A stretch of 51,644 nt of DNA from Candidatus Aenigmatarchaeota archaeon (GTDB lineage: Archaea; Aenigmatarchaeota; Aenigmatarchaeia; CG10238-14). The translations under genes were made by a program, and so were the position numbers. Of this stretch, positions 1-51,644 are shown in pieces. Within the stretch, counting starts at the first letter, position 1; each line of letters begins with the position of its first letter. The stretch spans positions 1-51,644 of the forward strand of contig JAHLMN010000011.1 in NCBI GenBank assembly GCA_018920345.1, written 5' to 3'. The notes under the pieces are model-generated. The model worked only from the letters and a program-made list of their open reading frames with translations, had not been told where the DNA came from and did no database searches.

Positions 1-111
1 CGCTTTTAGCAAAATATGATATATATCAAGTATAAAGTAATTTCATGCATCCTACATCTAAAATTAACTTGTTTTTTATTTTTTTTCTGTATTTTTTTAT
101 TATTTTTTTTA

Positions 112-150
<39 letters not shown>

Positions 151-207
151 ATGTAATTTTATTTAAAAAATCTGAAATCTTCATAATATTATTTTTTTTA
201 TTTAAAT

Positions 208-984
208 TTAATATTTTATTGCATAAATCATGCTATAAAAATTATTTAATACAAAAATTCTGTATTTCATTTTTTTCAAATGATTTAAAATAATTTTATG
301 GTTATATTTTTCGTTTATTTCATGAAATTCTAGAACTATTTTATCTATTTTTTCAAAATATTTTCTTGGTAAACTTAAAAGAACATCATATTCGCAACCC
401 TCACAATCTATTTTTAACAAATTTACTTTATTATTTATTTGATCAATAATTTTTTTCAATGTTGTTATTTCAATTAAAGTATAATTATTTTTATTTTCAA
501 TTATTTTAGTAGAATGAGCTGCTTTATTTTTTTCCGATATATAAAGTTTTTCAAAATCTTCTCTTCCACCTAATCCCTTGTTAAAAATTTTTATATTTTT
601 TAATTTATTTATTTCAACATTTTTCTTTAACAATTCAAAATTCTCTTTTAATGGTTCGAATGAATAGACTATACCTTTTTTTGCTTGAAAAGCAGCAAAA
701 GTGGAAAATATGCCTATATGAGCTCCTATATCTATAACAATGTCATTTTCTTTTATTTCAAAACCTGTAGGAGAATACAACTTTTTTATCCATATTTCGT
801 TTAATATAGTTTTATCATTAGTATCTGGTCTTATGATATATCTTAATCCATTTCTAAGAAATACGTTATTATTTTTAAAGATACCTATATAATTTAATAA
901 ATAGCTTGGCCAATTTTTTATGTTTTTAATTATACCAAAAAATATTTCAGCATTTATTAATATTTTTCTTAACATATTAATCAA
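208..984 (-). CDS. FkbM family SAM-dependent methyltransferase
   Basis: ORF with FkbM hallmarks: VIDIGAHIGIFSTFAA, YSFEPLKENFELLKKNVEIN, LLKIDCEGCEYDVL. Confidence 0.85.
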   Translation of the reverse strand: MINMLRKILINAEIFFGIIKNIKNWPSYLLNYIGIFKNNNVFLRNGLRYIIRPDTNDKTILNEIWIKKLYSPTGFEIKENDIVIDIGAHIGIFSTFAAFQAKKGIVYSFEPLKENFELLKKNVEINKLKNIKIFNKGLGGREDFEKLYISEKNKAAHSTKIIENKNNYTLIEITTLKKIIDQINNKVNLLKIDCEGCEYDVLLSLPRKYFEKIDKIVLEFHEINEKYNHKIILNHLKKMKYRIFVLNNFYSMIYAIKY

Positions 985-1015
985 TTATAAAATTTCATAT
1001 ATTTATGGTGATTTT

Positions 1016-2083
1016 TTGAAAATAGCAATATTTTTTGATATATTTGACGAGATGGGTGGTGCAGAAAAATTTGCTATTATGGTGGCAAAAAAGTTAAAGG
1101 CCGACATATATACAACTTATGTTAATTGGAATTTATTTAAAAAAGAAATGAAAGGAATAAAAGTTAAAGAAATTGGATTAACATTTAAAAATCATAAACT
1201 ATTAACCTATAGTGAAATTGCATTTAGATTTTCTCAACTAAAATTGAAAGATTATGATTTTTACATTTTTATGAGGTTATATTGTATTTCTGCTGCTAGA
1301 AACCATCATCCAAATTTATGGCTTTGCTCAAGTCCAATAAGAGCTGTTTATGATTTACATGACTTTATATATAAAAATCTAAAATTTTGGCAAAAACCGA
1401 TATTCAAATTATGGTGTTTAATCTACAAATATTTTGATAAAAAATGGGTAAAGAATTTTGATAAAATAACTGCAAATTCTAAAAATGTGGCTAAAAGATT
1501 AAAAGATTTTTATGGGTTAGATGTAGAAGTGACATATCATCCAGTAGAATTTAAAAAATATAGATATTCAGAGCCAGAAGATTATTATTTTGCACCAGGA
1601 AGATTTGTAAAAGAAAAAAGAATGGACTTGATTATAAGAGCATTCAAAAGAATGTCAAACAAAAAGTTAGTAATAGCTGGTGATGGTCCTGAAAAAGAAA
1701 TACTTTTTGAATTAGCTAAAAATTCTAAAAATATAGAATTTGTTGGAGTTGTTGATGAAAATAAAATGGTTGAATTATATTCTAAGTGTATTGCAACCAT
1801 ATATATGCCAATAAATGAGGATTACGGTCTAGTGCCAATAGAATCTATGGCGTCTGGCAAACCATGTATTGCAGCAAATGAAGGTGGACCAAAAGAAACT
1901 ATCATTCATGGTAAAACCGGATTTTTAATAGAAGCAAAGGAAGATGAAATAATAAAATATGTAAACATTTTAACAAAAGATTTGGCAAAAAAAATGAAAG
2001 ATGATTGTATTGAAAGAGCTAAAGAATTTGATATTGATATATTTATTAAAAAAATAAAAAAAATAATAAGGTCTGGTAAATAA
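1016..2083 (+). CDS. Glycosyltransferase family 4 (GT-B fold)
   Basis: ORF listed from 920; TTG at 1016 gives the typical GT4 N-terminus (MKIAIFFDIFDEMGGAEKFA). C-terminal E-x7-E region EDYGLVPIESMASGKPCIA. Confidence 0.85.
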   Translation: MKIAIFFDIFDEMGGAEKFAIMVAKKLKADIYTTYVNWNLFKKEMKGIKVKEIGLTFKNHKLLTYSEIAFRFSQLKLKDYDFYIFMRLYCISAARNHHPNLWLCSSPIRAVYDLHDFIYKNLKFWQKPIFKLWCLIYKYFDKKWVKNFDKITANSKNVAKRLKDFYGLDVEVTYHPVEFKKYRYSEPEDYYFAPGRFVKEKRMDLIIRAFKRMSNKKLVIAGDGPEKEILFELAKNSKNIEFVGVVDENKMVELYSKCIATIYMPINEDYGLVPIESMASGKPCIAANEGGPKETIIHGKTGFLIEAKEDEIIKYVNILTKDLAKKMKDDCIERAKEFDIDIFIKKIKKIIRSGK

Positions 2084-2631
2084 TGAAAATTTTAGATATA
2101 GGTTGTAGCACCATAGATAGAAAATATAAAAGTTCGAACCCTAAAGACAAAGTAATAGGTCTAGATAAATTTCATGTTAATGGTGCAGATGTATTAGCTG
2201 ATTTAGAAAAAACACTTCCGTTCAAAGATAATTCGTTTGATATGATAATTGCTAGTCATGTATTAGAACATACAAATAATTTTTTCTCTGTCATGGAAGA
2301 GATACATAGAATTTTGAAACCAAAAGGTATTTTAAAAGTTTGGGTGCCTCATTTTTCTTCTAACTTAGCTTATACAAATCCCGATCATAAAAGATTTTTT
2401 GCTGCATATACATTTGATCATTTTAAACCTGAAAATATTGAAAATTATTATTCTAAAGCAAGGTTTAATATAAGAAAAAGAAAATTAATAATTGTACATT
2501 CAGGTATATTTTATTTTTTAAACTATATATTTAATCCAATTATAAATCTGCGTATACCATTTTTTGAAAAATTCATTAATCCTTTTATAAGAGTTGATGA
2601 TATATATGTCGAAATGGAATGTATAAAATAA
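2083..2631 (+). CDS. Class I SAM-dependent methyltransferase
   Basis: ILDIGCS, LPFKDNSFDMIIASHVLEH, RILKPKG. Confidence 0.85.
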   Translation: MKILDIGCSTIDRKYKSSNPKDKVIGLDKFHVNGADVLADLEKTLPFKDNSFDMIIASHVLEHTNNFFSVMEEIHRILKPKGILKVWVPHFSSNLAYTNPDHKRFFAAYTFDHFKPENIENYYSKARFNIRKRKLIIVHSGIFYFLNYIFNPIINLRIPFFEKFINPFIRVDDIYVEMECIK

Positions 2632-2651
2632 TTAACTTCAAATAAAAATAT

Positions 2652-3578
2652 ATGCTTGTTTCAATAATAATTCCAGCTTACAATGAAGAAAAAGATATAA
2701 AAGATGTTCTAGATTCTATATCTAAACAAACATATCCAAAAGAAAAAATAGAAACTATTGTTATAGACGACAAGTCTACAGATAAAACAGTAGAAATAGC
2801 CAAGAAATATCCTGTTAAAATTATTAAAGGTAAACATAAAGGTGTCGGTGCTGCAAGAAATTTAGGAATTAAAAATTCAAAAGGAGAAATAATATTTTTT
2901 GTTGATGCTGACCAAGTTTTGGATAAAAATTATGTAAAAGAAATTGTAAATATATTTAGAGATAAAAATGTTGCTGGTGTTTCTGGGTTTGAATTATTGT
3001 ATAATAAAAACAGTTTAATTGCAAAATTATCTTATTTGAAAAAAATATTGGGTTATGAAACATCAAAACTAATTCCATTGAGTGCCGTAAGAAAAGAAAT
3101 AATTCAAAAAGTCGGATTTATCAATCCTAAATTTGGTATGTACGATGATTGGGAATTTGCAAAAAGAGTATCAGAAAAATATAAAATAATTAGGACAAAA
3201 AAAGCAAAATTTTACCATAAAGAGCCAGATGACCTTAAAAAAATTTATAGACAATGCAAATGGACAGCTAAATCTAACATATTTTTATTGAAAAGAAAGG
3301 AATATAAAAAAGCATTAATTAATTTTGGATTCATATTATTAAACTCTATTCTTCCTGTATATATTTTACTTTTATTTTTGCAAAAACCATTTAATTTGCT
3401 TGGGGCTTTAGGTTTATTAGTTTTCTTAATAGTAGAATTATCAAGAAGTTTTAAAATGTTTAAAATAACAAAATGGAAAGAATCTTTTTTAACGCCAATT
3501 TATGATTGTTTTTATATGATTCTGGTAATAGTCGGGTTGATAGATGCATTGGTGCATAGAGAAAGTTTCGGTATATAA
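2652..3578 (+). CDS. Glycosyltransferase family 2
   Basis: VSIIIPAYNEEKDI, IDDKSTDKT, GVGAARNLGIKNSKGEIIFFVDADQ. Confidence 0.9.
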   Translation: MLVSIIIPAYNEEKDIKDVLDSISKQTYPKEKIETIVIDDKSTDKTVEIAKKYPVKIIKGKHKGVGAARNLGIKNSKGEIIFFVDADQVLDKNYVKEIVNIFRDKNVAGVSGFELLYNKNSLIAKLSYLKKILGYETSKLIPLSAVRKEIIQKVGFINPKFGMYDDWEFAKRVSEKYKIIRTKKAKFYHKEPDDLKKIYRQCKWTAKSNIFLLKRKEYKKALINFGFILLNSILPVYILLLFLQKPFNLLGALGLLVFLIVELSRSFKMFKITKWKESFLTPIYDCFYMILVIVGLIDALVHRESFGI

Positions 3579-3606
3579 ATTTATTTTTAAAATTTTATAT
3601 ATAATT

Positions 3607-4350
3607 ATGATAGAAAAAATAAGAAGATTTATAAAATCAATTTTTGTTTTTAAAAATTGGATCATGTATTCTTTAGATATAATAAAAAAAAATAATTATT
3701 TAATTTTGAAAACAAGAAAAGGTATAAATTACAAAGTTAGAAAAAATACAGCAGACAAAGGTATTATTCTAGAAATATTTTTTGATAAAGTATATACACC
3801 TGATGGATTTGAAATAGAAGAGAACGATTTAGTAATAGATATAGGTGCACACATAGGTGTTTTTTCCTTGTTTGCATCAACATACACAAAAAATAAAATA
3901 TTTTCATTTGAACCATTACCAGAAAATTTTGATCTATTAAAAGAAAACGTAGAATTTAACAAAAAAAATAATATAAGAATATTTAACTTGGGTGTTTGTG
4001 GAAAAAAAGGGAAAAGATACATATTTTATGATGATTCCAATACAGGTGGTCATTCTCTCTTCAAAAAAAGTAGTAAAAAATTTTTGATAAAATGTATAAC
4101 TTTAGACGAAATTTTTGACAATTTTAAAATAGAAAGATGTGATTTTTTAAAAATTGATTGTGAAGGTTGTGAATATGAAATAATTTTTTATTCAAAAAAA
4201 AATACATTAAAAAAGATTTCAAAAATATCAATGGAAATACATCAAGTTAGAAAAAATAAAATTATTAAATTAGAAAAAATTTTAAAATCTGTAGGCTTTG
4301 AAGTAATTAAAAAAAATAAAATGTTATATGCTAAGAGATTTAATTTTTAA
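3607..4350 (+). CDS. FkbM family methyltransferase (paralogue of the 208-984 gene)
   Basis: LVIDIGAHIGVFSLFAS, FSFEPLPENFDLLKENVEFN, FLKIDCEGCEYEII; internal ATG at 3607 (MIEKIRRF) more plausible than 3544, which overlaps the previous gene. Confidence 0.85.
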   Translation: MIEKIRRFIKSIFVFKNWIMYSLDIIKKNNYLILKTRKGINYKVRKNTADKGIILEIFFDKVYTPDGFEIEENDLVIDIGAHIGVFSLFASTYTKNKIFSFEPLPENFDLLKENVEFNKKNNIRIFNLGVCGKKGKRYIFYDDSNTGGHSLFKKSSKKFLIKCITLDEIFDNFKIERCDFLKIDCEGCEYEIIFYSKKNTLKKISKISMEIHQVRKNKIIKLEKILKSVGFEVIKKNKMLYAKRFNF

Positions 4351-4366
4351 AATCAAATAAATTTTA

Positions 4367-5437
4367 ATGAAAATAGGAATTATTCATCCCTATCAAAGAT
4401 GTAAAGGTGGTGGTGAAAGAATTTGTTGTTATTTAGCATATCATCTACTTAAAAAAGGTTTTGATATATCTATATTTTCTGACCAAAAAGAATTAGCTTA
4501 TCCAGAAATTTTTATTAAAAAAATGCCAAAAGTAGTTTTACCAAAAATAAAATTAAATTTTATGAATACAAAAAATCTTGAATTATATAAACATTGGATA
4601 TATCCTTTCTTATTTGATTACAAAGATTTTGACATACTAATAGATACTATGGGGTCGTCTTTGATTCATGCAAAAATAAATAAAAAAGTTAAAATATTTT
4701 ATTTTCATTTTCCAACAACAAAAAAATTTCTAAATCCTAATATAAAATTTCCAAAAAGCATATATTATGATTTTAAAGATTTTTTTGATAAAATTTCATT
4801 AAAAATAAAAAGTGAAATAAAATTTGCGTGTAATTCAAATTATATAAAAATTCTTTTGGAAAAAAATTATAATATAAATGCAGAAGTGATAAGACCTCCA
4901 GTAGATACTAATTTCTTCGTTCCAACAAAAAAACCGAAAGAAGATTTTATTTTATTAACTGGAAGGATAAGAAGGTTTAAAAAATTTGAATTAGCATTAA
5001 AATATCTTAAAGGAGAAAATGTAATAATAGCAGGTCAAATAAATGAAATTGACTATTTTAATGAATTAAAAAAGAATTTTCCTTTCGTTAAATTTGAAAC
5101 AAACATAAATGATTCAAAATTAAAATATTTATATCAAAATTGTAAAGCATATATATTTACAAATTGGGAAGAACACTTCGGAATTGTACCTTTTGAAGCT
5201 ATGAGTTGTGAAAGGAAAGTTATAGTTCCAGAATTTTGTGGAGCCAGCGAACTAATAGAAGATGGTGTTAATGGATTTATAGTAAAAAAAGATTTTTCTA
5301 ATTTTAATGAAGTAATTAATAATTTATTAAATAGTGGGAAAGAAATAGAGAAAAATGCTAGGAATACTGTAGTAAAAAATTTATCTTTAAATGTTTTTGG
5401 AAAAAAATTTGAAAATTTATTGAGTGAATTCATATGA
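4367..5437 (+). CDS. Glycosyltransferase family 4
   Basis: MKIGIIHPYQRCKGGGERICCYLA; EEHFGIVPFEAMSCERKVIVPEFCGASELIEDG. Confidence 0.88.
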   Translation: MKIGIIHPYQRCKGGGERICCYLAYHLLKKGFDISIFSDQKELAYPEIFIKKMPKVVLPKIKLNFMNTKNLELYKHWIYPFLFDYKDFDILIDTMGSSLIHAKINKKVKIFYFHFPTTKKFLNPNIKFPKSIYYDFKDFFDKISLKIKSEIKFACNSNYIKILLEKNYNINAEVIRPPVDTNFFVPTKKPKEDFILLTGRIRRFKKFELALKYLKGENVIIAGQINEIDYFNELKKNFPFVKFETNINDSKLKYLYQNCKAYIFTNWEEHFGIVPFEAMSCERKVIVPEFCGASELIEDGVNGFIVKKDFSNFNEVINNLLNSGKEIEKNARNTVVKNLSLNVFGKKFENLLSEFI

Positions 5438-6633
5438 AAATTTTTCTTTCAAATCAATATTTTTATCAGGCAGGTGGCACAGAAACAATGTTCTTTAAAT
5501 TACTAAATTTTCTAAAAAATGAAGGTCATGAAGTAGTAACATTAAGTGTTTTTTCAGAGAAAAACATTAAAATTAATGGAGTTAAATCATATTTTACAAA
5601 ATCTTATCTTCAGCAGAATAAACTTAAAATTCCTTTAAATAGAATTTTTAATTTACATGCTTACAGAGTAACAAAAAAAATAATTGAAAAAGAAAAACCT
5701 GATATAGCTCATTTCTATAATACTAGCTTAATGTCACCTAGTCCAATAATAGCATTTTTAGAAAAAAATTTACCTGTAATTAAAACCTTCAATGATTATG
5801 AACATATTTGCCCTGACAGCAGTAAAACAAAATGGTCTAAATTTTGTAATAAAGAAATGTCTTTTATAAATTGTTTTAGTTGTGACAGAAGAAATGTAAA
5901 TCCAAGTATACCAGTAATAATATATTATAATACATTAATAAAAAAATTTGAGCTGAATATTTTTAAAAAAATTCATTGTGTTTCTATATGTAAAATAATT
6001 CAAAATGCATTAATGCAATCAAAAATTAGATCAGAATTGATTTACCAAAGTATAGATATACCAAAACAAGTTCCAAAAATTAATTTTACAGGAAATATAT
6101 TGTATGCAGGAAGATTATCTAAAGAAAAAGGTGTTAAATATTTAATAAAATCTTTAACTATTGTTAAAAAGGAATTTCCTAGAGTTAAATTATTGATAGC
6201 TGGAGATGGGCCTGAAAGATCATATTTAGAAAAACTTGTAAAAAAATTAAAATTAGAAAATAATATCAAATTTCTGGGTTGGCTAAATAAAGAAAATCTA
6301 AAAAATCTTTATGAAAATGTTGATTTTATTGTTCTACCATCTATTTGGCAAGAACCTTTTGGATTAACTGGATTGGAAGCTATGTCTTATGGTAGGCCTG
6401 TCATAGCTTTTAATGTAGGAGGAATAAGCGAATATGTTATAAACAATAAAAATGGTTTTCTTGTAGATGTTTTTGATATAAAATCATTAGGAGAAAAAAT
6501 TAAAATATTATTGAACGATAAAAAAACTCTTTTAGAATTTTCGAAAGAATCAATAAAAAAGTCAAAAGAATTTTCAGATGATATATTTTTCAAAAAAATA
6601 AAAAAACTTTATTCAAAGGTGATGCTATATTAA
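5434..6633 (+). CDS. Glycosyltransferase family 4
   Basis: QAGGTETMFFKLLNFL; LYAGRLSKEKGVKYLIKSL; EPFGLTGLEAMSYGRPVIAFNVGGISEYV. Confidence 0.9.
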   Translation: MKIFLSNQYFYQAGGTETMFFKLLNFLKNEGHEVVTLSVFSEKNIKINGVKSYFTKSYLQQNKLKIPLNRIFNLHAYRVTKKIIEKEKPDIAHFYNTSLMSPSPIIAFLEKNLPVIKTFNDYEHICPDSSKTKWSKFCNKEMSFINCFSCDRRNVNPSIPVIIYYNTLIKKFELNIFKKIHCVSICKIIQNALMQSKIRSELIYQSIDIPKQVPKINFTGNILYAGRLSKEKGVKYLIKSLTIVKKEFPRVKLLIAGDGPERSYLEKLVKKLKLENNIKFLGWLNKENLKNLYENVDFIVLPSIWQEPFGLTGLEAMSYGRPVIAFNVGGISEYVINNKNGFLVDVFDIKSLGEKIKILLNDKKTLLEFSKESIKKSKEFSDDIFFKKIKKLYSKVMLY

Positions 6634-7753
6634 ATATTGGATATTCATATTATCTGTTTTGGTCTTTTTGTTTTTTCTTTTCAATTTTGTTGTGGATGAA
6701 AACAAAAATTATTTTTCTGTGGATGAAAAAATACACATAAACAATTCTGAATATATTGTGAAAAATAAATATTTTATTAATGAACCTAAAAAATATTTGG
6801 ATTTTCCTGCGCCAACAACACCTTTAGCAAACATTTTCTTTTCTTTATTTATTTTTATATCTAAAGACATAGTTTTTTTAAGGCTAGTAAATATTCTAAT
6901 TTCAATATTATGTATAGTTATTTTTTCAAAGATATTAAATGAGTTAAAAATAAAAGATGATTTTAAAATTTTGTCTTTTTTTACTTTTCCATATTTTATT
7001 ATGTTGTCTCAAATAGTTATGACAGATATTTTTGCTTTGCTAATGGCATTAATTTCTGTTTATTATTTCGTAAAATATGAGAAAGATTTAAAAAAATATA
7101 ATTTATTGCTTTCATCTTTGTTTTTTTGTCTATCTTTCTTCTCAAGACAATATTATATTTTTGTTGGTCTATCCCATTTGTTTTATCTTTTCATAAAAAA
7201 TAAAAAAGACATTTTATTCTATTCAATATTTTTAATTCCAATAATAATTTACATTTTTTTTCAAAAAGGATTAACACCGATAGAATTTAGAAATTCTTAT
7301 AATATTAATTTTTTCCCAATAAAATTTTTTATAATATCATCAATTGGATTTTATTTTTTTCCACAAATTATGAAAATAAAAATTAACATAAACTATTTAA
7401 TAATTTTGATCTTTTTAATACTTTTAGTTTTTCTCAAAATAATAGAAATTTCTTGTGTAGGCATTTCATGTAGATTAATAAATAATATTGTTTTTGGTAT
7501 CATTTTTTCTTTTTTAGGTATTTTACTAATCTTTGATTTTACAAAAAATAAAATTAAAAAAATTACATTTTCTTTTTATTTAATATTCTTTGTCATAGAA
7601 CAATTTTTCAATTCAATGCCTTATGACAGATATTTTTTAAGTATATATTGGGTCTTGATAATATTTTCTGACAAAAAATTATCAAAAATTCAATTTTTGT
7701 ATTTCTTAATTTTATCAACAGTTTATATTTTTTACAAGCTATTTTTTATTTAA
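6629..7753 (+). CDS. Multi-TM membrane protein, possible GT-C (Alg10-like or GT39-like) glycosyltransferase
   Basis: Multiple TM segments and an early acidic loop (VDENKNYFSVDEKIH). Provided ORF starts at 6659; a Shine-Dalgarno GGTGAT (6618-6623) lies 5 nt before ATT at 6629 in the same frame, giving (M)KYWIFILSVLVFLFF. Confidence 0.5.
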   Translation: MKYWIFILSVLVFLFFLFNFVVDENKNYFSVDEKIHINNSEYIVKNKYFINEPKKYLDFPAPTTPLANIFFSLFIFISKDIVFLRLVNILISILCIVIFSKILNELKIKDDFKILSFFTFPYFIMLSQIVMTDIFALLMALISVYYFVKYEKDLKKYNLLLSSLFFCLSFFSRQYYIFVGLSHLFYLFIKNKKDILFYSIFLIPIIIYIFFQKGLTPIEFRNSYNINFFPIKFFIISSIGFYFFPQIMKIKININYLIILIFLILLVFLKIIEISCVGISCRLINNIVFGIIFSFLGILLIFDFTKNKIKKITFSFYLIFFVIEQFFNSMPYDRYFLSIYWVLIIFSDKKLSKIQFLYFLILSTVYIFYKLFFI

Positions 7754-9432
7754 ATCAATTTTTCAACAGGTATTAGATTTTTTCCAGTATAATTTAATTC
7801 ATAAATTATTATACCATCACAACCTCCTTGTGACATACATTGATTTAGATTTGGTCCTGTTTCATAAACTTTGACAAAATCTGTTGGGTTATTTTCTAAA
7901 TATCTTACAAAACTTATCGGATGTCTTTCACTTAACTTTGCATCATCCCAAGCTATCAAAGATTTTTGTATAAACAAGTGTGTTGCATTTTGCATATGAA
8001 GAACAGAAAGCATCAAAGTATTATTTTGACTTAAAACAACATCCGGTCCTCCAGCTGCTATGTTTCTATCACAATTGTAACCTGCTGCAGGCATATAAAT
8101 TATTGCACCTAACCTAGCGTCTTTAGGTGTATTTTTCTTCACCCAATCACATGCCTGTAAAAATTCAGGTGAGAATTTTTTAACTAAATTCATTGTCTTT
8201 ATTTTTTGATTAAAATTCATGAAAGATATGAAGATTATAAATAAAAAGAAAATTATTGATATTAACTTTATATTTTTTTCCAAAAAATCATATATATTTT
8301 TTAAATAAATTGAAGCTATTAATGCCATTATTGGAACTAATGGCATTATCCATCTTGCAGTATCTTCAGCCCTAGATTTAAATGCAATATAATAAATTGG
8401 AAGAAATGAAATAAATACTAAAAGAGTTAATATTCTTTCTTTTTCTCTTTTTGTAGTAAAATAAAATAAACCTAAGAAAAAGAATAATGGTAAAAACCAT
8501 AAATATCCATAAGCAAATTCAAAATAATTTTGCATTCCCAATTTGAAAGGAGTCATTTCTGTACCTACTTGAACTGTTCTTCCTTCCATTTGATATTTTG
8601 GTTCATATTTTATTTTTGTTAGATTACATTTGTCTACTGAAAAAAATGGTATAAAGGCAGAGCATATAGGTGTTTTGTAAAGAATCAAATTTCTTAGGAA
8701 AAAACCTGAAGTTACTAAAATTATTAAAACAAAGATCGGCAAAAATTTTATAATTACTTTTAGATTTTTTTCTAAAAAAATTTCATATAACAAAAATATA
8801 CCAAAAATAGTAGGAACCATTGCATAACCAGAAGTTTTACCTAAAACAAGTAAACCTCCGAAAATTCCAGCAAGTAAGCCAAATTTTTTGTCATTATTTT
8901 TCAAGTATAAAACGAAGGATAGCACAAAAAAAGTAAAATAAAATGTCATCATTGCATCTTTATAATTCAAAACTGAATATGTAACAACAGAAGGTGTTGT
9001 AACTGTTATAACAGCAGTAAAAAAAGCTATTGTTTTATTATTGAAAATTTTTTTACCTAAAAAATATGAAATATAACCTACGCATATGACTCCTATGAAT
9101 GGAGGTAAGACTTTGATTACAATATCAGATCTAAAGATCATGAATAAACTCGCTCCCAATAAATGCCATAAGGGATTGTCAGAAACACCCATTTCACCTA
9201 AAGGATTGCTATAATAAGGATGCCATTTTGGATAATCAACATTTAAACCAATATATCTTTGAAGCATTCCATGATATCCTTCGTCACCAAAAGCTATAGG
9301 ATTAGTTAACGTAACCCTAAGTTGAAGAATAAAAAGAGCAAGTAAGAATATAGAAAGTATTAACAATTCAGGGTTTTTTATTTCAAATTCTATTTCTTCA
9401 TCTTTTTTTTGTTTTTCTTGTTTTTTTGCCAT
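7750..9432 (-). CDS. GT39/ArnT-PMT-like membrane glycosyltransferase
   Basis: Large polytopic protein, N-terminal FGDEGYHGMLQRYIG loop, alternating TM segments, C-terminal soluble domain. Confidence 0.7.
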   Translation of the reverse strand: MAKKQEKQKKDEEIEFEIKNPELLILSIFLLALFILQLRVTLTNPIAFGDEGYHGMLQRYIGLNVDYPKWHPYYSNPLGEMGVSDNPLWHLLGASLFMIFRSDIVIKVLPPFIGVICVGYISYFLGKKIFNNKTIAFFTAVITVTTPSVVTYSVLNYKDAMMTFYFTFFVLSFVLYLKNNDKKFGLLAGIFGGLLVLGKTSGYAMVPTIFGIFLLYEIFLEKNLKVIIKFLPIFVLIILVTSGFFLRNLILYKTPICSAFIPFFSVDKCNLTKIKYEPKYQMEGRTVQVGTEMTPFKLGMQNYFEFAYGYLWFLPLFFFLGLFYFTTKREKERILTLLVFISFLPIYYIAFKSRAEDTARWIMPLVPIMALIASIYLKNIYDFLEKNIKLISIIFFLFIIFISFMNFNQKIKTMNLVKKFSPEFLQACDWVKKNTPKDARLGAIIYMPAAGYNCDRNIAAGGPDVVLSQNNTLMLSVLHMQNATHLFIQKSLIAWDDAKLSERHPISFVRYLENNPTDFVKVYETGPNLNQCMSQGGCDGIIIYELNYTGKNLIPVEKLI

Positions 9433-9553
9433 TTCTATCAGTCTTAATAATTATTATAAGAATATTATTTATAGATTAAAATTTTTGAAAATGTTTAAAG
9501 TATAAGAGTTTAATTTTTATTTGTGTCTTATAATATAATATAACGGTGTTATA

Positions 9554-11074
9554 ATGAGAGTATTGCTAATAAATTCGCCTTTTAAAGTAAAGATAAGCAA
9601 AGATAGTAGATGGCCAGAATATACAAAATCAGGTACTTTGTATTATCCTTTCTGGCTAGCTTATGCAACTGCTGTTATAATGGAAAGGGGTAAACACAAA
9701 CCATTATTAGTAGATGCTATAGCCAAAAAAATGAGTTTTGATGACAGCATTAAAAAAGCCAAAAAGTTTAACCCAGATCTCGTTGTAATTGAAACTTCTA
9801 CGCCTACTGCTTATAGTGATGTTAAATTTGCTGAATTGGTAAAGGAAGAACTAGGAAGAGATGTTTATACAGCTTTATCAGGTACTCTTGCTTCCTCAAA
9901 ACCCTTTGAACTGATAAAAATGTCTGATAGTATTGATTTTGTCATAAGGGGTGAATATGATTATACTATTGATGAATTAGCAACTGTTTTAGAGAAAGGT
10001 GATGATATAAGTAAAGTTTTGGGATTAACTTATAGAAATAAAAAAGGTATATTCAATACACCACCACGTCCATTAGTTACAAATTTGGATGATATACCTT
10101 TTGTCTCCAAAGCTTACAAAAAATTCTTGAATGTCTTTGATTATAGATATGCTTTAGCTAGATACCCTATGCTTCAAACATGGACTTCTAGAGGATGTCC
10201 TGCTAGATGCAACTTTTGTCAATATCCCCAATCCTTTACAATGCATTTGTTTAGAATGAGATCTCCGAAAAACGTTGTAGATGAAATGGAATATATAATA
10301 GAAAATTTGCCTGCAGTAAAAGAAATATTCTTTGAAGATGACACTTTTACCATAAATCAAAATAGAGTTATGGAAATTTGCAAAGAAATAAAAGAACGTG
10401 GGTTGCATAAATCTGGTGTTGTTTGGTCATGTAATGTTAGGGTACAAACAAAATATGAAACATTAAAAGCCATGAAAGATGCGGGCTGTAGAATTGTTAT
10501 AGTTGGTTATGAATCGGGAAACGACCAAGTTTTAAGCAATATAAGAAAAGGTGCTACTGTTAAAGAAGCTAGGAGATTCACTCTGGACGCAAAAAGAGCT
10601 GGTTTGCGCATTTTCGGCTGTTTTATGATAGGTTTATCTGGAGATACTAGAGATAGTATAATGGATACTTTGAAGCTAGCAAAAGACATGAATCCTGATA
10701 TGGCTTTCTTTCAACAAGCAGTACCATTCCCAGGAACAGAATTTTATGAATGGGCAAAAATGAATGGATATTTGGTGACAGAAGATTGGAGTCAATGGCT
10801 AGATAGCAACGGCAGGTTAAGATGTTTAGTAAGCTATCCTTGGTTGAAAGCAGAAGAAATAGACAAGTTAAGAGACAAATTAATGCTTGAATTTTATACA
10901 AATCCTAAACACATAGCCCAAACAATAGTTAAAAATCTTCATCCTTTAGAAGCTTCTAGAGTTGCTGTTTATGCATTTGAATATTTAAAATATCTTGTAA
11001 AAAGGAAAATATCCCCTGATGGTGTTGTTAAACAAGATTTCGAAAATTTTGTTGGAAATAATAACATTTCATAA
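9554..11074 (+). CDS. B12-binding-type radical SAM protein
   Basis: Rossmann-like N-terminal domain plus CxxxCxxC radical SAM motif SRGCPARCNFCQYP; EDDTFTINQNR; YESGNDQVLSNIRKG. Confidence 0.88.
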   Translation: MRVLLINSPFKVKISKDSRWPEYTKSGTLYYPFWLAYATAVIMERGKHKPLLVDAIAKKMSFDDSIKKAKKFNPDLVVIETSTPTAYSDVKFAELVKEELGRDVYTALSGTLASSKPFELIKMSDSIDFVIRGEYDYTIDELATVLEKGDDISKVLGLTYRNKKGIFNTPPRPLVTNLDDIPFVSKAYKKFLNVFDYRYALARYPMLQTWTSRGCPARCNFCQYPQSFTMHLFRMRSPKNVVDEMEYIIENLPAVKEIFFEDDTFTINQNRVMEICKEIKERGLHKSGVVWSCNVRVQTKYETLKAMKDAGCRIVIVGYESGNDQVLSNIRKGATVKEARRFTLDAKRAGLRIFGCFMIGLSGDTRDSIMDTLKLAKDMNPDMAFFQQAVPFPGTEFYEWAKMNGYLVTEDWSQWLDSNGRLRCLVSYPWLKAEEIDKLRDKLMLEFYTNPKHIAQTIVKNLHPLEASRVAVYAFEYLKYLVKRKISPDGVVKQDFENFVGNNNIS

Positions 11075-11109
11075 AAATTATTTCTTTTTGATTTCATTAA
11101 ATTTAATTA

Positions 11110-12153
11110 ATGAAAATTTTAATAACACATGAATTATTTCCACCTGATGTTGTTGGTGGAGGTGAGACGTTAACATATAAAATAGCTAAAGAGCTCATTG
11201 AAAGAGGTTTTCAGGTAAAAGTACTAACAAGCGGTGATCCAAAAATAAAATATTATGAAAATATTGAAACAATTAGAATACCAATAAACAGATATTTGAT
11301 GAATTTAAGTTATCCTATAATAAAGAAGTATGCAAAAGTATCTGATTTGATTCAAACAAGCAGCGGAAATATGTGCTTTCCTTCTTTTCTAGCGGCTAGA
11401 TCAACTAAAAAACCTATTTGTTGTTACATTCATCATATATTTGGCTATAATTGGGTTTATGTGAGAGGGCCTATCTTAGGTAAAGTTTTTCAAATAGCTG
11501 AAAATTTTTTTTTGACAAGAGATTATGATGCTGTTATTTTTCAAAATGATCTTTCTTTGAATATTGGAAAAAGTCTGGGAATAAAAAGCAAAACATTTAT
11601 TGTTCATCCTGGAATAGATGCAGAAAATTATTATTTAAACATAGAGAGGAAAAATCAAGTTTTGTTTGTTGGGAGTTTATCAATGGATAAAGGTTTAGTT
11701 AAAATTAAAGGTTTAGATGTTTTTTTAGAAGCAGCTAAAATGCTTCCTAATGTAAAATTCTTGATAGCTGGTGGTAGTGATTATTTAGAAAAAATAAAGC
11801 TTCCAAAAAATGTGGTTTTTTTAAAAGCAAAAAATAAGCAAGAACTAATTAAACTTTATAACGAATCTTTAATATGTTGTAAAACTTCTCTTGCTGAAGG
11901 TTTTGGATTATCTTTGTTAGAGGCTATGGCTGGTGGTTGCGCTATTGTATCTACAATAGATATAGGTCAAAAAGGTATATTAGTTAAACCTAGAGATGTT
12001 TTGGCTTTAACAAAAGCTATAAAATATTATATAGAAAACCCAGAAAAAGCTAGAAAGGATGGTGAAGAAAATAGAAAAATAGCTAAAAAATTTACCTGGA
12101 AGAAATATATAGATGATTTAATAAAGATTTATGAGTATATAACTTCAAAGTAA
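11110..12153 (+). CDS. Glycosyltransferase family 4
   Basis: MKILITHELFPPDVVGGGETLTYKIA; LAEGFGLSLLEAMAGGCAIVST. Confidence 0.9.
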   Translation: MKILITHELFPPDVVGGGETLTYKIAKELIERGFQVKVLTSGDPKIKYYENIETIRIPINRYLMNLSYPIIKKYAKVSDLIQTSSGNMCFPSFLAARSTKKPICCYIHHIFGYNWVYVRGPILGKVFQIAENFFLTRDYDAVIFQNDLSLNIGKSLGIKSKTFIVHPGIDAENYYLNIERKNQVLFVGSLSMDKGLVKIKGLDVFLEAAKMLPNVKFLIAGGSDYLEKIKLPKNVVFLKAKNKQELIKLYNESLICCKTSLAEGFGLSLLEAMAGGCAIVSTIDIGQKGILVKPRDVLALTKAIKYYIENPEKARKDGEENRKIAKKFTWKKYIDDLIKIYEYITSK

Positions 12154-12161
12154 ATGATATT

Positions 12162-14348
12162 ATGAAGCCAAAAATAAGTTTAAACAGCATCATAGTATTT
12201 TTACTTTTAATAGCAATAATGGGAATAGTTGCTTTTAGTCGTTTGCCTGGGAGAACAGATATAATTGCTGATTATGATCCTTGGTATTTTTATAGAATAA
12301 GTGAAGTACTTTACAAAAACAATTTCAAAATGCCCGAATGGGATTTATTGTCATTCTTCCCACCTGGTAGACCTTTCCCTAAAACATTAGGTTATGAATA
12401 TCTTGTTGTTTTGCTCTATAAGATAGAGAGTTTATTCATAAAAATAGATTTTATGAAAGCTGCAACTTATGTTCCTATAATAATGTCTGTATTAGCAGTC
12501 ATACCTGCTTACTTGCTTGGTAAAGAATTATCAAACGAATGGGGTGGACTAGCAACTGCATTATTCATTACAATGTCGCCTACATTCATAATGGTTTCTA
12601 TGGGAAGTTACATGGATAGTGATACTGTTGTTGTGTTTTATTCGCTCTTATCAATTTATACAATTTTTTTGGCAATGAGAAAAAGGTCGATACCTTATAT
12701 ATTACTGGCTTTGCTGGCTAATATGGCCTTTATATTTAGTTGGTGGTTTGGCTGGTATATAACAACATTTTTCCTAGCTTATATACCTGCCTTCTTTTTG
12801 TTCAGATTTTTTGAAGGTTTTATAAGAAAAGGTAGATTACCTTCAATAAAGAGTGTGTTTAATGAATTAAAACCTATGCTTATTCCACTATTGTCAATAA
12901 TAGTTTTACTAAATGTTATTATGAATGCTTTAGGTTTTAGCAATTTTATTGGTTTTTTATTGGTAGCATCAGGGTTTAGATCTGGTGCTGAAAGTATGAT
13001 TGTAAATGTTTCTGTAGCCGAGTTACAACCTATAAACATATTTACAAAGGAAGGGTTTCAAGCGGTAGCTGAAAGAGTTGGTCAATTTCCAATAATTTTA
13101 ACTTTGTTTGGTTTACCAGCTATAGTAATTTATAAATTATTAATAAAGGAGTCTATATCATTTGAAGAAATTTTCTTATTTATGTGGGCTTTGTTCACAT
13201 TTTATACAATATTAAGTGGTGTTAGATTTTCTCTTTTATTTGCATTAGCTGTTGCGACATCTTCTGGATATGTTATAGGAAATTTAATAAAATATTTTGA
13301 AAGATCTAATCCTTTTCCAAAAGCAACCTTATATGGATTAATATTTTTCCTTTCATTTTTATTTGCTTCACAAACTTTATCTTTAGCATTAAATATCGGT
13401 GGAATGGGAGTTGGGAGTAACTGGGAGAATATGCTAAATTGGTTAAAACAAAATGCTGATAAAAATGCTATAGTTGCAACATGGTGGGATCCTGGACATA
13501 TAATTGCTGGTTATACTGGCTTAAGAGTTCATGCAGATGGTGCTCATTGTAGCCCAACAGAATGTATCCCTTATAATCATAATATAAGAATACAAGATAT
13601 GGGTAGAGTTTTTTCAACAAATAATGAAACTGAAGCTGTAGAGATATTAAAGAAGTATATGCAGCTTACACCAGAACAGTGTAAAGAAGCTAAGGACTAT
13701 TACTTGAAACAAAACATAAAAATACCAGATCAAGCTTGTGAAAGAGCAAGTGAAATGTATTTTATTTCAAGTGCTGATTTGATTGGAAAATTCACTTGGC
13801 TTAATTATTTTGGCGGGTATAGAGCTCCAATTAAATCTTATTATGATTTTCAAAAAACACCTGGTGTATGTTGTGCTTCAACTCCTAAAACAGAACCAGG
13901 TCAAATGTCTTGTGGTGAGTTTGCTTCACAAGGAAAAGGAGTTTGGGTTTGGTGTCCTTGGATATTTCAATTATCTGATATACAAAAAGATAAAGATGGA
14001 AATAATGTGTTTATTTATGATTATTCTGGATTAAAACTTACTATAATACAGAAACAAAATGCACTAATACCTTTGTATAACAACAAGTATTTGGTAACAA
14101 AAATGATATTTTATGGCCAAGATGGCAATCCTCAAGTAATTGACTTAAGCTCTGTAAACACAACTTTAGAAAAAATAGAAGGAACTATGTGGGTTCAACC
14201 TGATTTTAGAGTTATCATATACCTGCCTGAGCAAATATCAAACAGCATTTTTGTAAGAACATTCTTCTTTAATGGTGAAGGTTTGCAGCACTTCAAACTA
14301 GTTTATTCTAATCCTGAAATAAAAGTATACAAGGTTATTTTTGATTGA
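12162..14348 (+). CDS. aglB: Oligosaccharyltransferase STT3/AglB
   Basis: DYDPWYF (DxD), GSYMDSDT, NVSVAELQP (SVxE/TIxE-like), AIVATWWDPGHIIAGYTGLRVHADGAHC (WWDxG); many TM segments. Confidence 0.93.
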   Translation: MKPKISLNSIIVFLLLIAIMGIVAFSRLPGRTDIIADYDPWYFYRISEVLYKNNFKMPEWDLLSFFPPGRPFPKTLGYEYLVVLLYKIESLFIKIDFMKAATYVPIIMSVLAVIPAYLLGKELSNEWGGLATALFITMSPTFIMVSMGSYMDSDTVVVFYSLLSIYTIFLAMRKRSIPYILLALLANMAFIFSWWFGWYITTFFLAYIPAFFLFRFFEGFIRKGRLPSIKSVFNELKPMLIPLLSIIVLLNVIMNALGFSNFIGFLLVASGFRSGAESMIVNVSVAELQPINIFTKEGFQAVAERVGQFPIILTLFGLPAIVIYKLLIKESISFEEIFLFMWALFTFYTILSGVRFSLLFALAVATSSGYVIGNLIKYFERSNPFPKATLYGLIFFLSFLFASQTLSLALNIGGMGVGSNWENMLNWLKQNADKNAIVATWWDPGHIIAGYTGLRVHADGAHCSPTECIPYNHNIRIQDMGRVFSTNNETEAVEILKKYMQLTPEQCKEAKDYYLKQNIKIPDQACERASEMYFISSADLIGKFTWLNYFGGYRAPIKSYYDFQKTPGVCCASTPKTEPGQMSCGEFASQGKGVWVWCPWIFQLSDIQKDKDGNNVFIYDYSGLKLTIIQKQNALIPLYNNKYLVTKMIFYGQDGNPQVIDLSSVNTTLEKIEGTMWVQPDFRVIIYLPEQISNSIFVRTFFFNGEGLQHFKLVYSNPEIKVYKVIFD

Positions 14349-15786
14349 ATTTTAGTTTTTTTGCAAAATATTTTATAATTTCATAATCTTCTTTCGAAAA
14401 GAAATTTAGCAAAAATAAAATTATAAAATAAACAATAAAATTTAAAGATGTATAAAATATGACAGAAAATATTGTGTTAGGTTTAGCTAAATATAAAATA
14501 ATAAAAGATGTCGAAGCGACAAAAATTGACAAAACTTTTTTGATATTTATTCCAAAATCAACAAATTTTCTTACCTGATAAAGCGATAAAATAAAATAAA
14601 TTATGTTTGTTATCAAATAGCCAACAGACATTCCAAATTCAGAATAAAAATAAGTTAGAGGTATTGTCAATAAAATGAAAATTAAAGCTGTAAATAAAAG
14701 TATTTTTATATATATTTTCGGTTTTCTTATTGCAAATAAAGTATTAACAAAAATATTAGAAATGCTTAAGAAAAATGTTGCTAAAGTCAAAATTGGAACT
14801 AACCTGGCAGAATCTAGAAACTTGTAAGATGAGAATGATAGAACTATGAAATTTGACAATATTAAGAATGTTATTATTAAAGGAATTCCAAATAAAATAG
14901 AGTATTTTATTGTGTTTTCTACTAAAATTGGTATAATTTTTTTTGATTTAGTTCTAAATGTCTCTGAAATTATAGGATATATAGATATATTTAAAATATA
15001 TGGTATTGCACTTGTAACAGAAGATACCATCATAGCAACACCAAATATGCCTGTATTAACATTGCTTTTTAGTATAGTAACAATAGTGTAATGGAAATTA
15101 GTGAGCATTGAAGCTACTAAAGCGCCTATAAATCCTGTTATGGCATACTTGAAAAGATCTTCATCAAAAAAACTTTTTATCTTTTTTAATCTTTTTTTAG
15201 GAAAGCATAGAATTAAGGTAATTATACTGCTAAAAATAATGCCTATTATTGGTCCAAAATATCTAAAACCTAAAAATAATATTGTTGTTGCTATAATTAA
15301 TTTAGATAAAACAGAAATAGAGCCAACAATAAAGTATTTTTTCATTTCTTGGAAACTATAAGTTATATTATAAAATGTTGTGCTAAATGACCCGACGAAA
15401 ACATAAATTATAATTAAATAGTAAATGTTTTCTGATACTTTAATTAATGACATTATTTGATTTTTTAATATTATTAGTATCGATATTGTTAAAATATTAG
15501 CGAATAATATTATCGACAAACTTAATGTAATCATTTCTTTTATTTTCTCATATTTTTTTCTTGATTTATATTCAGGTATAAGTTTAGATAAGGCAGAAGG
15601 TAAACCTAGAGTTATCACTGATATTATAAAAAATCCTAAACTTGTTGCTGTTAAAGCTATACCATAATCTTGCTGGTTTAAAAATTTACCTGCTATAAGC
15701 CAGAATAAAAAGCCACCCAGAGTAGTAATTATCCATGAAAGAGATATGAAAAATGTGTTTTCTAAAGCTTTTTTTACTGAGTTCAT
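14335..15786 (-). CDS. Oligosaccharide flippase (Wzx/MATE-like polysaccharide export)
   Basis: ~12 TM; NTFFISLSWIITTLGGFLFWLIAGKFLNQQDYGIALTATSLGFFIISVITLGLPSALSKLIPEY is typical of the Wzx family. ORF listed to 15861; ATG at 15786 preferred. Confidence 0.85.
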   Translation of the reverse strand: MNSVKKALENTFFISLSWIITTLGGFLFWLIAGKFLNQQDYGIALTATSLGFFIISVITLGLPSALSKLIPEYKSRKKYEKIKEMITLSLSIILFANILTISILIILKNQIMSLIKVSENIYYLIIIYVFVGSFSTTFYNITYSFQEMKKYFIVGSISVLSKLIIATTILFLGFRYFGPIIGIIFSSIITLILCFPKKRLKKIKSFFDEDLFKYAITGFIGALVASMLTNFHYTIVTILKSNVNTGIFGVAMMVSSVTSAIPYILNISIYPIISETFRTKSKKIIPILVENTIKYSILFGIPLIITFLILSNFIVLSFSSYKFLDSARLVPILTLATFFLSISNIFVNTLFAIRKPKIYIKILLFTALIFILLTIPLTYFYSEFGMSVGYLITNIIYFILSLYQVRKFVDFGINIKKVLSIFVASTSFIILYLAKPNTIFSVIFYTSLNFIVYFIILFLLNFFSKEDYEIIKYFAKKLKFNQK

Positions 15787-15830
15787 TTTTTCACACAAAT
15801 TATATATTCTTAGTAAAGATTTAATATAAT

Positions 15831-16664
15831 ATGAATGATTTTTATGATTTAACAATTTCAATAGTAACTTATTATGACAAAAATTATGGCAATATTGATG
15901 ACTTGGTTAAATGTTTAAAAAGTATTTTGAAAACTAAATTAAAAATTAAAGTAATAATTGTTGATAATTCAAGTAAAAGTTTGGATTTAGATATATTCAA
16001 AGATGAAAGAATAGAATATATATTTAATGGAAAAAATTTAGGCTTTGGTAAATCTCATAACATTGCAATAAAAAAAGTATTAAATAAATCAAAATATCAT
16101 TTGATTTTAAATCCTGATATTTTTTTTGAAGAAGATGTTTTATTTGAATTGAAAAATTATATGGATTTCAATAAAAATATTGCTGCAATAACTCCAAAAA
16201 TTTTATATCCAAATGGGAAAATTCAATATTTATGTAAACTTTTACCAACACCTTTTGATTTGATATTTAGAAGATTTATACCATTTAAAAAATATTTAGA
16301 AAAAAGAAATTTTGTTTACGAATTAAGATTTACCAAATATAATAAAGAAATGAAAGTTCCAGTTATATCAGGATGTTTCATTTTTTTGAGAACAGATATT
16401 TTGAAAAAAATAAATGGCTTTGATGAAAGATTTTTTTTATATTTAGAAGATGTTGACTTGTGTAGAAGAATTTTGAAATTTGGAGATATAGTTTTTTATC
16501 CAAAATTAAAAATATTTCATAAATTTGAAAGAGGTTCTTATAAAAAATTAAGATTTTTAATTATACATATGATTTCTGCGATAAAATATTTCAATAAATG
16601 GGGATGGATTTTAGACAAAGAAAGGGAAAAAATAAACAAAAAATTTCTAAAAGAGCTTTTATGA
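15831..16664 (+). CDS. Glycosyltransferase family 2 (rhamnosyltransferase-like)
   Basis: TISIVTYYDKN, IIVDNSS, NGKNLGFGKSHNIAI, LILNPDIFF, GFDERFFLYLEDVDLCRRI. Confidence 0.9.
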   Translation: MNDFYDLTISIVTYYDKNYGNIDDLVKCLKSILKTKLKIKVIIVDNSSKSLDLDIFKDERIEYIFNGKNLGFGKSHNIAIKKVLNKSKYHLILNPDIFFEEDVLFELKNYMDFNKNIAAITPKILYPNGKIQYLCKLLPTPFDLIFRRFIPFKKYLEKRNFVYELRFTKYNKEMKVPVISGCFIFLRTDILKKINGFDERFFLYLEDVDLCRRILKFGDIVFYPKLKIFHKFERGSYKKLRFLIIHMISAIKYFNKWGWILDKEREKINKKFLKELL

Positions 16665-17627
16665 TTTATACCATCTATTTTTTAAAAACATGTAAATTCC
16701 TTTTGGCAAACCAACGGACCATGCAAATGTTCTTATTATATATATTGTTGTTAAAGGAAAATAATCAGAAGGTTTTTTGGCAACGAGTAAAACCTGAAAC
16801 ATTATATAAAAGAAGAAGATAAAAACTAAAATGGCGTAAATGGTAATGAAAAAATCAAAAAACAAAGATAAAAGTGCGGAAATTAAAACCATATAAAAAA
16901 TTATTAGGGATAATGCCATGTTTGTTGTAGATATATGATCTCCTTTTATTTTGTCAAAATTTTTCCAATATATTAAAGGTATCATCATGGCATTTTTCAT
17001 TTGTTGTTTAAAAAATGATTTCGGATCTGGACGATGATAATGATAGACTATTGCTTCTGGAATATATTTCATCTTTCCTAATTTTGTTAATCTATATCCA
17101 AAATCTGTTTCCCAAGACCAAACAAATCTTTCGTCAAATCTAACCTTTCTAGCTATTTTTGTTCTAACACATAGATTCATATCAGGTGCTCTGCTTATAT
17201 ATTTTGGAAATTTTTTAAATCTACTTTCAAGCTCTAATCCAATTAATTCTTGAAATTTGTTAAGTCCTTTTGGAGTAGCACAATATCCTGCAGTTGCTAC
17301 TATTTCTTCTGAATCAAAACCTTTCAACAAATTTTTTAGCCAATTTTTGTCAACAACACAATCAGCATTTGTATATGCTATAAATTCTGTTTTTGCTATA
17401 TCAAGTATATAGTTATGTAACTTCGGTACTGGTCCTGCCATTCTTAAAAGATTTATTTTTTTACCATATTTTTTAAGAATATCGTATGTTTTATCAGTGG
17501 ACATGTTGTCTATTATGTAAATTTTTTTGTTTTTGTATGTCTGTTTAAGCAAAGAATCTACACAAGCTTTTATTGTATTTTCAGCATTTTTTACAGGAAC
17601 AAAAATTGTTACAGGAACTTCTTTCAT
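16659..17627 (-). CDS. Glycosyltransferase family 2 with C-terminal TM helices
   Basis: VTIFVPVKNAENTIKACVDSLLKQTY, IDNMSTDKT, YTNADCVVDKNWL. Confidence 0.9.
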   Translation of the reverse strand: MKEVPVTIFVPVKNAENTIKACVDSLLKQTYKNKKIYIIDNMSTDKTYDILKKYGKKINLLRMAGPVPKLHNYILDIAKTEFIAYTNADCVVDKNWLKNLLKGFDSEEIVATAGYCATPKGLNKFQELIGLELESRFKKFPKYISRAPDMNLCVRTKIARKVRFDERFVWSWETDFGYRLTKLGKMKYIPEAIVYHYHRPDPKSFFKQQMKNAMMIPLIYWKNFDKIKGDHISTTNMALSLIIFYMVLISALLSLFFDFFITIYAILVFIFFFYIMFQVLLVAKKPSDYFPLTTIYIIRTFAWSVGLPKGIYMFLKNRWYKS

Positions 17628-17632
17628 TGATT

Positions 17633-18109
17633 TTATTTATTGATTTTATGAATATATTCTTTTATCTCTTTTACAAGATTTTCTCTTGTGCTTTTGTAAC
17701 TAAATTTACTCTTTTTGTTTATGGCATCTTGTAGTTTGTCTATGTCAAACACTGCAATTATTTTTCCATCTTTAGATAATTCCTTAACTAACTCTACTTG
17801 ATGATCGTCTACGTGTTCATTAAAAATTTTCATTCTTGGCACAGCAATAACAGTCTTTTTATACATTAAAGCTGTTAGAATACTACCAACACCACCATGA
17901 GTTATTACTATTCTTGATTTGCTAGTAAGTTCCTTAATCTTTTCATAAGATTCGAATCTGAACCATTTCGCATGTTTTGGTTCGTAAGTTGAATGGCCTA
18001 TCTGAATAACAACTTCTTCCTTTATCTTTCCATCTCTTATTAATTCGTCTATTTTCTTTATCAACCTATTAAAGCTGAATTGGTTTGTGCCAACTGTAAC
18101 AAATATCAA
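17633..18109 (-). CDS. Alg13-like glycosyltransferase (GT28 C-terminal domain)
   Basis: MIFVTVGTNQFSFNRLIKKID; VITHGGVGSILTALMYKKTVIAVPR...EHVDDHQVELVKEL. Confidence 0.88.
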   Translation of the reverse strand: MIFVTVGTNQFSFNRLIKKIDELIRDGKIKEEVVIQIGHSTYEPKHAKWFRFESYEKIKELTSKSRIVITHGGVGSILTALMYKKTVIAVPRMKIFNEHVDDHQVELVKELSKDGKIIAVFDIDKLQDAINKKSKFSYKSTRENLVKEIKEYIHKINK

Positions 18110-18558
18110 AATACTGCACCTCTATATACAGCTTTTTTTCCATATTTACTTAAAAGCTGTTTCCATTGGACAAAAAACAAATCTGAAAAATAATATGCTA
18201 TTTTTCCTGACATTGATGGCTCGTATATTCTTGTAAATGTTTCAATAAAAATTATTTTAGACCTAAAAAGCAATTTTCCTAATATTATAGATGGTATTGC
18301 AAACCCAGCGCCAGTTGAAATTATTATTTTTGGTTTTTCTTTCATAAGAACTTTAAAAGTATCTGTGATGCATTTGAAAAATTTTATTATATTTCTTTCA
18401 GGATTTATTGAAAAATACACCCTTTCTTTTTTTATTTCATCTATTATACCTTTTTGATAAAATGTAAAGAAAAAATAATCATAATCTTTATAAGCATCTT
18501 TAATTTGCAATGCTTCTATTAGATGTCCACCGGCTGAACAACAAATACATATTTTCAT
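18106..18558 (-). CDS. Alg14/PssD-like glycosyltransferase membrane subunit
   Basis: MKICICCSAGGHLIEALQI; IIISTGAGFAIPSIILGKL; IFIETFTRIYEPSMSGKI; overlaps the Alg13-like gene. Confidence 0.88.
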   Translation of the reverse strand: MKICICCSAGGHLIEALQIKDAYKDYDYFFFTFYQKGIIDEIKKERVYFSINPERNIIKFFKCITDTFKVLMKEKPKIIISTGAGFAIPSIILGKLLFRSKIIFIETFTRIYEPSMSGKIAYYFSDLFFVQWKQLLSKYGKKAVYRGAVF

Positions 18559-19298
18559 TTTAATTCCTTTTTTAAAATAATTTTTATTTTATAATAAAAC
18601 CAATAAGCAAATAATGTAACAGCAGTAACCAATGAATAAAATGACTGAATTATCTGAAATCCTATACTTTTTATAATTCTATCTTCTTTTTTGTGTTTAA
18701 CATAAATATATGCATGTGATTTTGCATAATCAAAAGATCTGAAAATTCTTTTTATAGGATCTTTATAATGAATTACCAAAGCTTTGTTAATTTTTTTAAA
18801 TTTAAACCCTTTCTCTTTTAGCGACATAAACCAATCTGTATCTTCTGCTACTTTGAGTTTTTTATTCATTTTAATTTTAAATGCATCTTTTGGAACTAGG
18901 AGGCTAGCAAAACTTATAACTTCAACTCTTGGAGATACTATATCTTGACTTCCTACTATAATTGTTTTTTTATCCTCATACTCATTAATCAAATCTTCAA
19001 GCCATCTTTCATTTGGAACGCAATCGCTTTCAGTAATAGCTATTATTTCTGAACTAGCTTTTTTAGCTAGAAACATTAGTGAATCGGCTATTGTCATAGG
19101 TTTCGTGTGAAAATATTTCATATAAAGTTTTGTTTCTCCTTTAAATATTCTTTCTTCAGATGAATCAGCTATTAAAACTTCAAAATCTTTGAAAGTTTGC
19201 TTTTCCAAAGCTTTTATTAAATCTATTAATCTTTTGTCATTTTTTACTGTAACTATAACTGATACTTTGGGCATTTGATCAAACCTTTTTTGCAGCAA
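18555..19298 (-). CDS. Glycosyltransferase family 2
   Basis: VSVIVTVKNDKRLIDLIKALEKQTFKDFEVLIADSS; AITESDCVPNERWLEDLI. Confidence 0.85.
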   Translation of the reverse strand: MLQKRFDQMPKVSVIVTVKNDKRLIDLIKALEKQTFKDFEVLIADSSEERIFKGETKLYMKYFHTKPMTIADSLMFLAKKASSEIIAITESDCVPNERWLEDLINEYEDKKTIIVGSQDIVSPRVEVISFASLLVPKDAFKIKMNKKLKVAEDTDWFMSLKEKGFKFKKINKALVIHYKDPIKRIFRSFDYAKSHAYIYVKHKKEDRIIKSIGFQIIQSFYSLVTAVTLFAYWFYYKIKIILKKELK

Positions 19299-19875
19299 AA
19301 AACAAAGTTGGTCTTATATTTTTAAACAAAAAACAAATTAATCTGAACAAAACATTTCTTCTCCAACCTATATTCAAATATTTTTTATTTAATATTTTGA
19401 ATCCAGATTTTTTTAATAATATTTCTAACATTTCCATAGAAAATCCATAAAGATGGGGGTCTTTTCTATCATATATAGTCAATTTTTTACCAAAACTCTG
19501 TATTTTTAAAATATAAGACAAACTTGTCATATTTGGAGTTGTTAATATCAATATTCCTCCTTTTTTTAAAACTCTATTACATTCTTTTAAAAACTCAAAA
19601 GGATTAATCAAATGTTCTATTATTTCACCTGCTATTATTGTATCAGCATAATTATTTTTAAAAGGAAATTTCTTGTTTAAATCATGAATTATATCAACAT
19701 TTTCATTTTTTATAAAATCTACTCCTATTATTTTTGAATTTTTTATATTTGCTTTCAAAAAAATATGTAAATCTCCTTCCTGAGAACCTAAATCTAGAAC
19801 TATACCTTTTTTTGTGTATTTAATAATTAAATCTCTTCTTTGAAGTTCTGGATTTAATATATATTTTAAACTCAT
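19279..19875 (-). CDS. Class I SAM-dependent methyltransferase
   Basis: GIVLDLGSQEGDLHIFL; FKNNYADTIIAGEIIEHLINPFEFLKECNRVLKKGGILILTTPN. Confidence 0.85.
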   Translation of the reverse strand: MSLKYILNPELQRRDLIIKYTKKGIVLDLGSQEGDLHIFLKANIKNSKIIGVDFIKNENVDIIHDLNKKFPFKNNYADTIIAGEIIEHLINPFEFLKECNRVLKKGGILILTTPNMTSLSYILKIQSFGKKLTIYDRKDPHLYGFSMEMLEILLKKSGFKILNKKYLNIGWRRNVLFRLICFLFKNIRPTLFFAAKKV

Positions 19876-19884
19876 TCTTTCAAT

Positions 19885-20898
19885 TTATATTATTAAATAC
19901 AAATAAATAAAAAGTAACGAGCAAAAAATAGCCTCTATTAATATTAAAGCTATAGTTACTTGCTTCTCGCTAAATCTACCTAAATTCATTATTATATGTG
20001 TCCAAGAATAAATTTTCCTACCATAAGGCGGCTCTAATTTTCCATCCTTCTGTAACTTTCCTAAACAAGAAGCCTTCAAGCCTGACCTTAATTTCAAAAA
20101 TGCTTCGATGAAAAAAGGAATTAAAACAATAAAAGCTGCTCTTTCCATATCCCCTAATATTGCCCCTGAGATAACAGCAGCGCCCATTACATATTGTATG
20201 CTATCGCCTGAAAGCATTTTGGCAGGAGGCCAATTATATTTCAAAAATGCTAAAAGTGCTCCTAACATAGAAAAATAAATTGCTGCAGAAACAGTTTTAC
20301 CCATGAATAAAGCAAAAACTCCTAAAGAAAAGAAATAAACAGAACCCATCCCTGCTTCTGAGCCATTAAAGCCGCCTAACATATTTATGACATTAGCTGC
20401 CAACATAACACTTAGAGGAACTACAACTAACGGATAAAGCAAACCTAAATCAACTGAACCTAGAATTGGCAATGTCATAGCTGTATTTCCAGCTCTTACA
20501 ACCATTAATGGTATTGCAGCTAATAATGTCAAAAGAGGTTTTTGCCATTGTTTCAAACCTTTTCTTATTTCACTTTTTCCTTCTATTACCTCTTTAGAAT
20601 TCAAATCATCAAAAAAGCCGACCAAACCTATAAGTAATATAGTTAAAACAGCTGCGAACAAATAAACGAGATTCTGTGTAGTCTCGTTAATAAAAACTTG
20701 ATAAGCTATGAAAAACATTAAACCAAAAAATGCAGAAAACATTACTGGTATTCCACCACTGTTGGCTACTTTAGGCTTGTCTTTTTTATGTAAATCCAAA
20801 GCAATTATATTGTTTCTATAGAATAACTCTATGAATATTTTTGTCAAAAATAAACAAACTATAAAAGAGATTAAAAAACTCCCAATTATTTCAATCAT
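19885..20898 (-). CDS. Polyprenol-P GlcNAc-1-P transferase, Alg7/AglH-like (GT4/MraY superfamily)
   Basis: DKPKVANSGGIPV; GFFDDLNS; ANVINMLGGFNGSEAGMG; MLSGDS. Confidence 0.85.
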   Translation of the reverse strand: MIEIIGSFLISFIVCLFLTKIFIELFYRNNIIALDLHKKDKPKVANSGGIPVMFSAFFGLMFFIAYQVFINETTQNLVYLFAAVLTILLIGLVGFFDDLNSKEVIEGKSEIRKGLKQWQKPLLTLLAAIPLMVVRAGNTAMTLPILGSVDLGLLYPLVVVPLSVMLAANVINMLGGFNGSEAGMGSVYFFSLGVFALFMGKTVSAAIYFSMLGALLAFLKYNWPPAKMLSGDSIQYVMGAAVISGAILGDMERAAFIVLIPFFIEAFLKLRSGLKASCLGKLQKDGKLEPPYGRKIYSWTHIIMNLGRFSEKQVTIALILIEAIFCSLLFIYLYLII

Positions 20899-20937
20899 AA
20901 TCTTATTTTAGTAATAAACACATAAATTTCTGAATTT

Positions 20938-21267
20938 TTACTGCTTTAATTTCATTATAGCTTCTACTATATCTCCTTTAGCCTCTATAATAGCTTTTTT
21001 AATTTTTTCTTCATCTTTTATTCCTGTTTGCTCCATAACAAGTTTTATGTCTTCTTGGGAAACACTTTGTCTTACATTACCTGAAACTTGATATATAACT
21101 TGATCACGCATAGTTGTTTTTACAACTTGTGGATCATCAATTATTATATCGCCGCCTTCTGCCTTTATAATAACTTGACTAGCTTTTATATCCTCCATTT
21201 GCATTCCTAGCTGCCTTAACATTTGCTCTACTTTTTTAGGATCCACACCACCAGGTATCATAAACAC
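20938..21267 (-). CDS. nac: Nascent polypeptide-associated complex protein (archaeal NAC, with UBA)
   Basis: GGVDPKKVEQMLRQLGMQMEDIKASQVIIKAEGGDIIIDDPQVV; C-terminal UBA-like IKDEEKIKKAIIEAKGDIVEAIMKL. Confidence 0.92.
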   Translation of the reverse strand: MFMIPGGVDPKKVEQMLRQLGMQMEDIKASQVIIKAEGGDIIIDDPQVVKTTMRDQVIYQVSGNVRQSVSQEDIKLVMEQTGIKDEEKIKKAIIEAKGDIVEAIMKLKQ

Positions 21268-21300
21268 AAATTGAAAATCAAAGTTTATAAAACATATGGC

Positions 21301-22308
21301 TCATATCTTTTCCAAAACAAATATATGTGGATATATACCGCCGCTTTCGACTACTCTTTCGTGAAATATTTTGTATTTTTTTGTCGAAAAAACAATATTT
21401 CTAAACATATTTGCTTTCAAAGTAATTATTACCATTCTTTCATTCAAAACATTGTTAGCTGAAAGTAAAAACTTTTTATAAAAATCTTTTAAATTCGCCT
21501 TTTTTGCTATTCTAACACCGTATGGAGGATTTGTTACTATTTTATCCACATTAGAAATATATTTTTCTAATTTTGTAGCATCTAAAATTTTAAATTCAAT
21601 GAAATCTTGAAGTTTGTTAATAGAAGCATTTTCTTTAGCGCCATTTATACATGTTTGACTTTTGTCACCTGCTATTATTTTTATATTATTTGAAAATAGT
21701 GAAGCTGCTTCCATTGGTATTGTTCCACTACCGCACATAGGATCAAGCAAAACATCTTTATTTTTCAAGTTGGCTAATTTTAACATAGCAAAAGCTATAG
21801 TTGATTTTATTGCTGCCTGGTGGTTGAAAACTTTCTTATATCTTTTATAAAGTGATTCTCTTGTAAGTTGTATGCCTACAAAACCAAAATTTCCTATTAA
21901 ATCAAATCTTATATTTAAATCATAATTTTCTAAATCAACCTTTTTTCTATACTTTTCTAAAAAAACTTCACCTGCTATTTTTTGCATATCAATAGAGGAA
22001 AAGTTATGATCACCAAATCTTTGACTTGTCACTCTGAATTTGTTAACCTCTTCCATTTCTTCTATATCAATATTTTCAAGTTCTTTTTTAATCTCGTTTA
22101 TTGTGGCTTGCTTCAGATGGAATGTTTTTATTAGTTTTATTATATGATGAATTGAATGTAGCTCTACAAGTTTTTCTATTTTTGAATTAACTAAAAGTTT
22201 ACCTTGAAAATTAAAAAATCTCTCTATTCTAGAACTCTTATCTTTCTCTTTTATCTCGCTTTCAGCAATATCTTCTAGACCAGGATCGCATGTCAAAAGA
22301 AATTGCAT
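21301..22308 (-). CDS. THUMP-domain class I RNA methyltransferase (Trm14/TrmG10-like)
   Basis: THUMP-like N-terminus, DPMCGSGTIPMEAA, KIVTNPPYGVRI. Confidence 0.88.
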   Translation of the reverse strand: MQFLLTCDPGLEDIAESEIKEKDKSSRIERFFNFQGKLLVNSKIEKLVELHSIHHIIKLIKTFHLKQATINEIKKELENIDIEEMEEVNKFRVTSQRFGDHNFSSIDMQKIAGEVFLEKYRKKVDLENYDLNIRFDLIGNFGFVGIQLTRESLYKRYKKVFNHQAAIKSTIAFAMLKLANLKNKDVLLDPMCGSGTIPMEAASLFSNNIKIIAGDKSQTCINGAKENASINKLQDFIEFKILDATKLEKYISNVDKIVTNPPYGVRIAKKANLKDFYKKFLLSANNVLNERMVIITLKANMFRNIVFSTKKYKIFHERVVESGGIYPHIFVLEKI

Positions 22309-22416
22309 AATTTATTTTTGTGTTTTGAAATTAAATTATTGGTACCAATAGATGTATCAAGACAGTAGTAAAAGTTAATTTTATTTTTATACAAGATAAT
22401 ATAAGATTTGATTAAT

Positions 22417-22770
22417 ATGGCTGGAGAAAAATACGGGGAATGGGCATTCCTAGCAGGTGTTTTACTTGCACTGGTGCTAGGTTTGCTACAAGGTTTAGGG
22501 GTAGTCGGAGATTATGCACTATTAAGCATTTTGCTAATAGTGCTAGGTCTAGTAGTTGGATTAACAACAGTAACATCTAAAGAAACTGATTCATTTTTAA
22601 TAGCATCGGTAGCATTATTATCAGTCGGTGCAGCTGGTTTAAGCAACTTAGGTGGTCAAACAGTAGGCGCAGTATTGGCAGATGCTTTGGCTAACTTGAG
22701 ATCTTTTGTAGCACCAGCAGCTCTAGTAGTAGCATTAAAATCAATTTACAAGTTGGCTTCGACAAGATAA
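22417..22770 (+). CDS. Small Ala/Leu/Gly-rich membrane protein, unknown function
   Basis: ORF listed from 22408; ATG at 22417 (MAGEKYGEWAF) preferred; four hydrophobic segments. Confidence 0.75.
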   Translation: MAGEKYGEWAFLAGVLLALVLGLLQGLGVVGDYALLSILLIVLGLVVGLTTVTSKETDSFLIASVALLSVGAAGLSNLGGQTVGAVLADALANLRSFVAPAALVVALKSIYKLASTR

Positions 22771-22776
22771 AATTTT

Positions 22777-23961
22777 ATGTTTGATTTGCTCTTTTTTTGT
22801 TTTTTTGGTATTTTTTTGGGATTTTTAGCTGGTTTACTGCCAGGTATACATCCAAATCAAATATATTTTTTTATTTTATTATCAGGCCTAGGACTAGAGC
22901 CAAACATTTTTGTTGTTTTTTTAGCATCAATTTCTGTTTCAAATATTGTTTTTAGCTATATACCGTCCTTTTTTCTTTCTCTACCTGACAGCAGTACAAT
23001 TGTTAATGTCTTACCTGCGCATAAAATGGTTTTAAAAGGTGATGGTTTAAAGGCATTACTAATTTCTTTAACATCAATAATTATAATTTGTCTTATTGTT
23101 GTTTTATGCCTCCCATTATTTATTTTTTTAGTACCTTTATTGCAAAAAATAACAAAACCCTTTATTCACTTGTTACTTTTGCTTTTAGTGGCTATTATGA
23201 TAATTATTGAAAAAGATAATTCAAAACGTTTTTTTGCTTTGTTTTTGTTTTTAATTTCAGGTATTTTTGGAATAGTTACATTAAACTCTAAAATAATAAG
23301 CTCTGAAAAAGTATTGTTTCCTGCACTCACAGGACTTTTTGGAATTCCGAGTTTATTGTTTATTAATAAAGGTAAATTACCTAAACAAAATTCACATGAA
23401 ATGTATGTGAAGTTAAATGTGAAGGTAATATTATCAGGTTTATTAGCTGGCGCCTTGGCTGGTATATTACCAGGAGCCGGAGAAAGTCAAGCTGGAACTG
23501 TTGTATCTTTGTTGTCAAGATTAAAAGACGAAGAAATTGTAGGTTCTTTGGCTGGAATTAATATTGCAAACTTGCTTTTTTCTGTTATAGCTTTAGTAGA
23601 AACAGGAAATATAAGGAGTGGTTTAGCTGAGTCTTTATCAACAATCGAAATAAAACATTATTTTCTTTTGTTTTTAGGGGCTTTTATTTTCTCTTTAGGA
23701 TTTTCTTGCATATTATGTATATTTTTTTCAAAGTGGTTTTTGAAATTAATTGAAAAAATAGATTATGAAAAAATAGGTAGAATTATTATTTATTCTACTA
23801 TAACTCTAACTCTTGTTTTTACTGGTATATGGGGATTATTAGTTTTAATAATAGCAACATCTCTTGGTATACTTCCTTTACTTTTGGGTGTAAAAAGGAC
23901 TAACAATATGGGTTTTTTAATGCTTCCTGTGATCTTACACTACTCAAATTTAGTAATGTGA
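22777..23961 (+). CDS. TctA-like/archaeal DUF112-type transporter permease
   Basis: FLGFLAGLLPGIHPNQIYFF and the internal repeat GLLAGALAGILPGAGESQAGTVVSLL typical of the TctA family. Confidence 0.75.
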   Translation: MFDLLFFCFFGIFLGFLAGLLPGIHPNQIYFFILLSGLGLEPNIFVVFLASISVSNIVFSYIPSFFLSLPDSSTIVNVLPAHKMVLKGDGLKALLISLTSIIIICLIVVLCLPLFIFLVPLLQKITKPFIHLLLLLLVAIMIIIEKDNSKRFFALFLFLISGIFGIVTLNSKIISSEKVLFPALTGLFGIPSLLFINKGKLPKQNSHEMYVKLNVKVILSGLLAGALAGILPGAGESQAGTVVSLLSRLKDEEIVGSLAGINIANLLFSVIALVETGNIRSGLAESLSTIEIKHYFLLFLGAFIFSLGFSCILCIFFSKWFLKLIEKIDYEKIGRIIIYSTITLTLVFTGIWGLLVLIIATSLGILPLLLGVKRTNNMGFLMLPVILHYSNLVM

Positions 23962-24118
23962 ATTTCCAAATGAAAAAGAAGTATTTCATGTGAAGATAAA
24001 ATATTAAAGAATATGTGAAATTCATAAGAATTCACATAAAAGAAGTTTATCTGCACGTGAAATAGACCCCACCCCTTTTTATGCTAAAATTTAAAATATT
24101 AATTGTTAATAATGATTT

Positions 24119-24715
24119 ATGGAAATTGATTTCGGTTATGTTTACGGGATTTTGATTGCAAAAGGTGTATATCATAGCAAAGATCTGATAACCATAGAAA
24201 TGTCTGACAAAAATTTATTAGAAATAGCAAAAAGCAAATTAAAATTACTTGGTAATGTAAGAATTTATAATAAAATTAGAAAATCAAATAAATTATACAA
24301 TACACAAGTCATTTTCTTGAAAATTAAAAATAACATTGAATTGAAACTTGGCAGGCATGAATGGGATGTTCCTTCACGTGCATTCATTTCTAAAGAATTT
24401 AGGATTGGTCTATTGAGAGCCTTGTTTGACTTTTCAGGAACAATAAGGGCTAGACTAAGAAAAAGTGGACAAAAAGAAAGAAGTATTAGGTTAAGCTCTG
24501 TAAACGAAAATATAAAAAAAATAAAAGAATTGCTAAAGATTGAAGGAATAAATTCAATGATTTATTCAAACAAAAAATCGTTTATTTTAGAAATAAATGG
24601 CAAGCATAATTTGCAATTATATTTGGAAAAAATTGGTTTTGAAAATAGCGCTAAAAAAGATTTGTTAGAAAAAATCATAAATCCAGTTTCATTTGAACAC
24701 ATTTTATCTTCATGA
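24119..24715 (+). CDS. Stand-alone LAGLIDADG-fold protein, probably catalytically dead
   Basis: Two LAGLIDADG-like helices: YVYGILIAKG and GLLRALFDFSG; SSVNENIKKIKELLKIEGI between-repeat pattern. Confidence 0.65.
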   Translation: MEIDFGYVYGILIAKGVYHSKDLITIEMSDKNLLEIAKSKLKLLGNVRIYNKIRKSNKLYNTQVIFLKIKNNIELKLGRHEWDVPSRAFISKEFRIGLLRALFDFSGTIRARLRKSGQKERSIRLSSVNENIKKIKELLKIEGINSMIYSNKKSFILEINGKHNLQLYLEKIGFENSAKKDLLEKIINPVSFEHILSS

Positions 24716-24753
24716 CAATATTATATCTAGTAAATGAAGTCCACGTGAAGTAA

Positions 24754-27468
24754 TTATGAAGATGGTATGAATATTCTTGATCTTTTATCATCTTTGTAAA
24801 AAACTAATTCTCCTCTACAATTATCACACCTTCCGCTTAAAGGAACTCTTTGAAGTATGTTGCCACAAGCTATACAAGCAAAACCATCTATATCTTCCAA
24901 ATAATCTTCAAACTCTTTCTCTTTTTTACCATTATTAAGTATTTCAAATAAACCAGATTGCTTACCTGAACCTAATATTTCTGCCTTGCTTATATTCAAA
25001 ACTTCAAAGACTCTTTCCAAAGGTGGCATTAACTGATTTTCAATATAATAATCAGAATCCAATGGAATTTTATGTTTTAACACATATTCTGGATCTTCTG
25101 TTCTTTTTGAAACTTGACCTGTACCTTTTATTATAACATAACCTATTCTATCTCCAATTCCTGGCGCTGATGAAGGATCGCGTTTTCTCATTTTTTTTAG
25201 CAATTCCACATGGGGTTGTACTCCTTTGTATGTTTTTAAAGATTTAGAAATGCTTTTTGTTATAACTAATTTGTTAATATCCATTTTACCTTGCTTTATA
25301 TCATTTATCTTTTCTTTAACTATATTCAAAGCCTTCTTAGCATCTTTCTCTTTCAATATAATATTCAAAACTTCTTGCAATGTTTCTGAAACTAAATTAC
25401 ACCAATCTCTTCTCACTGTTTCTATACCTTTTGTCACTATAGAATCAGTATAACTGCCGTTGTTTTCTTCAAAACTCCAACCTGCATATCTTTTTTTGCT
25501 TAATATCAATAATGTTTTAAAAACACTTTCTATCTTCATCTTTAAAGCATACTCCATATTACTGTTAATCATGTTTGCCAAATCAGCACCAATCTTAAAT
25601 GCTTCTGACACATCCTCTGTATTAAGCTTTACCATAACAGAATCTGTATCAGCATAAACAACTTTGTAAGGAGTATTTTTTTCTACAATCATCTTGGTTT
25701 TATTTATTGTATCTCTTCCTGTGGCAGTTATTGTATTTGCTATTTCAAGAACATAGAGTCTCGCTCTCATATATCCAGTATACCCATAAAAAGCATTAGC
25801 TACTGTTTTGAAGGCATATTGTTTTGCATAAAGATATTTTTTTACTTGTTCATTGGTTGTATTTTTCATGTCTTTTTTCACTTTATCTCTCATGTTTATC
25901 AAATATTCAACAATTTCAGGTATAATGCCTCTTCTAACAGATGGTTTGACAAATGCTGTACCAAGTGGTGATATAATCTTATCTACATCCTCTTCTGGAT
26001 TAAATAAAAGAGTTGTCGGGCAAATATTCAAAGCAATCATAATACTTGGATACATTGACTTAAAATCAAGATAAACTACTGCTTTATCATGAAAACCTAT
26101 TTCCGGTGATAAAACAAAACCACCTTTTAAACCGGCATTTATTCTTTCCTCATTTCTTTTGTTTAATTCTTGTGTGTCAGGTTTGTTTGGGATAACAAAA
26201 CCTCTTTTGTTAAATTCTCTTAATAGTAGTTGCTCTATTCTAGCTGCTTCGCCACCATCAAGAACATCTTGCAACACCAAACCACTAACTTTGCTTATTT
26301 CAAAAAATTTATCTAACATATTCATCTCTACAAGCATTCTAAAAGGAAGCTCTGCGTCTTTTCTGCTATAGCTTACTAGTTTAGCAAAGTTATCTCCATC
26401 ATCCTTCCAAAACTTGCCTATTTCGCTATGTGCAACATCTACCTTTGTTTCACCCAAAATTACTTGAGAAACATCACCTAAACCAAATCTTTTTAGCCCT
26501 TTATATAATCCAAACTTTGTAGTGGCTTCTTTTATTAAAGAATAAACGTCAACAACAATTCTGCCAGGTATTGTTATATTATAGCCTGTAGAAAGTTTTG
26601 AGCACATCATTTGTTTTTGGCTGCATCTCCCTATTGCTCTAGATATGTTGTTAGCTCTTAATCTAGCTTCTATATAAGGCAGGTCAAAATTAGAAGAGTT
26701 ATAACCAAGAATTATATCTGGATCAAAATTATCTATTATTTTTTTAAATTCCTCCAAAAGTTCTTTTTCATTGTTAAAAGATATAGCATCCTCAAAACCA
26801 TTTTTTGATTTTTTACCTATTAGCACTAAACTATTTTTACCTTTATAAGAAGGATAAAAGAAGAAGCTGATCATTATTATAGGATCTCTTAATGGATCAG
26901 GCATGCCACCTTCTTCTGTATATGTCTCTATGTCTATACTCAAATACTTTAAACTGGCATTCTCATGTTTTTCTATTGGTTTTATTGATTTCAAGGTTAA
27001 TGCTTTGTCTGTTTTTACAACATTTGTCTTTGCGCCTATTCCCTCAACTTCATACCAACCCATTCCGACTATATCTCTATCAGCCATAAACCTATTTCTA
27101 AATAAAATGTCTGCTTCATAAATTTCTTTGACAAATGGTTTGTTTTTTAAATCTTCTCTTATTTCTGGTACAAGACTTGGGTTTTTTATTGTAACCTTCC
27201 AAAGTTTTGTTGGCTCTTTGGAAAAACCTATTGGTAAGAATTTTTCAACTATTTCTATTTTTACAAGCAGTTGTTTGTATTTGTCTTCTAAATATTTTAC
27301 TAGTTGTTCCCCCTTGTCATTTTCAGTATGTACATAAAAATATGGTAAAAAATCTTCGACAAAAACAGTTATTGATTTTTTATCACTGGTTTTACCGAAT
27401 ATTCTTATTGTTGGGTGGTCATTAAGCATTATATAGTCGACATCTAGAACTTGCATTTCTATAGGCAT
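24754..27468 (-). CDS. polB: DNA polymerase family B with C-terminal zinc ribbon
   Basis: Exo motifs DIETY, YNSSNFDLPYI, YSRKDAELP; Pol motifs DFKSMYPSIM, KTVANAFYGYTG, YADTDSV; C-terminal CxxC...CxxC. Confidence 0.96.
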   Translation of the reverse strand: MPIEMQVLDVDYIMLNDHPTIRIFGKTSDKKSITVFVEDFLPYFYVHTENDKGEQLVKYLEDKYKQLLVKIEIVEKFLPIGFSKEPTKLWKVTIKNPSLVPEIREDLKNKPFVKEIYEADILFRNRFMADRDIVGMGWYEVEGIGAKTNVVKTDKALTLKSIKPIEKHENASLKYLSIDIETYTEEGGMPDPLRDPIIMISFFFYPSYKGKNSLVLIGKKSKNGFEDAISFNNEKELLEEFKKIIDNFDPDIILGYNSSNFDLPYIEARLRANNISRAIGRCSQKQMMCSKLSTGYNITIPGRIVVDVYSLIKEATTKFGLYKGLKRFGLGDVSQVILGETKVDVAHSEIGKFWKDDGDNFAKLVSYSRKDAELPFRMLVEMNMLDKFFEISKVSGLVLQDVLDGGEAARIEQLLLREFNKRGFVIPNKPDTQELNKRNEERINAGLKGGFVLSPEIGFHDKAVVYLDFKSMYPSIMIALNICPTTLLFNPEEDVDKIISPLGTAFVKPSVRRGIIPEIVEYLINMRDKVKKDMKNTTNEQVKKYLYAKQYAFKTVANAFYGYTGYMRARLYVLEIANTITATGRDTINKTKMIVEKNTPYKVVYADTDSVMVKLNTEDVSEAFKIGADLANMINSNMEYALKMKIESVFKTLLILSKKRYAGWSFEENNGSYTDSIVTKGIETVRRDWCNLVSETLQEVLNIILKEKDAKKALNIVKEKINDIKQGKMDINKLVITKSISKSLKTYKGVQPHVELLKKMRKRDPSSAPGIGDRIGYVIIKGTGQVSKRTEDPEYVLKHKIPLDSDYYIENQLMPPLERVFEVLNISKAEILGSGKQSGLFEILNNGKKEKEFEDYLEDIDGFACIACGNILQRVPLSGRCDNCRGELVFYKDDKRSRIFIPSS

Positions 27469-27515
27469 GTTTTAATTAATGAAAATTAACTTAAAAATTG
27501 TTTTTATGTTTTTGT

Positions 27516-28466
27516 CTACAATTCTTTCACTTCTCTTGTGTGAAGATTTACTTCATACTCTTTATCAAAAACAGATATTATTGTTGTTCCTTTGTAATTT
27601 TTAGCTAGAGATGGTTCAATATCTGTTATTATAAAATCAGGTAAATTATCAAGTATAAAATCTTCTGGATTTGAAATTGCATAGTCATTTGTTGTTAAAA
27701 GTAAAAATCTTCTTTTAAGTAATTTTAATAAAGATTCAGAGTAAATTTTTATTCTCATAAAATCAAAAAATTTTTTTGGTAAAATTAGAAAGGTTATATT
27801 TCCATAACTAATATAAGTGGGGTTAGCTCTTCTAGGTGATAGAGGATTTTCTTGATTTAAATTGACCTTTAGAATTATTTCTTCATTTGTTTTTTTTATT
27901 TCTCTATTTAGTGGTATATCAGGATGTAAAATCTTTCTGGTAATAAACTTTTCTCTTTGTCTTTCACAATAAACACCAACCACATCATCTCTTTCAAAAT
28001 CTTCTAATTTTTGTTTCATTATTCCTTCAAAAAAGATTTCTATTTCTCCCGTGGGGTCTTCTAAAACAATAGAAGCATTACCTTTCTCCTTTATTAATCC
28101 TATGGTGGAAAATTCTCTAGTGTTTTCTGTTATCTTATTTATTGATATTCCACTAAAACCAACAGAAGTAAAAATGTCTTTTATTTTTTCATATTTTTTT
28201 AGATAAAAATTTACATAGTCATCTATTCTCAAAGCTTTTTTTTCCAAAACAATTTCTTTTACTACCTGAAAGTTTAATTCTTTTTTTTGATTTTTAGCTA
28301 TTATTTCATTAACTATATCTCTTGTCAAAAAAAATGGCCTTATTTTGAGTTTTTTAATTTCTGAAATAAAAAAATCTGGGTCTTTTCTTATAATAGCTAA
28401 TGCATCATTTGTTAATTGTATTCCCATGTCTAGAAAAGTTTTTATTATTTCTTGGTCATTCATCAA
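27516..28466 (-). CDS. DNA polymerase D small subunit (DP1), truncated/degenerate phosphoesterase domain
   Basis: DP1-like N-terminal helical domain, OB-fold (GLIKEKGNASIVLEDPTGEIEIFF) and DP1-like C-terminus (LLKLLKRRFLL...EDFILDNLPDFIITDIEP...NYKGTTIISVFDKE...VNLHTREVKEL); adjacent to orc1/cdc6. Confidence 0.75.
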   Translation of the reverse strand: MMNDQEIIKTFLDMGIQLTNDALAIIRKDPDFFISEIKKLKIRPFFLTRDIVNEIIAKNQKKELNFQVVKEIVLEKKALRIDDYVNFYLKKYEKIKDIFTSVGFSGISINKITENTREFSTIGLIKEKGNASIVLEDPTGEIEIFFEGIMKQKLEDFERDDVVGVYCERQREKFITRKILHPDIPLNREIKKTNEEIILKVNLNQENPLSPRRANPTYISYGNITFLILPKKFFDFMRIKIYSESLLKLLKRRFLLLTTNDYAISNPEDFILDNLPDFIITDIEPSLAKNYKGTTIISVFDKEYEVNLHTREVKEL

Positions 28467-29677
28467 ACCACAAGGCTTTCATTCAATATTGCTTTAATTT
28501 TTTGTTTTATTGGCTCTGAAAGATTAAACATTATAACTCTTGTCCTGCCATATCTACCTAAAGAAGTAACTTTGGCGTTTATTATTCCTGCCATATCTAG
28601 CTCAGAAATTAAATCAGAAATTCTTCTTTGCGTTAAAGGATACAAACCTATTTCTTTACATTTTTTCTGATAAATGTCATATACATCCCCTGTTTGTATG
28701 TCATCTCTTTTTGTTTCAGCTAACTCTAATATTGCCCATAAGACGACTTTGGTTTGTTTTGGTAAAACTTTTGTTGACTCTATTATTCTATCATAATCAA
28801 TCTTTTCTTGTGCCATGTCAACGTGTTTTTCTGTTACTTTGTTATCACCCATTCTTTCTGCTATTTCTCCTGCTACTCTTAACAAATCTAAGGCTCTTCT
28901 TGCATCACCATGCTCTTGAGCAGCCAATGCTGCACATTTTGGTATAACTTCTTCTGAAAGTGCTTCTTCAACAAAAGCTAATTGAGCTCTATGTTTCAGT
29001 ATATCGTGTAGTTGAGTGGCATTGTAAGGAATAAACAAAACTTCCTCTTCTCTTAAAGAACTCTTTACTCTTGGATCTAATATTTCTATGAAATGTAAAT
29101 CATTAGTTATTCCTATTATAGATAATTTTGCTTGTTTTAGATCCTGATTTATTCTTGTCAAGTTATAAAGAAACTCGTCGCCCATTTTTTCTACTAGTGC
29201 GTCTATCTCATCTAAAATCAATATTATTATTCTTTTTTCAGAATCCAATGCATTAAAAAAAGTTTGATAAATATAATCTGTTGGCAAGCCAGTTGTTGGT
29301 AAATTATAACCAAGCATCCTGGTTAACTCTGTCACAAGTCTATATTCTGTATCAGAAATTTTTTTCATTTTACAATTAATATAGAGTACTTTAACAGGAA
29401 AGTTTCCTTGGCTAGAAATTTTTTCAAGTTCTTCTGCTATATGTTTTGAAACAAGTGTTTTTCCTGTACCTGTCAAACCATAAATAAAAATATTTGATGG
29501 TCTTGCACCTTTCAAAGAAGGAGCTAATATCGAAGCAATTGTATTAATCTCTTTATTTCTATGATAAATTGTTTCTGGAGTAAATTCTGATGTTAAAACA
29601 TCTCTATTTTTAAATATCTGTGGTGGTTTTGTAATAAATTCTTGAAATATATTTCTTATTGTTTTTTGTGTTTCCAT
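28463..29677 (-). CDS. cdc6: Orc1/Cdc6 replication initiator
   Basis: IYGLTGTGKTLVSKHI (Walker A), IIILILDEIDAL (Walker B), ITNDL sensor 1, GDARRALDLLRVAGEIAE sensor 2, C-terminal wHTH. Confidence 0.96.
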   Translation of the reverse strand: METQKTIRNIFQEFITKPPQIFKNRDVLTSEFTPETIYHRNKEINTIASILAPSLKGARPSNIFIYGLTGTGKTLVSKHIAEELEKISSQGNFPVKVLYINCKMKKISDTEYRLVTELTRMLGYNLPTTGLPTDYIYQTFFNALDSEKRIIILILDEIDALVEKMGDEFLYNLTRINQDLKQAKLSIIGITNDLHFIEILDPRVKSSLREEEVLFIPYNATQLHDILKHRAQLAFVEEALSEEVIPKCAALAAQEHGDARRALDLLRVAGEIAERMGDNKVTEKHVDMAQEKIDYDRIIESTKVLPKQTKVVLWAILELAETKRDDIQTGDVYDIYQKKCKEIGLYPLTQRRISDLISELDMAGIINAKVTSLGRYGRTRVIMFNLSEPIKQKIKAILNESLVV

Positions 29678-29740
29678 ACAAAATTAATAAACTCCTATAG
29701 AAATAAACCTTTTTCTATTGGAAAAAATATAATAACCCAG

Positions 29741-29944
29741 ACCCCTCTATTTCAAGTGGAAATTTTTATATAAACAAAAATAAAAAATATAACAGTATTA
29801 TATTTATAATTATAAATTATTTTAATCTTTTGTTAGATTTTACTACAAAAAAACTATTAAAATAAAAAGTTTAGGTTAATTAAACTAAATTTTTGTTTTT
29901 GTTTTAAAAACAATAAACATTAATTCCAAAAGAAATAAAGGGGT
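29741..29944. other. Predicted replication origin (two inverted ORB-like boxes flanking an AT-rich tract)
   Basis: Minus-strand box TTCCACTTGAAATAGAGGGGT (29761-29741) and plus-strand box TTCCAAAAGAAATAAAGGGGT (29924-29944), 17/21 identical, inverted; intervening ~160 bp has ~17 G/C by hand count; directly upstream of orc1/cdc6. Confidence 0.75.
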
Positions 29945-29948
29945 GACA

Positions 29949-30632
29949 CTATTCTATTAAATTAAATAAAGATCCTTCAGCTAAACCATCTTTCAAAGTG
30001 ATAATACCAAAATAACCTTCAGCAAATCTACCAGGATTCAATAATAATGTTTTGTTTATATAATCTATACCTCTTGCTTCATGTATATGAGCAGATATAG
30101 AAGCTGTAGGAGAATATTTTTCAATAAAATTTCTTATTATTTGAGAACCTACATGCATCCCTGTTAAGGTTATGTCTAATTTTGTATTAATAGGAGGATT
30201 ATGTGTTACTTGAATTTTTTTGTCCACATTCATTACTTGTATAAAACTTCTTTCTAAACCTTTTTTTAGCTCTTCATCAGAAGGTTCATATAAAGTATTA
30301 AAAGGTGTTTTTGCACCACCAAAACCATAAAAACCTACACCATTAATTATTTTACCTGTACCATGTATACTTATATTTTCTTTTTCCAACAATTTTATTA
30401 CTTCCTGGCTATCATTATTTCCTGGTATTGCTACTATAGGTTTTTTTAATGTTTTTAATTCTTCTATTAATAATTTTGCTATATCCTCTTGAGAAAAACC
30501 TTTAGGCAAACCAATATCAGTGAAATCACCTGCATATACAATAACATCAAATTCATAATCCTTCAATCTATCTAAAAAAGTAAACATATTTTCCAAATCA
30601 TTATGATTATCACTTAATACAAGTATTTTCAT
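29949..30632 (-). CDS. Calcineurin-like metallophosphoesterase
   Basis: LVLSDNHND, VYAGDFTDIG, AIPGNND, QVTHNPP, SAHIHEARG. Confidence 0.92.
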   Translation of the reverse strand: MKILVLSDNHNDLENMFTFLDRLKDYEFDVIVYAGDFTDIGLPKGFSQEDIAKLLIEELKTLKKPIVAIPGNNDSQEVIKLLEKENISIHGTGKIINGVGFYGFGGAKTPFNTLYEPSDEELKKGLERSFIQVMNVDKKIQVTHNPPINTKLDITLTGMHVGSQIIRNFIEKYSPTASISAHIHEARGIDYINKTLLLNPGRFAEGYFGIITLKDGLAEGSLFNLIE

Positions 30633-30937
30633 TCTATCACCTTGTTTTTTATTTCAAATCCTTTACCTTTTGTTTTTATCCAAACCTCTACAGGTATTTT
30701 ATGTTCTTTTGCCAGTTCATCTATACATTTAAACTGAATTTTTTCTCTTGGTTTAATATAAAACTTATCTTTTCTTGTACCTTTAACTTCAACTATTTTT
30801 TCTATTTTATTTTCATTTGGGGACAATATAATAAAATCTGCTGATTGACCTATAGCTAATTTTATGACATTCTGTTTGCCATACATCTCTATTAGTTTTT
30901 GTTTAGCCAAGTATTCGTATCTATATCCTTTGTGCAT
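30629..30937 (-). CDS. Small PD-(D/E)XK nuclease-like protein (Hjc-like fold)
   Basis: KGYRYEYLAKQKL...SADFIIL...KIVEVKGTRKDKFYIKPRE pattern. Confidence 0.6.
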   Translation of the reverse strand: MHKGYRYEYLAKQKLIEMYGKQNVIKLAIGQSADFIILSPNENKIEKIVEVKGTRKDKFYIKPREKIQFKCIDELAKEHKIPVEVWIKTKGKGFEIKNKVIE

Positions 30938-30988
30938 TTAAACCTAATCTTTAATTATTAAATTAGATATATTAAAAATAGTGATAAA

Positions 30989-31525
30989 ATGAAGGTAAAG
31001 ATACCTGTAAAGAAGATGATGATAAAAAAACCTTTGACAGCAAAGACAACAGATACAGTTATGGAAGTTGCTAAAAAAATGGCAGAAAATAGAGTAGGCT
31101 CAGCAGTAATAGAAGAAAACGGTAATCCTATAGGTATAATTACAGAAACAGATTTGACAAAAAAAATAGTCGCATTAGGCAAAGATCCATCTAAAATAAA
31201 AGCAGAAGATATAATGAGTACACCAATAGTTTTTGTAACTCCTGAAGATGATTATACAATAGCAGTTGAAAAGATGAAGAAACATAAAATAAAGAGACTT
31301 CCTGTTATAGAAAATGGTAAGGTCGTAGGTATAGTTACGTCTACAGATATAGCAAGGACAGTTCCAGATTTCATAGAAATATTAAAAGAAAGAATTAACA
31401 TGAAAATGTCAAAACCATTAATAGAAAACGCAATAACATCAGGTATTTGTGAAGTTTGCGGAAACTACTCTGAATTTCTTGTTTATGAAGATGAACAATG
31501 GGTTTGCGAAAGCTGCAGAGATTAA
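30989..31525 (+). CDS. CBS-domain pair protein with C-terminal zinc ribbon
   Basis: Two CBS repeats (MAENRVGSAVIEENGNPIGIITETDL; MKKHKIKRLPVIENGKVVGIVTSTDI) and CEVCGNYSEF...WVCESC. Confidence 0.92.
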   Translation: MKVKIPVKKMMIKKPLTAKTTDTVMEVAKKMAENRVGSAVIEENGNPIGIITETDLTKKIVALGKDPSKIKAEDIMSTPIVFVTPEDDYTIAVEKMKKHKIKRLPVIENGKVVGIVTSTDIARTVPDFIEILKERINMKMSKPLIENAITSGICEVCGNYSEFLVYEDEQWVCESCRD

Positions 31526-31552
31526 TTTAAATTAAAAATTTAATTTTTTATT

Positions 31553-32350
31553 ATGATAGAAATAAAGGATTCAATTTTAGACGAATCTGTAAAAAAATTT
31601 TTTACAAAAAATCCTGTTTGTGTTGATAAAAATTTTACAATATTAGATACATCAAAAAAAATAATAGAAACTGGTCATAGAAGAATTCCTATAATAAAAA
31701 AAGAAGGACTTTTTAAAAGAAAAAAAGTTTTTGGTATTATAACAGCAATGGATATACTTGATGCTTATTTGAGAAATACAAACTTTCAAAGTAAAATAGA
31801 AGATATAATGGTGAGAGATTTTATATTTTGCTATGAGAATGATAGAATGAAAAATGTTATAAAAAAATTTCAATTTTCAAGAAGAGGAGGATTTCCTGTT
31901 TTAAATAAAAAAAATGAAATTGTTGGAATAATAACAGAAAAAGATATTGTAAATATTTTGAAAGATGTTTCAATAGAAATTCCTATAAAAAATTTTATGA
32001 CGCATAAACCGTTTTTTATAAAAGAAGGAAGTTTTGTTAATTCTTTAAAAATTCTTGTTAATACAAGATATAGAAAACTTCCTGTTATGAATTCTAACAA
32101 TGAATTTTTAGGTTTGTTTATAGAGAGAATATGTTTAAAAACAATTATTGAAAACAAAAATATCGAAAAATTAAAAAACACTGATGTTTGTTTAAAAAAC
32201 ATAGTGAAATTAAATGAAGAACAAAAAATTGAAGAAGCGATAAATTTAATGCTAGAAAAAAATATTGGTGGAATACCTATTTTTAAAGATGAAAAACTTA
32301 CGGGTTTTTTAACAGAGAGAGATATAATCGAAAAAATAAAAATTACATAG
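31553..32350 (+). CDS. Four-CBS-domain protein
   Basis: Four CBS repeats (HRRIPIIKKEG..VFGIITAMDI; RGGFPVLNKKNEIVGIITEKDI; YRKLPVMNSNNEFLGLF; IGGIPIFKDEKLTGFLTERDI). Confidence 0.9.
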   Translation: MIEIKDSILDESVKKFFTKNPVCVDKNFTILDTSKKIIETGHRRIPIIKKEGLFKRKKVFGIITAMDILDAYLRNTNFQSKIEDIMVRDFIFCYENDRMKNVIKKFQFSRRGGFPVLNKKNEIVGIITEKDIVNILKDVSIEIPIKNFMTHKPFFIKEGSFVNSLKILVNTRYRKLPVMNSNNEFLGLFIERICLKTIIENKNIEKLKNTDVCLKNIVKLNEEQKIEEAINLMLEKNIGGIPIFKDEKLTGFLTERDIIEKIKIT

Positions 32351-33218
32351 ATCTCAAAATTCTTATTCTTTCTTCTATTGGTGGATGTGTTGCAAATAAA
32401 GAATCTAAATTTGTTGATTTAGGATCTACAAAAAATAAATGTGAAACAGCTTCACTTACGTGCAAATTACCTTTATTGTTTTTCATTATTTTTTCTAAAG
32501 CACTAGCCAAACCTTCTGGATATCTAGTTAATTTTGCACTAGTCGCATCTGCCAAATATTCTCTTTTTCTGGAAATTGCTAGTTGTACCAATCTAACTAT
32601 TATTGGAGCTATAATTGCAAATAATAAACCTATTATTATTAAAATTCCGTTATTTTTTTTAGAGTCAGAATATTTCAAACTTCTCAAAAACATATCACTC
32701 AATAAAACAACAAGGCCAACTAATGTTGCTACAAGCATGGAAAATCTTATATCATAATTTGCTATATGAGAAATTTCATGACCTATCACACCTGATAATT
32801 CATCTCTATTTAATTTTTCCAATAAACCAGTTGTTATAGCTATACTGCTATTTTTCGGATCTTTTCCTGTTGCAAAAGCATTCATTTCAGAACTTTCTAT
32901 AATATATACTTTTGGTTTTGGTATACCAGCAGCTATTGATAATTCTTCAACTACATTATTTAATTGCAAATATTTTTTTTTAGCCTCTTTAGCACCAACC
33001 GAACTAAGAATTATTTTATCACCATAAGACCAGTTTATTATAACATAAATGATAGTAAAAAACAATCCTAAAATAATTAAAGAATTTCTATATAAAGGAT
33101 CAAAAAATAAACTAATAATATAAAAAATAAATAAAAGACAAGAAAAAACAAGAAAAGTCAAAAACAAAGACTTTCTTTTATTTTTTTCTATTTCATCATG
33201 GAAGCTTAATTTAGCCAT
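32343..33218 (-). CDS. htpX: HtpX-type M48 zinc metalloprotease
   Basis: NAFATGKDPKNSSIAITTGLLEKLNRDELSGVIGHEISHIANYDI; RKREYLADATSAKLTRYPEGLASAL; FATHPPIEERI. Confidence 0.93.
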   Translation of the reverse strand: MAKLSFHDEIEKNKRKSLFLTFLVFSCLLFIFYIISLFFDPLYRNSLIILGLFFTIIYVIINWSYGDKIILSSVGAKEAKKKYLQLNNVVEELSIAAGIPKPKVYIIESSEMNAFATGKDPKNSSIAITTGLLEKLNRDELSGVIGHEISHIANYDIRFSMLVATLVGLVVLLSDMFLRSLKYSDSKKNNGILIIIGLLFAIIAPIIVRLVQLAISRKREYLADATSAKLTRYPEGLASALEKIMKNNKGNLHVSEAVSHLFFVDPKSTNLDSLFATHPPIEERIRILRSM

Positions 33219-33769
33219 TAAAATTCTACCTTAACTGGCTTTCTTTCAGCTTCCTCTATTTGGAAATATTCTCTTGTTTTTGGTTTACCTGATAATCCAA
33301 CAAACCACATGCCTGGTATAGTAGTTGTCATATTGTTGTATTCCAAAACAGAATCATTGTAAAACTGTCTTGCATAAGCAATTTTGTTTTCTATTGATTC
33401 TAACTGCTCTTGTAACATTTTAAAATTTTCACTTGCTTTTAATTTAGGATAATTTTCTGAAAGTGCAAAAATTGTTTTTAATGCAGCTGTTAGTTGAGCT
33501 TCAGCTTTTGCTCTAGCTTTTATGTCAGTGCCTACTTTCATCATTTCTTCTCTCGCTTTTGTTACCATTTCTATAGCCTTTCTTTCATGTTTCATATAAC
33601 CTTTTACTGTTTCTATCAAATTTGGTACAAGATCAGCTCTTTTCTTTAGTTGAACATCAATTTGTGACCAGGCATTATCTATTCTGTTGGATAGCACAAT
33701 TATTCTATTTATGTAAAATATTGGTACTAGTATTACTAGCAACAACAAAGCTATTAGCAATACTATCAA
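33218..33769 (-). CDS. LemA family protein
   Basis: RIDNAWSQIDVQLKKRADLVPNLIETVKGYMKHE; single N-terminal TM; next to htpX (common pairing). Confidence 0.93.
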   Translation of the reverse strand: MIVLLIALLLLVILVPIFYINRIIVLSNRIDNAWSQIDVQLKKRADLVPNLIETVKGYMKHERKAIEMVTKAREEMMKVGTDIKARAKAEAQLTAALKTIFALSENYPKLKASENFKMLQEQLESIENKIAYARQFYNDSVLEYNNMTTTIPGMWFVGLSGKPKTREYFQIEEAERKPVKVEF

Positions 33770-33838
33770 TTTATCACCCTATAAAATATAGATTTTACAA
33801 TTTAAACATTTATTTATTAGAAAAAAGAAAAAAATGCT

Positions 33839-34858
33839 ATGGAACCTAAAATCTATTTTGATGGAAACATAAATATAGAATTTGAAAATAAAAAAATAGC
33901 TCTAGATCCAGAAAATTCTACAAATGCAGATTTAATTTTTATATCTCATGCTCATTTAGATCATACACCAAATTTAGAGACAGTAATACCAAAAATATGT
34001 ACAAAAGCAACTAAAGATTTAATTCAACATAGAAAAGGAATGGATATGATAAATACAATAAATTTTGATTCTTTTGATATAAATGGAATTCATATGAAAC
34101 AATTAAATTCTGGTCATGTAACTGGTTCTACATCTTTGTTGATCGAAATAAAAAACAAAAAAATATTTTATACGGGTGATATATGTGATAAGCATAGATT
34201 TCATTTGAAAGCAGCTGAAATTCCAAAAAGTGACATAATGATTATTGAATCAACTTTTGGAAAAGAAGAGTATCAATTTCCAAACATATCAGACACTATT
34301 GATAAAAGTATAAAATGGATAAAAGAGCAATTAGAATCAAAAAATTCAGTTGCTTTGATGGGATACCCTTTAGGAAAAGCTCAAATAATATCTAAGATAA
34401 CAGAAAATTTTAATATCCCAATAATAGTTCACAATTCAATATATCATATAAATGAAATTTGCAAAAAATATGGTTTTAATGGAAATGGATATTTACCTAT
34501 ATCAGATTTTTTAGATATTTTAAAAAAAGAACAATTTATCGGCATTTTTCCTTGTTCAAGCAAACATGTAATGTCTGTTAAATCAATAGATAGTAAATAC
34601 CCAATAAAAACAGCAGCATTTAGTGGTTGGGCTATAGATCAAAATTATAAAAATGAATTGGGGGTTGACGAAGCATTCGTCTTAAGCGATCATGCTGATT
34701 TTAATGGACTTTTAAAAATTGTGAAACAATCTTATCCAGAAAAAGTTTATACATTTCATGGTTTTGAAATTGAAATGGCAGAAAATATAAAAGATAGACT
34801 TGGAATAGAAGCAAGACCGTTAACAGAAAAAAGAGGAAATTTATCTGATTTTATCTGA
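33839..34858 (+). CDS. Metallo-beta-lactamase fold nuclease (RNA exonuclease-like)
   Basis: LIFISHAHLDHTPNL, GHVTGSTSLLIEIKNKKIFYTGDI, LSDHADFNGLL, VYTFHGFE. Confidence 0.85.
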   Translation: MEPKIYFDGNINIEFENKKIALDPENSTNADLIFISHAHLDHTPNLETVIPKICTKATKDLIQHRKGMDMINTINFDSFDINGIHMKQLNSGHVTGSTSLLIEIKNKKIFYTGDICDKHRFHLKAAEIPKSDIMIIESTFGKEEYQFPNISDTIDKSIKWIKEQLESKNSVALMGYPLGKAQIISKITENFNIPIIVHNSIYHINEICKKYGFNGNGYLPISDFLDILKKEQFIGIFPCSSKHVMSVKSIDSKYPIKTAAFSGWAIDQNYKNELGVDEAFVLSDHADFNGLLKIVKQSYPEKVYTFHGFEIEMAENIKDRLGIEARPLTEKRGNLSDFI

Positions 34859-35038
34859 AAGCTTGTAAATTACGAATATAAACAAAAGATATAAAATTCC
34901 TGTTGATATAGAAAGATAACTTATAGAAGTATTTATACTTTCAGGTGTTTTTAGAAAGAACAATATCATTAAACTTATTATAATTAAAGATATTCCTATT
35001 ATACCTAATAATATCAGCATGAAATTTATGAACTTCAT
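34841..35038 (-). CDS. Small two-TM membrane protein
   Basis: Two hydrophobic helices; start overlaps the stop of the zinc-ribbon ORF upstream (ATGA), suggesting translational coupling. Confidence 0.6.
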   Translation of the reverse strand: MKFINFMLILLGIIGISLIIISLMILFFLKTPESINTSISYLSISTGILYLLFIFVIYKLSDKIR

Positions 35039-35202
35039 TTTACTCTTACCTTTTTTATATTTTTATTTGAAGTTTTACTCTCTTTTCTTAAAGCAGCTCT
35101 ACATTCTTTACATAAGGGAGCTCTAAAACCTAACCAAGTAACTCTTACTAACCTACCAACTTCTTTTATAGATCTTCCACATCTACTACATTTTTTTTGC
35201 AT
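35035..35202 (-). CDS. 55-aa zinc-ribbon protein (not in supplied ORF list)
   Basis: Hand translation: MQKKCSRCGRSIKEVGRLVRVTWLGFRAPLCKECRAALRKESKTSNKNIKKVRVK*; CxxC...CxxC. Confidence 0.7.
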   Translation of the reverse strand: MQKKCSRCGRSIKEVGRLVRVTWLGFRAPLCKECRAALRKESKTSNKNIKKVRVK

Positions 35203-35265
35203 AAAATACCTCTAATAAATGATGTACTTTATAAATAATAAATATTTACGAATAAAATATTTTTT

Positions 35266-36408
35266 ATGCAAATTTTCTTTGAAAAAACAAAATCATTTAT
35301 AAATAATATAGAAATAGTTGAAAGGAAAGGTATAGGTCATCCTGATAGTGTTATAGATGGTATATGTGAAGCTGCTTCAAGAGAGTTATCTAAATTCTAT
35401 ATGGATGAAAAAGGTTTTATATTACATCATAATTTGGATAAAGGATTAATAGTAGGTGGTGTTGCACAACCTGTTTTTGGTGGTGGAAAAATTATACAAC
35501 CACCTGAAGTTATAGTCGCAGGAACTGCAAGCATAATAAAAAATATTGATGATATAAGAAAATTGCTTTATGATTCGACAATAGAATATATAGAAAAAAC
35601 AATAATTAATGCTGAAAAATTATCACCAGAAATAAAAATAAAAATTCATCCTGGGTCGACAGATTTAGTAACTCTTTATCAAAGTTTTAGTAATGGAGAC
35701 ATACCTTTAGCTAATGATACATCTTTTGGTGTAGGTTTTTATCCACTCACTAAATTGGAGAAAATGATTTTAGATGTTGAAAAATTTTTAAATGATAAAT
35801 CTTTTAAAAAGAAAAATAGATTTTTGGGAGAAGATATAAAAGTTATGGGAGTAAGAAATGATAGAGAAATAAATATTACTGTTGCAGCCGCATTTGTTTC
35901 TGAATTTGTACATAACAAAGAAGATTATTATGACAAAAAGATGAAAATAAAAGAAAAACTAGAGAAAAATTTTGATGTAAAAATTTCAATAAATACAGCG
36001 GATTCTGGAGAAAATATATATTTGACTGTAAGTGGTGTTTCATGGGAGAATGGAGATGATGGCCAAGTTGGAAGAGGAAATAGATGCAATGGTTTAATAA
36101 CACCATTTAGATTCACTTCTTTAGAAGCAGTTGCTGGAAAAAACCCTGTCTCTCATGTTGGAAAAATTTATAATCTTTTAGCAACAGAACTTTCAAAAGA
36201 AATATATGAAGAACTTAAAATTGAAAATGAAATAATTCTATTATCTCAAATAGGAAGGCCAATAGACGAGCCTTTTGTTGGAGTAAGATATGTATCAGAA
36301 AAGTCAAAAGAGAAAGAAATAAAAAACTTTTTGATAAATAATATTGAAAGATCAAGGTTTTCGGAATTAACAGAAAAAATATTAAAAGGTGAATTAAAAG
36401 TATTTTGA
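35266..36408 (+). CDS. mat: Archaeal-type S-adenosylmethionine synthetase
   Basis: VERKGIGHPDSVIDGICEAASRELSKFY; DKGLIVGGVAQPVFGGG; GDDGQVGRGNRCNGLITPFR; SHVGKIYN. Confidence 0.96.
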   Translation: MQIFFEKTKSFINNIEIVERKGIGHPDSVIDGICEAASRELSKFYMDEKGFILHHNLDKGLIVGGVAQPVFGGGKIIQPPEVIVAGTASIIKNIDDIRKLLYDSTIEYIEKTIINAEKLSPEIKIKIHPGSTDLVTLYQSFSNGDIPLANDTSFGVGFYPLTKLEKMILDVEKFLNDKSFKKKNRFLGEDIKVMGVRNDREINITVAAAFVSEFVHNKEDYYDKKMKIKEKLEKNFDVKISINTADSGENIYLTVSGVSWENGDDGQVGRGNRCNGLITPFRFTSLEAVAGKNPVSHVGKIYNLLATELSKEIYEELKIENEIILLSQIGRPIDEPFVGVRYVSEKSKEKEIKNFLINNIERSRFSELTEKILKGELKVF

Positions 36409-36912
36409 GTGAATATTATGGATTTGATATTTCATGTTATTTTAGGTTTATTTTTATCAAAAATTTTTATCGGGCACTATAGCCTATTAGTTGTAATTTT
36501 TTCTATTCTTCCTGATATAATAGGTGCTTTGCCTTATGAAATAAATAAATTTTATTTAACTTTAAAATATAAAGGAAATAAGATAAAAAAATACATTTCA
36601 TATACAAAAAGAACTAAAGTATTTCATAATTATCAAAAAATTATTTATAAAAGTACTCACAATCTATTCGCTCTTTTATTGTTTTTATTTGTTGCAAAAA
36701 TTTTCTTTCCAGATATTTATATTGTTCTTTTTTTAGCATATTTTTTGCATTTATTTTTTGATTCTTATACACATGAAGGAGATTTTGCAATGCAACCATT
36801 TTACCCATTTAAACTAACAGTTAAAGGAAGAAGTTGGGCTTTAAATAAGAAAATTGTTTTGTTAAACTGGTCTTTACTTATTATTGGTATAGTTTATTTT
36901 AGTTTAAAGTGA
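36409..36912 (+). CDS. Membrane-bound metal-dependent hydrolase-like protein
   Basis: Polytopic; HNLFALL, LHLFFDSYTHEGDFAMQPFYPF. Confidence 0.55.
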   Translation: MNIMDLIFHVILGLFLSKIFIGHYSLLVVIFSILPDIIGALPYEINKFYLTLKYKGNKIKKYISYTKRTKVFHNYQKIIYKSTHNLFALLLFLFVAKIFFPDIYIVLFLAYFLHLFFDSYTHEGDFAMQPFYPFKLTVKGRSWALNKKIVLLNWSLLIIGIVYFSLK

Positions 36913-36952
36913 ATACTATTGTTATTTAAACATAATATACTTACTTTAAATA

Positions 36953-38008
36953 ATGAAATGCTATATATTGACTACACCAATAGGTATTTTTGCTTTAGAC
37001 GAAAACAAGAAAATAATAGATAAAATTATATTTGGAAAAAATCCTAAGAAAGTTGCTTCTATTTTGAATTCAAAAGAACTTACAGAGGAAGAATTAAATT
37101 TAATAAAAAGATTGAAGGATAAAGGGTTTGACAGATTTGTTTTAGGAAAAAAAATAAATAACTATGATTATGAAGAAAATAATATTGTAGAAAGAGATTT
37201 GAGAAAAAAAATAAGAAGTTTGGCAAAGGAATATTTTGATGATTTGAGTTTTAATGAATTTTTAACAGAAGTTGGTATAGAATTAACAAAAATTAGAATA
37301 AAAACGAATGTTAAGAAAGATAGAATAGTAATGGAAGTTATAGATGCTATTGATGAAATAGATAAATCACTAAATGTATACATAGCTAGATTAAGAGAAT
37401 GGTATGGTTTACATTTCCCTGAATTAGAGCAAAATGTTAGTAAACATGAAAAATTTGTAAAATTAATAGCAACTTATGGTTTAAGAAACAACATAAAAGA
37501 AAAAGATTTTCTAGATTTGGCAAGAGAAAGTATGGGAATAGAATTAAATGAAAAAGATGAAGAAATTTTAAAAGAGTATTCATCTTTGATATTAAGTTTG
37601 TATAAATTAAGAGAGAACATGGAAAAATATCTTGAAAATGTTTTAAAAGAATTTGCCCCAAATTTTTCTGCAATAGCAGGACCTTTATTGGCAGCAAGAT
37701 TAATTAATTTGGCAGGAGGGTTTGATAAATTAGCTAAAAAACCATCTTCAACAATACAGTTGCTAGGTGCTGAGAAGGCTTTATTCAGATATTTACACGG
37801 TCAAGGAAGATCACCAAAACATGGTGTTTTATTTACACACAACCTAATACAGCAAGCACCTCAAAGTAAAAGAGGAAAGGTTGCAAGAATAATTGCTTCA
37901 AAATTAAGTATAGCAATAAAAATGGATTATTATGGAAGTGAAGATAAATCAGAAGAATTGAAAAAGGAATTAAAAGAAAGAATTGATAAAATTTTGAGAG
38001 AGGGTTAA
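36953..38008 (+). CDS. nop5: Nop5 (Nop56/58-like) C/D box RNP protein
   Basis: LREWYGLHFPEL; AARLINLAGGFDKLAKKPSSTIQLLGAEKALFRYLHGQGRSPKHGVLF. Confidence 0.96.
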   Translation: MKCYILTTPIGIFALDENKKIIDKIIFGKNPKKVASILNSKELTEEELNLIKRLKDKGFDRFVLGKKINNYDYEENNIVERDLRKKIRSLAKEYFDDLSFNEFLTEVGIELTKIRIKTNVKKDRIVMEVIDAIDEIDKSLNVYIARLREWYGLHFPELEQNVSKHEKFVKLIATYGLRNNIKEKDFLDLARESMGIELNEKDEEILKEYSSLILSLYKLRENMEKYLENVLKEFAPNFSAIAGPLLAARLINLAGGFDKLAKKPSSTIQLLGAEKALFRYLHGQGRSPKHGVLFTHNLIQQAPQSKRGKVARIIASKLSIAIKMDYYGSEDKSEELKKELKERIDKILREG

Positions 38009-38010
38009 AA

Positions 38011-38682
38011 ATGAGTAAAAACAAAAATAGAAAACAGTTTGAAAACATTTTTTGGATCAAAGACAAGTTGGCTACACAAAATTTAATTCCAGGAAAAAAT
38101 GTTTATGGTGAAAGATTAATAAAAAAAGATAATGTAGAATTTAGATTGTGGAATCCAACAAGATCAAAACCAGCTGCAGCATTATATAAGGGTTTGAATA
38201 ATTTTCCAATAAATAAAAAAAGTAAAATATTATATTTGGGTATAGCTTCTGGTACCACATCTAGTCACTTTAGCGATATAATAGGTAGAGAAGGAATAAT
38301 TTATGGTATAGAAATATCTGAAAGAGTACTAAGAGAGATTTTGCCATTAGCTAAAGAAAGAAAAAATATAATGCCAATATTAGCAGACGCAAGAATGCCA
38401 GAAGAATATTCTTGGATAGAAGAAGTAGATATAGTTTATGCTGATGTTGCGATACCTGATATGTCTGAGGTTTTGATAAGAAATAGTAAATTTTTCTTGA
38501 AAGACAATGGTTATGCAATGATTGCAATAAAATCGAGAAGTATAGATGTTTCTAAAAAACCCCAACAGGTATATAAGGAGGAGAGGGATAAGCTTGAAAA
38601 ATATTTTAATGTTTTAGATTTTGTAATTCTAGACCCATTTGAGAAAGATCATGGTTTTTTTGTTTTAAAGAAAAAAAGTTAA
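38011..38682 (+). CDS. flpA: Fibrillarin-like rRNA/tRNA 2'-O-methyltransferase
   Basis: YGERLIKKDNVEFRLWNPTRSKPAAALYKGL; LYLGIASGTTSSHFSDI; DNGYAMIAIKSRSIDVSK; next to nop5. Confidence 0.96.
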   Translation: MSKNKNRKQFENIFWIKDKLATQNLIPGKNVYGERLIKKDNVEFRLWNPTRSKPAAALYKGLNNFPINKKSKILYLGIASGTTSSHFSDIIGREGIIYGIEISERVLREILPLAKERKNIMPILADARMPEEYSWIEEVDIVYADVAIPDMSEVLIRNSKFFLKDNGYAMIAIKSRSIDVSKKPQQVYKEERDKLEKYFNVLDFVILDPFEKDHGFFVLKKKS

Positions 38683-38753
38683 AAGGTTTTATACACCCAA
38701 AAATTAAATTACCCTTTTTAAAGGACAATTTTTGTCTTATTTTACCTCTGTCC

Positions 38754-38966
38754 TCAAACAGATAATTTTCCAACAATATCATGCTTTCCAAACCAACCAC
38801 CTCTATAGTATTCAGCAAACTCGCTCAATTTCTTTTGAGTTAATTGAACTTCTTCCAACAATATTGATTCATGACAAGATCTGCAAAAAGCCCTTCTATT
38901 TCCAAAAAAATCTAAGAATGTAACAACTCTTTGCGAATGGCATCTTGTACATTTCATTTCTAACAC
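38754..38966 (-). CDS. Small zinc-ribbon protein, unknown function
   Basis: MKCTRCHSQRVVTFLDFFGNRRAFCRSCHESILL; CxxC...CxxC. Confidence 0.65.
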   Translation of the reverse strand: MLEMKCTRCHSQRVVTFLDFFGNRRAFCRSCHESILLEEVQLTQKKLSEFAEYYRGGWFGKHDIVGKLSV

Positions 38967-39058
38967 CTTAACAAGAAATAGATTATATATTTACTTGGGT
39001 TGCTAAACTCTAGAGTTTTTGTGAAAAACGAAAAATCGAATTTTCCTACCTTTTTAAG

Positions 39059-40186
39059 TTAAATAGAGTCTAAAAATATCTTAAAGAAACTGTTTAATTG
39101 ATTTTTTTGCAAACTAACACCAACAGCAGACTTGTGACCACCCCCCTTAATAGAAGGCATCTTCTCTTTTATTTTATTCAATACTTCTACAAGATTCACG
39201 TTTCTTCTTGTCTGCTCCAATCTTATACTAATTTTTTTATTTTGTGACCCATACTCTCTTCCAACAACACAAATTATCCAATCAGGATATCTTTGTCTAA
39301 GCTTATCTGAAGCAAATGACGTTAATGAATTTATTTTGCTAAATTTTGCTTCATAAACAATAACTTTTTTTGCTTCATAAAATTTCCCATTTTTTAACAC
39401 ATCTTGTAAAATTTTATCAGTTTCTTTTTCAATATTTTCATAAAATTTTCTAAGAGTATAGGAATTTGTGGAAAGACCATTTATAAATTTTTGAGGATCA
39501 TCAAAACATTCTATCAAAGCTTGAACAGCAATTTTTGCACCTTCGTTTCTTTTAATCATTCTACCCGATCTTACCATATCCCATAATTCGCCAAATATGG
39601 ATTTCTCCACATTTTCTTGATTAATATTTTTTTCGTTAAAAAGAGTAGGATAGTCTTTTGAAACTTCTAAAAAAACATCTTTACAAATCTCAACTCTATG
39701 ATCTTCTGTTATACCTATAGCAGCAATCCAAGCTATTTTGTCATTTGGAAAAAACGATTTGTAGAGTTTGTAAATCATACATGATGTAGGCGGAACTTTG
39801 TCGTCAATATTTTCAAAAGATCTAGGATTTATATATATCATATTTTCTTTACTTTCTATATTTTGTACATGATGATCAAGTACAAAACCATTAAATATTC
39901 CTAGTTTTTTTGGCTCTATAGAAATATCTAAGGTAAAAACAAAATCAGGATTTACTGTTTTTAATTTGCTTAATAAGTTTCTTGAAAGATTATTCGGCCC
40001 TCTTATTGGAAATAGATCAGGAAATTGATTTGTTAACTTGAATAAAAGCATAGATAATAAAGCTGCAGATGTACAACCATCAGCATCGTCATGATGAATT
40101 ATGCAAACCTTATCTCCACTTTTAACATTTTGTATCTTATTTTTTAATAAAAAAACAAGGTCATCTATATTTTTCAGATCATTCAC
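39059..40186 (-). CDS. DHH-family phosphoesterase (RecJ/GAN-like)
   Basis: IIHHDDADGCTSAALL, VLDHHV, IKGGGHKSAVGVSL (DHHA1). Confidence 0.88.
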   Translation of the reverse strand: MNDLKNIDDLVFLLKNKIQNVKSGDKVCIIHHDDADGCTSAALLSMLLFKLTNQFPDLFPIRGPNNLSRNLLSKLKTVNPDFVFTLDISIEPKKLGIFNGFVLDHHVQNIESKENMIYINPRSFENIDDKVPPTSCMIYKLYKSFFPNDKIAWIAAIGITEDHRVEICKDVFLEVSKDYPTLFNEKNINQENVEKSIFGELWDMVRSGRMIKRNEGAKIAVQALIECFDDPQKFINGLSTNSYTLRKFYENIEKETDKILQDVLKNGKFYEAKKVIVYEAKFSKINSLTSFASDKLRQRYPDWIICVVGREYGSQNKKISIRLEQTRRNVNLVEVLNKIKEKMPSIKGGGHKSAVGVSLQKNQLNSFFKIFLDSI

Positions 40187-40793
40187 CCAATTTTTCAGAT
40201 TGTTTTTCTATCATTTCTTTTATTTTTTCATTGAACTTAGAATAAGCTATTGCATAGTATTCAACTATCGAAGCCAAAGAGTCTAATTCATGAAATATAA
40301 CAGCTTCAAATGATCTAGGCGGTGTAGTACCAGCTTCACCTGCGTGTGAAGCGACGATATGTATCACTTCTTCCGGAAAACCTCTAGCATAAAGCTCAGC
40401 TGTACCGAGAACTGTATGGTCCAAACTTATACCAGTTGGCTCCAATTCACCATTTTCATCCCTATTGTATTCAGCTGCCTTCATTATATCATGACATATG
40501 GATGCAGCTATTAACGAATCCATATCAAGTTTTATTCCATATCCCGCTTCCATTATTTTTGCTACTTGAATCACCATATGAGTTAATACAGTAGTGTGAT
40601 GGACTACATCTCTTTCTACTGGACCTAAACTAGAGCTACCAACAGAAAAATAGCTCCCCGCCTTTTTCAAATCCTCTCTTTTGTATTTTTCGAAATGAGG
40701 GTTTTTTAACTTTTTATCGTTTATGTAGTCTATCACTTTTTTTCTTAGTTCCTTGTTTTCGATTTTTTCTGCCAGTTTGATTAAAGCTTCCAT
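40179..40793 (-). CDS. HD-domain phosphohydrolase
   Basis: VHHTTVLTHMV...SICHDIMKAAEY...SLDHTVLGTAEL...HIVASHAGEAG. Confidence 0.85.
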   Translation of the reverse strand: MEALIKLAEKIENKELRKKVIDYINDKKLKNPHFEKYKREDLKKAGSYFSVGSSSLGPVERDVVHHTTVLTHMVIQVAKIMEAGYGIKLDMDSLIAASICHDIMKAAEYNRDENGELEPTGISLDHTVLGTAELYARGFPEEVIHIVASHAGEAGTTPPRSFEAVIFHELDSLASIVEYYAIAYSKFNEKIKEMIEKQSEKLGE

Positions 40794-40848
40794 AATATTC
40801 TTTTAACCAATAGAAATTTAATAGTTTTAAAGTTTTTGAAAAAACTGT

Positions 40849-41118
40849 TTATACGGTTTCTGCAATTCTGTTTCTATATAAACTTATTTGTGAATATAAA
40901 TAAGCTTCAAGTACTCTTTCATATTCTTTTAACATTCTTTCAAAACCTGCCCATCTTTGTCTTGCACCATAAACTAAAAGGGAATATAAAGCTAAAGGAT
41001 AATTTGCAAATTCTTTTATTTTTTCCAAAACTTCCATATAACTTAGATTTTCCAAAAATCTCATAGGCTTCTCATTTTTTAAATTTGACATTTCACCTTC
41101 ATTAGGTTTGTAATTCAT
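40849..41118 (-). CDS. Conserved-looking small protein, unknown
   Basis: ORF with a Shine-Dalgarno AGGTGAT about 5 nt before ATG at 41118. Confidence 0.55.
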   Translation of the reverse strand: MNYKPNEGEMSNLKNEKPMRFLENLSYMEVLEKIKEFANYPLALYSLLVYGARQRWAGFERMLKEYERVLEAYLYSQISLYRNRIAETV

Positions 41119-41197
41119 TCGCATCACCTAACTACCTTTTGGTAAAAATTAAATTTATATATATCTAATATAAATTATATAAAAAAGGTGATTTTAT

Positions 41198-42163
41198 ATA
41201 AAAAGAAAGGCAATAAAGTTTGGTCAAACATTCGTAGTTTCTTTGCCTTTAGCATGGTCTAGAAGATTTGATATAGATAAAAAAAGAGAAGTTGAAATAC
41301 AGGAATCAGAAGACGGCTCTTTACTAATAATACCAGGAGATATCAAGAAAACAGAAAAAGAATTTTTAATAAATATTGACAAGACAATGAATTCTGATAA
41401 GATATACTATAAAATTCTAAAGGCATACACATTAGGCTATTCAAAAATTATAGTTTCAGGAGAATTAACAGACGAGCAGCTAGATTTTCTTGATATGGTT
41501 CATAAAAGAATTGTTGGTTTAGAAGTTTCTGAGCAAAAACCCAATCAAATAATTTTTACTGATTTATTGAGAATAGAAGATGTTAATATAGATAAAATAA
41601 TCAACCAAATGTTTTCTTTCATAGGAATGATGGGGAAAGATATATTAGAATGGATAAAAAAAGATGAAGAACCTGGGGATAGAATACTCGATAAGAATTC
41701 TTTAATTGTGAGAAATCATAATTTGGCTTTTAAAGCATGCAATCTAGCACTAAAAGATTCTTTATATTTAGGTAAGTTGAATAAAACAACTAATGAAATA
41801 CTTGTAATATCAAGAATATTGAGACATCTAGATAACATAGGAATAAATTTGATTGTTTTTAGTTATTTGCTGAATAAGCAACAAACACCAGGTATGAAAA
41901 AATTCAATTATAAAGTTTATGAAAATAAAAAAAGAAAGTTGATGTATAAACTTTTGAAAGTTTGGCTAAAATTGTTTTATGAAACTAAAAAAGCTGTAAT
42001 TAAAAGAGATAGGGAAAAAATAACAGATTTGTATGTTAGAAGATTTGAAAATACATATAATAATTTCAAAAAATATGATGAATTTACTATCGCATTAAAA
42101 AATATTTTTGAGCAAATGATAAGAAATACACATTTGATATTGAGAGATGAAATAATGATTTGA
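41198..42163 (+). CDS. AbrB/SpoVT N-terminal + PhoU-like archaeal regulator
   Basis: Upstream in-frame extension gives (M)KRKAIKFGQTFVVSLPLAWSRRFDIDKKREVEIQESEDGSLLIIP (AbrB-like). Start inferred as ATA at 41198, 5 nt after GGTGAT; supplied ORF starts at TTG 41243. Confidence 0.7.
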   Translation: MKRKAIKFGQTFVVSLPLAWSRRFDIDKKREVEIQESEDGSLLIIPGDIKKTEKEFLINIDKTMNSDKIYYKILKAYTLGYSKIIVSGELTDEQLDFLDMVHKRIVGLEVSEQKPNQIIFTDLLRIEDVNIDKIINQMFSFIGMMGKDILEWIKKDEEPGDRILDKNSLIVRNHNLAFKACNLALKDSLYLGKLNKTTNEILVISRILRHLDNIGINLIVFSYLLNKQQTPGMKKFNYKVYENKKRKLMYKLLKVWLKLFYETKKAVIKRDREKITDLYVRRFENTYNNFKKYDEFTIALKNIFEQMIRNTHLILRDEIMI

Positions 42164-42679
42164 AGTTTTTATTGAAAATATTGTTTTAATTTTTACCGAT
42201 AAAATTACAGATAACAAATGAAATTTTACGAGGTTTATAATTTTTATAAAATAAAGAATGAAAATAAAAACAAAATTTAACATCTTTCTGTTAAAATATA
42301 TTTTTTAAAATTCATTTATTTTTATAACAAAAATATTAATTGGTTCAGGAATTCAAGATTTTGAACTTAAATTAAGTTTTGCGCACTTATTTGGTGTAAA
42401 TGGCTTAGAGGTTTATTTAGAAGATGAACCATATGAACTTTTTCTATCTAGATATAGAATCATAATATCCAGATATTCACATATGTTAAAAAAACAAATA
42501 TAAAAAACATCTGATACCAATTTTAGATATTTAACAATTTATAGGGGAAAATAATTTAAAAACAACTTAAACCGATAAAGCAAGAAAATTTCAGAATTAA
42601 TTATAAATTATCTTGAAAAAATAAATAAAAACCAATACCCAAAACATTTAAATACTTACTAAAAATAATAGAGTTAGTA

Positions 42680-43093
42680 ATGTTCATCACTCACGATCAC
42701 GAAAAGCTTATATCAAAGTTACAAGGCTTTTCAATAATCGTCGAAGGTAAACGAGATAAAAAGGCTTTAGAAGCCTTTAACATTCACGATATAATACCTA
42801 TATCAGGTAAATCAATTGAAAAGTTCACCTTAGAAATACCTAATAATACAGAATATGTTGTATTGACTGATTTTGATCGTGAGGGTGAACTTAAAAAGCA
42901 GAGAATCTATCGATTCTTTGAAGCTGAAAAGATAAAGTACAACCATAGTTTGAGGGTTGAATTTAAAAAACTTTTCAAGGTGGTAAAAATAGAAGAATTA
43001 AATAAAAAAGGTGATGTTTATTATGGGAAAGATAGCTCAATCTACAACAAAATATTTAATAGAAGCAGATTTTATCGCAGAAGGTTTGGTTGA
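42680..43093 (+). CDS. Small Toprim-domain protein
   Basis: SIIVEGKRDKKALEAF...VVLTDFDREGELKKQRI. Confidence 0.85.
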   Translation: MFITHDHEKLISKLQGFSIIVEGKRDKKALEAFNIHDIIPISGKSIEKFTLEIPNNTEYVVLTDFDREGELKKQRIYRFFEAEKIKYNHSLRVEFKKLFKVVKIEELNKKGDVYYGKDSSIYNKIFNRSRFYRRRFG

Positions 43094-44219
43094 AAAACCT
43101 GATGTAATAGGTGCTGTTTTTGGCCAAACAGAAGGCTTGCTTGGTCAAGATTTAGATTTAAGAGAATTACAAAAATCTGGTAGAATAGGAAGAATAGATG
43201 TAGAGCTAAGGGAGAAAGATGGAAAAACAGAAGGAACAATCTACATACCTTCTAGTTTAGACAGCTCTGAAACAGCATTAATAGCCGCAGCAATAGAAAC
43301 TATAGAAAGAATTGGACCTTGTGAAGCAAAGATAACATTAAGAGATGTCAAAGACATAAGAGAAGTCAAAAGAGAGTATGTTGTTGATAGAGCCAAAGAA
43401 ATTTTACAAAAATTAATGAAGGAGCAACCAGATGCAGACGCATTAGCAGAGGCAATAAAAGGTTCTGTTAGAACATCTGAAATAATAGAACATAACGGTA
43501 TAGAATGTGGTCCAGATGCAGTCAATGCCGAAGAAGTTATTCTTGTAGAAGGCAGAGCAGATGTAATAAATTTATTAAAAGCAGGCATAAAAAATGTCGC
43601 AGCTATAGGGGGCACAGCAAGTACAAGAAAGTTAGAGGAATTTACAAGAAACAAAAAAGTCACAGCATTTTTGGATGGAGATAGAGGAGGAGATTTAGTG
43701 CTGAAGAAACTATCCAGATTTGTCAAAGTGGATTATGTAGCCAGAGCACCTGATGGAAAAGAAGTAGAAGAGTTAGCAGATAAAGAAATTTTTATTTGTT
43801 TAAAACAAAAATTGCCTTTTGTAGAAGCAATAAAGAAAAAATATTCTATCAAAAAACCAAGAAAACATGAAACTATGGAAGAGCATCAAGAGTATAAAGA
43901 AAACAAAGAATTTTTAACACCCGAAAGAAAACAAAAAATTATTGATATTTTAGATAAAATGGTTGGAACGAGAGCTGCATATGTATTTAATGAAAAAATG
44001 AAGATGGTCGATAAACTACCTTTAACACAATTCACAGCAGAAAACAAATCTCTAGAAAATGCAAAAATAGTTTTAATAGACGGCACAATAACAAAGGAAA
44101 TAGCAGAAGAAGCAAACAAGGCAGGAGTAGAGTACTTGATAGCATCATCAGCAGAAAAAAAATTTACCATGGAAAAGACAAAGATACTTACATCAGAAGA
44201 TTTAACTAATAATTTTTAG
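43023..44219 (+). CDS. dnaG: Archaeal DnaG-like primase/exosome-associated Toprim protein
   Basis: MGKIAQSTTKYLIEADFIAEGLVEKPDVIGAVFGQTEGLLGQDLDLRELQKSGRIGRI; EVILVEGRADVINLLKAGIKNVAAIGGTA; FLDGDRGGDLVLKKL. Confidence 0.96.
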   Translation: MGKIAQSTTKYLIEADFIAEGLVEKPDVIGAVFGQTEGLLGQDLDLRELQKSGRIGRIDVELREKDGKTEGTIYIPSSLDSSETALIAAAIETIERIGPCEAKITLRDVKDIREVKREYVVDRAKEILQKLMKEQPDADALAEAIKGSVRTSEIIEHNGIECGPDAVNAEEVILVEGRADVINLLKAGIKNVAAIGGTASTRKLEEFTRNKKVTAFLDGDRGGDLVLKKLSRFVKVDYVARAPDGKEVEELADKEIFICLKQKLPFVEAIKKKYSIKKPRKHETMEEHQEYKENKEFLTPERKQKIIDILDKMVGTRAAYVFNEKMKMVDKLPLTQFTAENKSLENAKIVLIDGTITKEIAEEANKAGVEYLIASSAEKKFTMEKTKILTSEDLTNNF

Positions 44220-44543
44220 AGGTATTACCTCTATTTTTTCTTTATATCTTTGAGGCTTTCCTATAACTTTGATATTCATACCTGTTTTTAACCCAGTTGT
44301 ATTAATATTGTCAAAAATAACTACATCTATAATTCCAGAGTCATCTTTAACTTTGATAAATGTTGCAGAGTCACTTCTTTTAATACTAATTATTGTTGCA
44401 TTGAAAGCAACGAAATTTTCATTCAAATTGATTTCAGAAATTTTTACATTTTTTGGCTTAGCATTAATATCAGCAATATATAATATTAAAATTCCTATGA
44501 TAGAAGTAATAATGCATAAAATAATGAATTGTTTTTCATTCAT
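44202..44543 (-). CDS. Membrane-anchored single OB-fold protein
   Basis: N-terminal TM helix, then ISIKRSDSATFIKVKDDSGIIDVVIFDNI OB-fold pattern. Confidence 0.65.
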   Translation of the reverse strand: MNEKQFIILCIITSIIGILILYIADINAKPKNVKISEINLNENFVAFNATIISIKRSDSATFIKVKDDSGIIDVVIFDNINTTGLKTGMNIKVIGKPQRYKEKIEVIPLKIIS

Positions 44544-45070
44544 TCAAGATCTACTTCAAATATTGTAGTATAAATTGGTCCATGAGGGGTTAAATCACTT
44601 CTAACTAAAGATATTTTTTTAGCCATAAATTCACCAAAATTAACATCTTTGTTTTTTCTCAAGAAATCTAAAACTTCATCCTTATTTTTTATAGACTTTA
44701 CACGACACAAAGTCATTTTTGAGTTTTCATAATAATCTCCACCTATCATGCCTCCTACAGTTTTGATTAATAATGATAATTTTCCTTTATCTTTTACTTC
44801 TATGCCAACCACTCTTATATAATTTTCTGATGGTATGATTTTTAACCCAGAAAGAGTTATAGGAAAAGAGCCAAACCCCTTGATGTTAACTAAAGAATTC
44901 TTTATAGAACTTGTATCTTCTACTTCTCCAAGAAAAGTTATAGTTAAATGCAAATTTTCTTTTTCAACAAACTTTGCATCCATTGGGAGTTTTGACATTT
45001 TTTCTTGAAATTTTATTATATCTCTTTTTAGCTCTTCTGGTATCCATATGCAAACAAAAAGTCTAACCAT
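44540..45070 (-). CDS. thpR: RNA 2',3'-cyclic phosphodiesterase (ThpR/LigT)
   Basis: MVRLFVCIWIPEELKRDI; HLTITFLGEV; LTPHGPIYTTIFEV. ORF listed to 45091; ATG at 45070 preferred. The second HxT motif is atypical (HGPIYT). Confidence 0.8.
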   Translation of the reverse strand: MVRLFVCIWIPEELKRDIIKFQEKMSKLPMDAKFVEKENLHLTITFLGEVEDTSSIKNSLVNIKGFGSFPITLSGLKIIPSENYIRVVGIEVKDKGKLSLLIKTVGGMIGGDYYENSKMTLCRVKSIKNKDEVLDFLRKNKDVNFGEFMAKKISLVRSDLTPHGPIYTTIFEVDLE

Positions 45071-45110
45071 ATAGAATTTTTGTACATTCAACTTAATAAT
45101 ACATATATCT

Positions 45111-45205
45111 AAAACTTCACGCGAGACTTCACAAAAACTTCACGCAAGTTTTAAATTAATAAACATACTTAAATTAACTGTTTGTGAAGCGGGGTGTGAA
45201 GTTTT
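45111..45205. promoter_or_regulatory. Inverted pair of CTTCAC repeat modules
   Basis: Left AAAACTTCACGCGAGACTTCACAAA (45111-45135), right TTTGTGAAGCGGGGTGTGAAGTTTT (45181-45205, reverse complement AAAACTTCACACCCCGCTTCACAAA), plus CTTCAC at 45138-45143; ends 2 bp before the ATPase ATG. Confidence 0.7.
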
Positions 45206-45206
45206 A

Positions 45207-46271
45207 ATGGAATCCAAATACGAATATTATCAAAAGTTTGGCTGGTCAAGAAATCCTTTCACTTTAACTATTTCTCCTGATCTGATGGTAGGCTATTCAC
45301 ATCAGACTGAACAACTCCTAGCACATGTGTTTAACCAACATAAAGCAGCCATGGTTATAGGGCCTACAGGTGCAGGAAAAACAACAATATTAACTTGGCT
45401 TAATGCTCAATTAAAAGCTTACAATGGTTTTAGACCATATTATATACCAAAACCACCTACAACTAAAGAAGAGCTGATAAAATTGTTCAAGCATAATCTA
45501 GGCTTTAGTATAATAGATAAAATATTGTATAAAGAAATAGATATGAACAATCTAACTAAATATGTAAACAAGAAAACAAAAGAAAAGACAATATTCTTAA
45601 TTGATGAAGCACATGAATGTTCTCAAGAAGTATTAGAGTGGTTAAGAACAATAAATGATTTAGCCCCTAATTTAGTAATAGTATTTGCTGGTTTGAATAC
45701 ATTTGAAAAAAAATTGGAGGCAGAACTCCCAACACTTCTTATGCGCGTGAATACACGTGTATATCTAGAATCCTTGTCAGAAATGGAAACAGAGTCTCTA
45801 ATACAAAAAAGAATAGATAGGGCAGGAGGAGAAGGTATAAAACCATTTACACACGATGCTATAAGAAAAATTCATGAAATAACAGGTGGTTTTCCGAGAG
45901 AAATAATAAAAGTTTGTGATCAACTTATAAAAGAAGCTGCTTTGAGAAATTTAACATCTATAAATTCCTCTCTAGTAGAAGAAGTATTCAGCAGCAAAGT
46001 CGTGACACAGGCAGTTCAAGTGAAGTTCACGTTAACTCCCAAACAAAAAGAGATATTGGAATTGCTGAACAAGACACCAGATTTATCTCCAACAGAAATA
46101 GTGGCTAATATAGATATAAAGGAGTACAAAACAAAAGATCATGCTATAAGATCAGTAAACAATATACTAAAGAGATTAATGGATGAAGATTTAATAAAAA
46201 GAGCAAAAGTCGGTAACAAGTTTGTATATTCTTTATCAGGTAAAGCAAAAACCATATTGGCTGAAGCGTGA
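45207..46271 (+). CDS. AAA+ ATPase with C-terminal winged helix (ExeA/TniB/Orc-like)
   Basis: VIGPTGAGKTTILTWL (Walker A), TIFLIDEAHE (Walker B), IVFAGLNTF, GGFPREIIKVCDQL; C-terminal LTPKQKEILELLNKTPDLSPTEIVANI wHTH. Confidence 0.85.
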   Translation: MESKYEYYQKFGWSRNPFTLTISPDLMVGYSHQTEQLLAHVFNQHKAAMVIGPTGAGKTTILTWLNAQLKAYNGFRPYYIPKPPTTKEELIKLFKHNLGFSIIDKILYKEIDMNNLTKYVNKKTKEKTIFLIDEAHECSQEVLEWLRTINDLAPNLVIVFAGLNTFEKKLEAELPTLLMRVNTRVYLESLSEMETESLIQKRIDRAGGEGIKPFTHDAIRKIHEITGGFPREIIKVCDQLIKEAALRNLTSINSSLVEEVFSSKVVTQAVQVKFTLTPKQKEILELLNKTPDLSPTEIVANIDIKEYKTKDHAIRSVNNILKRLMDEDLIKRAKVGNKFVYSLSGKAKTILAEA

Positions 46272-46336
46272 TATATTTAAAATTGTAGTAAAGAATATAT
46301 TCTTATTAAGATAATAGATTAAAAGGTGATAAAATC

Positions 46337-46600
46337 GTGGCTGATACAAGAGTAAAGGCAAAATCTGTTATTGGAAAAACAATAATTAGTGAGGAAACAG
46401 GGAGAAGATTTGGGGTTGTAAGTAATGTTGATTTTGTTACAGAAAGCGGAGAGTTGCTTAACATAGTAGTTGCAGGTGCTACAAAGGCTTTGAAAGATTT
46501 GAATTTAAAAGAAGATGATAAAGGAAGACTATTAATACCTTTTAGTGCAGTAAAATCAATAGGAGATTTTGTTGTAGTAAGTGAAAACGAATTACTGTAA
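46337..46600 (+). CDS. PRC-barrel domain protein
   Basis: RVKAKSVIGKTIISEETGRRFGVVSNVDFV...RLLIPFSAVKSIGDFVVV; GTG start after AAGGTGAT. Confidence 0.8.
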   Translation: MADTRVKAKSVIGKTIISEETGRRFGVVSNVDFVTESGELLNIVVAGATKALKDLNLKEDDKGRLLIPFSAVKSIGDFVVVSENELL

Positions 46601-47260
46601 ATTTTGTTTTCCCCAAAGTATTTTTTTCCCATATTTAATTCTATATACTAGTCCTTTTTTCTCCATCTCTATTAGTATTTGATTTGCTCTACTTCTTGAT
46701 ATACCTAATAGATCTCCTATTTCTTCACTACTAAACTTGTTTCCATTTAATTGCTTTAAAATTTCCTTTTCTCTCATGCTTTGCTCTAGACTATCAGCGG
46801 ATTTTCTTATTTTTTCCAAAATAGCCAACTGTTGATTGCTGTTGATTGCTGTTGACAACTGTTGATTGCTGTTGATTGCTGTTGACAACTGTTGATTGCT
46901 GATAAAAATCTTAAGTTCATCAATACTTTTTCTTATAGAATCGAGTTCTTTAAAGAATTCATCATTAGATTCTAACTCATCTTGAAACCTTTTTTCGGTT
47001 AAAACTTTATCAGGAACCCTTAAATCAAATTTTATGTCTAAACCAGTTATTTTTTCCTTTATTAAGGCCAAATCTGCTGCCATTTGTTCTATTTGTCCCA
47101 TCCTTCTTGCATATTGTAAATCTCTAATGTTATAACCACCATCAACTGTTGATTGCTGTTGATTGCTGTTGATTGCTGTTGACAACTGTTGATTGCTGTT
47201 GACAACTGTTGATGCTCTTTTAATCCCCAGAACTTTTTTCATAAATTCTTTAAAACTCAT
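46592..47260 (-). CDS. C-terminal wHTH protein with two Gln/Ser/Asn-rich repeat inserts
   Basis: C-terminal LNGNKFSSEEIGDLLGISRSRANQILIEMEKKGLVYRIKYGKKILWG (wHTH); repeats NSNQQLSTAI. Confidence 0.75.
   Translation of the reverse strand: MSFKEFMKKVLGIKRASTVVNSNQQLSTAINSNQQQSTVDGGYNIRDLQYARRMGQIEQMAADLALIKEKITGLDIKFDLRVPDKVLTEKRFQDELESNDEFFKELDSIRKSIDELKIFISNQQLSTAINSNQQLSTAINSNQQLAILEKIRKSADSLEQSMREKEILKQLNGNKFSSEEIGDLLGISRSRANQILIEMEKKGLVYRIKYGKKILWGKQNLQ
46827..46900. repeat. Tandem 10-bp repeats (GTTGATTGCT / GTTGACAACT), array 1
   Basis: Read directly: gttgattgct gttgattgct gttgacaact gttgattgct gttgattgct gttgacaact gttgattgct. Confidence 0.95.
47143..47213. repeat. Tandem 10-bp repeats (same units), array 2
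   Basis: Read directly: caact gttgattgct gttgattgct gttgattgct gttgacaact gttgattgct gttgacaact gttgat. Confidence 0.95.
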
Positions 47261-47294
47261 AAAAATAATATAATTTTGACATATTTATTTTTGT

Positions 47295-47342
47295 CTTCAC
47301 GACTTCACGTGAAACTTCACGTCCATTTCACGTCAACTTCAT
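47295..47342. promoter_or_regulatory. CTTCAC box cluster including palindrome TTCACGTGAA
   Basis: CTTCAC at 47295, 47303, 47315; TTTCAC at 47326; CTTCAT at 47337; TTCACGTGAA at 47304-47313; upstream of the minus-strand wHTH gene (start 47260) and overlapping the kae1 3' end. Confidence 0.6.
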
Positions 47343-48294
47343 CAACTCTCCAATCTTTTAATATGAAAGATTCTTCCAATTTAGTTCTTACACCTGATTT
47401 GTACATTATCAAACCAGTCCAACCTATCATCACTCCATTATCTCCAGCATATTTCATAGGCACAGAGAAAACTTTAGCACCTCTATCTTTACACATGACT
47501 TCTAACATATTTTTTAACCTTTGATTTGCAGCAACACCACCAGTTACAAGAACTTCTTCTTTTTCTGTATGTGCTAAAGCTCTTTCTGTAGCTTCTATCA
47601 ACATTGAAAAGCAAGTTTCTTGAAAAGAATAAGCGATATCCTCTTTTTTAAACCCTTTTTTGTAAAGTTTTTGACATTCAGTAACTATACCTGAAAAAGA
47701 AAAATCCATGCCTTTAACTACATATGGTAGATCAATCCAATTTCCGTTTTCTGCTAATTTCTCTATTTTTGGACCGCCTGGCATTTCTAATCCTAGAGAT
47801 CTTGCTAAAACATCAAAGGCATTTCCTATAGGAATATCTAATGTCTCTCCAAAAATTCTATATCTATTTCCTGTTAAAGCAATTATTTGAGTATTGCCTC
47901 CAGAGCAATAAAGTATAACAGGATCTTTTGCACCTGTCATTAATTTTGCAATTTCTATATGAGCAATCGGATGATTAACCCCTACTAGAGGTAAATTATG
48001 CTTTAAAGATAGATATCTTGCTATAGTGGCGCCAAGAGATAAACAATTAGGTAATCCTGGACCTTGAGAAAAGGCTATTATATCGATTTTTGATGTCTCA
48101 AAAGCTTTCTTAATTAAACTAGCAGCGTTTTCTGCATGATATTCAAATACCTTTCTAGGAAGCATACCCTGACCTAATGGAGGTTGATAAAAAGACTTTT
48201 CATCAAATAAAACATTTCCTTTCTCATCAATAAGGCCTACACCAAAGGTATGAGCTGTTGATTCTATTCCTAAACAAACTCTAGTCAAACTCAA
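47317..48294 (-). CDS. kae1: Kae1/OSGEP tRNA N6-threonylcarbamoyladenosine synthase subunit
   Basis: CLGIESTAHTFGVGLI; FSQGPGLPNCLSLGATIARYLSL; GVNHPIAHIEI; YCSGGNTQIIAL; VTGGVAANQRLKNML. Confidence 0.96.
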   Translation of the reverse strand: MSLTRVCLGIESTAHTFGVGLIDEKGNVLFDEKSFYQPPLGQGMLPRKVFEYHAENAASLIKKAFETSKIDIIAFSQGPGLPNCLSLGATIARYLSLKHNLPLVGVNHPIAHIEIAKLMTGAKDPVILYCSGGNTQIIALTGNRYRIFGETLDIPIGNAFDVLARSLGLEMPGGPKIEKLAENGNWIDLPYVVKGMDFSFSGIVTECQKLYKKGFKKEDIAYSFQETCFSMLIEATERALAHTEKEEVLVTGGVAANQRLKNMLEVMCKDRGAKVFSVPMKYAGDNGVMIGWTGLIMYKSGVRTKLEESFILKDWRVDEVDVKWT

Positions 48295-48499
48295 ACACCT
48301 TCATTATTTTTGCATTGCCCCCTCCTTGATTAATTAAATTTCTAAGATTTTTCAATATTTCCAGATTTATTTCATTATCTTCTAATTGCCAAACAGAATC
48401 CATAACTTTGGTCGCATTTAATTTTTGTAACTCCCTCCAAACTCTTACCAGTAAAGTATTCTTTGTTTTAGGGATATCATACATTATTATTAATGCCAT
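48281..48499 (-). CDS. Cas2-like (Cas2/PaaX-M/VapD fold) small protein
   Basis: MALIIMYDIPKTKNTLLVRVWRELQKLNATKVMDSVWQLEDNEINLEILKNLRNLINQGGGNAKIMKVFEFD: MYDI...RVWRELQKL.A..V..SVW.LE pattern. ORF listed to 48589; ATG at 48499 preferred. Confidence 0.65.
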   Translation of the reverse strand: MALIIMYDIPKTKNTLLVRVWRELQKLNATKVMDSVWQLEDNEINLEILKNLRNLINQGGGNAKIMKVFEFD

Positions 48500-48514
48500 G
48501 TAATACGTATTACA
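48499..48514. promoter_or_regulatory. Perfect 16-bp palindrome TGTAATACGTATTACA (putative operator)
   Basis: Read directly; overlaps the Cas2-like start codon. A second copy TGTAATACGTCTGACA (imperfect) lies at 48566-48581. Confidence 0.7.
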
Positions 48515-48581
48515 AAAACGAAAATAAAAGCTTTTTTGACAAAAATAAGAAAAATTTGAGCTTTTTGTAATACGTCTGACA

Positions 48582-48860
48582 TCACTCACTAACTTTCTTC
48601 ATATATTTCAAGTATGTTAAAACACCTTTTAAATCGACATTTTTATTCTTTAATTTGACTAATTTTAGCTTTAAACCATATTCGTTTAAATTTTGAGTCA
48701 AAATAAACTGATTTAAGTATTTATCTAAAATTTCAGAGACAGTTTGATGATGAATACCAGTTCTTCTGCTTATTTCCCTTAAATGAAGCCAATCTTGAGC
48801 TTCTTTAAGCACAAAAAGAATTTTTCCGATTTTTTTTACTGTATCTTGACGCATACCCAT
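48582..48860 (-). CDS. Winged-helix DNA-binding protein
   Basis: IGKILFVLKEAQDWLHLREISRRTGIHHQTVSEILDKYL: HTH pattern. Confidence 0.75.
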   Translation of the reverse strand: MGMRQDTVKKIGKILFVLKEAQDWLHLREISRRTGIHHQTVSEILDKYLNQFILTQNLNEYGLKLKLVKLKNKNVDLKGVLTYLKYMKKVSE

Positions 48861-48943
48861 AATCTCTCACGAACTCTCACTTGCCAGCTGGCGCCTTTTT
48901 ATCTCACTTTTCTAGACTATTATAGCATTTCTACTTTAAGATA

Positions 48944-49591
48944 TTATGCCAAACTTCTATCACAAACCCTTCTAAACCTACACTTTAAGCATTTTTGAGG
49001 ATTTGTTGTTGATTCTGGCAATCTAACATCTCTGATGAGATCATGTATTTCAATTATATCCTTTACAACCGTTTCTAAGAGATTTTTATCAAATTTTTGA
49101 CACCAAAAAACTTCTTTAGTATCTCTATTTCTTAAAACACTGAAAATATCTCTATCGGGCTTAAATTCTTCAGAAAAACTTAAGCTATATGCAGCCACTT
49201 GCTTGATAAGACCTTGATAAGCTACACTACCTGGCTTGTCATCTATTATTAAAATATTATCAGGAAATATTTGTACCTCATCTATTTTTCCATATATACC
49301 ATATTTGCTGGAAATAGTTTCCAGCTCTCTTATAAAAAAAGACTCGCCTGTTTCTTTAGATCTAATCAAGGCTTCTTCTATTGTCATTTCTTCTTCAGCT
49401 TGCTCTAGAAACTCTCTTTCTAACTCTTCATGAATCTGCTTACCAATTATCATTTCTGCTGTTTTCTCAACTTTTATTTTCTTTATCTTTTCCAAATATA
49501 ACTGGTATTCACAAAAACCTTTACTATGCAGCCAAGATATAGGAAAATGATTAATACCATTTATAACTATCAAACCATCTATTCCATTCAT
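48944..49591 (-). CDS. Cas4-like RecB-family PD-(D/E)XK nuclease with Cys cluster
   Basis: FPISWLHSKGFCEYQLYLEKI; GKQIHEELEREF; GKIDEVQIFPDNILIIDDKPG; QVAAYSLSF; CLKCRFRRVCDRSL. Confidence 0.82.
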   Translation of the reverse strand: MNGIDGLIVINGINHFPISWLHSKGFCEYQLYLEKIKKIKVEKTAEMIIGKQIHEELEREFLEQAEEEMTIEEALIRSKETGESFFIRELETISSKYGIYGKIDEVQIFPDNILIIDDKPGSVAYQGLIKQVAAYSLSFSEEFKPDRDIFSVLRNRDTKEVFWCQKFDKNLLETVVKDIIEIHDLIRDVRLPESTTNPQKCLKCRFRRVCDRSLA

Positions 49592-49695
49592 AAAACCACA
49601 AATTTATAGCTTCTCTAAACAAATATAGATACAAATAAAAATCAAAAAGATTTAAATAAATGAAATAAAACAATAAAGTGTTTTGGTGATAAGGT

Positions 49696-50307
49696 TTGAA
49701 GGTAAAGATTCTTGAAAAAGACGATTTTAAGATGAAACTTCAAATAGAAGGAATAAATGCGGCAATGGCAGGGGAATTAAGAAGGATAATGATATCAGAA
49801 ATTCCTACGATGGCAATAGAGTGGGTAGACTTTCATGCAAATGATTCAATATTGTGGGACGAAATAATAGCACATAGACTTGGCTTGATACCTCTCACTT
49901 TTGATCCAAACTTTTTCAATTTTAAAGATGAATGCCAATGTGAAGGCAAAGGATGTACAAAATGTCAAGTAGCCTTTGCATTAAAAAGAACAGGGCCTGG
50001 AATGGTTTATTCTGGAGATTTGAAAACAACAGATGATAGAGTAAAGCCAGTATTCGATAAAATACCTATTGTAGAGCTAATGGAAGGTCAAGAGCTAGAA
50101 CTAGAAGCTTTTGCTGAATTAGGTATTGGCCGAAAGCATGCTAAATGGCAGGGAGCAGTAGTAGGTTACAAGGTAGATGGAGACAAATATATCTTTAATA
50201 TAGAGAGTGTTTGTGGTTTGAAACCGGAACAAGTTTTCACTCAGGCATTAAAAGTTTTGAATGAAAAACTAGAGGACTTTACTAAAGATGTAGAAAGAAT
50301 AAAGTAA
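49696..50307 (+). CDS. rpoD: RNA polymerase subunit D
   Basis: MKVKILEKDDFKMKLQIEGINAAMAGELRRIMISEIPTMAIEWVDFHANDSILWDEIIAHRLGLIPL; ARKHAKWQGAVVGYK-like region; TTG start 5 nt after GGTGAT. Confidence 0.97.
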   Translation: MKVKILEKDDFKMKLQIEGINAAMAGELRRIMISEIPTMAIEWVDFHANDSILWDEIIAHRLGLIPLTFDPNFFNFKDECQCEGKGCTKCQVAFALKRTGPGMVYSGDLKTTDDRVKPVFDKIPIVELMEGQELELEAFAELGIGRKHAKWQGAVVGYKVDGDKYIFNIESVCGLKPEQVFTQALKVLNEKLEDFTKDVERIK

Positions 50308-50340
50308 TTTAATGCTAATTCTATAATTATTTTGAAATAT

Positions 50341-50436
50341 GCAGGGGTAGCCAAGCGGCCAAAGGCGCAGGACTTAAGTTGCTTGGAGAAATCCTGTCTC
50401 TTAGTGAGTTCGAGAGTTCGAATCTCTCCCCCTGCA
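50341..50436 (+). tRNA. tRNA-Leu (UAA), with probable 12-nt intron at 50379-50390
   Basis: Acceptor GCAGGGG/CCCCTGC, T-arm GAGAG-TTCGAAT-CTCTC, long variable arm, anticodon stem CAGGA/TCCTG; 19 nt in the loop region instead of 7; removing TTGCTTGGAGAA leaves loop CTTAAGA. Confidence 0.9.
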
Positions 50437-50464
50437 TTTTATTTAAACAATTTTGAGTTTTTCT

Positions 50465-50485
50465 ATAATAAAAGATTTTAAATAC
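50465..50485 (+). promoter_or_regulatory. Archaeal TATA/BRE-like promoter upstream of cas6
   Basis: ataaaagattttaaataccg resembles AAAnnTTTAAATA boxes seen before rpoD (aaaagatttaaataaat) and the Toprim gene (aaaacatttaaatactt). Confidence 0.45.
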
Positions 50486-50536
50486 CGATCCGGAATCCAA
50501 AAAGTATATTTTTTTAATTTTTTAAAATTTCATAAT

Positions 50537-51301
50537 ATGAGAATTTTATTAAATTTAGAAAGTTTGAAGGATTGTGAATATGATTTAAAATATTTTCATA
50601 AATTGCAGGGATTTATTTACAATTTAATCAAAGAAAACGAATATAAAATATTACACAATAAAATAGGTTATAAATTTTTTTGTTTTTCAAATATCTATCC
50701 ATTTAAAAACATAAATATTGGTGATAAAAGAAAATTGATGATTTCCTCTCCTGATAAATTTTTAATCAAATATTTAAAAGAAAGACTTGAGAAATTAACA
50801 GAAGAAAATATACCAATAAATATAGGTGAAATGTCTTTTAAGCTTTCTAGTATTTCTATATTAAATACTAAGATTAAAAACAATTCTAGATTAATTTCTA
50901 CTACACCTATTATCATAAGAATTCCAGAAAAAAATTATGACAAATACGGAATACCGACTAACTATAGAAAAAAAAGATATGTTTATTGGAGACCGCAATA
51001 TTCCTTTGAAGCATTCATAAAGCAGCTTGAAAATAATCTTTTTAAGAAGTACAATGAATTTTATAAAACAAGAATTGAAGAATTTCCTATATTTGAGGAG
51101 ATGAAATATAAGAGACTTGTAGTTTCTCATATATTAATAAATGGAAAAGAGTATAAACTTGTTGGAAGCATATGGGAATTTATATTTACTTACTTAAATA
51201 ATAGACAGAGAAAAATATTAGAATTTGGAATGGATTGTGGTTTTGGCGAGAGAAATAGTTTTGGATTTGGTTTTGTAAATAAGAAAAATGAAGTGAATTA
51301 A
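50537..51301 (+). CDS. cas6: CRISPR-associated endoribonuclease Cas6
   Basis: MRILLNLESL...KLQGFIYNLI...YKFFCFSNIYPF...LISTTPIIIRIP...C-terminal Gly-rich loop GFGERNSFGFGFV. ORF listed from 50453; ATG at 50537 preferred. Confidence 0.85.
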   Translation: MRILLNLESLKDCEYDLKYFHKLQGFIYNLIKENEYKILHNKIGYKFFCFSNIYPFKNINIGDKRKLMISSPDKFLIKYLKERLEKLTEENIPINIGEMSFKLSSISILNTKIKNNSRLISTTPIIIRIPEKNYDKYGIPTNYRKKRYVYWRPQYSFEAFIKQLENNLFKKYNEFYKTRIEEFPIFEEMKYKRLVVSHILINGKEYKLVGSIWEFIFTYLNNRQRKILEFGMDCGFGERNSFGFGFVNKKNEVN

Positions 51302-51304
51302 AAT

Positions 51305-51644
51305 ATGATAATACGTAGATTGATAGATAGTGTAAATGTTGCCGATTTGTATAACATGAATGAACTAATTATAGAAAGAAAACTAAAATCATCAAGAATT
51401 ATAGAGGGTTGTGGTTTTGTGAAAAAAGAGAAAAATGTATATGTTATTTTTTATTTATGTATCGGGGATTGTGAAATAATAAAATTGAAAGTGTATAATA
51501 TTTCTTTAATTTTTTTTGAAAGAAAAATTAAAACAGTAAAAAAATTAATAGAAAAAAATAATAAAAAATTGGAGAATTTTTCTGATAATATTTTTAATTT
51601 AGTTGAAAAGATTTTGTTTGATTTTAGGTTGAAAAAATGTCAAA
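51305..51644 (+). CDS. Partial unknown protein, runs off window (directly downstream of cas6)
   Basis: Open frame from ATG 51305: MIIRRLIDSVNVADLYNMNELIIERKLKSSRIIEGCGFVKKEKNVYVIFYLCIGDCEIIKLKVYNISLIFFERKIKTVKKLIEKNN... Confidence 0.6.
   Translation, partial: MIIRRLIDSVNVADLYNMNELIIERKLKSSRIIEGCGFVKKEKNVYVIFYLCIGDCEIIKLKVYNISLIFFERKIKTVKKLIEKNNKKLENFSDNIFNLVEKILFDFRLKKCQ

Follow-up and report, generated by a model that had tools for sequence, protein, structure and literature searches.

A conserved palindrome between the ORBs of a probable Aenigmatarchaeota replication origin, and a candidate HTH protein that may bind it

Introduction

A locus beside the orc1/cdc6 gene of an uncultured Aenigmatarchaeota archaeon raises two questions: whether it is the replication origin (oriC) of the chromosome, and what role a palindrome within it may have. 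What experiments have revealed about archaeal origins derives from three cultivated groups (PMC5333045), and our literature search on the origins of Aenigmatarchaeota or Nanohaloarchaeota gave nothing relevant.

A close point of comparison is the ORB-type oriC1, represented by Pyrococcus oriC, Sulfolobus oriC1 and haloarchaeal oriC1. Like the locus described here, these origins have inverted ORBs with G-runs, an AT-rich tract between them, and a position upstream of orc1/cdc6 (PMC4010727, PMC3936714, PMC12141716). The Sulfolobus origin carries an element, ucm, between its ORBs that is required for origin activity. The protein that binds ucm, UBP, contacts MCM and also binds hundreds of other sites. 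Reports of UBP are confined to Sulfolobales and Desulfurococcales, and the authors of that work raise the question of whether proteins with an analogous role exist in divergent lineages (PMC12141716).

In this study, we analyzed a 51,644-nucleotide stretch of DNA (the window, i.e., the whole stretch at its full length) together with the genome to which it belongs (an 816-kb assembly of 815,730 bp in 27 contigs, 95.5% complete). We also scanned the DNA upstream of orc1 in 55 named records and 30 relatives. An earlier note on this DNA had proposed that two ORB-like boxes around an unwinding tract form oriC. Our analyses bear on that proposal, and also on a palindrome within the tract and a small helix-turn-helix (HTH) protein that may bind it.

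Results

Two inverted ORBs enclose an AT-rich tract beside orc1

The proximal ORB, TTCCACTTGAAATAGAGGGGT, occupies positions 29741-29761 on the minus strand, and the distal ORB, TTCCAAAAGAAATAAAGGGGT, positions 29924-29944 on the plus strand. Both fit TTCCANNNGAAATANAGGGGT exactly. As an inverted pair, they are identical at 17 of 21 positions (81%), the same count as in the earlier note. Their dyad ends point inward and their G-runs outward, that of the proximal box toward orc1 and away from the AT tract; the G-run-distal sides face each other, as the note had described. A genome-wide motif scan, which the note had suggested, found TTCCANNNGAAANANAGGGG with up to two mismatches at these two boxes only, each with no mismatch, and no scatter elsewhere. 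The reversed pattern of TTCCANNNGAAANANAGGGG had no match in the whole 815,730-bp genome, and 100 shuffles of the window gave a mean of 0.21 box matches at up to three mismatches.

The AT-rich tract between the boxes (29762-29923), a candidate duplex unwinding element, contains 17 G/C in 162 bp, in agreement with the earlier estimate of about 17 in some 160 bp. Segments of 162 bp that are as G/C-poor as this one number 117 among the 51,482 in the window. The tract is approximately 75 bp longer than in two congeners, in which the distal box lies that much closer, so this long AT tract is particular to the present species.

The orc1/cdc6 initiator gene beside the boxes (28463-29677, minus strand), which the note had also recognized, is full-length. 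It encodes 404 amino acids with three Pfam domains: AAA, Cdc6_lid and Cdc6_C (winged helix). Its relatives place the genome in Candidatus Aenigmatarchaeota; the nearest is that of MAG SKW179, with 84% identity, and more orthologs are found in Nanohaloarchaeota. A second Orc/Cdc6 paralog (about 35% identity) is encoded on contig C11 (16615-17403, plus strand), near which no ORB match with up to two mismatches was found. In many relatives from the same order, the only Orc is of this more distant type.

The ORBs are conserved in two phyla

An inverted ORB pair with outward G-runs is present upstream of orthologous orc1 genes in the family, in the class and in Nanohaloarchaeota. In many family members the boxes were located by a scored search after a stricter pattern had missed them, which rules out that these members lack ORBs. 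The consensus of 51 proximal boxes (from origins that contain the palindrome described below) and 42 distal boxes from Aenigmatarchaeota and Nanohaloarchaeota is TTCCANNNGAAANNNNGGGGT, and its positions G9, A10 and A11 are invariant in the proximal and distal sets alike. The earlier note had considered the box consensus specific to this lineage; as it is common to two phyla, this part of the proposal does not hold.

The locus has the features of an ORB-type origin, i.e., at least two inverted ORBs, each with a dyad and a G-run, an AT-rich tract between them and a directly adjacent orc1/cdc6 gene. Because relatives in Aenigmatarchaeota and Nanohaloarchaeota keep inverted ORBs upstream of orc1, the region very probably serves this archaeon as its chromosomal oriC. 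The proposal of oriC is well supported by the retention of ORBs, AT tract and orc1 adjacency in many relatives from both phyla and by boxes that are unique in the genome. By itself, the ORB part is an ordinary origin of the kind expected for an archaeon, to which it adds a new member.

A palindrome lies within the AT-rich tract

Inside the AT tract, at 29788-29802 on the minus strand, is a 15-bp palindrome, TATAATACTGTTATA (consensus TATAACNNNGTTATA). The origin copy in this genome, which begins with TATAAT, is one base off the consensus. We called the palindrome when 11 or 12 of the 12 specified positions of TATAACNNNGTTATA matched, and duplicate regions were removed. By this definition, it occurs in 52 of 68 distinct orc1 upstream regions compared with 27 of 3,400 shuffled ones, a contrast that is inflated by kin sequences; controls with the reversed pattern were near zero. 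Every family member with a readable region has the palindrome upstream of orc1. The tract, which the earlier note took for an unwinding element, is not simply a melting region, since it holds this well conserved palindrome. No published description of a central palindrome near one ORB was found in the literature searched.

The palindrome recurs at other genes

The closed Nanohaloarchaeota chromosome M3_22 contains a single copy of the palindrome (as TATAACANTGTTATA), which lies upstream of orc1, and four further Nanohaloarchaeota genomes likewise have one copy each, at orc1. Genome G061 has exactly two TATAACANTGTTATA sites, one at the origin and one at the gene for a small HTH protein. The genome studied here has six sites, counting the TATAACNNNGTTATA form and the origin variant; a seventh match, to a looser pattern (TATAATTGGATTATA), was left out of this count. 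The non-origin sites adjoin genes for a SufC-like ABC ATPase, SufB, an AhpC/TSA peroxiredoxin, a radical SAM/B12 protein and the small HTH protein. One of them is the second copy in the window, TATAACACCGTTATA (9539-9553, minus strand), which would belong to a wider regulon. It lies in the promoter of the radical SAM/B12-binding protein gene (9554-11074, plus strand; Pfam Radical_SAM and B12-binding), its likely target.

Sites in relatives adjoin genes for class-V aminotransferases (cysteine desulfurase type), rubrerythrin, Fe/Mn SOD and peroxiredoxin, and the domains encoded beside sites in Aenigmatarchaeota include SufBD core, AhpC-TSA, Rubrerythrin, Sod_Fe and Aminotran_5. The names SufC, IscU and CysK are presumptive assignments from our own reading of the sequences. 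In Aenigmatarchaeota, the putative operator precedes Fe-S assembly and oxidative-stress genes, the placement that characterizes Fe-S/redox regulators; the neighbors of several sites in relatives are neither Fe-S nor redox genes. Some relatives (genomes G064, G065, G067 and G096) have 11-27 palindrome copies each, sometimes several within a few hundred bp.

A small HTH protein is the candidate binder

Of 56 distinct homologs of the small HTH gene, 37 have the palindrome (at least 11 of 12 positions) immediately upstream, compared with 20 of 11,200 shuffles, again with statistics inflated by kin sequences. HTH genes with an upstream palindrome occur in both phyla, Nanohaloarchaeota homologs included. 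A palindrome at the protein's own gene, which suggests self-regulation, makes this protein the natural candidate, and we consider it the likely binder. When HTH gene and origin palindrome were compared in 53 genomes, 41 had both, six neither, three the palindrome only and three the HTH gene only (Fisher p = 0.0003, a test that ignores kinship; absence calls are soft, as many of these genomes are incomplete MAGs). The present genome encodes two HTH paralogs, on contigs C4 and C14, and the operator is found only before the C4 gene. The C14 paralog, which has no operator, is the better-matching HTH, and the C4 protein is the more divergent.

The protein is XRE-like and has about 110-125 residues. 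In 23 Aenigmatarchaeota sequences (set A1), C5 and C93 are invariant and C96 nearly so. The Aenigmatarchaeota protein has an invariant N-terminal CE and a mostly conserved CxxC; most Nanohaloarchaeota homologs do not have these cysteines. AlphaFold predicts an all-helical core (pLDDT 85). Searches of the PDB by sequence and by fold gave no confident match, Pfam and NCBIfam gave weak HTH-family matches with no specific name, a literature search on COG2522 gave nothing relevant, and one on ThiR-type regulators yielded no useful information. Fe-S assembly and this HTH family are also connected by L291 (genome G074, contig C71), an open frame in which a related HTH domain is joined to an IscS-like cysteine desulfurase.

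The palindrome keeps its place relative to the ORB

Measured start to start, palindrome and proximal ORB are 41 bp apart in this genome and 38-45 bp apart in 37 of 51 measurable cases, with a median of 41 bp over all 51. The distance from palindrome to orc1 start spans 97-360 bp, apart from a single outlier at 25 bp. As the ORB spacing is nearly constant and the gene distance is variable, the palindrome keeps its place relative to the ORB and not to the gene. Longer spacings to the ORB (49-51, 61 and 71 bp) resemble added helical turns, for which a helical-phase test of the non-modal spacings gave weak support (p = 0.027 for spacings up to 80 bp and 0.057 for all, the sequences being related).

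These distances bear on the main rival explanation, which accepts the locus as oriC but sees in the palindrome nothing more than an operator of orc1, through which the HTH regulator would tune the supply of initiator with no direct role at the origin. The same sequence occupies an operator position near the promoters of other genes, and every origin copy has orc1 as its neighbor. However, a pure effect on orc1 transcription is less likely for a palindrome that keeps its distance to the ORB and not to the gene. In addition, the palindrome of this genome lies approximately 110 bp upstream of the orc1 start codon and is separated from the promoter by the proximal ORB, whereas copies at HTH promoters are about 15-60 bp from the start. 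We therefore consider it rather unlikely that the palindrome acts on orc1 expression alone.

GC skew and the orc1 promoter

We read GC skew in 20-kb blocks, partly by sampling, along four large contigs or chromosomes; to cancel the bias due to gene direction, third-codon skew was taken as the mean of the two gene strands. In three Aenigmatarchaeota, the skew is weak and irregular and does not clearly switch at orc1; in M3_22, the cumulative curve after correction has its minimum near the orc1 region but not at it, some tens of kb away. At the orc1 promoter itself, between the likely TATA box and the start codon, is an inverted pair of mini-ORB-like dyads, TTCCAATAGAAA-8-TTTCTATAGGA (29693-29723, minus strand). 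It is matched in the 12 relatives of the family or order that were listed and is a candidate site of orc1 autoregulation.

The conserved dyads and the unclear skew speak for a second alternative, in which the boxes are Orc1 sites used mainly for orc1 autoregulation and the locus is not the active origin, or not the main one. Thermococcus kodakarensis is reported to be able to replicate in the absence of Cdc6 and of its presumed origin (PMC5663688). Against this explanation, inverted full ORBs, a tract among the most AT-rich of the window and orc1 together form the standard architecture of archaeal origins (PMC4010727, PMC12141716), and there is no second ORB pair anywhere in the genome; we judge it improbable. 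That boxes and palindrome are chance matches, which the extreme AT-richness of the region might suggest, is hardly credible, as the exact boxes are unique in the genome, palindrome and ORBs are kept across two phyla, reversed-pattern controls are near zero and the conservation tests contradict it.

Other features of the window

The small subunit of DNA polymerase D (DP1; 27516-28466, minus strand) has only 316 amino acids. It has no GHTH-type phosphoesterase motif, and neither do the DP1 proteins of this family and of some other Aenigmatarchaeota (L003-L005, L007, L013, L021, L023, L026, L029 and L043); the motif is present in other relatives (L022, L024, L030, L039 and L053). Because the motif is missing, PolD proofreading may be lost. 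In addition, a stand-alone LAGLIDADG-type open reading frame (24119-24715, plus strand) adjoins the polB gene. A tRNA-like gene at 50340-50437 (plus strand) was assigned an uncertain four-base anticodon (taag) by ARAGORN and may contain an intron or be a false tRNA.

Discussion

What can be read directly from the DNA comprises both boxes and how widely they are conserved, as well as the palindrome with its ORB spacing, its further sites and its place before the HTH gene. The reading that we prefer, with a probability of roughly 0.65, is that of an ORB-type oriC with a central palindrome that would be bound by the HTH protein, possibly coupling replication to Fe-S or redox state.

The steps that we infer concern protein binding, dimerization, repression, an effect on initiation and redox sensing. 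Orc1 monomers would bind the two inverted ORBs, G-runs outward, and direct loading of the helicase (MCM) onto the AT tract between them. A homodimer of the XRE-like HTH protein would bind the TATAACNNNGTTATA palindrome, about four helical turns from the proximal ORB. This protein would repress its own gene and, in Aenigmatarchaeota, also Fe-S assembly and oxidative-stress genes. Its occupancy of the origin probably assists or gates a step of initiation, as UBP does on ucm, and may couple initiation to the Fe-S or redox status of the cell. Such a coupling is plausible because the same putative operator is found at Fe-S and oxidative-stress genes. A stronger version would make the HTH protein, in both DPANN phyla, a dedicated second origin-binding factor that sits on the inter-ORB palindrome in register with Orc1 and, in Aenigmatarchaeota, acts as an Fe-S/redox sensor that licenses initiation directly. 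We offer this version tentatively, as a possibility.

What distinguishes the locus from other ORB-type oriC1 regions is the conserved central palindrome at a near-fixed distance from one ORB. A close parallel is ucm/UBP, in which a short conserved element also lies in the AT tract between inverted ORBs, has copies elsewhere in the genome and is bound by a small protein (PMC12141716), for which there is a candidate here. However, ucm is an 11-bp element and UBP forms a strand-swapped dimer via beta-hairpins (PMC12141716), whereas the present element is a 15-bp palindrome and its candidate binder is predicted to be an all-helical HTH protein. The latter was considered as a UBP homolog and rejected on account of this predicted fold and of the PDB searches. 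Since sequence, symmetry and predicted binder fold all differ, the palindrome is not of the ucm family, and the palindrome/HTH pair is analogous to, not homologous with, ucm/UBP of Sulfolobus. Another archaeal origin has an enhancing accessory element that is likewise located in cis between inverted ORBs; it is a G-rich repeat directly beside each ORB, whereas here a single AT-rich palindrome, with a candidate regulator, lies about 40 bp from one ORB.

IscR, SufR and SurR are transcription regulators that respond to Fe-S or redox state. The putative regulon described here resembles theirs in content (Suf, cysteine desulfurase, peroxiredoxin, rubrerythrin and SOD), and the Aenigmatarchaeota HTH protein has conserved cysteines. 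It differs from these regulators in its XRE-like HTH, for which HTH families in Pfam and NCBIfam gave weak matches and the PDB no confident structural one.

What is new in this origin is a conserved palindrome at a nearly constant distance from the ORB, together with a putatively autoregulated HTH protein and its candidate Fe-S/oxidative-stress regulon, a combination that is worth testing. For two DPANN phyla, these data provide a concrete site, a spacing and a candidate protein, and with them a testable link from Fe-S or redox state to initiation. Overall, they suggest that DNA replication may be linked to redox state through a single small regulator.
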